This document shows positions 1 through 64,000 of a stretch of DNA of 64,000 bases, piece by piece; the first letter of the stretch is position 1, and each line of letters starts with the position of its first letter. Both the position numbers and the translations under genes were made by a program. The notes under the pieces were generated by a model, which was not told the DNA's origin, did no database searches, and saw nothing but the letters and a program-made list of their open reading frames with translations. The stretch spans positions 50,235,885 to 50,299,884 of the forward strand of contig CAIIXF020000001.1 of NCBI GenBank assembly GCA_903813345.2. Direction: 5' to 3'. The stretch comes from Owenia fusiformis. Lineage: Eukaryota > Annelida > Polychaeta > Sabellida > Oweniidae.

Positions 1-115
1 TCTCTGAGATTTCTTCCACACCTCTAAATTACTTGGTATAGAGTGTTTTCCAGCAAGCTAAAATTATAAGTAACACACTCAAACATTTAGTAATATCTAG
101 CACTAAGCATGACAT

Positions 116-256
116 GCATTCAGCCACATGTAAGCCATGCTGATGTAACAGCATTCAGTCACACGTAAGCCATGCTGATGTAACAGCATTCAGTCACATG
201 TAAGCCATGCTGATGTAACAGCATTCAGTCACACGTAAGCCATGCTGATGTAACAA
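116..256. repeat. 35-bp minisatellite, about four copies
   Basis: Unit begins GCATTCAGTCACACGTAAGC and continues CATGCTGATGTAACA; copies alternate ACATG and ACACG at one place. No coding role seen. Confidence 0.85.
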
Positions 257-1720
257 CAGCTCATACAAAAATGCAATTCATAATGTTTTGAGAGAAACCA
301 ACAGTACAGACAATACAGAATATTTAAAACATCAAATAGTTTCATGAACTCATAATATAGCATGTTAAATACATCAACTTGAAATATAGTTTGTGTTGTG
401 TTTAGTCTCACAAGGACCTCCTATTGAAACTTATCGTTTGGATGGGTAAGTTTTTTCAGATTTCCTTGTCAAATTACTAAACAACAAATATCATAATCCC
501 CGACAACAAAAAATATTTCTTGTCAATTGTACACATATTGTTGAATTTCTCTCATCTTTAAGATCTGACCACCTACATTGGTACAAAAAATCTAACAAGG
601 CATTAACATGCAAATGTCACCACCATTCGTTACAAACACAAACCGCAAACCGCCGATCGTCAACTGCCATCACAAAAAATGGAGACCATAACAATATGTC
701 ACCACTTGGTGGAGACATAATAAAATCAGAAGCAAGTCTGTCGCAAAACGTCATGACAACATATCATGACAAGCATCAATCACCCACACAGCATATACTT
801 GTAAATACTTAGTGCTATGCCTTCTTGTCATGGCTCAAAGTCAACATTCTACCAACTGCTTGCATTTTTGTTTTAACAGCAGATCCCATGGTCTCTTCTC
901 CTAGCTGATAGTTTAATGAAAAACAAAACATTAAAGGGACAATGTCAATATTTTAATGTACCCTCTTAAACATAATTAGTAACATCTTGTGGGGGGGAAA
1001 TTCATTAAATTGCATTATTAAAGGTACTAAAGCTTTAATATTGAATGAAATCAATTTTTAGTTTTAAAAATTGTTATGTTCCATTATTACATTTTTAGTA
1101 GAGGGGAAGAGCCAATCTGAATGCTATTAATTATGTTATGGGACCCTAAAATATTGACTTGTTCCCTCAGATGGCCACCTTAGTTCTGTATACTTCTGCT
1201 CATATGAATTGTGTCTATATTCTCAAGATTAAAGGAATGTATATAATAGAATTAGAAATGAAAAAGTGGCTATTCAGTATCAAAACAAACATCGATAGTT
1301 AACAATATTCACTACAGTACAATATTTAACAGAAATTATAATCATAATACAATATATATATAACAAATTATAGGTTTGCACTACAACAGTTTTTAAAGGA
1401 TTTTTGTGAAATAACATGTTCCATGCACTAACAATGTATTTGATACTAGAATAGTACGAATGTAATGCATATTATAAAGAGTTATGCAGCTTCAAAAGCT
1501 TTTTGAATTTATCATACACAGAGGTCGAGATAAGCTGTCACCATTTGCCATTTGCGAATATTTTTAGCACCTGACGAAGATATTGATCTAAATATTTGCA
1601 ATGGTGGTGAAGATCTTTGTACTGAACCTATCCAAGAAACAGATATATTATCGGGAAAATTCCTTAGTTTTCAACTTTCATTTCATCCATGAGATGGCAC
1701 AATTATTTTTGTTTCAATGG
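257..1720. other. Non-coding flank downstream of the anoctamin gene
   Basis: AT-rich sequence. 640-728 carries one copy of a dispersed repeat (ACAATATGTCACCACTT) also found near 12120 and 21455. No other gene or element recognised. Confidence 0.4.
640..728. repeat. Dispersed repeat copy 1 (CCGCCAATCG...TGTCACCACTT type)
   Basis: Shares AACCGCC, GGAGACCATAACAATATGTC and ACCACTT then GACAT-ATAAAAT with 21455-21556; the 12120-12172 copy keeps only the distal part. Confidence 0.65.
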
Positions 1721-2436
1721 AAAGGTCCATGTGCAGTATGGCAAGTCATATCTTTCACCATGAGTTCTTTCTGGGTATAAATACAGTGTTTTTTATTAAA
1801 ACAATATGCTTTCTTTCAAGTGAAGTCCCCATAATGATAAAAATATCAATCGAACAATTCCAAAAATTATAAATAGGGACCCCATGTCAACAATTTTTTC
1901 AAAATGTTGAACTTATTTGCTCAAAAGAAGATCTTCTTTTTCTGATTTTTATTGCATGAAAACATTATTCAACAAGGGGTCTAAAACATCTTCAAAAGTA
2001 GAATGGTATTGAAAGTCTAGTTTTGAAGATATCAATTTTCGATGACCAAAATCATGCTGAAAACAATGGATAGCATGAGTTTTCCCTTTGGGAAAATAAC
2101 ACGGGAAATGTGGTTTTTAACTTTATCGCATTTAAATAACCATCCCCTTTTCAGAAGTTATTCATATAGTGTAGAAGAAACTTTTGATACATTCAAATTG
2201 AGAAAAACAAGATCCTCTTTAGAAAATAAGCCTAACATTTTTTAAAAAAAAGTGAGAAGGTGGGGTCCTAATCCATAATTTTTCAAAGAGTGGGATTGAT
2301 ATTTTACTATCATGGGGACGTCACTTTAAAGAAAACATATTGTTTTGATAAAAACCACTGTATTTATACCCAGAAAATACTCATGGTGAAAGATATGACT
2401 TTCTAAAATCACTTGCCATACTGCACATGGACCTTT
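1721..2436. mobile_element. Foldback/MITE element, about 716 bp, long inverted arms
   Basis: The first 120 bp (AAAGGTCCATGTGCAGTATG onward) are repeated inverted at 2310-2436, and weaker similarity continues inward to the centre near 2078. The 67-aa and 75-aa open frames here are by-products of the arms. Confidence 0.8.
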
Positions 2437-2731
2437 AACACAGGGCAACTTCATAAGATCCATTGCGTTCGGTATTTTAATGAATCAGTTGTGACGACAA
2501 AACCTGTTTTCGAGTCAATGCAAATTCAACATTTGCTCATATCTGGAAACTTGTTTTGTTCGTTTTTCTGTTGCATTCATTCTATCTGTTTGTCATGCTA
2601 CATTCAAAATTTTCAAAATGCCTTGGTTGACATACAGTAGCGTCAGGAGGACGATGATATGTGAAATTTGTTTGAAGTACGCTTTTAATATCTTGATAAA
2701 AAATATTTTGGCGATTAATTTTTCAGAGTGC

Positions 2732-3013
2732 CTAATATTTTTTGAAAATATTAGCAACATTGGCTAATAATTTTTTCAACTCATCCGGATCCCTGTTATA
2801 CACTTCATTGAAATCTGATTGGTTGATACTTGAGTCACCATTGGCATATTGCACAAAACATATACGCCATTTAACACCTACCAAAACAAGGGCCTCGGAG
2901 TCCTGCAGTGCCTGTTTGGCTAGGTATTTCTCTCGCTTTATCTTGATTTCTAGACTCTCTGGAACATCTGGCACCATGAAGTCTATCAACCTCCCAATAC
3001 CAAACACAATGTG
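2732..3013 (-). CDS. Anoctamin exon 20 (last helix, C terminus, stop)
   Basis: 282 nt including a TAG stop at 2732-2734. Begins [20 protein letters not shown] then [20 protein letters not shown], strongly ANO7-like. The C-terminal 50 residues have no recalled homologue. A candidate internal donor (TTTTG then GTAGGT) lies just after the AL-V codons, so a further 3' exon outside the recognised set is possible. A variant polyadenylation signal ATTAAA (minus strand, near 2688-2693) supports ending here. Confidence 0.88.
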   Translation of the reverse strand, partial: HIVFGIGRLIDFMVPDVPESLEIKIKREKYLAKQALQDSEALVLVGVKWRICFVQYANGDSSINQSDFNEVYNRDPDELKKLLANVANIFKKY

Positions 3014-6000
3014 CTGAAATAAACATAGAATTATCTTCAGTTTAATTTTACCTCATTGATGACTATCATTCCATAAAAAAATTATTTCCCCGAAACTGAA
3101 ACAATAACTTGCATGAGACAATTTACAGACCACCTAATCAGTTCTAATCTTTTAGTTTGACAATAATGTTGTTTTAACCTTGTCAAACTTTATTATCTGA
3201 ATTAATGTATAATTATATACGAGCCTGGCCATAGGAAAACCGGTCTTATCACAAAAATTAAAATTGTTCAACAGAGCCAAAATTGTGCCCAAGATTAAGA
3301 GGGAAATGTGCTAAATTCAAATCCAACATTTTGGTCTATATATGCAAGGAAAAATTGTTAAAACATAAGTCATGGCTCATTTGAAAGGTATCTTTGTGCT
3401 TTTTAAGATAAACAAAAAATCAGAATATTGAAAAAATCTGTGATAAGACCCCTTTTCCTGTGGCCTGGCTCATATATATATCTGAAATAAATGGTACTAG
3501 CCGTATAAAAATGTCAATGAATGTATATAAATGGTTTTACCTCAAACAGTATTACAAAGCCCAGTCTGAGAGCCAGTAAATGCCAGTAGAACAATGAATA
3601 CTCTCCGTTATCGTCTCGGAACCCTTTATATCTAAAATAAATGTTCATGTTTTTTAATAACTTGCTCTCAAACTATTTGTACAATTACCTAGTGGATTCA
3701 TTTTAACTTGGTAACTTGGTAAAATATTGTAAGTTATTGAATGATTTGAAGGGCCATACAGGATATATTCTGTTCCAGAATTCCGTATTGGAACGAGACG
3801 AAGAATATCGAGACAGAATATATCCTGTATGGCACTTCAAATCATTCAATAACGTTTTTATCGTGTGATCCTCTGTATTGCTACGGAGATTTTACAGATC
3901 ATACGATAATTCATTATGCATTATGTTCAAATATTTACAGCATGGGTGATTGCTTCGACTAAACAAATGTACATTCATTGTCAAAAACAAAGTATGTGTA
4001 TGTACATAAAGATGTACAGAGAAAGCAGTGATAGCTCCATCAATTCAGATATCTTCCAAATAACCTTCTAATATGTGGAGATTATCATATTGTACTTTAG
4101 ACGAATGAGTTTTTGGTAAACAACATTAAAATAAGATGCCTAAATGTGTGAAATCTTAGTTTTTTGACTTATTGCTGGCTTGCATTCTAACAATAAGAAA
4201 TAAAAAAAAACATATCCAAAAATCAGACCAAATTATCTTGATGTACCTGCAAGTTTGAGATAGTGTTCCATTGGGTGATGTAGCCAGTGAGAAGTTCACA
4301 TAGCCCTTTAGTTCAGAGTCATACTGGTATCTGTAGAGTATCTTGGGCAGGAACTCCGATGTGAATGCTATCAGAAACGCCTAAAACGCAGAGAGTACCA
4401 TATAGAGATTGAAAAGTAGTTTTTAGCAACACAAATTCAACTATAAGACAAGGTTTTAACATGCAGAATGTTGCCACCTGCCATTTATTACAAACATCAA
4501 ACACCATCCACTTCTGACGGTGACATACAAAACAGAAAGTTACTCATGAGAAATGCAGATCCAATTGAACAAAATATATTTCATCAAATCACTTATCATT
4601 GTGAACATTTAATGATAGAAATAAACAGTTGTGAACATTGTCTTCTATTTGCAAAACCTAACTACAGTATAATGTAATATATATATTTTTTTTTTCTAAT
4701 TTATTTATTTCACTTCATTGTTTACATATACAGTACATACAGTATAATGTAATATACTGGTATGACACCATAAGTTGAACGCTTTTTAGAGGAACCAAAG
4801 ATATTCATTTACACAGGTGTAACACTGTATTACTATTACTGTACATACATTGCTGACTACAGCCAGTTGAGCTAAGGAATCCAGGAGAGTGAACCAGACC
4901 CCTATATCTTGAGCTCTTTCCGCAACAGGCCGTCGATTCTCTGTCACAAACTTGGCAGCATCAAGGCGTATTTCAATCCAGTTGTTTAAGAGAGCAAATA
5001 GTGGTGCTAGGGGAAATGCAGCCACGAATATTGTGATGAAACCAAATTGGAGCACTGGAAAATATATATTTCCTTATTATCATTCAACCATGAACCAAGA
5101 GTATAATATTCATGCGCTAGCAAAACTACCCTAAGAATACTCTGAGATATCCAAAATATATCTCAAATAAAGTATTTAAGGGAAATTAAATGTGATATAA
5201 TTTTATGTACTTGTGGACAAAAAATACAAGACTAGAATTATCCCTTGTTAAAAAAAATGAAGACAAAGCTATTGTTTTGAAAATAAGTTTGATATTATGG
5301 TTTTGTACCCATTTCTAGATATTCTGAGAATAGTCCCTCATCCTCTATGAGCTCATAGTCTTCCTCCCAGCGAGATTTCTCAACATTCTTCCCTGTCCCT
5401 AATTTCCACTTCCGCAACTGAGCCTTCACCTTCCTATAATGAACATGCACATCTAATATTAGTCCTGATTCACCTACATTTTAGTAGTTTTGGCTCAGGT
5501 ATCTTAAACACAAATAAAATCTGAAGAGTACTTGTGAGGATTTCCTACATGCACTTTTTCATTTCAATGTGCTTTGATCAAATGCAAATTTCTATCTTAC
5601 AAATCTAAACAATGCAGATTAGTGTTCTATTTAATAACAATCATTATTTATGTTAGGACACATCATACTGATACATGCATATTATCTACTCTTCATCCCA
5701 AGCTAAACCTAATTAAAGCTTTAATATAAATTATAGCAAATCTGCAATAGTATCCTATTATATAGCATTTGGGAGTGTTAATAGTTTTCAGCGCAATGGC
5801 AGCTAAACAAATTGAGAGTGTTTTTGCATGCCTGTTTATTTTTTGATTTCACTGATTCAGCTTGGCTTTTCCTGAAAGTCTGGCTGTTTCCTGATCCCTA
5901 AGATAAACACTCAAGTGGAGAAAAACTTGGGATATAAAAAGTGTAAGAAATAGTTACACTTCAAGTGAGATACTGTTAGCATTACAGGAAAATATCAAAC

Positions 6001-9000
6001 CATATTTTGTTACATAACTTGTGTTTAACCAATCACAGAATGTGTAACATTACAGTGAGGTAATAAATATGAATATCATTCTTGGCTACTTCCACGAAAG
6101 ATACTAAAGGCTAAAATCAAGAGTAAATAGTTCAAAACTGGGAGACCCCTCCTATTTACAAGATGTAAAAATTAACTTACGGCATTATAAGCTCTTGGGC
6201 ATTGTTGATGACCTGCTTGCCAATCATGATGACAGCAAGGATCTGGGCAAGCTCTATCAGACAACCTCCATTCTGACACTACATGTATGCATATATAATA
6301 TGGGTTAGAAATTTTCCACGGTCTTAAGAGTCTTATGGTCTCCTTTTACAAGGTACCAGAACAATCCCCAACAACACTGATGCTTATACCACTCTATAAT
6401 GAGCCATAGACAATGATGCCTATAACATTGTAGCCACATAGCCCTACAACACAAATGCCAACCACACTGCAGCCATATTCAACACAGATGCCTATTACAC
6501 TACAATCCCATCTAACACTGATGGCTATCACACTATAGTCACATTATACAAGACTTATGGCTCTTACACAATAGCCACATATAACACTGATGCCTGTTAC
6601 ATTATAGCCACATACAACACTGATGCCTACCAGACTATAGCCACATACAACACTGATGCCTATCACACTATAGCCACATACAACACTGATGCCTATCACA
6701 CTATAGCTACATTCGACACTGATGCCTACCACACTTTAGCCACATACAACACCTATGCCTATTATATTATAGCCACATAAAACACTGATACCTACCAGTC
6801 TATAGCCATATACAAAACTGATGCCTGTTACACTATAGCCACATAAAACACAAATTCCTACCATACCACAGCCATATACAACAATTATGCCTACCTGACT
6901 ATAGCCATATACAAAATTGATGCCTATCACACTATACACACATACATTGTTTGAATGTCTTAAATACACTATATTCAACCTCACAGAATTCATTAAACTC
7001 TCCTCTTTAAGGGGCATGTCATGTATGGGAAAAAACTTTCAGATGCTGTATCTACACTATACATTACATACAACAGCAAAAGAGGTACGATATCTAGTAC
7101 TGTACACCTAAAGGAATTCATGAATGGCTACCTACCACACTATAGCCACAATACAGGAACCACACATTCTTCGATGGTTTTATTTGTGTAATGCTGAGAT
7201 AAGTTTATCAGATTTGTATTCTAGTTCTGGAGAGATGATGTAATCCTTTATAATCCAGATCTTGTTATACATTCTACTTTAAAGGGTTGAATTTCTCCAT
7301 CTTATTCTATTTTTAGGGGTTGAATTTCCCATCTTATTCAATTTTTAGGGGTCGAATTTCCCTGTTTTAAATCGTAACTTGATTCAATAATACTTACAAC
7401 AGCTCTCAAGGTACAACAGGCTGTCATATAGTGGACTTTTACCCCAAAATTTCTATCAATGTTTGATGCCAATGCAAATATTACGGGACAATGCCATCCA
7501 TCTACTACTTACGGGACAATGCCATCCATCTACTACTTATGGGACAATGCCATCCATCTACTACTTACGGGACAATGCCATCCATCTACTACTTACGGGA
7601 CAATGCCATCCATCTACTACTTACGGGACAATGCCATCCATCTACTACTTACGGGACAATGCCATCCATCTACTACTTACGGGACAATGCCATCCATCTA
7701 CTACTTACGGGACAATGCCATCCATCTACTACTTACGGGACAATGCCATCCATCTACTACTTACGGGACAATGCCATCCATCTACTACTTACGGGACAAT
7801 GCCATCCATCTACTAATTACGGGACAATGCCATCCATCTACTACTTACGGGACAATGCCATCCATCTACTACTTACGGGACAATGCCATCCATCTACTAC
7901 TTACGGGACAATGCCATCCATCTACTACTTACGGGACAATGCCATCCATCTACTACTTACGGGACAATGCCATCCATCTACTACTTACGGGACAATGCCA
8001 TCCATCTACTACTTACGGGACAATGCCATCCATCTACTACTTACGGGACAATGCCATCCATCTACTACTTACGGGACAATGCCATCCATCTACTACTTAC
8101 GGGACAATGCCATCCATCTACTACTTACGGGACAATGCCATCCATCTACTACTTACGGGACAATGCCATCCATCTACTACTTACGGGACAATGCCATCCA
8201 TCTACTACTTACGGGACAATGCCATCCATCCACTACTTACGGGACAATGCCATCCATCCACTACTTACGGGACAATGCCATCTATCTACTACTTACGGGA
8301 CAATGATCTCCTGGGCGTTACCAATAATTTGTTTTCCGACCATGATGACTGCAAGTTGCTGAGCTAGTTCTATGAGACAGCCACCATTATTGCACTATAA
8401 CACAATACACTAGCTACTGACAATATCAAACCAACTATAACACTAAACTTTAAATAAAAAAACTAAAATTGATTGAATATTAGTAGAATAAATTAAGATA
8501 TGCAAGCATGTGTCTTGTTTAATCATAACATTGTGTTAAATCACAAATGAAGAACATGCAAAAAAGAAATATTAGAATAGTTTAAAGCATCAAGATTAAG
8601 AGGAAATTAAATGAGCAAGAATGCAATTTTAGAATTAACAAATAGCGATAGAATTTCAATATCAAATATTTCAGTGAGATAATAAGAGTGCAATGTCTGA
8701 TTTATAACATATCTTTAGTGTACCTATTTCATATTCAATTCAATTTATTTCAGCCATATATTACACTCTGGTACCTTCAGGAATCAGGGAAATGAATTTC
8801 AAATCTGATTCATCGATTTTTGTTTTGGTGTCACACGCATATTTATTGATTTTGAATAGAAATACAATTAAGGTATGTTAAAAACTGCTATTTTGCCTGG
8901 CAATAAGTATTTGGTCTCCACACATATATTTATTCGTCAATGTGGATTAATTAAGTATTTTCATGCAAGACCAGTGTGAAATGTATAATGCATCAAGTGC

Positions 9001-12000
9001 ACAAACATCTAACCAAAAGGCATTAGTGCACAAACATATAACTAAAATATTAGTGCACAAACATCTCTATCCATAAGCAACCAAATGGTTCATGGGTTGT
9101 CACTTACGGGATAAAAATCTCCTGGGCATTGTTAATGGTTTGTTTACCCACCATGATGACGGCTAGTTGTTGAGCAAGTTCTATGAGACACCCTCCATTA
9201 TTACACTGGAAATCATTACAACACGTCCATGCTCATGCTAAAGCTACATCAACATGACATCTAAACATGAAACGGGTTGAGGTAAACACTCAAAGGGTGT
9301 GGATTATTCACAAAGACAGATCTTTTCGTGCAATGGACCTGAGGCCTGATGATATAGTTATTGCATCTCGAAATAGGGGATGCAATGACTAATTAATCAG
9401 TTGAAAAATATAACAGGCACCCCATTCGTCACCTCAGAAATGACCTTGAAACCCAGAGGGACGAGAAAATCCGTCACAAAATTGTTCACAAAAATTGCTC
9501 TTATTTGAACAATTTTCATCCAATTCACACAAAAATTGTTTTAAAACGTGTAGAAATGATCTCTGCCATCTAATTTTACTAAGTTGAGCATCTAAAGTTG
9601 AAAAGGTATGTAGTAAAATGTCAAAAGGTGGCAAAAATGAAAAATTCTCTGGTTTCAACCAATACTAGAGCCTGGGATTCAAGAGGTTAATAAGTCATCA
9701 ATGAATCCATTAATCAGTCAGCCCATAAATCATGATTCTGGGTTCTGTTTTTAGGAATGTCTAAAGGATTGGTATCGATATGGTGAACTGAATTCAACAA
9801 TGTTTTTCTCTTAAACCAATTATTGAACACATTCTGTAAAAAACGGTCCTTTATGTAATTTTGACCGATTGACAACAATTTAATGCAAAAATTATTTATA
9901 CATATCTTATATAATTATTTTTTGTTTCTTTTTACCAATTCTTAAGAATGAAATAAAATATCTTTCCGAAGCCTTTGGAACAAAATAGCATATATATACA
10001 ACATTTACTTAGACCTCTCAGTATTCTAATTTTACAAAGGGAATTTTGGTTGATTTTACAAAAAGTATTCAAAAAATTAAAACAAAAACCCCCAAAATAG
10101 ATAAAAATTAAGATTAACCTTTTATTTCATTAACAAGATACTTTTTTAAAATCAGCCAAAATTTCCTTTGTACAATCACAATATGGTGAGACCTAAATAT
10201 GTTTTGTTTATGTCATTTTGTTGAGGTTCGGATAGATGTTTCATTTCATTCCGACCATATGATACCAAGAACAAAAGAGGTGTCTGATGTGGTTTGTAAA
10301 ACAATATAGACAAAAGTATATATATTTATTTCAAATTATAATGTCACCATTCAAAAGATGACTATTAAATTGACGATGTGTAAAATTTTCAGAATTTTTT
10401 GATGACTGGTTTAAGAGAAACGTGTGTTCACCATATCGATACCACTCCTTTATGATTAAATTGTATGTCATGGTTTCATGTGAAGGTAAATACTGTTTTC
10501 TAAGAATCCCATGTTTGATAATATTTACAGACCCCTGGTTCCTTTCCACTCATATCTAGCCAGTGGGCCATTTCGGGTAATTTCACTATTCTGTTGACTG
10601 TACACCCTTTGAGTGAAACATTTAACAAGAACCACAAGTACATTGCATTACAAGTACATACATACATTCCCCTCCAAAAGTTTGGCAACATTCCCAACAT
10701 TGGCCCATAAGTTTTGGAAAAATTCATCCAATAAATTTATAACTTAATGTAACTTTGGAAAAAATTCAAACTCAGAATTAAAACAAGTCATTTAGATATT
10801 ATCAAATGATCATTGATGAATTCATGGTTGCCAAACTTTCGGTGATGGGGGGGGGGGAGTGTACTACATCAACAACCTGACAACAATACTAAGATAAGTT
10901 TAGACTAGTAATAGAAAGTATTGAGATTAAACATGCATTGAATAAATCAATTTTCGATTTTATCAGTCAATATTAGAAACCATGTGAATATTAATGATGG
11001 TGACAAAGTATCAGATTTATCAGTTTTTACCTGATTTTATCAGATGTATATAAACTGTGTGGTTGAATTTTAAGTGTGCATATTTTAGTCAAGTTAGTTA
11101 GTTTTAGAACCAAACAGTTTGAACTCACATTCTTGTTATTTTTACATGTATTTTAAATAATGTTTATTTCACTTTCTGTACTTTATTCAGTTGCATTTAT
11201 GAACATGAGTGTTTTCAGGTATTCAATTTACAAATCAAAAAGTGTTGTGAAGCTAGTTTCATTTAATGAGAATATTTGAATAGCCAAGCAGGACAAACCT
11301 CTTCGTTCCTTAGCCCCAATATAGTGTTATAATGGCCAGGGTAGCCCACAAACCTGGAACAAAACATTATTATATATTCATATGCACATTCTAAATGCAT
11401 TATTCATCTAAAGTAGCACTTGTCTAATCCAAACGTCACTGGGACCTACCAAAAGTGTCCGGATTAGCCGGTGTTTACATTTTAAGGTATTATGGCGTCT
11501 ATTCAAACCAAAGATTGGACTTGGGATTATTTTTTAGATCAGAGAGTTTAAAAAATGATAATCCTGTTGATCAATAACATTACGATTTAATCCCTAGCAT
11601 GCAATCAAAGTGTTGAAAGGAATCATATGTAATCAGAAAGACAGAATAACTTATTGTTCGGATTAATGACAAACTATTTATGGGAACCTTAATGTAATTT
11701 GATTGATCATTAAAAATAAGTTAACCATACTACCACTATTGAGCAATAATAACAAGTGTTGACATGTCTGTGTCAACATGTCAGCTAATGTAAACAAATT
11801 CTAGCCACAAATGAGGAATTGTATCATCGAGTATAATCTGTTTTTTCCTAGTTGTATCATATGTATTATAACAGCTGATAACACATGATATGATGCAGCA
11901 AGTAATGATAACAAATTATACCAGTTTCAGACGGGAAACTTCAAAATTTTCCGTATCATTCATTGTTATAATATTGTCTGATACCTCAACCTATGATAAC

Positions 12001-15000
12001 AGATTAAACTGTATTAAAACAACTGATATGTGTGTATCATATGTTTCTTATACTGTATTAATCTGGGCATTTTACATAGTGGAAGCGGTTTTCCTGGAAT
12101 TTTAATGACAATATCTACATGGTGGCTTTAACAATGTGTCACCACTTCTTGATGTTGACATTATAAAATTTAAATCTGCTGCTATATAAACTACTCACCT
12201 TCCCTTGAAGAAAGCTATGTAGAATATTGATGAGTAGAAGTTAAAAAATTGGAACACAAAAACTTTAAATGTTAGCTGATCTTCAAACTCAGTTTGGGTC
12301 CGATGCATTTCTGAAAAAAAGAAAACAATTTCACACCTTAGTTGTGTTAAATATATATGAGATTCATTTCAGAAGATTTTGCCACTTACTATTGGCAGTA
12401 GCTCATCAAATCAACATCAAATCTTCAATTTAATTTCCTTTGTGTAATCTTGGCAAAGCATAGATAGAAATACATACTACAGTACTTTTGTGAATAATGC
12501 AGCTCATTTAGAATTTAAATCATGAACATTTCTGAAATACACTATTTATGTGAACATAGAGGATACAAACAGTGAATTTAAACAAATAACTTACCCCATT
12601 GAGTAAGTTTATAAGCTAGTTTTTCATAGACTCTACCAAGAGCCATAATGAGTATAAGATTGACAATAGCAGCACTCATGCTGGCAATGACTGAGGCTTT
12701 GCTCCTTAACAGTGGATTTTGGAACAGTGGAATGGCAATGAGCACTCGGTACATTATCACAGCTATTATGAATATGATGACTACCACTATCTGAAAAGTA
12801 CAAAAAGTGAAAAAATCATGTATGTAAAAAAGTGTTGGAATAATAAATATAATGATCATATTTAAGGTGATCATCATCGATATGTTCTTAGTCTTACATT
12901 AAGTCAAAAAACTCCTCCCGGCCCCCACCCTCTTAAGAACTTCTCCAACCAGAACTATGTTATGTCATGTCAAGTATGTCATGTCAGGTATTATATATGC
13001 CATTCTTATGTTAGTCTTTCCTTATAAATTTAGTTTACACCTTTTATTCATTACATAATGTAATTTTACAATAAAAACTACAAACCTTGAAACTCCAATG
13101 TATGTCCATTTATACTAATGAATACTAGTTAGCACATAGCGTAACTTGGTTAACACAATTTAGCGCAATCATTTTTCCCAGTTGAACTTTACATCCGATC
13201 TTAACAGAAATACAATAAGAAATGCCAAGAGCAAACAACACATGCAACCAAAGCTATCACTTACCATGATGATAATGACTGCAGCACCCGTGATGATACG
13301 ATAGAGTCTTTTCCTTTCAGGGAAATGTGGTTCCCTCACCCCAGTAACTGGATTCTTCTCAAAGTCTGGTGCTAGCGCATTATACTCTGGTCTGGGACGT
13401 TCCTGGAATTCAAAATATGTACATTGTAGTAGAACTGTCTCAATGAACACTGTCATAACAGAATCAACTGTTTGCATGGGAAAGTGTTCACATTTAAAGA
13501 TTCTTTGAAAGAACTTATTTTTTCTTGAAACAAAAATTCATTAATTTTAGATTCACTCATAGCTAGGCAAGGTATGTCCGATTCCAGCCTATCCGAACAG
13601 AGTATTCACATACTGAACAGTGTGTGAAATATCAATGACGCATTTGTTATGTACAGTTGTTAAGGATTGAGATTGAAATTGAGTTTTCCAATACTTGGCC
13701 CTTGCAAAAAGTTTAATTGAAAATATTTTCTTTTAGTGATTTTGTATTTTTTAAGTGATTTTATAGAAAATATTTTGCAATGTGTGAAAAGAATTTAAGC
13801 CCAAGACTCAGTCCATTGTGGCTGCTTCATTCCACTCAGATGTTGTTTCCTAAATTTTGCATTCCCCCTGCGGGCTCATGCAAAGATTTGGAAACAACAT
13901 CTTCGTGGAATGATTCAGCACACAATGTACTGAGTCCAAGGCTTAAATCCCTAAATAAAGCAATGTGCAAGAAAATTCTAGAAGAGTCCATCTTAAAGGG
14001 GGTGGCTGAGTATTTAAAGCCAGATTCAGTAAGAAATGGAGTCATTAGTAAACCATTAAATTTGAAAATAACTGAAACTGCTTGCTCTGACAATAAATTA
14101 GCCTTTTCCTATAGAATTAATGATCAGATTGCAACATAATTTGTCTCATTTGTGTATGAATATACAATCTTCAAATAAATGTATTTATTTCAATCAGAGT
14201 TATCTTGAAAACACATTAAATCTTCATTTTTTAACTGCTAATGGGAGGAGTTAACAACTCAAAGTACAGCCAATCGGCATTGCAGAAATTAGTCACATGA
14301 TACATATAAACAAAGGGATATTGCTGAGTGCAAATAGAGAACAATGTTTTCTACTTACCAAACATGTGTAGTATTCATCAATTCAAAAACGTAATCCAAC
14401 AATGCCAATGAGTATATATTCCTTTTATTTTAAATGATATTGTTTTATAAGGTCTTTTGCTTGAGTTTATTGATAATCCTTGAATATGTTCCTTGTTTTG
14501 TTTTATACAATATGTTGGTGCTAATAATTGTTGACCTTTTCTCAACATTGTGTATCAAATGCATTTGACAATGTATAAGTCACTAAACTGGTATTGCTAA
14601 GTTTGCATTTTATTCCCACCAAGCTTGTTATAAAGTCTCTGCTTTATAAATCCTCTCCAAGATGTTCTACTTCGATAATAACTTTCTGTTTACTTTTATT
14701 TGCTAGTGCTTGAGACATGATGTAGTTGATTTGAGAACTGTAAGTAAAGTGAAAGTAAAGGGAAGTAGAGACATCCCCTTATATAATTGAATTGACCATT
14801 TTAACATTATGAAGATGACTCAACTATTCTCATTGAAAATTAGTTCACAATTTCAAATTGTATGGTTTATGAGTGATTATGGGTTAGAGACCAGGACATC
14901 CTGGGTTTGGTGTCCCTGAGAAGAATATCTTTCAACAACCCCACTGTATTACCCAACTTTTCCTTATTTTGGACATTTATCATGGTTCTGGTTGTCCTGT

Positions 15001-18000
15001 GTTTGCTTTCATTTCTCTGGATGAAAGGGACATTACATTTCCAGACATTACCCTTGATTTGGGGGATTGTAGGAAACTTGTCGGTATCTCAGGATTGGTT
15101 CATACCATGATCTATAATTCATTTGGCAAATTTTTGAGAAGTTCCCTATAAACTTCTACTAAACTATCCTAAAACCAATTGCTAATGACACTCTTCAAGT
15201 AGATCCTGATTCTTTAGACATTCAAAGTGGTCATTAGTAAAATTCAGCCCATCATTTATGGTAGAATAAGAAGATTACAAATTATGGACTTCTTGAAATT
15301 ATTTGGATAATTAAAAGAATAAAGAAAACTTTATCTCAGATGGCTATCTGTAGATAATAATATTGGTTAAACTAACACCCAATTGTCCTTCATAAACAAG
15401 CACCCTACAAGATACAAAACCCCGCCAAATATACCATGTGCATAGGTCATTATGTTCAGTAAATACTACAGTTATCCATATAAGGAAAGTGAGCCCATCA
15501 GTGATAGGCTAATCCTTAATGTTTAATTATGTAATTTTTATCAGCTATCTAATTTCCTTAATGGGCTGCAGGGGGGTACTCGAGCACGGTCTTTAACTGA
15601 GAAAAAGAGGGTTGCACTTTTGGGTTACCCTGTAAGGTATTTTAATACATTACTTACATCTTCTTCCTCAAAGTCCATACAGTCCCAATGATGGGCAAGA
15701 CTGGCATTCTTCCTCTTCCAGTACTCTAGGAATGCTACAGCTGGATTCAATGAAAAACAGAACAATGTTAAAGAACAACCAAGAATAACAACTAAGTGAA
15801 ACATACATAATCTAAAAGAGATATATGAAATAAACTACAATATATTTTCACATGGGAAAATCTATGGAAGAGGTTACGTTAGTTTGTTTTTATTTTTTCT
15901 TATTATGTTTTGGTTACCCCATTTTGTAGATCAAAGAATCTCTTAATAAAGCACATTAGCAGCCTGTCTCATAAAAGGGGAAATGTACTTAAAGGAGGTG
16001 GGGGGGGGGGTGTTGATCTCAGATGGTAAGAACTTATATTGACTCCTAGATCCTTCAGATCCTTCATCCACATGAAACAAATTATATATGCATTACTTAC
16101 CCCAGAATGACACAAATATGGCGTAGAAGACCGTGCCTGGATGATCAAACAGGTAGCTTATCTTTGTGTACATGCAAACGTCAGAGAGGTTCCAATATTC
16201 ACAACCTACATCCTCATCACAGAGTGGACACATCTTGAATGTAGCATTACTGTTACAGATCTCTTGTCTACAAAACAAATATAAAACAAAATAAAGCACA
16301 ACACTTTCATAATTATTCTTAAAAAATACAATTTATTCAGAAAAAGTATATAACTGAATATATGTTGATTTTTGCTTATTTCCACCAGAAAAACTTTTGA
16401 AACTTTGTTGGAAGGGACTTTTACACATTCTTGCAATATTTGATTTGTTTTGTAAAAACAATATGTGACATTCTCCCCTCCCATTTTTACAGATTAACTA
16501 GATGGATCAAAACATTATCTTGTAAAGGACAAAATGTTGTTTTGGCAATTTGGCTTCCAATTTGTTAATTACTTCAATTACAATTATAAGAATTAAATTT
16601 GGTAGAGCAGATTAAATTGCTTGATGAAGCCACGCAAAATTTGAAAAAATATAATCTGAAGCCAATTTTTAATGATCAGGAAAATCACGGATTCTATCAC
16701 TGACGAATCAGATCATAGAAATTTGAATCAAAGACTGAATCCAAGACCTACAGTATATAAAGCCGATGATGATGAACATCAAATCATAACACCTGAAGAC
16801 ACTGAACAGAACAACAACAAACTTCACAAAGTTGAAGCGACCATTGGAGAAGAAATTAGAGATCTACCACTCAAAGGCAAATATATTACAATGGGAGCTA
16901 AAGTAATGATACAAATAGTTATACTGATCCTTGTACTTGAGTGTGGACAACTACAGACATCTTACAACACAGACATTATCAACAGCAATGTACTGCAGCC
17001 AGAGGTAAGAATTTTATGACTTAAACTTAAGAATTTTGTTTGTGCAAAATATTTTCTACAAATGTTGCTTTTCTTCATTTTACACAAGTTCATCAGTAAC
17101 ATTCTCTGTCCTTTGATAGACACCATACAAAGGAACATTTATTACAAAAGGTTGTCACAATTCTAGAAACCTGCCTCAGCTTTCACAGCATGCCAAATTT
17201 CCAAAACATTAAATGAGAAATAAAACTTGAGCAAGATGTACTGTATGTACACAAAATTCTTTAGAGACTTAATATTACCATTACTTAAAGAACAGTATTT
17301 ACTTCCAAAAGCACAATCTTAAAAACCATTTCTTATCATGTTTCAGGCTGCCATATCAGCCAGTGAAGGCCTCAATACAATGAAGATAGAGTGGTCAACA
17401 CTGATGAACCAGAACACTCCAATGGGACTAAGCATATGTCCGACCTGCATGATGTATGAGGAGGCACTGACCCTAAGCACAAGAATACTCTCTGAAGCCA
17501 TCAACCACGTTCACCTAATGATGACATATTACATACTGCCAGAAAGAGCCAACATTAGATCAGCACGTAAACCTTCAAAATTCATTCTCCCCTCTGGTGT
17601 ATTATTGATTCTGTGCCTGGGAATGAGTCTCATAAAGAATCTATGAAATGACTATATTGACTCCATGTTTAATAGTATATACAGTAAAACCTGCGAAGTG
17701 GAACACCTTTGTAAGTGGAACATCTCCATAAGTGGAACACTCTTCAAAGTCCCGCAGCCTACTGACTTATTGTTAAATGAACCTCTGTAAGTGGAACACC
17801 TCCAAAGAGGAACACTTTCTAGAGGTACCAAAGGTGTTCCACTTACACTGGTTTTACTGTAGTATACAAACAGAAGTATAAACATTGATCTGCTAAACAT
17901 TAACATGAGACATTGTTGGATTCAACATTTTGAAGAAGAGTAACAAGACATTGCCAAATATGTGAAATTGAAGTTGGGATCAATTTAAGTTGCCATTGTT

Positions 18001-21000
18001 TATAGTGTAAAGAAATTGTTTTTGTTATATCAGATGCCATCTGAAGTTAATGTTGTCGTTTGACTGAGTGTTAATTTTTTAATTGTCATTTTTAAAGTGA
18101 TATGAGTGAACATTGTTAAAGAAGATATACTTGATAGATCTGTTTCATGGCATATAATCATAAGAATTGTTTGTACTGGGAACATGTTTACCCTTCATAA
18201 AAGTTTGACTTACAGCTAAAAAGATGGCGTTATCTACATATAGTATTTTACTTGTACGTCAAAATATCAAATAATAAATTAGATAATGTAACAAAATGTT
18301 TTTTTTTTTTACGTGCATACATCTTTCTGGATTTATATTGAAATTAAATTAAAAATACATAAATATGAATAATAAAAATCACTGAACTGTATTTTTGTTA
18401 AGTCATTGTTTGCACAAAAAACTAAAAAATCTTTTCAATGAATTGAGTTAAATATTAATAAAAATCTAAAACCATAATATAGTATTACCAATAGTACATG
18501 TATGTACTAGCTAATGTATGATTTCATTACAAAAACTTAGACTTACGAGACTGGGTCTATGCTCATTGTAAATATCCCATAGAGGAAGACTAGAAGCCCC
18601 ACTACAGCCGCAGGAAGTAACCATGCTGTATAAAACCCTGAATACCAACATGATACAAAAATATAATACAAAATAATCAAATAAATAATCATTATAAAAA
18701 ACAAATCATGCAGATAAACCATCACCCACATCCACTTCTATAGTTTTTCCAAAAGTTCTAGAAAAAACTTTCATGCAATATGAAAATGGAAAAAAGATCA
18801 GTTCAGTCTAATGCATGAACCCGTAAATATCATGGCCAAAAAAGGCCTATTAATGGGTTTGTGCAATAGATTGCATGTTTGACAATTTCTAATATTAAGA
18901 TCTCTCTGCTTAAACATTAGAACATTGTGAAAAGTTCATGATGCATGAACGTATTTTGAAATGCAAAATTTCGGACGTGAAGCATGAAAAATTGGGTCAT
19001 TTATAAATGTTGGAAATGGAACACCATTTTCGCCAAATTAATCATACCTGCAACCATATGACTTTTGAACATTCTCAAATGTAAACAAAATAGGAAATCG
19101 AAAAAGTACAGCTACTGTAGATAAAAATAGTTTCATTTTGGCAGACTTGTATATTTGAAATAAAATGTCCCTTCAGGGACCTCCCGATACATAAATGTGC
19201 AGGTTAACGCAATATTTACGTATTCAATGACATGATGACACCTTATCAATTTCAAAATGGTCCAGGGCAGTTAATACAGCTAACATGGTAAGTACGAGGG
19301 GTGATCAGGAATTTCTGGACCGTTGGCTCTATTTTTGCCATTTTTTATCCTTTCTTACTGATTTTTTCACATAATATAACCCAAATAAATAGCATCACAT
19401 CATGAAGATTTCATTGTTCTATGACATCATTATCCCATTATTTTTGTTACCATGGTAATCGGTGACGCGACAAGGTGGATCTCAGAAAAATACCAAATTT
19501 GAAAATCAACAGTAGTTTTATATTACATTTTTGACACTGTATTCATTGCTGAATATGTTACAAACATCATCAAATAGGTGGTACTATATCATTAAGTATA
19601 TTCATTAATGTTCATAATAACTGGCATTATTCTTCTTTCAATTCTAATCCTCCAAAGTAGTTACCAGCATTTTGTATATCCTATATATTTGGGTTATATT
19701 ATGTGAAAAAATCAGTAAGAAAGGATAAAAAATGGCAAAAATAGAGCCAACGGTCCAGAAATTCCTGATCACCCCTCGTATATAAAAAATATGCAAAAAA
19801 TGTAGAACAGCTCCCACCAGTCAGCAGATATTAGATATCAATGTGCAAAACAAACACCCATGGTTGGTACTAGCCGCTGTACCAAGCAACATTTCTAAAA
19901 TGATGAAAATATGAAATTAAAGGAAAACACCAGGACTTACGCTATGACATCAGTGTCCATAGACATTATACCATAAAGAAATACCAGTAGACCAACAATG
20001 GCTGCTGGGAGCAGCCATGCTGTGTATAAACCTGCAATGTCATTACACATATACAAAACTACATTGTTAGTCACATAAAAAGCAATGAGGTATATTGATA
20101 TCTGTTATGGGGTGATTTTCTAAGAGTGACTTCACGAATGCAAATAACGACTGTCAGCTACTGGATTAACCTACTATTTCATAACCAACATATTTATATA
20201 TGAATGGAATAATGGCAGTTACTATTCATTCATTCAAATGAGTTGCCCATAAAACAGTAGGTTAATCTGTTAGCCGACAGCCATTAGTTGCATTCGCGTA
20301 TACAAGGTAATACTCGATTTGTTAGTAAGATGTTTGTAGAGAATTAACTATAGGAAATGCAATTCAAATGTATCTCGTCTGGGTTTATTTCATCATTGTA
20401 AGAAAGCGCATTGTACCATAAAGGATTATTTTCAAGAACTAGCCTAATTCAATACCTTTTTTGATTCAGTGCATTTTGTTAGTTCTCGGCATGAACATAC
20501 TGTATAGGTATGAAAATTTGTTAGTAAGATGATTGTATAGAGGAACTATAGGAAATGGGTTTATTTCATCATTGTATGAAAGCGCATTGTACCACAAAGG
20601 ATTATTTTCAAGAACTAGCCTAATTCAATACCTTTTTTGATTCAGTGCATTTTGTTAGTTCTCGGCATGAACATACTGTACAGTATACTAAGTATGAAAA
20701 TTTCAGGTATAATGCACAGATGCCTCCAACAAGTATGAAATAAATATGCACAAAACTGACAATAATTTTTCTGTATTTAGTTAGTTTAAGAAATGATTGA
20801 AAATGAATAATGCAACACCATTTTAACAGCATGCTTTATTCACCTTTTATCAAACTAGTCATGGGATAAACATCATAATTTATAAAGCCAGGATAAAAAA
20901 CTGTAAATTATTTCCTATGTCAAAAAAGTTGATCTCTAATGCACAGGCTAATATATTACTTATAACAATCCCATATAATCAACTGAACCACCATCTATGA

Positions 21001-24000
21001 GCCTATATATACAGTAAAGCATATCTAATCCGAACAGCTATGGGACTGGGTCTAACGTGTTTGGATTGGCAGTTGTTTGCATTTTGAGGTTTTATAACAT
21101 AGGAAGAAAATGTCACCACCTAGTTGCTTACAATATTATTAGTTCAATCTTAAGATTTGAATTTCTGAGACCTTGTAGATGATTTTGAAAAAATAAATTG
21201 GTCAATTTGAAGCAAGATGGAAAAATACCTTTTTGACCTTGAGAAGGTCATTGAAGGTCAAATCTTTTTTGACCTTGAGAATGTAGTTGAAGGTCAAATC
21301 TATTGCCAGGTTTGAACTTTTAAGAACTTGTAGATGATTTTGAAAAAATGGTCAATTTGAAGCAAGTTGAAAAAAGACCTTTTGACCTTTTTTGACCTTG
21401 GAAAGGTCATTGAAGGTAAAATCTCAAATCTTTGTAAGAATTTGTTACAGACGCCGACCAACCAACCGCCAACCGCCAATCGCCAATCACTGACCGCTGT
21501 CAAAAACGGAGACCATAACAATATGTCACCACTTTTTGGTTGTGACATCATAAAATATCTGACACCAAAAGGTGTTTCGATTAGATGGGTGTTAGGATTA
21601 GAGAGGTGTTTGGATCTACAGATTTTACTGTAGTTGATTGATGGATGGTAATTAGAGCTATTATAGACCTATTACCAGACATTGTTATAGAGGTATTATC
21701 TCATCAATTATCCCATTAGTCGTAATAAGTGATAATCACAATAAGTACATGTACATCCTTTTCAATGACAATGCAATATCACTAGCTTTAACTCTTACTT
21801 TCTATTTAGATTTGGAACACTTTTAGAATAATGTATCCCTTTCAACCCATTGCTTTGTTTGACCCTTATAACTGGCCTTTTTTAAATGTTAAAGAATCAT
21901 TTTGTAGCTTTGAACTATGTGTTCAATAATGTATGTACATACACCTTTGAAAACCTTACAACTGATTCATTTACATACCTAGCCATGCAAAATATATTCC
22001 TATTTTCTCTCCAAAGTATTCTCGTATATGGTCTAAGGGCTGATATTTGTACCATACTCCCCACCTTGCCCAGTATTCTCTGAGGATCTGCCGTGGGTTC
22101 AGACAATCATCGGACACATAATGCGTTGGCTTCTCATATGGTCCCTGCAGAAAACAACACATGTAATGTAATGTAATTTTCAATTTCAATAAACATTTAA
22201 CTGAAATTACTCTATATAATTTTTCAACAAGGTATCAAGGTAAAATTGAACCTCCTATGAAATTGTAACAATTGTTACAGACACTAAAGGTTGGTTGTTA
22301 CTACTTCAAAGTGGGGAAACAAAAATTGAGTGAAATAGCGGGTGACACAAAAAATGTCACCCACTAATTTTGGAATAACCTTCTTGATGGTTGAGGAATC
22401 TTCATAACTTTCTATGTGTAGATAGAGTGTCCAATGGAGAAAAGATTGGTATGCTTGCATAGCATCAACACCTTGCAAATTAATTATGAGATATCTCATT
22501 TTCCGTGGAGATATGTCTGACACAAAATCAATTGAAAATGTAAAAATTTGACAAATTATTTCAGAAAAAGTAGATATGATTTATCATTGATAAATATATG
22601 TGTAAAGCAGTAAAAGCAATTCAGACTCAAATAATGGCTAAGACAGAAATCCGAATTTCAGAAAATTGTATTTCTAAACATTTTTTGACGATTTCACTTA
22701 GATAATACCTGGACGGAAAGCATCATATCCTTAATTCTTAAAGTTGTTGATGCTATCAAGAAATAATACTTCTTCTATCCATAGAAAACTCTATTTGTGC
22801 TCAAAAAGCATGAAGATTTTTTAATCATTGAGAAAGTTATACCAATATTAGTGGGTGGCCTTTGATGTGTCACCCTGTACCTGCTGGGAAAGAACCTTTC
22901 CAGCAAAGATTTATTATTTTGATTTAGAGATTCTTATGATGTAACAGCTGTTCATATTACATAGCAATCAACAACATTTCACTTATATTTAATTACCAGC
23001 AAAAGTTAATACTTGTGAAAGAATATCCAAACGAAAAAAACAAACATCAAAATAAAGTAGGGAATAAATAATGTATTGCCCGAAATCCTGATGATGTATG
23101 GATAGGGACTTGACATTTACAAATTACATACATTTGTTGATCAAGTATTCAACATAGAATCAACCATATCTCCTATAGCACATGATTGAGAGAGAAGACT
23201 GTCTGATGTTATGGAATTCCTTTTTTCAATAATATGGGCTATGTAAGCCTTTTGCAAAATTAGCTTTAGCCAACTTCAGACCTCACAGAGTAAAGACTGT
23301 TTTGAATGATCCCTTAATAAATCAGAAGTAAATTTTTGAACGTATATTTCTCAATGTTTCAAATGAGCTTTTTGAGGTTAAAAAAAAACTTATATTTTAT
23401 AGGGACCAATTGGCCCAGGCGTCACTCTTTATACTTGCAGGTATCACTCTTTAAATCAAAAGAATTTTCTGAATACAATTACTTCAAAGTATGTTGAGAA
23501 CTTAAACAAGTGAGCTTAACATTTATTCGGAATTCAATTTACAGACACTCATCCTTTGCACTAAGAATATATCAATTTTCACTCAATTGATAATTTCAAA
23601 AATGTTTATAGCCGTCATATATATACCGGTATGAAAATTCTTTACACCTATTGAAAATAAGAAGAAATGATTAGCTTGAGTCCATAGTACATTACAATGT
23701 GCATATCACATTCACAGTAGTCATTTGTTTTTAAGTTGTGTAGATGAAAGGGATACAAGTTTGAAATTGCACACTGTATTTGTTGATTAGATATTACATG
23801 GCTCATCACTTTTTTTAATTTCCTGTCAAACAAAGAATAATGACGCAGAAAGAATCAGTACAAATTAGAGCAGTCTTTAATCAGTAATTTTCAATCTTAA
23901 AGTAGAGTTAATCAAGAGATTAAAACAATATACACTAAAACAATTGCCAGGAAATCTTTGTGTTTCAAATTAATTTGCAACCTACGTCATGCAACGGAAA

Positions 24001-27000
24001 TGCTGCGGTGAAAACATCTTCTTCTAACAAACGATCAATTCCAATTTCTGCACGTTTTCTTTTGCCGTATGTGGAAGTTGCCAGGATCTCGTAAACTACA
24101 CGATGACGCTGAGTATGTGTGAAGTAAGTGTCATGATTTTCACTGCCCAGGAACCTACAGAAAAGTAAATGTGCAATTCAACAAGACACCCAGTGATAAA
24201 CACACTTTTTATCAAAAAATTCAAAATTGTCAGACACAACTCTTATTTCTAATATATACCACAATCAATATCCCCAAAAATCAATTCCATTTCATTTTCA
24301 ATTGATCAAGCAATAAGGAGTGGTCAAATGTGATTAATATACATGTTGGCTTACCTGTCTATCTTTGACTTTCTAAATGGGCATGTGAAATAGTCTAATG
24401 GATGGTTGGGCACATCAGAGTCCATTATATTTGGGATGTGTAGCTTACGTAACACTTTGGCTGACCAGTTATCTGTTGGATTGGGATGAGCCTAAAATAG
24501 TATAAAAATAAAACAAATAGTATTTTCAAATTAGGATATCAGTGCAAATTAGTAACATTATGGGATCAATCTGCAAATCTATACTGCAAATACAGGGTAA
24601 TTATTTAGTTCCTTTATTGCAGATGATGTCTTGACATCATGATTTTAACATGTTTGGAGGTTGAGGAATTATGGAGAATATATACAAACAATTTATATTT
24701 CATTCACAAATATTTGTCTCAACAAAGATACATTTCAAACAGATAGTTATTACTGTAATAAATTAACTAAAACTTTAATTTTATTACATAATAAACATTC
24801 AATCAATGCCATCCTTATTTGGTGATCTAATTTATTACATCATACAAAAACTGAACCCTTGAAATTGTGTGAAGATTGGGAAATTGTGTTTTGCATAGAA
24901 ATTCTTTGACAAAATAGTCCTACAAAAACACTGCAAAATCTTCTTTCAGAGAAAAGAAATTATGATTAAAACCTCTCAAAGGAACTGATATTAGATATAC
25001 AATAATGGTTTGAAAGGTCAATTTTTCCTGAAATATGTTTTGGCTGAGAAATATGAAGATGAAACTGATCAATTTCAGTCAAAATATTTTTTCTAGATTG
25101 TCTTAAAGAGTGACCAGATCAGCTTGACCTTGGAGTTTTAACACAGGACATCAATTTCACTTCCAAATATAGAGCTGTCAATCAAGATATTGAACTGTGT
25201 GGAAGAGTAAAAGTTATTTTTAGTTTGACTGATGTGGATGATGTTCATCTTGAATTGTTTTCAGAAACACCCTATGTATAGTCTGTCACATGACCTTAAA
25301 AATGATGGGTGGGCGAAGCGTTCGCGAATCTTTCCACTTCAGGTTTATAATGATATTTTTTACATGGTTTTAGACTTTGTATCTCTGTGTAACTTGTCCC
25401 GTACAATCAATGTCTAAAGACAATTAATTCTCTAAATATTTCATTTATGCAATTCCCGGTTAAAGAGAAATTCACACTTTTGTGTCTCAGATCAGAAAAT
25501 GATGTGTGTGCAATCGAATCGAATTTCAGGAATAATAACATTCTCATGAAATATGAACCTAGTAAAGGTTATCCGTTGTCAATCAACATATTAGTTACAT
25601 GTCAATTTGATTAACACTTACACCTATTACTGTTTATTCGACCGGTTAATTCAAGGATGGACATCGATTAAAAATAATTTTAATAAATTAATAATAATTT
25701 TGTATTTTTATTTAACAAGGTGGGTATAGGTAACGCGGCGCAGTCAAGCATATCTGTTCAAAACGAGGCTGCAACGCGGTAAAGACACAAAATGGAGGCA
25801 ACTCCAATTATCGGAGGCACTTCGTCCTCTGTTTCCTCGAAACATAGGTAAGTTTTGGAAAACTCATGCTTCACACTCGGTGATCAACCCCTTAAGGTAT
25901 GTAAAGCTATAAGAATTTCTGTTCAGGCATTGACCAGAGTAAAGAAATAGTCAACGCAGATATGATTTCCCGATCCTATTTCTCTTGACCTATCTTCTTA
26001 TTCCAATTAAGGAGGTATTTCGCCACTCATGAGCAAATTTAACATTGACATTCAATAGCCTGATACTTATAGAATGTACATTACAAATTAAGATTGAAAC
26101 TTTTGTTTATTTTCATCGCAATCTGCTTACAAAATTGAACTAGCCGGAAACGCGGCGCAGTCATTTTCAGCAATTATGGCAACGCGTCGACAGCATAGAT
26201 TAAATTGTATGGCAACGCGGTGCAGGCATCAACTTTCTCTGTATTGTAAAGTACAAAGAAGTTTTGCATTATGTATCTAACTCATTACATCCCATCTGGT
26301 GCATAATTATCTTGGTGTTTTTGTCCTGAAAAAAGCAGATAGAGAATGCTTTGATAATGTAATTATCGTACACGATAGAACATCAGCTGCATTGCTGTCA
26401 CTGCGTTTCCAGTTTTGTCAAATATGTATGATGTCTGAACCCGCGTTGCCGAAGTGTCTGAACTGCGTTTCCAAAATATACCTGGTTTTCCACCCAGAAT
26501 CGGTTAACAGAAGGCAAACAGTGATGAAACTTTGAAGAAATAGAGATTACCGTGGTATACGTGATTTAATAGATATGTGTCAAGTGACAAAGTCAAAAAC
26601 ATAGAATTTAAGCTAGAAAAATGCCACAATTGTCAAATTTCAGTAAGTGATTGACTTGGAATGTATTTCCCTGATTGACTAAATTTCAAGAAGCTTCATA
26701 TAGACATACTCTGTGAAGTTCTCCACCGAATGGTATATGCTATTATAACTGTACCAGACACAAACTAGTGTATGAAGCTTATGAATAAACTTACCGCCCT
26801 TTCGACCTTCCACTGAGTGGCCATTTTGTGTCTTTGCCGCGTTGCAGCCTCGTTTTGAATAGATATGCTTGACTGCGCCGCGTTACCTCTGACCACGGTG
26901 TTTAACAAATGCGAGAGTTGCATGATGACACGGATTATATATTTCTGTATTTACGTTGCAATTGTAGTGAATCTTTTAAATGGTAAGTCTGTTATTCATA

Positions 27001-30000
27001 TGTATTTATAACTGTCTTGAGTTGCTAGGAGTTACTTCTCAATCTCTTTTATTTTCCTATTCAAAATAATTACGGAAGATCGGAAGCCTTATCCGCAATG
27101 GGGTATAACAGAATTTTTCATAAAATACTGTGAGCACCTCACGATTTATTTTTTTCTAAAATATGCTAACATATCATGCTCTTAAATATAACACTTTTCT
27201 TTTATAACTTTTTAATGCCACAATATGGCGACTAGATGAAATTAAGAAATGTTGTGGAAGTATAAGTGACATGCAGAGTTATGAGGTTCTTTTATTTATT
27301 TGAATAAAACTAGTGTTTAATACTTCTCAGCTATGAGGGATTGGCGGTGGTTTTTAACTCTAAGTTCCGGTTTAACACAATTCTCACAGAATTCTGAATT
27401 TCTTATTGACACGCCTAGCCATCGACAACGTACAAAATAAAATATACAGGTTTACACCTTAACTGTATGTTGTCATGTTTGAAGCAAAAGTTGTGATGTA
27501 CAGTGTTCGCGCTAGCCATTTAAATTTCTGAGTCCCAGGGACGCAACACATTTGGAAAATGTGAGTCCCGTCTAATATTTTTTGCGTCCCTCATATTTTG
27601 TTATTAATATTAAAGTGAAAGTAAAGTGGGCGATAATAGAGTGCTTCCGCTAAAACCGGATAAAATGACATGTATTGTAATTATATGCATTCTCCCGATA
27701 AATATCTATCATTTGGTCCTTTTCACACAATTCTTTACTAATGCTATACCAAAATTCTTCGAAATGAATGAAAGAAATATTCAAATTAAGAGTTGTTTTC
27801 ACATTTTACCAACCAGCGATCTTCAAGGTCGTGTCAAGGTCGTGAACTTTTTGTTTCTTTTTATAACATTTCTCCTTTCTCTGACGACTTTTAGATGAAA
27901 AACGTTGATCTATCATTAAATAATTATATTGATGTATAACATTAGATCGATATCTAACGGTTCCTAGTGGAAGTAATTAAGGTTATCGTGAAAAACAAGT
28001 CTCAAATCTCAATTTTGAAACTAATGTTTGCGTACAACAGATTATCCAGCTTCGGTATACTCCGGAATGACTCGGAGGGCACCATAGCCAATCAAATGCT
28101 GCGTTTCAGACTAGAAACCCCGCGAATATACTGAGACACTTCGTAGCCAATCAGATTTGCAGACATAAACATTATCGAGATCAAGGAAGTAGACGATCTG
28201 AAAATTCTTCAGAAAATCATGTTTTATCACTTCTACGCTGCAGTAAAAGTTACCTGATGGTGGTGTAGAATCTTTGCGTCCCAAGGACGTAAGTTATTTC
28301 TGATTTTTCCGTCCAACCTCTTGAAATTTCCGTAAAAACGAGAAAAAACGGCGTCAACGCGAACACTGGATGTAGATTTCAAAAGGTATTTCTAAGAAAT
28401 ATGATGAAGTATTTCATGTTTAATTTCATGTGCATGCTCTTTGCAAGACTTTCTAAATACATTAATAGGTCCTCGAGCAATGCTAACAATTTTTCTAGGT
28501 AATTGCACCCACATTAATGACCAGTTGGAAAATGTTGGTTGCATTTACATGTACGTTGGTGGAATTACCTAGAAAAAAACTTGTGCTCTGCTAGATAATC
28601 TGTTAAACTAATTAGAAATTTAAAAGTCTTACTAAGAGCATGCACATGAAATTAAACATGAAATACTTCATAATATTCCTTAGATAAATCTTTTAAAACC
28701 TACAACACAATTTTTGCTTCAAACATGACAACATACAGTGTACAAGTGTACACCCGTAAATTTTGTCACTGTACATTTTCGATGGCTAGGCATCATTAAA
28801 CGTTTCTAAAGTTCTGGTTTTAAAAGACGGGCCATAATAGGACTCACATTTTACTAAAGGATGATTTACCTCAGCTTTAAATGATGGTAATCAATAAATC
28901 ATCTCAATAAGTTATCTTATTAATTAGACATATCAATTAATAATTATTTTACATAGATAATTTAATCTCAGCACATTAATTTTGCCTTGTCATTTTGAAA
29001 TGCAATACTTAAATTCATCGTTGGGTAAACTTGTGACAAAATGATAAAAAGTAATATATGACTTCCAACAATGCGAACATCAGTTCTAACTTTGCGAACT
29101 ACATTCTTTGTGCTCAAACAATGATTCTCATGTAGCGGACGTGAAATATGTGGTCGCATAGCACCATTTCCTCGCTTCCAAACATATTTTGACCCCCTTT
29201 GGACATGAAATCCAGAGCTGAATATGCCAGCTCATGTTGGTGATTGGAAAAGCTAAGTTCACACCAACAGCGCTTTAAAGCACCAAAGCGTAACAAAGCT
29301 TGATTAAAGCGTCAGGATCGTAATAGATCATGGAAAACCTCGGAGTAAAGCGGGACATTCGGCAAGAGCGCCAAAATTTTTTAAACTGTTTAAAAGTTTT
29401 GAGTGCTCTGTCACAAATTGATTAAAGTGCCAAGAGCGTATCAAAGCTTAAAGGAACATTCCTGGCCAAACCTTTTCTATCCTGATGTGATAGCTATAAT
29501 CATATATATATACTTTCCATATTTCGCAAAACACAAGGAAATGTTTAATATAGTCAATATTGATAATTTAAAAATGTAGTGCTCATTTTGAGTAAGCTGC
29601 CATCTTTTAAGATTTTACTCAGGAAGTGATGTCATCGACTCTCAACTTCCATGACCTTGCATATAACAGTATAGGGAAGTAGCACAAAATCACTTCTAGA
29701 CAAGTGGTTCTTACTTTATGTGCAAAAATATTTTCAGAGTTTGTCAGCTTAGAATAATAGAAGAGTCTTATAGAAGGATTAAATCATAGACAAAATTGAA
29801 AAAGAATGCACAGCTGGTTTTTGTAATTCTAAATAGCTCCTTATAATGTTATATGCAAAGTTGAGAGTCGATGACATCACTTCCTGAGTGAAATACTTAA
29901 AGATGGCAGCCTACTGGAATTCAGCACTACATTTTCAAGTGATCAATATTGACTATATTAAAAGTTTTCCCTGTTTTGCAAAATATGGAAAGTATATATA

Positions 30001-33000
30001 TGGTTATAGCTACCATATTAGGAGAGAAATGGCCTGGCCAGGAATGTTCCTTTAACAAAGCATTACAAAGCTCAGCAAAGCTTGACTCAAAGCGTAGGTA
30101 AGCTTAACAGAGCTTGGTTCAAAGTGGGGACCCTAGTCTTCACGGTCTGTCACCGCTTGACACGCTTTGATTGTTTTGATTGTTCTGGCGAGAAACCAAC
30201 GGGGTCTTCTCATTTGCATAATCAGGTCACCTTATACCGCGGTATAGAGCTGGGTAAGGGAGAAAACTGACCCCTCTATACACCATTGTGTAATGCAGAT
30301 CATATAAAGCCCCTGATGTTGTGTCGTTTCATTTGGTACACAACTAAGCCCTGGGTATTAAATAAGCCCTTGATACGTGTACATGTTTATTTTAATCTCA
30401 GTCATAAACTCTGCAGCCAATGAAAAGCCATGTTTTTGTTTTTATCACCTAGCCCTTTCACTGAAAATGTCAATGCATGGGATCGCAAAGTAGTAAGTTA
30501 TACGTAATAATACAAATAAAATTACAGACTTTTTACAATCTGGTTTGTGGTTCGCGAGCACAGATCTCTGTTCGCGAGTGAAGAAATATGTTCGGGACCA
30601 AGGAAATGATGATGCACGGCTTGAGATTTCTTGTTCACGACGTTAGAATCGTGGTTTGAGCCCAAGGAACATAATTTGCAGGCTCAAAACTGATGTTCGC
30701 GTTGTTGTTAGACTAGGAGGTATTCCACGTTTACCCGAAGCCTTTTTATTTTTAAGTTGGTTCACTACCGTATTGATCTCTTCATATATTATCCTGTAAC
30801 TAAGTTCGTCAAAATTAGACTCGTTTTCTAGTTTTTTCAATATTTTCAAAACGTCTTTGTCATCAGTATTGTCATTTGAAAACAGTTTAGAAAAAATGCA
30901 TGATTTTTCAATTCAGATGCCTCTATAATTATATCAGAAGGGTTAGATGTTTTACTGTCTTCTGAGGCTGCTTAAAAGCTTCCAATATTTCAAAGGATTA
31001 TTTAGTCCAAATTCTTCCAGTTTCGATAATATTTAATCTGAATGGATTTTTCAGATTGTCTTGCCTTAACGGACGATGAAGTAACTATTATGGCCAGTAA
31101 CTTTCTCGCCACAAGAAAAAACATCCATGTTTTAAATGGAAACATGAGCTATTTGGATTCGGGCCCGGTAGATGCCAAATATGTAGTTGTTTTATTACAC
31201 GGAAACCCCACTGCTGCGTATCTATGGAGAAATATTGCACCGTATCTCATTCAACATGGGATACGTTGCGTTGCGCCTGATCTGATTGGAATGGGACATT
31301 CATCAAAAATTCCTAATTCGTGGTACTATGTATCAGATCATGTACGTTATATAAATGAATGGTTCACATTGATGAAGTTTCCACGCAAGATCAACCTTGT
31401 TGTACATGACTGGGGAGGTCCATTAGGATTCAACTGGGCAATGAACAACAAACGCCGTGTTCAGTCTTTGACCTTTTTTGAGGCACTTGTGACATATTCC
31501 GAAAATTTAGATGCTATGTACGATAGCATGCCCATATTTAAAGAATTTAGGTCGCCAGCGGGAGAAAAGCTAGTTTTAGAAGAAAATGCATTCTTTGACT
31601 TGTTTTACGAACTATTGCCTGGCGTTTTGTCTGACAAAGATAAAGCCGAATATTTAGTGCCTTTTTTGGAACCTGGTGAATCGAGACGTCCTATGCTTAC
31701 TTTTCCAAGAGATCTTCCCAGAAAATCAGAGCAGCGTAGCTGCTTTGTGAACAAGATGACGAAAAAGTATTCATCGTGGCTTGCCAAGACCAAGAGATTC
31801 CCCAAGCATGCAATTCTTGCATACCCTGGTATACTAACTCCTGCAATGGCAGATACAGTGAAGGACTGGGCAAATATTGAGTTCACAAATGTGACTGGTG
31901 ACCGCCCAATGTTACATTACTTTCAAGAGGAAGCACCAAGACCCCTTGGAATGGCAATTGAGAAAATTCTTGTGAGGGTCTTGAAAATTAATACGCCGTT
32001 ATAAAAAGATACTAAATCTTTTTCCTGAATTGTTAGATATATGATATCTATGAGCAATTTTGACGAATTGCAGGCTAAGCTAACGAAGATCTTAGATATG
32101 AGCCCTAATTTTGGTGACATTTTATCATTGCAATTCATAAAACTGTAGCTAAACTGAATGCTACATTTTGTTTTTTGATGTTGTGTACTTATGGTCCTTG
32201 ATTCCTTTTCTCGTAACTTTAGATAGAGTATGAATAAAGAGTCCCATGATCTTGTGAAATAAAAATGAAATATGTACAATATTCATAAGCCATCGGGTTG
32301 GTGTTTTATTTAAGGAAAAATAATTTTGTAACATTCTTTAGAGGAAATTTAGACATGATTGCATGGCCTTACCCGTGCAAATAATGCACGGGGCGAAGTC
32401 TGAGTACATTACCAGGATGGGTTAATATACTCGTATGATTGAATGCTTTAAAATGCAATAAAGAATGATACAAGTTTTTCTTATCGCAACTCAAAAAATG
32501 ACATTAATCTAGTTCTTCATAAAATCATAATGCACTGTGATGATGTCACTCTTTAACCAAAAATGACACTGCTCAGTTCCTAATCAAACCGTAAGGGGCG
32601 GGGTCAAAATATCGATGTTCATATGGAGACGAAAGTACTTTCGCGAGGGGGGAGGGGGTTTTTGGGCACTTTCGTTGACCAAAAAAACATCGATAATTCG
32701 GATCTGATATACAAAAAATAATTGGACTTACCCACTTTTTCTGGCACTATGTTCTGATAAAAAGGCTTGTTTTCAATAGTTCGTGAGCTTTTTTGTGTGA
32801 CAGGTCCAAAATATCGGTAGATAAAGACGATAATTCGATCATTTTTCAAATAGAGTTCAATGCAGTTAAATTGCGAATGTGTGTTAATTCACCGTAATAA
32901 TAACCCGGCAAATAGGATACGATTATTAATCAATGTTTTTTTGAAGTGACCTAAGCTTTCGTCTAGAGGGGGGGTGGGGGGTTGTTGTCCAAACGAAATT

Positions 33001-36000
33001 ACTTTTGTCTCCATATGAACATTGATATTTTGACCCCGCCCCTAATGTACTGTATAAAAATATTTTGCTCAGTTAACTATAGATACCTTGAATTGATGAA
33101 CTGAAATACGCCAATCTGATTGGCTAAGACACACTTGGCACATTTGAATTAATCTTCAATTAAAAATTCCTCTCTATAATGACTTATGCTGCAGAACAAT
33201 TACACGAAACGGCACAATGTGTTTACCCTGCGCGCAGAGTCTAGTTATAAACTACCGAAGACAAAGCTCTCTTTTAAGAAGTGAAGTCCAACGACTGCAA
33301 AGGGTACAATGTGTTGATAGATCTGATGGGGGGAAAATAGCAAAATGAAGAGTGTCATTTCATCTGGTATTGTTGTATTGTTCGTATTATGTTCGACATA
33401 ATGCATTTCGAACAATGTTTTGTCTCATTAGACTTACTCCGCCACACCAAAAAATAATAAAAAAACGTACGGAGGTAAACTAGAACATGGTATATAGAAT
33501 TATATTACTTGTATAATAAAAATGATGCATACCGAATAATGTTGCCACAACACTACACTACCCAAATATATTTCAATTAGTGCAATGCAAACCCGGGAAT
33601 GAGAACAGTACTCATTATGAATTAAATTAACCTGCCTAAAGAATCTACTTTGTGAAAAATGATAATGTTAGCTTATTTCAGGACGAGAATTCATTTTGGC
33701 ATATATAATAACTTAAACAGTATATACAGCATACTGACTATAATGAATTTAAATTATCTTTCAGGTAGTTACACTGGCAAAAGATGCTGAAGTATAGAAG
33801 CAACATTATAATAAACCTTAGCAAAACATTTTTTAAAGAATGATATGGTCATTGGTGTATTCTTCATATCTTCTTAGAATTAATTGTATTGATTTACTTT
33901 CCGATACTAAAATCTGTTTTTCCATTTCGGAAATTGTACAGACCTTAAGATACATGTTCAATTTTCATGTTTGCATAGGCCGAAATTTTTAAAAAAACTG
34001 TTCCTCGACACATCGGATAAGCTTTAAATTGACTATGAATATAAGGGTTAAGAAATAAAAAATAATTAAGCACATGATAGACATAGACTTTATTTTTCAG
34101 AGGGTTATTCATATGACGTGACGTTGAAACTACTGTATTTGGATAATCCAAACTATCACCCTATATATAGTCTGTCACGTGACTTTATGGATGATGGGTG
34201 GGCGAACCGTTCGCAAGTCCTTCCACTTCAGGTTTATAATGATACTTTTAAGGTGCTATGGAAGTTAACAGGAAATGACAAAACAGGAAGTGACAATTTT
34301 TTTTGCATTTTTAGATATTTTTTGAATAAAGATAACAGAGTTCTGGTTTGACCTCCAGTCAATTTACTATTTCAACTTATCATTTACATGACCAGGATCA
34401 CAATGTGCATGGTCAGAATGACCCTAAACATGATGAAATAACCTTTTTAGCCCTTTGAAAGTGTGACTGAAAAAAAGCTAAAAGTATGAGCGTAGGGAAG
34501 GTCACTGAACAGAATCTTTTGAATATTTCAGAAAATGTGCCCAACATATTGCTCTAAATGATACAATCTTTGAAAATTTGATATCATTCATAGAAAAAGA
34601 GAAAAAATGAAAAAACTGATTTGAAAAGCGATCTATTTTCCTTTTTATGACCGCCATTTTTGTTTATGACAATTTTCTAAAATTTCAAAGATTGTACTAG
34701 TTAGAGCATTATATTGGGCACATTTTCTGAAAAATTCAAAAGATTCTGTTCAGTGACTATCCCTACGCTCCTACTTTTAGCTTTTTTTCAGTCACACTTT
34801 CAAAGGGCTAAAAAGGTTATTTCATCAGGTTTAGGGTCATTCTGACCATGCACATTGTGATCCTGGTCATGTAAATGATATGTGGAAATAGTTAAATTGA
34901 CTGAAGGTCAAACCAGAACTCTGTTATCTTTATTCAAAAAATATCTAAAAATGCAAAAAAAATTGTCACTTCCTGTTTTGTCATTTCCTGTTAACTTCCA
35001 TAGCACCTTAACATGGTTTTAGACTATGTATCTCTGTGAAACCCTGGCATCAATTTGTAAAGACTACGTTCAAAATATATATTACTAAATGCATCTCCGA
35101 ATGCGATGCTTACATAAATCGTTCATCCTTTCATTGATACACAGAAGTAGAAAATAATGCACCAACCTTAGTTTTCTGTTCCATCTCGGCCATTTTATTG
35201 GATAAATCAGTGAACGTAGCTGTCCAACCTCGTTTTCAGAGGTGGCGTAACCGTCATGCTATAGCAGGGTGGAAATGGGCTGTACATGAAAAATACTATC
35301 AGCTGCCTCAAGTCAGATCGACAAACAAAACAACCTTTTTTGGGGTTGTCGAGTTGGCCGAGAGGGCTTGAGTGCCAGCACGTTTAGGCTAGGCGATTGG
35401 GGCCGTTACCACGAGGTTGCGAGTTCGAGACGCGTGTGCTCCTTGCGTTTATTCATTTACTATTGAAAATATTCTATATTTAGCACAATAAAACAAATCA
35501 ATAATCATTCATAAATTATAGATATGCTTTAATGTAAAACAAAATATTACATGTATATAAAATTACATAAGAAAAATACCACCAACTAAAAAACATATCT
35601 TCATCAAAACTGTATTTTACTAATTTGTACTCCTGAAACTCAGAGGGTAGGTTTTATGGCAGGCATTAGGATTTCCAGCTAACTCAGTACTGATTTGTCG
35701 AAACACCTGCAAACTGCCATGGAAACAATATCCATATATAACAAACATTATCGTTTATGGTTCAATGAAAATAAAGGTGAGTTTATGCGGAAGGATTCAC
35801 AATGACTTTAGATAAGACATAATGGAGATAAAAAATTGCCTTTTCCTTTATCCTTTACCTTCTCATGAAATATTTCAAACGGCTGAATTGCTCAGACTAA
35901 TCTCACTCATTTTGTGAATTCCCCTTTTTATTTCTGTATTAAGCCAATGAAAAATGCATTTTTGGGTGTTAATACAAGCTACAGTCTACTTGGGGAATAA

Positions 36001-39000
36001 GTTTCACATAAGGTAAGGAATTACTCTAATTGCTCTTGACTCATTGTCGTCATCCAGGAAACCCGTAAGATGCGACAATGAAGATTAATGTAAGGGTATT
36101 GTGACTAAGCTCATTAAAGAATAGTTTTCATTTTTGAAAGTCACCTCAAAGGTGAGGTAATAAAGTGAGGTAAAATGATAGGATAATAAGGTGAGGAAAT
36201 AAGTTAGGAAATAAGGTGAGGCAAAAAGATGGGATAATAAGGTGAGGTAATAAGATAAGGAAATGAGGTGAGGTAAATAGATAGGTTAATAAGGTGAGGT
36301 AATAAGGAAATAAGGTGAGGTAAATAGTAAGGTGAGGTAATGAGGAAAAAATGTGAGGTAAAAGGATAGGATAATAAGGTGAGAAAATAAGATAGGATAA
36401 TAATGTGAGGTAATAAGATAAGGAAATGAGGTGAGGTAAATAGATAGGTTAATAAGTCGAGGTAATAAGGAAATAAGGTGAGGTAAAAGGATAGGATAAT
36501 AAGGTTGGGTAATAAGATAAGGAAATAAGGTGAGGTAAAAAAGGATAACCAGGTGTAGAACAAAGACAGGTGATGCAAGTTGACATAGATGTACAGTACA
36601 TGTGAAATTCCTGTATTGAACTGTTAATAATAATAGTCAAACAGCATTGATATAAATGATACTTTTACAGAACAAAGAAATTATTTATTGATATTATTTA
36701 TTTTATGGTGCATATTGCATGATTAACCATATGGAATTAATCCAAAATAACATGATCATTTCATCAATGCCTCGCACTCAATAACAGTCATCCTATGGTA
36801 GAGATTGGAGAACATAGAGATCAAATTAAATAACACGAAAAGATATATTTTCCATCAGCATTCACCATTCTCCGTCGGCATATCATATTTTCACAAAAAA
36901 CCTCAACAAATATCACTTTATGAAAAGTCATATCTCTTGATACAAAGAAATTATTCACTAGTAGGGATTTGATATCGAGATTATCCCATCCTAAGTGCTT
37001 TAAATGATTGTATAATAGCATTGTATAACTGCAAAAAAACTAACACTCATGGTAAACAACTCTTGAGAACATATACAACTCATGGATAGCGTATACAACT
37101 CCTGGGCAGCGTATACAACTCTTCGACTTGATATACTGCTTGGTATCCCTAATATGATACAGACAGGTGAATAACAACCATATACCATGGACAACAAGTA
37201 CATTATCTACCTCAAAAATGACCTATTCGATGAGAAAACATTCAACTAATTTTGGAAATATTAACATTACTTGTTATTCTGTAAAACCTGTAAAGTGGAC
37301 CACTTTTGGAAGTGGTACACCTCTATGAATAGGATCATGCATAAGTAATTGATTTAACATAAAATGATATAACACAAAAGTCTCTACAATACCTTGCATT
37401 TGGTGTTCATGAGCAACCCATTTCGCTTATTAGTAATGATTATGTTATTTGTTTTTATGACTGTTAGGTGGTAATAAGGTACTTTCAAAAATATACTAAA
37501 CAATACAATTAGACAAACAGAGTATCTTATGCAATTGTAGGGGTTAGGTATAGTAGAGTGTATTAGGTGTATTGATCCCATCCCATCCTGAATGTCCCGT
37601 CCCGAAATGGATAATTCTAATCCTGTCCTGAAATATTTTTTTCTTGTGACACCCCTAATTTCACTTACACTGGTTTTACTGTACATACCAAAAATGATAA
37701 AATTTGCGAATAATTTAAAAAATTAGGCACAACTGGCTGATCTTAACTTGAGTGACGAGAAAAAAAATTAGTGACCTCAATAGTTATGTTTTTATTATTT
37801 TTTGTAATATTCCATAATTTGCTCTTATTAGAAGATGTAAAATATCATGCATAAGCTGACTGATCTAAACTCGAGTGACGAGAAAAAAACCCATTTTTGT
37901 GGCCTCAGTAGTTCATCTTTTTTTCTTTTTTGTAATATTACATAATTTGTACTTATTAGAGAATGGAAAATGTAATTACAGTTCTGCTTCCAAGTATTAA
38001 CTTGTCAAATATGAAAAATAGTTTGCAGAGCTTTAACGGTATCATCCTAGGCTATTTGTATAATGTAAATGGAGACTAGACATTAATATTCATCGACTCT
38101 GCAACTTGTCAGGAATATCAGATCAACTGGAAAATACCTGCATTATACATACAGCAATCAAGGTAAAGTGGCTACTGACTGAATTACTTGCCACCTGTTT
38201 TCTCTTGTATCTTGGATTAAACACTGTCGAGAGGGTGCTTAATTATCTTAGCATTGAGGCCCTGTACCACTCCTTTTAACTCAGCCGAGGAGGAAGGGGT
38301 GTACAATGGTCTTCATATATAAATAATCGATTGATTTTAAACTAGACTACCTTGTAAGATATGTGGTTCTAGAGTCAACACAAATAGAATCTAACTTAGT
38401 GTAACTGCAACTCAACAAGGAGTTTTTTAGCGTAGATTCTTCCGAACGAGTAATTCAGTGAGAAAACAACTTATACAACATATGACAAAACACAATAGAG
38501 GTAGATAGTAGTGTATGAAATACAGGGTGTGCACAAAAAAGTATACCCAACCTTAAAGCCAGATAATTAGAATCCTGAGCAATTTTTTGAAATCTCAAGG
38601 TAGCAATAAAAAGCCTCATTTGTCCTCCATCAAATAGAACTGGGTATACTTTTTTTGTGACCACCCTGTAGAGAGCAAGCTCAAATGTAGGAATAATTGG
38701 CTGACATCATTAAAGATTAATTCAATATCTATAACTGCATGGTAAATCTATACTTGCAGTCTCCTTTAATAAAACACACATGTGTTACTTCCCAGACTCA
38801 CTCAATTTGTATTTTATAAGCCTCCCTTAAAAGATATTTCATTCTACCACTTAACAATTAGACATTTATCTCGATTAAAAGTTAATCTAATCAATTTTCA
38901 GAATTATAGAAATGTTCATTATAATTTAAAAATATTAGACGACTTCCCTCATTCTTTTTCAGTGAGTTTTTTTCTCAGTTTTATCAAGAAACTGTTTAAT

Positions 39001-42000
39001 CTGAGTTTGATATGTTTATGTGCCATCGACCTCACCTGTATAGATTTCCTATAATTTCTTAATGTAATATCTACCTTGCTGAAAGATAATAATTCTAATA
39101 AATCACTTGACTTTTTGACATTGCATGATAATAAGAAAAAAAGTTTGTGTTTATTATTGCAAATGGTGCTAAGCCTGGAGATACCCTCGTGAGCATCGCA
39201 GAAAAGTTGGAAAATATGCTGCCTTATAGTTTCATTCAATTTTACAGTAGCATGTATTTGAATGGAAGTGATTCATTAAAGGGGATGGGAATGTTAACTG
39301 CTGAATTAAAGGGGATGAGTAAGTAAGAGCTGAATTAAAGGGGATGGGAATATTAACTGTTGAATTAAAGGGGATGAGTATAAGTAAGAGCTGAATTAAA
39401 GGGGATGGGAATGTTAACTGCTGAATTAAAGGGGATGAGTAAGTAAGAGCTGAATTAAAGGGAATGGGAATGTTAACTGCTGAATTAAAGGGGATGAATA
39501 AGTAAGAGCTGAATTAAAGGGGATGGGAATGTTAACTGCTGAATTAAAGGGGATGAGTAAGTAAGAGCTGGATTAAAGGGGATGAGTAAGTTAGAGCTGA
39601 ATTAAAGGGGATGAGTAAGTAAGAGCTGAATTAAAGGGGTTGAGTGAGTAAGAGCTGAATTAAAAGGGGATGAGTAAGTTAGAGCTGAATTAAAGGGGAT
39701 GAGTCAGTAAGAGCTAAATTAAAGGGGATGAGTAAGAGCTGAATTAAAGGGGTTGAGTAAGTAAGAGCTGAATTAAAGGGGTTGAGAAAAAATATATTCT
39801 TCAAAAACTAACAACATCCTGAATGTTATAATGCGCGAGTGGGGCTTACTAGCAAACGAAAGACTTGTGATTTTCTCTCTTTTTTACCACAATGTGTGTG
39901 AGGGCATTATATAATATCATATTTGAGATAGATCAATTATTAGCGCAGATGGTTAAAGGAGATCATGTTTAGCACATAGCAATAGTATCATATTGTTATA
40001 TAACACACGTATTATATTCTATATGAAGACAAGACATGAACACTCTATTCTTTGGTATCCATTCATTTGTAATCTTAGTATGTAATATCTGACAAGATTT
40101 GTCCCTAAGACAATATACTATGCAGTTATTCTCTATACATATTATTACCTCTTGAGATAAAATTCATTATTGTCATTGTTTTTCCATATTACCACAATTT
40201 CAGGAGATGAACATCGAAAGAGATGCTAATTAGTTAGAGGTTTCAGATGATTAAGGACAAGTGTATGTGTTGATGCAAATTTATTTTGTGAAACATTTGG
40301 ATTAATGGATCATAAAGCCTGTAATGAAGTGCATGATTTTGGCTACTCTAACCAAACATCTTATGCCTCAGGCTCAGGTTCTTAAAAGATACCTTTATCT
40401 TCACTTTTTGAGTTTAAGAGAAGACTCTGAACTCACTGAGCCAACAAGAGCTTGTTGTCGAAAGAGGGATGATTTTCTATGCAATGGTCATTTCCTATGA
40501 AGTCATTGTTTCCCTAGTATTGACCAATGCCTTACTTTTGCTAACATATGAGTTGAAATAACCAGACTGTCTAATGATGAGAGAAATTCATATATATTTT
40601 CACTTTAATCCCCCAGTTTTCAGCAGTGGCTGTGAAGTTCAAATATCTAAGGCCAATACAGGGCCTCAGCATTCCAATTTCCAACAGTCATGCACTTTAG
40701 CAGCCACATACGTAATGGCCCGTGGCATATTTTAATATTCTGACTGCACGGTATAGTACCACAGTATCCAGCTATAGAGCAAATATGACTGCGACATAAA
40801 GCAGTAGGAAAATTAACAAGAGCACTGACTACAAAAATAACAACCAACCTGTAATGGAGCTCGCATATTGAGGTCTTCAGCATAAAAACACAGCACATCC
40901 CAAGGGGCGTAAATTTTCTGGTAAAACGTCATCTTTTTCTCTCCTTGCACAACATCCTGTAATGTAATTAAGTCTTTGTACATGAAGCTGAGACAGCACA
41001 CAAGCCACTGGGGAATGCTATATTTGATGAAATAGGCTCTGGCATATTGTTCTTAGTTGAACAGACATGTATGAGTTCATTATTCTGTGATATACAATAC
41101 ATGAATGATAATCAGTTTATATAGAAGTAGGCACTCATCCCTGCAAAGTGAATCCCTCAAGTTAATATAGAAAACTTTTTCATAAAAATGAACTCAGTTC
41201 GGCTCAGCAAAGTGAATTATGCAAGTTAAAATATAAAAAATAGTTTTTTTATAAAAAATGGCATCTTTGTTCACTCGGCTTCAGTCGGTCGAACGAGTTC
41301 GGATGAAAACACTGAAGACCAAGAGTGCGAAGATGAAAAAATGGCATAAACTCTATAATTGTTTTCCTAACACAATTTCATGAAAATGTACATGAATTGT
41401 TAATCTTAATAATACATGGTAGACATGCTTGCATGCGGGTGATCATTATATCATTCTGTATTTAGCTGACATTAATAAAATATGTAAATGAATCAATTAC
41501 ATTACTACTGATGCACGTTTATATTTCAACACCTTCGTGACATCATTATATGTATTTATTTTCTCAATCAAACAATCAATATTTGATTCTTTGATAATGA
41601 TGATTCAGTTTGAAGGAAATATCATAACTTGCTTTCACATTTAAATATTATAGAACATCAAAGATGTAAAAGAAATATTCTTTGTACAAGAAGATCTTGA
41701 AGAATTAATATTATAAAATTTAAGCAAACCTCCCCTGGCCAAATATTCTTTCAAAACCATGCAATTATTCACCATTTGACCACCTTTCATGTGATTTTGG
41801 GCCACAATTGTCAAATCTGATCCCCCTGGAATTTTATAAAAATGTAACCCCCTTTGGCAAAAGCTGGCTACAGCCACTCACTGTAATCAGACACACAACA
41901 TTAAATGTCAAACAAAAAGTAATAGAAACAATTGGACTGTAGTTGAGTAGAGAAGCAAGGTGTATCTCACAGACAGAAGTGTTTGAGAGGTTATGAATGT

Positions 42001-45000
42001 ACTCATTCATCATCATAAGGTATGCTAAGGCTCCCAGAAGTATTAATTTCCATATAAATCCAATATACTATGATCCAAATAAACCTTTGCTGTATAATGA
42101 ATTATCGCTTGGAGGTTCCATGTACAATTCATAAAAATTCATTGATTATAAAATATTTATGATGTTCTCACTGTACCAAAGTATTGATCTACATACAAGT
42201 ACTCACTCAGATATATTTACCATTTTAAAGTTTCATTTTCAATGGTTAAAACTGAATCAGAATTCAAAAGAGAAAAATATCAATAGAAAAAACATGTGCA
42301 AAGTCCTCAACATTTAGCTGAGGACTTTGAATTGTGAGAAGCACTTTCATTTATGTAATTCAATATATAGCTAGGCAAGGTGTGTCTGATTCCAGCCAAT
42401 CCGAGCACAGTATTGGATATAACTGCAGTGCATTATATAACCAATCAACGAATCCAAGGTCATTTGTTATGTGGTTGTCTAGGTGACAACTTAACTCTAC
42501 AGATTGAAATTGATTCTTTGCTAACTTGACCCTTGCAAAAAGTTTCATTAAAAATATGTTCTTTGGGTGATTTCATCTTCATTAAGTGACATGGTAAAAA
42601 TATTTTGCAATGTGTGAAAAGAATTTAAGCCTAAGACGCAATGCATTGTGGAATGACCATTCCTCTCACATTTCGTGCAAATTTTGGAAAACAACACCTT
42701 CAAATCATCTAATTCAGGTACACCATCATACCAAAGTGACATATGAGGAAGATATGTCAGATATCTGCATCAGATAACTATATATCATTTTATTAATTAT
42801 TTTGTTGTAACATGTAGTCCATGTAAGTTGTATCAGATGGAATAAAGTGTCTATTTTTCAATTAATCAACTTACTGGTGTTCCTAATGCAACATTCATCA
42901 TGTATGCATAATGAAACAATTTCTCCTTAAATGGGCAATGTTCCATATATGGCAAAGTTGATTACGAGATTAGTTGAGATGAAGGCAGGAGAATGGGTTT
43001 TTGCTTGCATATCTTAGCAACTTGCGAGACTTTGCCTCTAAATCATTCACAAAGTTCAGGTTATAGTAAAATTAATGCATTTCTCAAGTTTCACGACATA
43101 TTCATATTTATGTGTATAGTAAAAAAAGAAGTATAAACCAAACATTTCACTGCCTGAAGATCTGAAGATAATTAAGAAAATGATATCAAAACATCTTTTT
43201 TTTGAATATTGTTGGTCAATCAAAAGTATGAGGAGATTCTCCTGCCATACTATTATTCAGAAATGACCGAGGGGGCTTTAGGAAACGAGTCAATTAGAAA
43301 CACAATACCTTATAGTTCGAATGTCTGATACCTATAAGGCTTTCTTGAAATAATTAGATTGATACGGCACAATGAGCTTACAGTGTATCAAGATAAAACA
43401 GTCTCAGACATTTGTGATACGTATACGTGATATACATGTATGTTGTATGAACCTTAAAAATAAAAATCTAAACATGCACAACATTAGTCTTAACTCAATT
43501 TTTGTAAAAAAAACATTTTCTAAAGTCAAGCTCTTGCAAAAAAATTTCTTCTTTCTTCCAAGTACGTAAGGTATTGCTTAAAAACTGGGAGAGCATTGAA
43601 AGTTTGGTATGTACATATTGTACATATTGTACATATATGTACATATTGTAGTTTTATATCACTTTCTGATCAGCTAGTTAGCATCATTTTTACTAACCTC
43701 CTCAAGTTCAAGCCCAGCTCGTTGTAAATTAATAAGAAACTTTTTTCTCCAAGATTCTTTTTTCTCCTTGTCTGATTTGTCTTTTTGTCTCTTTCTAACA
43801 CCATCCTCGTCATCATTTGATTCTATTTTCTTTGCTACTTCAGCCACACATTCTTCATACACCAAAATAAAATCTGGAAATAAAATCAAAATAGACATAT
43901 TTTTTAGTTTAAATTGAATAATCTAAGATGCGAATTGAAGCTATTAGCCATTTTTCAATGTTACACAAAATCCCTTGACACTTTCATAAAGATTGATTAA
44001 CTTCAGAAATTGAGAACTTGAGAACAAATACAAGCAAAATTAATAAAGTATGAATGAAATGAAATAGCAGTTTTATGAAGAAAGATGACAGATGAAACAG
44101 CAATACCATTATTGGATTTGATTCTATCTTATCAAACAGATTAATATAAGCTCATTAGCGCATCCTACAGCCAATCAGTAATAATCACTAATAAGTCATA
44201 TTTCAGTATAGAATCAAACATTCCTTTTAACCAATACATTTGTATAAGTTATAATTGGGTTTCTTAGTAAGTCTCATTTGCAGAATCTTGTTAATTAAAG
44301 AAGCAATAAGTAAATCAATATATTTTTTAAATATTTTCAGAAAATTGTTTCTTTTAAACTCTCTGATTAAATCAAGGCTGTTAGAGTTTCTAGTAATAAT
44401 CAACTTCTCAGTCTTTGGTTCGAGCATTGCATTTCTGTCCAAAATGATTCACATGATGGTAAGGTGTGGGTAGGTCCATAGATTTCTTCTTAGAATTAAC
44501 ATTTCTTGTTAGAATTAACATCTTTCTTCACCTCAAGGGCTTTAATTCATGATAAGTTTAAGGTAAACGAACCCACTTTTAACATAAAAAGTACATGTAA
44601 TACAATATAAAATACACAATGGACTTAATAAAAATGACACATCTATTATACTCTGGTTTATAATCTGAAACCTGAAGAAGCCTTGTAGTCTATGAATTGA
44701 ACGTACAATGGGTGATAATATAAATGCATTAAGTAATATAATACAAGCACACTACTTTACTGACTTAACATGTAAAATAATTCAATTCCAGTGAGAGTTG
44801 TCATCTATGAGTTTCTATATTATTTCACGAGCAAGGGGAGATAAATGTTCTCTATTATGACCAATAATAAATGCCAACAGGGAATTGCCAACTTAAGTTT
44901 GTTAAAACCTCTCCACATTATACGTTGCAATAAGCAATTTCGTACAATTTTGCACAAATTGAAAAATATTTCCAACGCCTCTGCTTAATGTAAAATTCCA

Positions 45001-48000
45001 TTGACACGATGGCTTTCTAAAAGACAATTATCTCAATAGTTGTGCATATACAAGAATAGGCAGCAAGGATAGAGTGGAAAGATGTATCATAAATTAATCA
45101 ACAGTATAGTTCACCAAATAGAATGGAAGAAACGAGTCTTAATATTGTATTGTAATTCAGTTTCAAAATCCCGTGGGATTAACGTATGGATTGTCATGGC
45201 ATTTTTGGCTTAATAGAGAATGTTCTAGGAATTCCTCAAGAGCATCTCAATTGCTTATAGGGGTTTGGGGTGTTTTTTGTTTAACAAATATTGCCCTTTG
45301 TGCATTATCTTTAGAAAGACATAGAGATGATGAGCCAATACACATGCAGTATCATGGTATGTCTATGGGTATCTAAGTGTAGTCTAAACACAAAGGTACC
45401 TATGAACCGATAACTTTTTGCTATTGTACTTTTTACTTTGAACTCATTTGGCTTGCTCTGTTGATTGAACTCAGTATAACTTAAGCAGCACTACTAATGA
45501 TTCAAACCATTTTTAAATGTTACACCAGAAAAATATGCATATATAAATCCTGCAATTGAAGTTCATTTTTAATTATTCCAAAGTGAAACAAGTGCATTTT
45601 GTAGCCCCTGAACTTATCACTTACCAATAACAACAGGGTTCGATCTTAGCGGTAGCAAGGAGCAAATTTGCCACCTGATTTCACATTTTGCTCCAAAAAC
45701 TTCGTAGCCGGGAGCAAATTCTTGCTACCTCAAATTTACGCAATAGATCTCATGTATTTCAACCCTTCTATCGCATAGAATCAATGGAACTTACCACTCT
45801 CGATATTTTTTCATCGCAAAACCACAAATTGTTCTCAGACGACTCTTGAACGTAAAAAATGGTCGTTTCGTTCAGTGCAAAAAGGCGAGAAATAACCGGG
45901 GATTCATTATAAGACATGAATAGAATTTGAGGAGCAATTTGCTACCTGATAATGTTTTCTTGGAGCATTTTTGTTGCTACTTGAATATGGGAATTTGCTC
46001 CTTGTTTTGGTAGAAGGTAGCAAATCCTTGCTACTGGTAAAAAAAGTTAAGGTCAGACTCTGAACAAGTGTTATTGTATTTACACTTCTATGATCCACTT
46101 GGACAATTCAAGGCGATCAACATTATATAAATGTATTGAAATAAAAATCGAAAGATAAAGAATTCTTTATTGATGCAAATCCATGCATCTGAAATGCTAA
46201 TTTCATAGGTGTAAATGTAACCTTTCTCTCAAGGACCTTGTCCTGTGGGATAGATTACATATTACAGATGACTGGATGACATTTTCATCACATATCTCAG
46301 AGCTACTTGAGTATGCCGCAACTGTATTTTGGTGATCTGATTAACCAAAATTTCATAAGCTTCATATCACAAGAGAGATGGCCTCAAAATGAATAGATGA
46401 CTGGAATCAGCTTTATAAGAATACTAACTAAACATCAATCGCATCCATATTTGGTTCATAGAATAACTCACAGATTTCTAATACAAGAATTTATAAACTT
46501 TTCTCTTTGGACACCAGGCATATCTTAATTTTTCTTTTGGGACACCCTGCCTTGAATATTAATATATTGCAAACTGCACTTTAAGTATGAGAATGTACCT
46601 ACCTATTCTACGTTTGCCATCATTGAAGTAACAAGCTTTATCAGCAGTAGGGTCATAGCCTGTCTTCATATGTGAACCATCGTCAGTCATGCCTACCTGT
46701 AATACATACATAGAATTTAAAATATATTACTATCACTATAAACTGACATGCTTGAAGTGATCTACCATGCAAAGAAGCAAGAGGGCATTGCACCAATTTG
46801 AGATTTTGTAGTCTTCCTTCTAATTGAAAATTAGAAGATCTCAAAAAATTTCAAAGAATCTTGAAAATAATGAGAATTTTAAACCTACTTTTAATGCAAG
46901 CTCGGCAGAATACTGCAGTTGATATCATACGATGATTATTGCCTTCATCAATTTAATAATTTAAAGATGGATATCTTGTTCATTCGCCTGCTGGTATATT
47001 ACTTTTATTTTCTAAGGATAGAATATCTTGGAATAAAAATTAGATTCAGAAGGAGAAGGTACAATTTCAGGACAGCAATCTAGAAATTGGATGGAAATTG
47101 GCCAGATGCCAAAATGACCTGCTTGCCTGAAGTTGAATTTTATTTTGTTTTATAAAGCTGTTTTGCTGTTTGTGAATAGGATTTGAGCACTGGGACATAA
47201 TGCTTTGTTTGTACTGTATACACGGTGTTATAGCATGACAGATACGACAAGGCAATTGGCCAAATTTTGCGGTAACGATAACAAAAAATGGCGGACGGGA
47301 AAGACAGCATGTCCTCTTTTTCGCCTGTAGGCAAGATTCACAGGTAAGTTTTCCTTTTCAACTAGTTCCATTCGGTGATGCATATGTGAATGGTTATAAA
47401 GATTGAGTTAAATCTGTCGTGTGGTCTACAAGAAGCAGAATATAAGCTGTAAACCTACCCGGCTGAGATTTCGAAGTTCATAATTTTTAGTCCTTTTTTG
47501 TGTTTTCTCAGTATATGTGCCTCAGAGCCACTCACAATACTAACTGTACGTAAACTGTGTATAAACAAGCCATAAAATGACAAATGCAGAACGGAAATGT
47601 GGTGAATATTGTAGATAATAAGGTTTCAATCGCAAGGTCGTTAGACAGATACGTATGTATTGCATGATTTTTTATGGACAGCAACGCATTGTATTAGTTT
47701 TACATTAGAGGTTAGCGGACGGTTACATGCAAGTTCCTGTCAAGTCATAATAGCGGGCAAAATAGTGAAATATTGGACCTTGGGCCTGCGGCCCTTGGTC
47801 CAATATTTCACTATATTGCCCTTTGAAATTTCGTTATTACTATTATTACCACCGTTAATGCCCAGGGTTGAAATAGTAAATTTGAACTAGAAAATCTTAA
47901 GCACTGAACGATATCACTTTTCCCGGGAAGCATAGCCGGGCGGATAATGTCATTATTGCCCGACTAAAGTCATTAACGCCCGACACAATATTGCTCACGT

Positions 48001-50966
48001 CAATATAGCAATTTAAATGCCTTCTCAACTAGTACTAAAACCCCTAGAACAGGCCCTGCAAGGTGGTAATAATACGATTTCATCTATTATAGCTTACAAA
48101 ACTCAAATCCGGTTGAAAAACATCACAAGCGATATGAAATGATTCGATGTTACATATATGAACGAGGTTCGCGTAACTGTCTATCAATTTTTGGCGTATC
48201 CGCAAATTCAAAATACATTATTATGGCTTGAGTAGAACATATTAAGTGGTTTACAATTGCTTAATTGGCTTTGTATGATCGTATGTAGGTTACATTTATA
48301 TACACCAAGGTTGTTGCGCAATGTAGAGCATGCCCTAACGAGGAAAGGAAACAAATTATTAAACTTATGAGGTTTTGAATTTCAAACTCGACAGTTTTTC
48401 GCTTATTTCATGTTATCCATGGGCGTCGATTTGCAAAGACTACGTTCAAAAGAAACATTACTGAATGCATCACCGAATGCGACGCTTACATAAATCTTTC
48501 ATGCTTTTATTGATACGCAGTAGTAGAAAATAATGCACCTATCTTAGCTTTCTGTTTCATCGTGGCCATTTTATTGGATAAATCAGTGATCGTATTAGAC
48601 TAACCTCGTTTTCAGAGGTGGCGTATCCGTCATGCTATAACACCGTGGTATATGACTCATGGATTGTATGCTTGCATTTTGTCTAGTTTTAAGTAAGCAA
48701 TGGTCCATCTGTGATACATTTTAGAAACATTTAGTCCAGTACTTAAATCCTTAAACAATTCTATTTAATTTAAAAATAAATCATTTGATAAAAAAAGTTT
48801 CATAAAAATTGGCTGTTTTGACAAAATAACTTGTAAAGAACATTTTTGAATGGGCTACAAGTCTTTGATTTTATTTTACATCGGTGCAATTATTTTAACT
48901 GCTACTTAGGTAGAAGCGAATTACACTTTTTTTATGTGCATTTCTTTAGAGTAAAATTTCTGAATATATTGAACTTTCTAAAAATGCATATACATTTCTA
49001 AAGCAAGGCATTGACTTAAGAAAAAAACTCATAAAAGCAGCATGGGGGAATTAGAAACTATATTGGATCGACATTAATTTGTTGACCAGACTCTTCAGCC
49101 TGCTACAGAGGACATTAAGGGCCATAGAGAGGATTTCCTCCTGTTGATTTTTCCATTGTTTTACTGATTAATAGTGTCTGCCTCTTATGTTGCAGCTCAG
49201 TGCAATTCAAATAACTGTCACTTATTATACAGTAAAACCCACAGAAAGAAAAAATTCCATAGAGGCTAAAACTGTTACACTGTTCCTTGTAGACTGATGT
49301 TCCATGAGGGTCCATGTTTCGAAATGACATTAATCACAAAATATTGATGAATGAGTACATATTTATAGCTTTGGGGTGTTTTATCTTTCATTCTATGATT
49401 GCTAACAGACAAGCGCTGTTATATCATCCTTTCACTTATAGGAAAACATTAGCAGAGCAGAAGTATATGATTAATCATTGATTTTGTAGAAGGATAGGGG
49501 ATAATCTCCTGAAAGTTTTGCTAATTATATACAATAAAAGATATATACAAGTCACAATAGATGAATTGAAAGAGATAGGGGCGGAAGAGACAAAATTATT
49601 ATTGTACTTCAAGATGATGAACTGTCTGGAAATGAAAGAAACAGTCTAGACATCCACAGCATTGGGATGGTATGACTTGACTCAAAGGAGACTTCCGCCC
49701 ACACCAGCTATAATGTAACAAATCCCCTAAGATAATTTACTCACTTCTTCGTCCTGTGAAGTTAATTTGTAAAAATGTCAGGACACTCCAATAGACACAA
49801 TATCCCCTGTCGTTCACCCACATAAATGAAGAAAGTGCATGTACAGAGGTCACTTTCTCCCTTCATAAAAACTGACATTGCTTATTTCTGAAGTTAGTTA
49901 ATTTACTTCAATTAAGAAATTCTCATTTCCGTTCTGAGAATTGTAGGTCATTAAAAATGGAATAACTGCCACCATACTGTAATGTAAATACAATTAAAAA
50001 CAATAGCTTAGAACTGCATTCCCTATCAGCCTTAGATTAAATGCTAACAAGTCCCTTTTGACACTTATATATCTGGATATACAATATTAAATGGCTGATG
50101 TGATTGAATAAATAAAAACAATGTTTTAAGTACAATCTGCAATCTGTGTAGACTGTAGATCCAATTATTTCTTTTTATCTTCTCATCATATACAACTTGA
50201 ATTTTGGTTTTAATCAAGAATGAATTAGATTAATTAACCTAAAAACAAGAATAAATAGATTCACATACAGTTATAAAGATATTGATTTTGAGTACAGCTG
50301 AATAATTGCGTTAACAACAAAGTGTAAATGATAATACAAGCTCACCCCACTTAGTCTAATTATACCAATCTGGTAGAAAAAATATAACCCTTCTCAAGAC
50401 CTCAAATTAGTTAACGCTCTAAATGATTTTTAGACTAAATCTAATCAGAACATATAGTCAGAAAATGAAAAGTACCATTTTCTTCCAGATAAGTACAGTG
50501 AAACTTGTAAAGTGAAACACCTCTAGAAGTGGAACACCTCTGTTAGTAGAACACTTTTTAGAGTCCCAAGACCAACTGACTTAATGTTAATGAACCTCTA
50601 TAAGTGGAACACCTCCTGTCCCAAGTGGATCCCAAGTGGAACATGTTTTAGAGGTACCACTTAGACATGTTTTACTGTACTTAATATTCATTTCATATTA
50701 TGAAAGCCAATGAAAGAAACATTTACAATATACACTGAGATCTTATCAGCAAATGTAAAAACTAGCTGTAATTGTAAGAGGGTTGTATGACAACTGATGG
50801 TGATTCAGAGTAAAACCAAAATACATCACTCCAAACTTACCTCCAGCTCATCCCTGCCCATGAATCCCAGTCTATCGTCAGACATTTTTGATTCAGGCAT
50901 TCCCGATATTGTTCCATAATCCTCCATTCTTAATGCATTCCCGTTAACTTTTTCTGCTTCTGCCAT
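2732..50966 (-). CDS. ANO7-like: Anoctamin (TMEM16) family gene, ANO7-like, 20 coding exon positions with two alternative-exon clusters
   Basis: Encodes a TMEM16 membrane protein, a family of calcium-activated chloride channels and lipid scramblases. Exons in transcript order lie at 50966-50841, 46696-46603, 43873-43698, 40956-40849, 24491-24355, 24154-23986, 22144-21979, 8a or 8b, 16267-16101, 15740-15658, 13402-13265, 12790-12595, 12310-12199, 11353-11299, 15a/b/c, 5433-5309, 5054-4849, 4380-4247, 3631-3541, 3013-2732. All introns read GT-AG and the sum is 2754 nt, in frame, 917 aa, close to the roughly 930 aa I recall for human ANO7. Deduced calcium-site residues are N631 and E635 (helix 6), E676 and E679 (helix 7), E708 and D712 (helix 8), matching the six-ligand site known from TMEM16A and nhTMEM16. 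Motifs such as FLGS, NKYQPLDH-like [27 protein letters not shown] and VPD-PES-EIK-KRE favour ANO7 over other paralogues. Human ANO7 function is poorly settled, so channel versus scramblase activity is not assigned. Confidence 0.95.
3219..3473. mobile_element. Short inverted-repeat element (MITE), about 255 bp
   Basis: Ends GAGCCTGGCCATAGGAAAAC and its imperfect inverse GAGCCAGGCCACAGGAAAAG, each followed inside by GTCTTATCACA. Lies in the intron before exon 20. Confidence 0.75.
3541..3631 (-). CDS. Anoctamin exon 19
   Basis: 91 nt, acceptor TTTTAG, donor GTAAAA. Encodes [20 protein letters not shown] then [10 protein letters not shown]. The FRDD-x-G-x-Y segment resembles ANO7 more than ANO1-6, which carry a longer proline-containing version here. 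Confidence 0.96.
3734..3852. repeat. Perfect long hairpin, about 40-bp stem
   Basis: TTATTGAATGATTTGAAG then the ATACAGGATATATTCTGT half is inverted at 3813-3852, with a 40-base loop. Transcribed within the anoctamin pre-mRNA. Confidence 0.8.
4247..4380 (-). CDS. Anoctamin exon 18 (helix 9 and extracellular loop)
   Basis: 134 nt, acceptor TTTTAG, donor GTACAT. Encodes [20 protein letters not shown] then GYVNFSL, an N-glycosylation-type NGT and a TC ahead of the split Arg codon. The AF-x-IAFTS-x-x-(I/L)P motif is characteristic. Confidence 0.96.
4381..4848. other. Anoctamin intron, no element recognised
   Basis: AT-rich. A short direct repeat CAGTATAATGTAATATA occurs at about 4665 and 4740. 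Nothing else seen. Confidence 0.4.
4849..5054 (-). CDS. Anoctamin exon 17 (helix 8)
   Basis: 206 nt, acceptor TTCCAG, donor GTATGT. Encodes [32 protein letters not shown] and [15 protein letters not shown]708 and D712 in EIRLD are the remaining predicted calcium ligands (E734 and D738 of mouse TMEM16A). One of the best conserved stretches of the family. Confidence 0.97.
5309..5433 (-). CDS. Anoctamin exon 16 (helix 7 calcium ligands)
   Basis: 125 nt, acceptor ATTATAG, donor GTACAA. Encodes [20 protein letters not shown] then [21 protein letters not shown]676 and E679 in the EYLE motif are predicted calcium ligands, equivalent to E702 and E705 of mouse TMEM16A. Confidence 0.96.
5434..6180. 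other. Anoctamin intron, nothing recognised
   Basis: AT-rich single-copy-looking sequence between exons 16 and 15c. Confidence 0.4.
6181..6278 (-). CDS. Anoctamin exon 15c, alternative helix-6 exon
   Basis: 98 nt, acceptor CATGTAG, donor GTAAGT. Encodes [20 protein letters not shown] then [13 protein letters not shown], with N631 and E635 present. It is the most divergent copy from 15a in the helix body (I619, I625). It joins exon 16 with a split Pro codon. Confidence 0.94.
6380..6945. repeat. 33-bp minisatellite, about 17 diverged copies
   Basis: Unit AACACTGATGCCTATCACAC plus TATAGCCACATAC. Being a multiple of three it leaves long minus-strand frames with an 11-residue [11 protein letters not shown]-type repeat, which are repeat artefacts. 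It sits between alternative exons 15c and 15b. Confidence 0.9.
7290..7375. repeat. Short tandem repeat, three copies of about 33 bp
   Basis: Copies of GGGGTTGAATTTCCCATCTT followed by ATTCAATTTTTA, slightly diverged. Confidence 0.6.
7485..8296. repeat. 28-bp minisatellite, exactly 29 units, each carrying a copy of the exon 15b 5' splice site
   Basis: Plus-strand unit GGGACAATGCCATCCATCTA plus CTACTTAC; (8297-7485)/28 = 29 with no indels. Read in the sense of the anoctamin gene, each unit boundary is CATTGTCCC followed by GTAAGTAGT, the same as the true exon 15b end at 8297. Of 30 boundaries, 27 have GTAAGT, two have GTAAT (7485, 7821) and one is mutated to ATAAGT (7541). A few T/C changes occur in the last three units near the exon. 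Overlapping plus-strand frames up to 302 aa exist only because 28 is not a multiple of three and the unit lacks stops on that strand. Confidence 0.97.
8297..8394 (-). CDS. Anoctamin exon 15b, alternative helix-6 exon lacking the first Asn ligand
   Basis: 98 nt, acceptor TTATAG, donor GTAAGT. Encodes [20 protein letters not shown] then [13 protein letters not shown]. The codon at residue 631 is GGT (Gly) instead of AAC (Asn) in 15a and 15c, while E635 is retained. Its 5' splice site is the founding unit, or one edge, of a 28-bp minisatellite that extends 812 bp into the intron. Confidence 0.92.
8395..9107. other. Intron between alternative exons 15b and 15a
   Basis: AT-rich; a three-copy 29-bp tandem repeat with AGTGCACAAACATCT lies at about 8995-9070. 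No other feature. Confidence 0.5.
9108..9205 (-). CDS. Anoctamin exon 15a, alternative helix-6 exon
   Basis: 98 nt, acceptor TTCCAG, donor GTAAGT. Encodes [20 protein letters not shown] then [13 protein letters not shown] (residues 607-639). Contains the NNAQE calcium-site motif (N631, E635). This is the copy nearest the upstream exon. Including two copies would add 98 nt and break the frame. Confidence 0.94.
9760..10455. mobile_element. Foldback element, imperfect inverted arms
   Basis: GGTATCGATATGGTGAACTG at 9771 is inverted at about 10420-10433, and an inner pair (AAATTTTGGTTGATTTTA type, 10030-10050 and 10145-10170) flanks the centre near 10100. Ends are not sharply defined. Confidence 0.55.
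10456..11298. other. Anoctamin intron 14, nothing further recognised
   Basis: AT-rich; a nine-to-ten base G run at about 10848. No gene. Confidence 0.4.
11299..11353 (-). CDS. Anoctamin exon 14 (55-nt micro-exon)
   Basis: 55 nt, acceptor TTCCAG, donor GTTTGT. Encodes [18 protein letters not shown], a conserved loop before helix 6. It ends in phase 0 directly before the alternative 98-nt exon cluster, each member of which starts with a Cys codon. Confidence 0.94.
12120..12172. repeat. Dispersed repeat copy 2
   Basis: Contains ACAATGTGTCACCACTTCTT then GACATTATAAAAT, matching the copies at 640 and 21455. Confidence 0.5.
12199..12310 (-). CDS. Anoctamin exon 13
   Basis: 112 nt, acceptor TTTTCAG, donor GTGAGT. 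Encodes (E)[17 protein letters not shown] followed by [18 protein letters not shown], a nearly invariant anoctamin segment including helix 5. Confidence 0.97.
12595..12790 (-). CDS. Anoctamin exon 12 (helices 3 and 4)
   Basis: 196 nt, acceptor TTTCAG, donor GTAAGT. Encodes two membrane segments, [20 protein letters not shown] and [20 protein letters not shown], ending LAYKLTQW. Conserved (V-x-YR) and (N-x-x-x-I-x-x-x-x-x-(V/I)Y-x-x-LA) patterns are present. Confidence 0.95.
13265..13402 (-). CDS. Anoctamin exon 11
   Basis: 138 nt, phase 0, acceptor TTCCAG, donor GTAAGT. Encodes [20 protein letters not shown] then [15 protein letters not shown] and the first residues of helix 3. Matches the E-RP-x-(F/Y)...NPVTG-x-x-EPHFP pattern. 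Confidence 0.96.
13561..13970. mobile_element. Dispersed repeat / foldback element, family member 1
   Basis: Shares AGCTAGGCAAGGT-TGTC-GATTCCAGCC-ATCCGA and a second block with TTTTGCAATGTGTGAAAAGA and ATTTAAGCC with 42369-42690. Its distal end folds back: GACTCAGTCCATTGTGG... is inverted about 140 bp later. The 119-aa frame over it is probably spurious. Confidence 0.7.
13971..15657. other. Anoctamin intron, probable decayed repeat
   Basis: At 14890-15151 two overlapping plus-strand frames read like a frameshifted peptide ([20 protein letters not shown] then [13 protein letters not shown]), possibly a decayed transposon fragment; I do not recognise it. The rest is AT-rich without features. 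Confidence 0.3.
15658..15740 (-). CDS. Anoctamin exon 10
   Basis: 83 nt, acceptor ATCCAG, donor GTAAGT. Encodes [20 protein letters not shown] followed by MDFEEED. The LEYWKR...L-x-x-W sequence is diagnostic for anoctamins. Confidence 0.96.
16101..16267 (-). CDS. Anoctamin exon 9 (cysteine-rich extracellular loop and helix 2)
   Basis: 167 nt, acceptor TTGTAG, donor GTAAGT. Encodes [20 protein letters not shown], a cysteine-rich extracellular loop with an N-x-T glycosylation site, then [17 protein letters not shown], the start of helix 2. The paired cysteines are typical of the loop between helices 1 and 2. Confidence 0.95.
16891..17646 (+). CDS. Small nested two-exon gene of unknown function, probable secreted or GPI-anchored protein
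   Basis: Two exons, 16891-17004 and 17347-17646, with GTAAGA donor and TTTCAG acceptor, phase 0. Using Met at 16891 (strong context, A at -3 and G at +4) gives 137 aa. The start [20 protein letters not shown] looks like a signal peptide, and the end [18 protein letters not shown] like a GPI-anchor or tail-anchor segment. The middle has ICPTC and a helical [21 protein letters not shown] longer in-frame start at 16672 (210 aa) has weak context and would turn the hydrophobic segment into an internal membrane helix. It lies in the anoctamin intron between exons 8b and 9, on the opposite strand. I do not recognise a family. Confidence 0.55.
17692..17859. mobile_element. Tigger/mariner-type MITE, 168 bp, TA target
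   Basis: Ends CAGTAAAACC and GGTTTTACTG, flanked by TA on both sides. Internal repeats of AAGTGGAACACCT. Related copies at 50496-50677, 37279-37681 and 21012-21630. Confidence 0.85.
18547..18637 (-). CDS. Anoctamin exon 8b, alternative copy of the helix-1 exon
   Basis: 91 nt, acceptor TATTCAG, donor GTAAGT. Encodes [20 protein letters not shown] followed by [10 protein letters not shown]. The membrane helix is nearly the same as in 8a; differences gather in the loop after the helix. Both copies join exon 9 at a split codon (S-QEIC or A-QEIC). Confidence 0.92.
19295..19778. mobile_element. MITE with about 93-bp near-perfect inverted repeats, TA target
   Basis: Begins CGAGGGGTGATCAGGAATTT and ends with its inverse; TA at 19293-19294 and 19779-19780. 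It lies between alternative exons 8a and 8b, so the arms can pair in the pre-mRNA. Confidence 0.9.
19941..20031 (-). CDS. Anoctamin exon 8a, alternative copy of the helix-1 exon
   Basis: 91 nt, acceptor TTGCAG, donor GTAAGT. Encodes [20 protein letters not shown] followed by [10 protein letters not shown] (residues 327-356). Same length, phase and core as exon 8b 1.3 kb downstream. Because 91 is not a multiple of three, including both copies would shift the frame, so the pair is expected to be mutually exclusive. Confidence 0.92.
20134..20297. mobile_element. Short inverted-repeat element, about 165 bp
   Basis: CGAATGCAAATAACGACTGT and GGATTAACCTACT recur inverted at 20260-20297 with minor changes. 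Confidence 0.7.
20318..20703. repeat. Recent tandem duplication, two copies of about 185-200 bp
   Basis: GTTAGTAAGATG through CGGCATGAACATACTGTA and ATGAAAATTT is repeated directly with only a few substitutions and one 18-20 bp gap. Confidence 0.85.
21012..21630. mobile_element. Tigger/mariner-type element, 619 bp, with internal dispersed repeat
   Basis: Ends CAGTAAAGC and GATTTTACTG with TA flanks at 21010-21011 and 21631-21632. Contains tandem GACCTTGA-(G)AA-GGTCA repeats (21230-21420) and the dispersed repeat of 21455-21556, probably a nested insertion. Confidence 0.7.
21979..22144 (-). CDS. Anoctamin exon 7
   Basis: 166 nt, acceptor TCTGCAG, donor GTATGT. Begins GPYEKP, contains LNPRQIL-EYWARWG and [23 protein letters not shown]. 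The last segment is the strongly conserved entry into membrane helix 1. It ends with one base of a Gly codon, so either downstream 91-nt exon can be joined in frame. Confidence 0.95.
22338..22877. mobile_element. MITE, 540 bp, TA target
   Basis: Termini GCGGGTGACAC... and ...GTGTCACCCTG followed inside by CACCCACTAATTTTGG-type inverted sequence; TA at 22336-22337 and 22878-22879. Confidence 0.8.
22878..23985. other. Anoctamin intron between exons 7 and 6
   Basis: AT-rich, no gene or clear repeat recognised. Confidence 0.4.
23986..24154 (-). CDS. Anoctamin exon 6
   Basis: 169 nt, acceptor CTGTAG, donor GTAGGT. Encodes [24 protein letters not shown], a basic [11 protein letters not shown] segment and AAFPLHD. 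This is the conserved region just ahead of the first membrane helix (R-x-x-V-YEIL...FPLHDG). Confidence 0.95.
24355..24491 (-). CDS. Anoctamin exon 5
   Basis: 137 nt, acceptor ATTTTAG, donor GTAAGC. Encodes a NWS-containing stretch ending in [18 protein letters not shown]. It joins exon 6 with a split Arg codon to give the R-FLGS junction seen in ANO7. Confidence 0.93.
24492..25715. other. Proximal part of the 16.4-kb anoctamin intron 4
   Basis: 25200-25400 is homologous to 34100-34245 plus 35012-35035 (for example ATGATGGGTGGGCGAA and CTTCCACTTCAGGTTTATAA), marking a decayed repeat. The remainder holds nothing recognised. Confidence 0.5.
25716..26900. mobile_element. Inverted-repeat transposon with 5-bp target duplication and inward mini-exons
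   Basis: TIRs of about 75 bp: CAAGGTGGGTATAGGTAACG on the left, inverse of CACCGTGGTCAGAGGTAACG on the right, flanked by TTTAA at 25711-25715 and 26901-26905. Inside each TIR an ATG opens a short frame to a GTAAGTTT donor: 25792-25847 (plus) and 26824-26795 (minus). No transposase frame is seen, so it is non-autonomous. Confidence 0.75.
27340..28840. mobile_element. Foldback element interrupted by a nested transposon
   Basis: Outer arms (for example GTATGTTGTCATGTTTGAAG at 27466 and its inverse near 28715) and inner arms (28369-28470 against 28605-28705) belong to one foldback. The left arm is split by the element at 27501-28368. Confidence 0.75.
27501..28368. mobile_element. hAT-like nested element, 868 bp, GATGTA flanks
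   Basis: Ends CAGTGTTCGCG(C/T)T and its inverse, flanked by GATGTA on both sides. The uninterrupted opposite arm of the host foldback shows the pre-insertion state. No transposase frame. Confidence 0.75.
28841..29447. repeat. Degenerate AAAGCG/AAAGCTT-rich repeat split by a MITE
   Basis: 29270-29447 and 30056-30125 both carry repeated AAAGC(G/TT) words (TTGATTAAAGCG, AAGCTTGACTCAAAGCG) and are continuous if the element between them is removed. Confidence 0.5.
29448..30055. mobile_element. TTAA-type MITE, 608 bp including target sites
   Basis: TTAA at 29448-29451 and 30052-30055 flank ends AGGAACATTCC and GGAATGTTCCT. Arms of about 150 bp (GGAAGTGATGTCATCGACTC and its inverse) can form a strong hairpin. 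TTAA target suggests a piggyBac- or Kolobok-like mobiliser. Confidence 0.85.
30643..31035 (-). pseudogene. LINE (non-LTR retrotransposon) reverse-transcriptase fragment
   Basis: Minus-strand peptides read [34 protein letters not shown] and [20 protein letters not shown] in order, across frames. They match the pre-RT and RT entry of LINE ORF2 proteins ((F/Y)-W-K-L-(L/I), then (V/I)-x-x-(L/A)I-x-x-L-K-x-x-K-A-S-G-x-D-G-I-P). The fragment carries frame breaks and stops and ends abruptly about 10 bp before the start codon of the luciferase-like gene. Confidence 0.7.
31042..32004 (+). CDS. Renilla-luciferase/haloalkane-dehalogenase-like alpha/beta hydrolase, nested in anoctamin intron 4
   Basis: A 320-aa open frame, close to the 311 aa of Renilla luciferase, with no internal intron. 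The alpha/beta-hydrolase core is complete: HGNP (53-56) supplies the oxyanion/halide Asn55; HDWGG (122-126) supplies nucleophile Asp123 and halide Trp124; Glu147 in FFEALV is the acid; His292 in HYFQEEAP is the base. A GMGHS loop (83-87) and [13 protein letters not shown] cap-domain segment also match Renilla luciferase. Homologues in marine animals are thought to derive from bacterial dehalogenases; some emit light with coelenterazine, others are dehalogenases, so activity is not assigned. The start at 31042 is the longest choice, but TTTTTCAG ending at 31054 looks like a splice acceptor, so this may be a terminal exon, or Met17 (31090) may be used. An AATAAA signal lies at 32232-32237. Confidence 0.9.
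   Translation: MDFSDCLALTDDEVTIMASNFLATRKNIHVLNGNMSYLDSGPVDAKYVVVLLHGNPTAAYLWRNIAPYLIQHGIRCVAPDLIGMGHSSKIPNSWYYVSDHVRYINEWFTLMKFPRKINLVVHDWGGPLGFNWAMNNKRRVQSLTFFEALVTYSENLDAMYDSMPIFKEFRSPAGEKLVLEENAFFDLFYELLPGVLSDKDKAEYLVPFLEPGESRRPMLTFPRDLPRKSEQRSCFVNKMTKKYSSWLAKTKRFPKHAILAYPGILTPAMADTVKDWANIEFTNVTGDRPMLHYFQEEAPRPLGMAIEKILVRVLKINTPL
32232..32237 (+). promoter_or_regulatory. Polyadenylation signal of the luciferase-like gene
   Basis: Canonical AATAAA about 230 bp after the stop codon, in the sense direction of the gene. It supports a transcribed gene rather than a processed fragment. Confidence 0.6.
32594..33043. mobile_element. MITE, about 450 bp, downstream of the luciferase-like gene
   Basis: GGGGCGGGGTCAAAATATCG then GTTCATATGGAGACGAAAGT is inverted at 32990-33043. 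Confidence 0.85.
33044..34097. other. Anoctamin intron 4, nothing recognised
   Basis: AT-rich; no coding or repeat structure identified. Confidence 0.4.
34098..35271. mobile_element. Decayed inverted-repeat transposon, same family as 47221-48647, with nested element
   Basis: The right 230 bp (35040-35271) match 48420-48647 of the 47-kb element closely, including the terminal GTCATGCTATA and the ATGGCC mini-exon start (35193-35191, minus). The left end CAGAGGGTTATTCATATGAC is a diverged TIR. Interrupted by the TTAA element at 34248-35011. Confidence 0.65.
34248..35011. mobile_element. TTAA-type foldback element, 764 bp including target sites
   Basis: TTAA at 34248-34251 and 35008-35011. Arms of more than 300 bp, nearly identical (GGTGCTATGGAAGTTAACAG, CTGGTTTGACCTCCAGTCAA, GTGAATGACC-like inner blocks). 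A related sequence at 25364 shows the uninterrupted site. Confidence 0.92.
35345..35440 (+). repeat. tRNA(Ser/Leu)-like sequence, probably a SINE head or tRNA pseudogene
   Basis: Box A-like TGGCCGAGAGG (35355-35365) and box B-like GAGTTCGAGAC (35421-35431) stand at the spacing of a long-variable-arm tRNA, but the 5' GGTTGTC has no pairing partner at the 3' end. It lies directly after a transposon end. Confidence 0.45.
35441..36125. other. Anoctamin intron 4, nothing recognised
   Basis: AT-rich sequence without identifiable features. Confidence 0.4.
36140..36550. repeat. Polypurine minisatellite (AAGGTGAGGTAATAAG type), about 400 bp
   Basis: Irregular tandem arrangement of AATAAGGTGAGG, AATAAGATA-AGGAAAT and AAATAGATAGG. 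Almost only A, G and T on the plus strand. The minus-strand Phe/Leu/Pro/Tyr/Ser-rich frames are artefacts. Confidence 0.85.
36551..37278. other. Anoctamin intron 4, nothing further recognised
   Basis: Short internal repeat of CAACTC(C/T)TG-GTATA near 37070-37120; otherwise plain AT-rich sequence. Confidence 0.35.
37279..37681. mobile_element. Tigger/mariner-type MITE with internal insertion
   Basis: Ends CTGTAAAACC (one base off the usual start) and GGTTTTACTG; outer AAGTGGACCACTT and CACTTACACTGG match the 168-bp relative at 17692, but about 250 bp of unrelated sequence lies between. Confidence 0.65.
37690..37980. repeat. Direct duplication, two diverged copies of about 130 bp
   Basis: ACTGGCTGATCTTAACTTGAGTGACGAGAA... 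at about 37731 is repeated as GCTGACTGATCTAAACTCGAGTGACGAGAA... at about 37853, both followed by CCTCA(A/G)TAGTT and a T-rich TTTTTGTAATATT(C/A)CATAATTTG. Confidence 0.7.
38523..38668. mobile_element. Mariner-type MITE, 146 bp, TA target
   Basis: Ends CAGGGTGTGCACAAAAAAGT and the inverse of CAGGGTGGTCACAAAAAAAG, both followed by ATACCCA; TA at 38521-38522 and 38669-38670. Confidence 0.88.
38949..39239 (-). pseudogene. Possible retroelement remnant, uncertain
   Basis: A 96-codon minus-strand frame ([20 protein letters not shown] and neighbours) has a protein-like composition and resembles C-terminal parts of LINE-like ORFs, but no diagnostic motif is present. Confidence 0.2.
39269..39790. repeat. 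29-bp minisatellite, about 18 units of two alternating types
   Basis: Unit GCTGAATTAAAGGGGATGAG plus TAAGTAAGA. In the first half it alternates with a variant GATGGGAATGTTAACT; in the second half only the first type remains, suggesting later homogenisation. Confidence 0.92.
39791..40848. other. Anoctamin intron 4 distal end, nothing recognised
   Basis: AT-rich, without coding or repeat structure. Confidence 0.4.
40849..40956 (-). CDS. Anoctamin exon 4 (dimerisation domain)
   Basis: 108 nt, phase 0 at both ends. Encodes [20 protein letters not shown], matching the family motif in which a (H/P)-x-P-W-x-V-L-x-x-YAE-L core follows the linker. The 3' neighbour is exon 5 at 24491, across a 16.4-kb intron that holds the luciferase-like gene. 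Confidence 0.95.
40957..42368. other. Anoctamin intron 3, nothing recognised
   Basis: AT-rich sequence; short open frames show no homology I recognise. Confidence 0.4.
42369..42690. mobile_element. Dispersed repeat, family member 2
   Basis: Matches 13561-13860 over most of its length (AGCTAGGCAAGGTGTGTCTG, GACCCTTGCAAAAAGTTT, TTTTGCAATGTGTGAAAAGA). It lacks the foldback second half of the first copy. Confidence 0.7.
42691..43697. other. Anoctamin intron 3 distal part
   Basis: A (GTACATATT)n microsatellite at about 43608-43650; otherwise nothing. Confidence 0.4.
43698..43873 (-). CDS. Anoctamin exon 3 (dimerisation domain)
   Basis: 176 nt, acceptor TTTCCAG, donor GTTAGT. Begins DFILVYEE, passes through a Lys/Glu/Asp-rich linker, and ends [18 protein letters not shown], the anoctamin dimerisation-domain pattern of W-R-x-x-F-x-x-N-L...GLE. 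The charged insert is the least conserved portion. Confidence 0.92.
43874..45633. other. Anoctamin intron 2, first part
   Basis: AT-rich; no recognised gene or repeat. Confidence 0.4.
45634..46062. mobile_element. hAT-like MITE, about 430 bp
   Basis: Ends CAGGGTTCGATCTTA and inverse of CAGAGTCTGACCTTA; inside, GGTAGCAAGGAGCAAATTTG and GTAGCAAATCCTTGCTAC-type words repeat in both directions. Target duplication not clear. Confidence 0.55.
46603..46696 (-). CDS. Anoctamin exon 2 (cytoplasmic N-terminal domain)
   Basis: 94 nt, acceptor TTACAG, donor GTAGGT. Encodes [16 protein letters not shown]...YFNDGKRRI and joins exon 3 through a split Asp codon to give the (F-D-G-R-R)-D-F-LV motif that begins the anoctamin dimerisation domain. 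Confidence 0.9.
47221..48647. mobile_element. Inverted-repeat transposon with CACGGTG termini, 5-bp target duplication and inward mini-exons
   Basis: Left end CACGGTGTTATAGCATGACA, right end inverse of CACGGTGTTATAGCATGACG, flanked by GTATA at 47216-47220 and 48648-48652. Mini-exon 47288-47343 (plus) reads [18 protein letters not shown] to a GTAAGTTTT donor; the right end has ATGGCCACG (48569-48567, minus). Contains a 68-bp perfect palindrome at 47755-47822. No transposase frame. Confidence 0.8.
47755..47822. repeat. Near-perfect 68-bp palindrome
   Basis: GGGCAAAATAGTGAAATATT then GGACC, a GC-rich centre GGGCCTGCGGCCC, and the inverse. Two bulged TT/AA mismatch positions. Confidence 0.92.
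48653..50495. other. Anoctamin intron 1, nothing recognised
   Basis: AT-rich sequence with no gene or clear repeat. Confidence 0.4.
50496..50677. mobile_element. Tigger/mariner-type MITE, 182 bp, TA target
   Basis: Ends CAGTGAAACTTG and CATGTTTTACTG with TA flanks; internal AGTGGAACACCTC repeats as in 17692-17859. Confidence 0.82.
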
Positions 50967-51181
50967 TCTGTATTGTCACAAATCCTCTAATGTATTCTCG
51001 GCAGCATTAATGGTTTTCTCTATTCAGATGGCTGCATTCAGTGCATATTGCTATCTTCTATTTCAACAAGAAGGCTCTTGCATGTTAAGTTTGCATTAAT
51101 CTGTTATACTGTATAACTCAAGTTACTTATCCATTTTTGAATATTTTAAGTTAAGCATCCCTATAGTAAGTCATCATACAC
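50841..51181 (-). CDS. Anoctamin exon 1 (start codon exon with 5' UTR)
   Basis: The coding part is 50841-50966: ATG at 50964-50966 opens [18 protein letters not shown] and runs 126 nt to a GTAAGT donor. Upstream of the ATG a likely 5' UTR reaches 51181, where an acceptor of the form TTTTCCAG ends a putative upstream intron. The ATG is in frame with the rest of the gene. The N-terminal segment is hydrophilic and poorly conserved, as is usual in this family. Confidence 0.85.
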
Positions 51182-53037
51182 CTGGAAAACAGAAATTAAA
51201 TCATTTATATCAACAGATCCCAATTTATAACTTTAAGTTTTCTTTTTCAAAATCCGTTTAAAGAAACTGATCAAATGTTTCTATGTGAATACATTTCATA
51301 TAAAATACCTGTATGGTCATATAGCTATGTTTTTCTATATCGTGTGAAAACCATACTTGTGTATAAAAACCATTCTATATAAGGTCACTTTTGCCAATAT
51401 TCATTCTACATGTATATAAAAATGAATACATTGCTGAGTTTTTTTTAAACTACTGTATACAGTTGGCCACTTCCATTGCAGTTTTACTTTTAACATTTAT
51501 GTGCATGTGATTTATTAATGATCATCCTTGCAAATTGCTGCAGATCTTAGTTCAGGATATTAAACCTTGGTTCAGGATGCCTAACATCTTAGTTCAGTAT
51601 ATATGTTACTATAAGTTCAGAGTATGTTATAGCTTAGTTCAGGGTTTATTATATCCTAGTTACAATTGCCAAATCCAACTGTGCTCTTATCATCAATTGA
51701 CTTAATAAAAAAATTGATTGCATATGGACATAATATCCTGGGCTTTTTCAATAATGGTGGAGTAAGACTTGACTTTAAATTAGGTCTTGGTAATTTAGAT
51801 CTAAAAGTACTGCATATTACAAGTATATATCTATGAACTAAATACCTGGATAGAAGCCACATGTACAGTATAGGTATATTAATAAACAGTAAATCTAAAT
51901 ATACATATAGTATCATGCAGAACTTCTTATCCATGACCAAATAAACAAAATTTAAGAAAATATATAATCTATCCATTTCTTCATGTTATAAAAAAGAGCT
52001 TAAGCATACCCTGATTCATTTTGACTGATCCATTTAACAAGTAATGAGAGATGTATTTTCAGGTATGTTTTAATAATAATATATGATATTTTGTTATCTA
52101 TTATATAGCTCACACAAGTCAAATACTAAGCCTTTTAGTACTTTACATCGATCAATGTTTTCTATCTGAATAATTCATAATGTAAAGGTTTCTCCATTGG
52201 TAGTAGCATGAGATGGGAAGTAATACAATCTGCCTTCTGTGGATATGTTGCAAAGGCTGAATTCCAATACAAAAAACAGTATGCTATTTCTACATATATT
52301 GCACAACATGTTACGTACATGTATATAACTTCTGATATGCATTCAAAGTGAATGCACTTATTGCTATCATACAAATGATCTACATACAAATTAACCTTGA
52401 ATTAGAAGTGATAAGTGGTAAAAATCAATATGAATTATTATCATATGTCATGGAATATTGACAAAGTACAATAATTTATAATAAAAAAATATAAAAATTA
52501 TCATCCATCTGAATGATAATAAAAGAACGGTAATAGTATCATAAATTATGATGGAAAAAAATGTTGAGTTAATGATAGTAATTTGATTATTTTCCCCATA
52601 TTTATTTTACCCAAATAATTGCTCCACAGTATAATTTTTAATTTGTAACTTGCACCATCAATAAACTTTTTTAAAATTGAAGTTAAAGCTTGTGTTAAAG
52701 CTCGTGTAGAATGAAACTCTGGTTCAATATTTAACATATTGGTAAATGTTTCACAAATACTTTCCTTTATTAAGTATTTTATTCATGACATTTTATCTCT
52801 ATTCTATGCATGAATTTGATTCAGAAAAAGCAAATAAACAATGAATCGAAATGCTTATATAGAAATCTGCTAAAGCAAAAAAATTCAAAGTCATTTTAAT
52901 GCTCTTAAACGATCATTATTACACTTTTATTACTACAAACCCAGATATCTTATGAGCATTTATGTTGTTTTTTCTGATAAACTGAACAGAAATAAATCAT
53001 ATGAGTAATATAATACAAATCATACAAATCAACTTAC
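51182..53037. other. Putative 5' intron of the anoctamin gene
   Basis: A loose tandem repeat of TTAGTTCAGGAT-like words at about 51545-51660. Otherwise AT-rich with nothing recognised. Confidence 0.4.
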
Positions 53038-53250
53038 CAAACAAAAATTACTTGTTTTATTTGTGAAAATGTTCCCTAGACTTCCTAAATCCTGAATGAA
53101 TTTTAAACTTGAACTCTGAACTGCTTTTTTCCACCTTGTCGATACTTCCGACTACTAAGCAGAATAATTTTCAACTAGTCTAGAACATCTACACTGTGCA
53201 GATTCCCAATAATGTTTCCCGATACATCCTTCTGTTCTAGCTGTACATAA
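53038..53250 (-). other. Possible 5' noncoding first exon of the anoctamin gene
   Basis: A GTAAGTTG donor (plus-strand ac at 53036-53037) could pair with the acceptor at 51182 upstream of the start-codon exon. No coding potential is seen. The far end (transcription start) cannot be placed; 53250 is a guess. Confidence 0.3.
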
Positions 53251-55064
53251 TGGTAATTATTTTCTCTCAAAGGTATTGTACTCATCTCTATATTCTCGTC
53301 TATGCAAAACAGCTAATGTTCAAATAGATGCTGTATAGTACATATATGGAGTTCATGGTTATTAATTTCTACATCATATTGGTAAAGGTTGGGAATAATT
53401 ATGTTTCTGAGTCAGATTAGGTAGCTAGGATGATATAATATAATGAAATACAATACAAAATACTGGCCATTATTGATGACCAAATGGAATGTTATTGAAA
53501 ATAGAAAGATTTCACCCATATGTAATAAAACATCCCTGGGTTTTATTCGCAGCTGAGCAGTCATCAATATATGCTATTTTCTCTGGATGTTCTTATCAAA
53601 ATCACCTGCTGTTTTGAAGAATTTTGCAACAGTTTAATCTTGGGCTTTCAAGAGACGATGGGCTTTCAAGATCTTTCTGGTTATTTTTAAAAACTTGTTA
53701 CAGGAAGTCAGGGAGAGATTTCCCAAAGATGAGCTTTCGTATTGGCAAGTTCGATAACCAATTTTATAAACAGGCCTCATTTGCTTTTGAAATTGATCTC
53801 AGAATGTTTGATGTTGTTGTATGATTAATCTCTACAAGTTTTGATCGAGTAACTTAAAATGTATTAACATAGTTTAGAAATGATGATGTTTAACTGATGC
53901 TAAAACGAAATAAACGCCATTTCCACAATTTCAAATTTTGCTCTGTACATGCTTGAACCTGAGAGAGCACATGCTCATGATTTTTCATGTGATCATATCC
54001 TGCAATTTTTGAAAGACTAAAGATGGATCGTGAGATTAGGTATTTTTTATTAAAGTAGTTATATCAAAGACATGTTCTAATATGTTACATATCGACTGTA
54101 CTTCAACTGTTTATAATGAACAGAAAATCTATGTTCACTTATCACTTTGGTGAGAGGCCATTTTGGATACCCCCACATACTTCAGGCACCTCTAAGTCAG
54201 TAACACAATGTTGTACACATGTATTAATTTTACTGGCATATCATAAGTTTTGATAAAAAAATGTCACTCCGACTCATACCATAAAAGTGCATATATTTCG
54301 ATTAAAATCATTAGGAAAAGTAGTTACACCATTTTTCACGGAGATTGGCTGTGATGGGTATGATTACAAAAGTACATGTAAGTACGAAAGAATATGATAG
54401 TATTATGGGACCTTACTCACTTCTTCTGCAGGAAGTCGAATGATCTCGTTAATATGTATGCATGTTAAAGTCCGGAGGCCCCACACTCTTCACTACCCAG
54501 GGTAGTGTCATCTGTGTCCGTCCTCAGATCATCAACAGGAAGTTGACCAGTATTTTTGATCCTGGAGTCTATGGGGTTCTTCGGGAGTCCTCACACTCAT
54601 GATCAGTACATTATAAAGTGGTATAAGCTCAATAGGCCTAAGTTACATAATGTACTGAGTGTAAGGCCTCCCAAATAGGCCAACAGAGACCAAACTTGAT
54701 ACAAATTCCTGTGATCATCACCCATCAAAAAACATTCGAATTTCGACCCCCAATTTACCTCTATAAACTTGTATTTAGCAAATAAGTACAATGATCTATA
54801 TTGCGTTTTAATAAAACAAGTGTCACTTACATACAACAATATCTTCCTGTTCCAAGAATATACAGCTATTTCATCCAAATTTAGGTAAATTGTTTCGTCA
54901 ACAAATTTAAAGTTAAAAGTTTTCTGAAGCGAAAAGGGTTCACTTCCGGAAAAATTGACCAATCATAATTTAGATTTTTAGCGCGAATTTTAAAAGTTTT
55001 AAATTCATGTTTGTACATTAGTCGGCTTGCCTAATTCCAAATGGCAGTGGTTCCTTCTTCTCTA
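53251..55064. other. Intergenic region upstream of the anoctamin gene
   Basis: One stretch (minus, 54600-54479) has a short protein-like frame, noted separately. No other feature. Confidence 0.35.
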
Positions 55065-55733
55065 CAGGGTGTCAAATAAGTCCCGTCCCCCTGCTACAGC
55101 CAAAACCTTAATATATGGTAGCTAGTGTGATATACCATTGGAAAGATCATCCAAAGTTCTGTTTACTCACCAACCCTCAAGTATTTTGGATGAAATTTTT
55201 GCATATTTTCACGATATCTTTTATAGTTAATTTACCCTCCTTAAGCAGCTTTTATTGCATCAAAATGAGAAGGATATGACCTCAGAAATATGTCAAAAAG
55301 TAACCTTTTTTCGCATTCCACTTAGTGTTGTCGCGATGTGCCATAATCGTACATTCGATGTTTATCGCGATGTATCGATTAATCGCGACAACACTTGTAA
55401 CAAAAAGGTTTCACCACTTTCTTTGCAACTCTATTTTCTACACATCTAACCATATCCAGAAATTGGTTTAATCCATTGCCATGTACATATGTTGTCATCT
55501 TTAGGTCCTTTGACTTTTCTTATACCGGCAATTCTTAAAACCCTGCCAAATTGACATGTTTCTAGGCCTATGGTCATCTCGATTGATACGATGTAAAAAT
55601 ATTTTGAGGTTGATTGACATGTGTCAGATATATGTCAACTGTAACTTTTGAAGACCTTTCCAATGATATATCACACTTGGTACCATTGTTGTTTATTTGC
55701 TGTAGAGGGGGACGGAACTTATTTGACACCCTG
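55065..55733. mobile_element. MITE, 669 bp, TA target
   Basis: Ends CAGGGTGTCAAATAAGTCCC and its near-perfect inverse, TA at 55063-55064 and 55734-55735; arms extend about 150 bp with lower identity. Confidence 0.88.
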
Positions 55734-57874
55734 TATATAGCTCATTGTACCCATTTCCTTACTTTTGTCGAGCCACAGATTCCGACCAAGGATGATCAAA
55801 CCATCCCATACCCACCAATAAGGACCATTATCACTGTGATTATATTATGCTTACAAAACGATCTCGCCGGAATTAGGGCCTACGTTGAGCTAGCCCTACA
55901 TCTAAGCTTACATCTACAACACTGCAAAAGGCTGTAATACGCCCATTAAAGCAGATTATAGTTTAACAGTGATAGTATTTGAATATAATACAATTTAAAC
56001 CTTAACACCTACTGATCATATTAAAGAGAGAATCAGATCTAACGAGCAGGCCAACAAAAAAACTGTTGCAATTTTGGAATATTTCTGGCTCATGTCAGTC
56101 CTTGTCATGTCTATTTTCTAAAAATCCCCCAAAGTATACACTTTATTTCAGGAAAACTTACGGTTTTACAATAATGTATAAGAATGGTCACCATTCTAAT
56201 TATTTGGAAGAATTTGCACTTTGTAATTTGTAATTTGCACCATTTTTGCTCTTTGAATCCATGATAACTTCAACAATTTATAACATATCGTGAATCTTTT
56301 GGGAGATATTGTATTTGAGATTGTAATGATCGAATAGTGTACATGTTGCTTGTAATTTTGTCACCCCTATCTGCCTTTATACAACTTTTTGGCGTCAAAC
56401 TATTTATACCTGTATACAGGTATACAAATTATTCTGGAATGAGGATGAAGAAAGTCTAATATAATATGTCGGAAGGAAAGGAGGGGCGGGGGGAGTTGTT
56501 TTCTCGAAAGGTCATTGGACGTTAATGGGTCTCAGTGTCATCTGGCGGTTCTACATAAGCCCCAGGTTAATGGTACTTCAGGTTGCACAGGTGCATACTC
56601 TGGAACATTGTTCCAGTGCTTCACAATCTTATGGCTGTACATGGTAGTTCATGCTCGTCAGTTCTGGTATTTTCGTCGCTGACTTTGCACTTTTCTAGTT
56701 TGTCAACTTGATATCCGGCATCCCGATAACATACACAAGACTATACATTGCATAATGGGGTCTTACAAGTGGAGGAGAATTGTTTTATCAAGATCGGAAA
56801 TTTTCCTTTATTATACCCGACACTAAGGGGACTTGAAAGCCCATCCCGCGACTATAGCCTAATATCCAGATATCCAGTAATACAATGAATGATGATAATG
56901 CTGCTAGCATGATAGGTTTTGGGCCGATATAAAGATGGCAGCAGCTGTACAACTTATTAACATTTCTCTCGACTTGGTATGAATAAACACAGATTGATTG
57001 GCCCGTCCTCTTTATTTAAAAAGTATTTCTATCGCATGTAGCCTATGCTGTTAGCCTCCGAGGCTCACGGGGACTATCCGGGCCCCGCTGACATGGCGAG
57101 CAATGAGCTCATGTTAGAAGCGGGCCCTTGAGAGATATGATAAAATTGAAATCGGCAAAATTTTCTATGAAACTATATAGTAAGTGAAACTCAGTACAAC
57201 TTTATTTTATATTAGAGAAAAATCAAGCGTCTTTTCCCATGTCTAGTTTTCCCCCGGTATCTTTTTTAAAATATGCTAAACAGACTTGAGGCAACTTATG
57301 GAAACTCGACTATTTGCCTCTTCTTGCAAGTCTTTTTGTCTCTTGCATTTCTACATTTTGTTTTTTATACCAGTATTGACCAATATCAACGTTAACTCTC
57401 CTCCGATTCAATGCCTCCTCCAGGCTCCTTGTCACACCCCGTGCATGCCTTTTTATTAATAAATAGGCTAACATGATTAGATGTCATTGATTGAAGGTGA
57501 AATAATTAATGTTTAATTCTATCTGCGATGAGCTATAATAAATTAGAGATAACAAGATAGTAAGGCTGTAAATATATTTCAACTCAAGTGCACCTCGTGT
57601 TTGTAACTTATATGCCAAGAGCGCATTTATAATAGTACATAATACACCCGAAGATTCAGCCATAAAATGTAGTCAAATGTTGAAACACAATTGATAGATT
57701 TGCATATTTCAGGGAAGAAAGTGGTAGCTTGAGGTTCAAATGTATTATCGTATTTAATCGCAATACCATGGATAAAGTTAAATATCATTTCAATAATACG
57801 AAATACAAAGATATAATCTGAAGATCACTAAATGCAATAAATCTGAGTCTGGCAGTAGCACCAACTTTACGACA
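55734..57874. other. Intergenic region upstream of the SLC22-like gene
   Basis: No coding structure recognised. The SLC22-like promoter should lie here, but no convincing TATA or initiator could be chosen. Confidence 0.4.
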
Positions 57875-57956
57875 ATGAGATTTGATGAAGTTTTACAGGA
57901 GCATGTTGGAGGATTTGGGCCGTACCAATGGGGATTATACATCCTAATAGGGCTAA
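57875..57956 (+). CDS. SLC22-like exon 1
   Basis: 82 nt from ATG to a GTAAAA donor. Encodes the family start (M-x-FD-x-(V/I)L-x-x-x-GGFG-x-(Y/F)Q) and the beginning of helix 1. Confidence 0.93.
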
Positions 57957-60900
57957 GTAAAAACATTTTTATAAATCCACCGAACCAAAACAGAACATAT
58001 TATGTTCCTAAATTAAGTCAATAACAAAGGTAATTTTAAGAAGGCAGAGGCAAGAAACAGTTTTTCGAGGCAATGTATTTTACGACAAAAATTAAGCTGG
58101 ACATTGGGCGGGGTACTGGAGAACGAGTTGTGCTTTCCTTTGTTTCTTATCTATTTTCTTTCAATTTCGTTACATTTTTCCCGATGGTTCCTTTTTCATT
58201 GTCCTTTGTGCTTTACATACATTTTTTCAAATTAGCGCTTATCGTGATTCAAAATGTGTTGGCCTAAACTTCAAGACTGAGAACCTTGCAGTGGTTGTAA
58301 CAAAGGTTTTTGTAGCATATTTTTTCATATGATTTAAGATCGTCAAAAGCACATCTCAAGTTGTAGGTGTATATATAAAGTTTGTGTACTGTATCTAAAT
58401 GGGATCTACTGTTTTGAACGAGTCTGAAGAATCTGTACAAGGAGGACACAATTTGTCTTTATATAACTCAAAACACAACGGATCCTTCAGAGACTGTCAC
58501 TACAACTTTGTATAGACCCAATTCAGTTCATATAATGCATTTTTTTCTTTCTACCCTTTCCATGCAAGGTGCGATGCCAAGCGGTTGGCAGTCCATGGCG
58601 AACAATTATTTGGTAGGAAGACAACAGCATTGGTGCAATGTACCAGCGCTTTCAAACTTATCTCATGCGAGACAAAAGTACATTAGTATTCCATTAGACC
58701 GCCAGCAAGATGGTTCAGATCGATACACGTCTTGCCATTACTATTCTCTAAACTACAGTGAATATTCTTACGAGGAACTAATGAGTTGGAACAGAAGTGT
58801 GCGACTAAATGGCGCCCGTAGGATCAAATGTGATAGCGGTTGGGTATACGATAGAAGTCTTCATGTGTCAACATTATTAAGCAAAGTATGTGTATCCCTT
58901 TTTCATGTAAAGACATTTTTTCACATACGTCCATTTTAACATATGTTTTCTCGATATTTCGACTGCGTTCGACATTTTGTCCAAAAAGCCTGGCAAATAT
59001 AACCAGATGTACAAAGTATTTTTAAACATTATTTAAAGTATAGCATGAATTTGGGTATTATCAATAACGAACAGATACTTTATATCATTAATCTTTGGTT
59101 AGATATTATCAATGAGATTCCCCAAAGATCATTATTTTACTCCCTCCTATTTTGGTTTGCACATCAATGTCAATCAACCAACAGTTGAAAAATTGATCAT
59201 AGAAATTCTAAAGAACCTAGAAGCTTTGGTTAAGTTTATCAATACACATGCTTTTAATGTCATTATGGTATGTTATAGTGGGATATTGTCTGTGACATAG
59301 ATTGGCAAGGACCTCTTGTATCAACTATATACATAGGGGGCATGCTGGTCGGATCATTACTATCTGGGGTTATCTCTGATAGGTAAAATAATCCCATTTC
59401 GATACATGTCTCTAAGATATTACAAAACGGATGTTTGTGGCAATATTTTACTGTTTCCTCAAATTCAAATTATTTTGCCGTAACGTAGTCCAGTTCAGAT
59501 GCATTTTATCAATTTATTTCAGATTTGGAAGGAAGGTGGCTTTGATGGCTATGATAGTCATTGAATTTATATTTGCATTCGCTGGAGCGTTTATGCCAAA
59601 CTACCCACTTTTCTGTATTTGTCGCTTTGCTGTTGGTGGATCTGCAATTGCAATATATATCATAGCCTTAGTATACAGTAAGTTACCATATTTGATTTTG
59701 TTCCAATGTGCATGTAACGTTTCCTGATTGTTAGGCATATGCATCAGGGATTCCAACCAAATGTAACACCAACTGCTTATTACGTACATCTATTAGGAAT
59801 ATTAATACACACGTCAATCTCATTATCAATTTTATGTCATTATCATTTTTATGTTCAGTTGTAGAAAATATTGGAGCTGTGTACAGAAGCAAAGTTTTCA
59901 TTGCACCATTTTTCCTCTCTGGCTACGCAGTGCTTTCTGGGTTGGCATATGGGGCAAGGGAATTCGAAAACCTACAGGTGGTCATGGCTGTACCACGTCT
60001 TGTTTTCTTCTCATTTTTCTGGTATGTACGCAATCAGTTAATATGTAGTGATGTTACATGATAGAATGTCTTTAATTAAGCCACGACACGGTTAATCAAA
60101 CGTTCATGTTAATAAGGGTCATAAAGAATAAGATAACGTTTTTCAAAATGAAAAAGCAGAAAGGACCAGATGTGTAAAACAAAATTTAACTCATGTTACA
60201 GTGAGTGAGATATTTTTCTCATTGTTCTTCTGGTATGTAGTCTTATACTAATGTGCACATTTGATTATTCGACTGTTTTTTTAAACACAGGATCATCCCA
60301 GAATCTCCTAGATGGCTAGTGTCCCAGAAACGTCAAGACGAAGCCATAAAGATACTAACGTATATGGCAGAAGTTAATGGTCGAACAATGCCTGATAAAA
60401 TAGATTTCACTGAAGAATATATTAAGAATGATACAATTGATAAATTGGATGGTGAGAATGACAGCAGGACAAAGGGGACAATAGTAGACCTTGTTCGAAC
60501 ACCAAGAATACGGGCACGCTACTTCATTATGTGTACAATATGGTAAACGCAATGTTCTTTTTACATAACTCTGAGACATGCATAAATACCCAACTGGCCA
60601 ATCATTTATGATACTTTATGACCGTTTCCCCTTATTAACTATGGAAATCTAAGAGAATGTGCATGTACTAGCATCGTCCAATTGATTATATATGAAACCA
60701 TAATGCACTGAAAACTACTGTTTCTGCTCGTTCGACCATATTGGGTGTCTCAAAAAGACTTTTTGACAAGTATTTTCTCGGCGACCGATGAACCAAACTC
60801 ACTGAAAATTTGTATAAAGAATCCTTAGAAATTCAAAATAGCATATCGAAAATTCCCATATCGGAGCTCTGCGATGAGAACTCTATACTGTTTCTTCCCA

Positions 60901-63176
60901 AATATCCCAAATCCATGCATTCTCAAAATTCATGGGAGGTGATATTGTTAAAATATATAGATTAATAAGTGACTTTTGCATTGATACTGGTTATTTTGAC
61001 ATACTTTCAAAAATATGTATTATATGAAACCAATCTCTTACATATTCATGACACTAGTAGAAAATACCATAAAGTGCCTCAAGTAAAGTTTTCAACGAAT
61101 TTGGCTGATCTATTGCTGGGAAATTACTTGTCAAATTGCTTCCCATTTTTTGGTACAAACGCTATGAAGTTCTCATTGCGTTGCTCCGGTATGGGATCTT
61201 GCCATCCTATCAATATTTACTTAATCTTTATCATATTTTTACACCTTGCTAACGATACTCTCGGGCTACTCTGTACGAATTTTTAGTGAATTTGATCAAT
61301 CAGTTGCCGAGAAAATACTTGTCAAAAAGTGTCTCATTTTTGGGACAACCGATATATACCTTGAATTAATGCATTCAAATATGCTAAGCTGATTGACGGA
61401 GGCACGCACTTAGCATACTTGAAATGTCTAATGTAGGTTCGTGACTGCGGTGTACTATGGGTTATCGCTCAACAGTGGTGGTCTCGCTGGGAGTGTGTTC
61501 GTGAACACTACCATCTCTGCTGTGGCAGACATCATTGCTTGGCTCTTCTGTATTAATTCGATAGGAAGAGTAGGAAGGAAATGGCCATTGGTTGGTGCAT
61601 TGATATTTGGAGGAATAGCTTGTCTTTTATGCATTCCATTTCTATATCAACGAAGTAAGTGTTGTTTATGCAAAGCTAGTCAACAATACAAATGTCCAAA
61701 CATAATCAGTCGACTAAATAACGATTCGTTTCAAATTTTCTTTCAATGGTGCATTGCAGCTTCTCAGATGTGATATACTTCATGACACAAGGAAGTTCTA
61801 TAGCGTACTCTGTAATGGAAATGCCACGTGTAATATTCTAATCTTACATGCCAAACAATCTTTATTTTTAGATTTGCAATATTTTGTCGTTATATTGTCG
61901 AATGTTGGTAAGATAGGAGCGGCCGCTTCGTTCCAGATCATCTATACGTACACATCCGAGATGTTTCCTACTGGCATCAGGGCAGTTACAGTGGGTTCAG
62001 CCTCTATGGTCGCGAGGATCTCTGCAATGGCATCACAGCAACTCGGCCAACTGGTAATTGCTATTTAGTGTCACTCCGGCAGATCGTATTCCTGTTGGAG
62101 AACATTTCACAAGGGGCACTCTGCGCGAGGTTCCATTTTGGTTCGTTTTTGCGCATGCACATTAAATCCAGCAATTTGGTGGCAGAAAGCTTTCGTATGG
62201 TATAAGATAAAACCGAACCAATTGCAGAAAATCAATTCAATCATGGGAATGAAGTACTTTCGTTTTTGCACATGCGCGAAAAACTGAACCAAGTGAAAAC
62301 CAAACCTCGCGTAAATTCGAACAATTTCTTGCAATCACTTTTAGTACATGTCGCAATCGGAACTCATTGATAAAGAGTGCTAAGTGTTTTAATTTATTTC
62401 ATATTTTAGGATAGCGTGTGGTTACCCCTACCATCTGTTATATTCGGAAGTACCACAGTAGTATCTGGCTTCTTAGCTTTATTTCTACCAGAGACACTTG
62501 GAAAGAAACTACCAGAAACTATTGAAGACGGGGAACTATTTGGCACGTACGTACACTGGCCAGAGTTCCCCCATTATTTCATTTCGTTAAATGAGAGTCA
62601 AAGTCAGATTTAGAAGGAAACCTTTATAAGGAGGGTACATTTCGGCTTGTTTCCCGCTTCAAAATACTCAAAAATATAATAGTTTATATTTCGTTCACAT
62701 GAAAACTCAAGATTTTTATGTAGTTTTATGTATGTTTTATGTATCATTTCTTGTATGTTTATATTTAGGAAACAATAATTATGTCCAATGATTGATAACT
62801 ATACATGTATTGTTGAGTTCTTTTGGCATAAAAACTCGTTTATGTATTCCTCATTTTGAATAGCGTTTTCCTAGAAATATGTACCTATAAATAATAATGT
62901 ACATGTGTTGTATATGTAACATAGGAGAGACTTATTAACTGTGTTAGCGACCTCACCAGTATTGTCACATTACTGTTTCATTATTTCAGGAAAAAGTATG
63001 ATGACCAAAGTATGGAAATAGCCCAAAGGAATGGACGGATACATACAGCGACTGATGCTGGACACGACAATCATGGTTATGTTGTTGGTGAACGTTTGAA
63101 AGAGAATAATGAAGACTCTTCTAGTAATGTCAAACCGAACTATGATAATCTAAATACAGAGGTGACACGAATATAG
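57875..63176 (+). CDS. SLC22-like: SLC22-family organic ion transporter (OCT/OCTN-like), ten exons
   Basis: Exons: 57875-57956, 58569-58885, 59279-59382, 59523-59677, 59859-60021, 60291-60542, 61437-61654, 61872-62053, 62410-62546, 62990-63176; all GT-AG. Total 1797 nt, 598 aa, against about 550 usual for the family. A 12-helix major-facilitator carrier of the plasma membrane for organic cations, carnitine or anions. Diagnostic features are MRFDEVLQEHVGGFGPYQ at the N terminus, a large extracellular loop with N-glycosylation sites at N57, N89 and N102, W-D-I-V-C-D after it, the MFS motif GVISDRFGRK (163-172), IIPESPRW (275-282) and SIGRVGRK in the second half. The hydrophilic tail ends EVTRI, a possible class I PDZ ligand. 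PESPRWLVSQKR resembles OCT members, but substrate cannot be assigned. Confidence 0.95.
57957..58568. other. SLC22-like intron 1, nothing recognised
   Basis: Plain AT-rich intron. Confidence 0.5.
58569..58885 (+). CDS. SLC22-like exon 2 (helix 1 end and large extracellular loop)
   Basis: 317 nt, acceptor TGCAAG, donor GTATGT. Encodes SAMPSGWQSMANNYLVGRQQ, HWC, three N-x-S sites, SCHYYSLNYS and CDSGWVYDRSL. Cysteines C50, C83 and the one in CDSGW are the typical loop disulphide residues. Confidence 0.92.
59279..59382 (+). CDS. SLC22-like exon 3 (helix 2)
   Basis: 104 nt, acceptor TTATAG, donor GTAAAA. Encodes WDIVCDIDWQGPLVSTIYIG and GGMLVGSLLSGVISD, ending within the Arg of the DRFGRK motif. 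Confidence 0.94.
59523..59677 (+). CDS. SLC22-like exon 4 (helices 3-4)
   Basis: 155 nt, acceptor TTTCAG, donor GTAAGT. Encodes FGRKVALMAMIVIEFIFAFA, then MPNYPLFCICRFAVGGSAIA. The R-F-x-x-G-x-x-x-x-G spacing of helix 4 is kept. Confidence 0.94.
59859..60021 (+). CDS. SLC22-like exon 5 (helices 5-6)
   Basis: 163 nt, acceptor GTTCAG, donor GTATGT. Encodes VENIGAVYRSKVFIAPFFLS and GYAVLSGLAYGAREFENLQV, corresponding to the E-(F/I)-x-G-x-x-x-R region. Confidence 0.93.
60291..60542 (+). CDS. SLC22-like exon 6 (PESPRW and central cytoplasmic loop)
   Basis: 252 nt, acceptor ACACAG, donor GTAAAC. Encodes IIPESPRWLVSQKRQDEAIK, a charged cytoplasmic loop, then TIVDLVRTPRIRARYFIMCT, the entry to helix 7. 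Confidence 0.95.
60740..61351. mobile_element. MITE in SLC22-like intron 6, about 610 bp
   Basis: GTGTCTCAAAAAGACTTTTT followed by GACAAGTATTTTCTCGGC is inverted at 61300-61351 (GCCGAGAAAATACTTGTCAA). The 105-aa plus-strand frame inside is not credible as a gene. Confidence 0.8.
61437..61654 (+). CDS. SLC22-like exon 7 (helices 7-9)
   Basis: 218 nt, acceptor ATGTAG, donor GTAAGT. Encodes FVTAVYYGLSLNSGGLAGSV, FVNTTISAVADIIAWLF and GRVGRKWPLVGALIFGGIAC. The YYGLSLN and GR-GRK motifs are family markers. Confidence 0.95.
61872..62053 (+). CDS. SLC22-like exon 8 (helices 10-11)
   Basis: 182 nt, acceptor TTTTAG, donor GTAATT. Encodes VVILSNVGKIGAAASFQIIY, TYTSEMFPTGIRAVTVGSAS. Y-(T/S)-SE-(L/M)-(F/Y)PT-x-(I/V)R is the classic SLC22 helix 10-11 signature. 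Confidence 0.95.
62122..62312. mobile_element. Short inverted-repeat element in SLC22-like intron 8
   Basis: GCGCGAGGTTCCATTTTGGT, TTTTGCGCATGCACA recur inverted at 62255-62312 (TTTTGCACATGCGCG, CAAACCTCGCG). Confidence 0.72.
62410..62546 (+). CDS. SLC22-like exon 9 (helix 12)
   Basis: 137 nt, acceptor TTTTAG, donor GTACGT. Encodes WLPLPSVIFGSTTVVSGFLA and LFLPETLGKKLPETIEDGEL. LPET-x-x-x-x-LP-(E/D)T is a family marker. Confidence 0.95.
62990..63176 (+). CDS. SLC22-like exon 10 (cytoplasmic C-terminal tail)
   Basis: 187 nt, acceptor TTTCAG, TAG stop at 63174-63176. A hydrophilic, Asn/Asp-rich tail longer than in most SLC22 members, ending TEVTRI. No strong polyadenylation signal was seen in the next few hundred bases. 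Confidence 0.85.
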
Positions 63177-63593
63177 CAAATGACAATTATAACGAGAGGT
63201 TTCTTGAACTTAAAATTGACTATTACAGTGCGAAACATAATGTACAAATTACTCGATGACTAAATAACAAAGGATAAAAGTCCGTTTTGTCTATCAGTGT
63301 GTCTATAGTAAAAAACATAATTTCTCGGTACTAATTTATTTATTTTCATTTTATTACCATTTGTGCGTAGCATTCGCCTTGCATTATTTTCTAGCCGATG
63401 TAAAACGTCTTGTAGAAAGTTCAAAGACAACCGATAAACCACCCACCAGTTGACAGAAGTTGATAAATGTTGCATATCACCCTATTACAGTTTACCAAAA
63501 AGTATATATTTTTCGTATAAAGTGACAAGACAAAAGAATTGCAGTAAAAATAATAATTTATTTCAAACATTATATTCTAACATCTTAAGGTCA
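63177..63593. other. 3' flank of the SLC22-like gene
   Basis: Likely contains the 3' UTR. No canonical polyadenylation signal identified. Confidence 0.35.
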
Positions 63594-64000
63594 GGGTGCA
63601 TGATGGGAAATTTTCTGCATTCCTCAATTGAGTCACATGTTATTTTTCAAACAAGAATCACTCCTTCCCCATATTGTCTATATCTTCCAGTTTTGCACAA
63701 AGAGTGCTCTTATGTGCCTAGAAAAGACTTGTGAGAAGAATGTTTTGATAAAGTGTATAAAAAACAAGAAAATTCAGTGAAAAGATTCAGAAAATTTTCA
63801 GAAATTTTTTTCACTGAATTTTTTCGTTTTTTATACATTTTACAAAACAAATCTTCTCACAAGGCTTTTCTAGGCACATAAGTGCACTCTTCGTGCAAAC
63901 CTGGAAGATGTAGACAATGTGGGGAAGGAGTTATTCTTCTTTGAAAAATAACATGTGACTCAATTGAGGAATGCAGAAAATTTCCCAACATGCACCCTGT
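63594..64000. mobile_element. Near-perfect 400-bp palindrome, foldback element cut by the window end
   Basis: CAGGGTGCATGATGGGAAAT at 63594 is inverted to the last base shown; the centre is near 63797. Arms of about 190 bp with only scattered mismatches. The right target site is outside the window. Confidence 0.88.

Follow-up and report, generated by a model that had tools for sequence, protein, structure and literature searches.

A 28-bp minisatellite in the predicted anoctamin-7 gene of the annelid Owenia fusiformis repeats the 5' splice site of the exon that it directly follows, so that nearly every unit carries a perfect donor. That exon, E2, lies second in a row of three tandem exon copies. 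Most likely the minisatellite is young and was nucleated on the E2 5' splice site; its exact unit occurs at a single place in the genome assembly. The reading that we consider probable, with some reservation, is that E2 is spliced mainly from the proximal donor, that the array is largely neutral and that any effect of array length would fall on the downstream copy, E3. The array alone does not establish a new mechanism.

Structure of the array

The window is the whole stretch of 64,000 nucleotides that was analysed, and the anatomy of the array was read directly from it. The array, E2 and the surrounding exons all lie on the minus strand:

11299..11353, minus: single-copy exon before the cluster
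9108..9205, minus: exon E1, first copy, 98 nt; the copy in public Owenia protein P0001
8297..8394, minus: exon E2 ('15b'), middle copy, 98 nt; the next exon completes its last codon
8291..8296, minus: exon-proximal E2 5' splice site GTAAGT, CCC/GTAAGTAG
7481..8305, minus: 28-bp minisatellite, 29 full units and a 13-bp partial unit (unit alignment; TRF)
7485..8296, minus: register of 29 x 28 bp counted from the true donor, with 26 further perfect GTAAGT (unit alignment)
6181..6278, minus: exon E3, third copy, 98 nt
5309..5433, minus: single-copy exon after the cluster

Read in the direction of the gene, the minisatellite unit is CATTGTCCC followed by GTAAGTAGTAGATGGATGG. The 29 full units occupy 8305-7494 and the 13-bp partial unit 7493-7481; TRF reported 29.5 copies with a 99% match. 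The first 9 bp of the array (8305-8297) are the final 9 nt of E2, from where the repeat enters the intron with no spacer. A preliminary description of this DNA had placed 29 x 28 = 812 bp (8296-7485) directly after E2, with GTAAGT at 27 of 30 boundaries, and both our unit count from the first GT and our recount of boundaries agree. GT is present at 29/30 boundaries, and those lacking GTAAGT carry GTAATT (unit 18), ATAAGT (unit 28) and GTAATA (the partial 30th unit). The consensus is matched by 24 of the 29 full units, while the remaining five have one change each. Units 2 and 3 share an identical change, and the array thus holds four independent changes. All 26 perfect extra donors have the same context as the true donor from -9 to +6. 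The 27 copies of GTAAGT fall within 825 bp of array; across the window, this strand has about 1.3 donor-like hexamers (four kinds) per kb, a figure that includes the array. E2 and E3 are separated by 2018 nt, of which the array accounts for 816 (40%). The same intron contains a second minisatellite (6438-6946; 33 bp, 15.4 copies, 75% match in TRF), about 160 bp upstream of E3.

Host gene

Judged by its predicted product, the host gene is anoctamin-7 (TMEM16G). The protein of the exon model contains the Pfam domains PF04547 (E 3e-153) and PF16178 (E 1.4e-30), and its nearest solved relatives are anoctamin-1 and anoctamin-6. Among the best 120 of 5738 protein matches, the first is an Owenia fusiformis anoctamin (98%), many are named anoctamin-7 or anoctamin-7-like, and the lower named matches include anoctamin-7 of Lingula, Crassostrea and Lineus. 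The assignment to anoctamin-7 was made from the domains and close matches. Built with E1 and the second TM1 exon, the model is contained in Owenia protein P0001 as an exact substring.

The TM1 exon of the gene is itself present in two 91-nt copies on the minus strand (20031-19941 and 18637-18547), the second of which is the one in P0001. Their peptides are 71% identical, and the 34 nucleotide differences fall as 8, 3 and 23 at codon positions 1, 2 and 3.

Three copies of one exon

E1, E2 and E3 each span 98 nt between AG and GT in equal phase, and their peptides are 79-88% identical. Third codon positions account for 13 of 18 differences between E1 and E2, 17 of 25 between E1 and E3, and 22 of 31 between E2 and E3. 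Since the differences are mostly at third positions, all three copies seem to be maintained as coding sequence. The reading frame stays open in all three versions with E1, E2 or E3 alone. It breaks with none, two or three copies, because 98 is 3k+2, and an early stop was found in all five such combinations tested. The layout is that of a mutually exclusive exon cluster, as far as arrangement and frame can tell. Tandem clusters of this type likewise combine homologous exons, here three of 98 nt, with a frame that needs one copy; unlike clusters of the docking/selector type, no docking/selector pairing was identified here. The only Owenia protein among the best 120 of 5738 matches, P0001, has E1. 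The segment encoded by the three copies presumably corresponds to TM5. TM5 of TMEM16 proteins lines the pore or groove. The intron before E1 contains a 27-nt inverted repeat (9762-9788 and 10426-10452), with arms 96% complementary and 637 nt apart.

Consequences of splicing at distal donors

The reading-frame outcomes follow directly from translation. Reading beyond the true E2 donor completes a proline codon and then meets TAA, and extensions of 1, 2, 3 and 29 units all stop directly after ...EIIVP (codon 417 of the model). All other extensions give the same stop because it sits in the first added unit. The earlier claim that use of a distal donor truncates the protein is borne out by these translated extensions, in which TAA comes right after the junction proline. 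In predicted pairing with the 5' end of U1, the E2 donor (-7.3 kcal/mol) does slightly better than those of E1 (-6.5) and E3 (-5.7), a point against a largely neutral array; the 11 donors of the gene's single-copy exons range from -3.0 to -12.3 kcal/mol.

Origin and genomic distribution

The exact unit pattern has 27 matches in the 498,259,871-base assembly and 27 of 27 lie inside the array, a single place that is observed directly. Membership in a repeat family found elsewhere in the genome was rejected for the exact unit on this basis, in a search that would miss diverged copies. Tandem duplication at the exon end had been proposed as the origin and holds up well, because the final 9 nt of E2 are part of the unit.

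As a repeat, the array is far beyond chance occurrence, and the closeness of its edge to a donor is less unusual than the repeat itself. Its position was compared with random placement in a simulation based on 31 TRF rows, which were merged by hand to 22 arrays with 18 in the gene span, and on 23 donors, 7 of them at exon ends placed approximately by tblastn. The upstream edge of any of the 18 arrays fell within 12 bp of one of the 23 donors with P = 0.19, and the probability that some array covered a donor was 0.78. Restricted to arrays no shorter than 300 bp, the class of the present array, the simulation gave P = 0.046 for an edge within 12 bp. This value is the one least favourable to coincidence and leaves room for a non-random cause of the array position, in a test of low power.

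Tests for a function of the donor copies

Selection on the donor copies left no sign within the array, in a test that rests on four changes and has low power: GTAAGT, which takes up 6 of the 28 unit positions, contains two of the four independent changes (chance of at least two, 0.20). The many perfect donors can be explained by the young age of the array. Clusters of three GTAAGT were not enriched genome-wide, with 5968 occurrences against 5874 for the reversed pattern. At minisatellite-like spacing these comprise 3024 + 2944 clusters against 2949 + 2925. The counts include overlapping matches, which weights them by array length; for repeats they are lower bounds, and they are not specific to arrays adjoining exons. 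The E2-E3 intron has one AATAAA/ATTAAA, outside the array, and three neighbouring introns without such an array have 6, 4 and 3.

A special RNA structure of the array was rejected: when 1, 2, 4 and 8 units were folded, none did better than arrays built from shuffled units (z of +0.04, +0.73, +0.55 and +0.57, respectively). In the 8-unit fold, pairing is predicted for the GT of inner units (probabilities of 0.98 and 0.97, values without a shuffled-array comparison). An antisense partner of the docking/selector kind was likewise rejected, its -36.5 kcal/mol lying within the range of shuffled units (mean -34.6, range -44.1 to -29.5, n = 40), and no pairing partner for the array exceeded the shuffled controls within 11299-2700. 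An inverted pair of 15 nt at 93% (7535-7549 and 10698-10712) fits the variant unit 28 best and is regarded as chance by our own estimate.

None of the five tests, on selection, clusters, placement, folding and pairing, and polyadenylation signals, favours a selected role. The origin by exon-end duplication and the truncation stand from the preliminary description, while the sequestration of U1, the block of premature polyadenylation and the length-variable switch that it also proposed are left without support. A maintained array of U1 sites is weakly opposed by the two of four changes in GTAAGT, the cluster counts at the level of the reversed control and the single AATAAA/ATTAAA. A functional switch would be possible but is unsupported.

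Precedents for donor-multiplying minisatellites

The Owenia array belongs to a known kind, as its anatomy indicates, because precedents exist for minisatellites that multiply a donor in human ABCA7 and IFI6, neither of which the preliminary description mentions. Its distinguishing features are that the exon belongs to a cluster of three, that most units hold a perfect donor and that extension meets a stop at once. As in ABCA7, the array begins at the exon-intron junction and extension by one unit leads to a premature stop. Unlike ABCA7, the Owenia array has a 28-bp unit that contains 9 nt of exon, a perfect GTAAGT and an in-frame TAA met at once; its exon also belongs to a set of three tandem copies, and the Owenia case is known from sequence alone. 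De Roeck et al. (2018, PMC5954066) describe a VNTR in intron 18 of human ABCA7 with a 25-bp repeat, which opens on the GT dinucleotide of the exon-18 donor, and 23.7 units in the reference genome. Retention of one unit is given there as 2 +/- 1%, with a frameshift and a premature stop, and as unchanged by VNTR length, while skipping of exon 19 is described as increasing with VNTR length (PMC5954066). The Owenia array suggests that donor-abutting minisatellites of the ABCA7 type originate repeatedly.

The second precedent is the minisatellite of human IFI6, also known as 6-16 or G1P3. It reportedly has a 12-nt unit in 26 copies and can keep the reading frame. The Owenia unit of 28 nt with its immediate stop differs in this respect from an IFI6 unit that is said to hold the frame. 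The likeness lies in the offer of multiple donor copies to one exon, which would apply to Owenia as a matter of arrangement, with use of the copies on record in IFI6 only. The IFI6 minisatellite reportedly offers several splice donors (Turri, Cuin and Porter 1995), and two downstream repeat units serve as donors (PMC4526556). CeRep25B of C. elegans is described as a minisatellite in introns near alternatively spliced exons, and as a 24-base family with many sites, mainly on chromosome III, and with regulatory motifs; an effect on splicing is raised there as a possibility only (PMC4039745). The units of CeRep25B do not copy the local donor, unlike those of Owenia. Among the top-ranked literature results no title concerned the Owenia array, and we do not claim that it is unreported.

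Proposed working of the array and alternatives

The array would have grown by slippage or unequal exchange, which would place an identical donor copy in almost every unit. By analogy with the known cases, E2, if chosen, would most likely be spliced mainly from the first donor or donors, a preference that would be due to the exon length and the upstream exon context. A minority of transcripts may be spliced from the second or third donor, be extended by 28 or 56 nt with the immediate TAA and be degraded. Otherwise the array would be largely neutral. Its length, if relevant at all, might act through the lengthened intron on the use of the downstream E3, as in ABCA7. Donor choice, decay and the effect on E3 are the steps that we infer.

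Several alternatives assign the array a larger role. The 26 extra donors could compete with the true one to such a degree that most E2 transcripts end in the premature stop, which would turn the array into a length-dependent silencer of E2. The perfect donors in the context of the true donor (-9 to +6), the immediate stop on extension and the presence of E1, not E2, in the public protein P0001 are all consistent with such a poison extension. We nevertheless regard it as unlikely, given that retention of one unit in ABCA7 amounts to 2 +/- 1% independently of length (PMC5954066), and that the predicted pairing of inner-unit GT in the 8-unit array (0.98, 0.97) would hinder the inner donors. The coding sequence of E2 also looks maintained (13 of 18 differences from E1 at third positions), although the array might be too young for decay. 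Slightly more unlikely is a selector role, in which the cluster of U1 sites and the added intron length shift the choice among E1, E2 and E3 and the length of the allele sets the ratio. Such a role could draw on the share of the E2-E3 interval taken up by the array (816/2018 nt, 40%), a three-exon cluster whose frame is broken by 0, 2 or 3 copies, and the effect of VNTR length on the downstream exon in ABCA7 (PMC5954066). The observations come from one array in one assembly, however, with no sign of selection on the donor copies and no pairing partner within 11299-2700 beyond the shuffled controls.

A U1 decoy, or a telescripting guard against premature intronic polyadenylation, seems highly improbable. 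The 27 GTAAGT in 825 bp stand against about 1.3 donor-like hexamers per kb and would suit such a role, but the E2-E3 intron offers one AATAAA/ATTAAA where the array-free neighbours have 6, 4 and 3. Least probable is an error of the assembly in the copy number of the array, by collapse or inflation. Near-identical units are difficult to assemble, yet the five full units with a change (the same one in units 2 and 3) anchor parts of the array, and the array lies inside a 62-Mb contig.

Beyond the favoured reading of a largely neutral array with proximal-donor splicing, we think it very unlikely that the array is a length-variable dial, by which the number of E2-donor units alters the ratio of E1, E2 and E3 in anoctamin-7 between individuals. 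If such a dial existed, the copy number of a splice site would be a heritable regulator of membrane-protein isoforms that differ in one transmembrane helix. The array also provides a clean natural test of spliceosome choice in an animal only distantly related to humans, with 27 donors that match one another over at least 15 nt and differ chiefly in distance.

Other features of the window

A further donor-bearing array, with a 29-bp unit and 18 donor-like motifs on the plus strand, lies at 39275-39786. The anoctamin gene runs on the other strand, and the array adjoins none of its mapped exons. The interval 31042-32004 (plus) forms one open frame of 320 aa, which matches the alpha/beta hydrolases (PF00561) and by eye resembles a Renilla-type luciferase or a haloalkane dehalogenase. 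The frame is on the strand opposite to the anoctamin gene, between the mapped anoctamin exons at 40959 and 24491. Several open frames at 58418-62613 (plus) look by eye like exons of an organic-cation-transporter-like gene.
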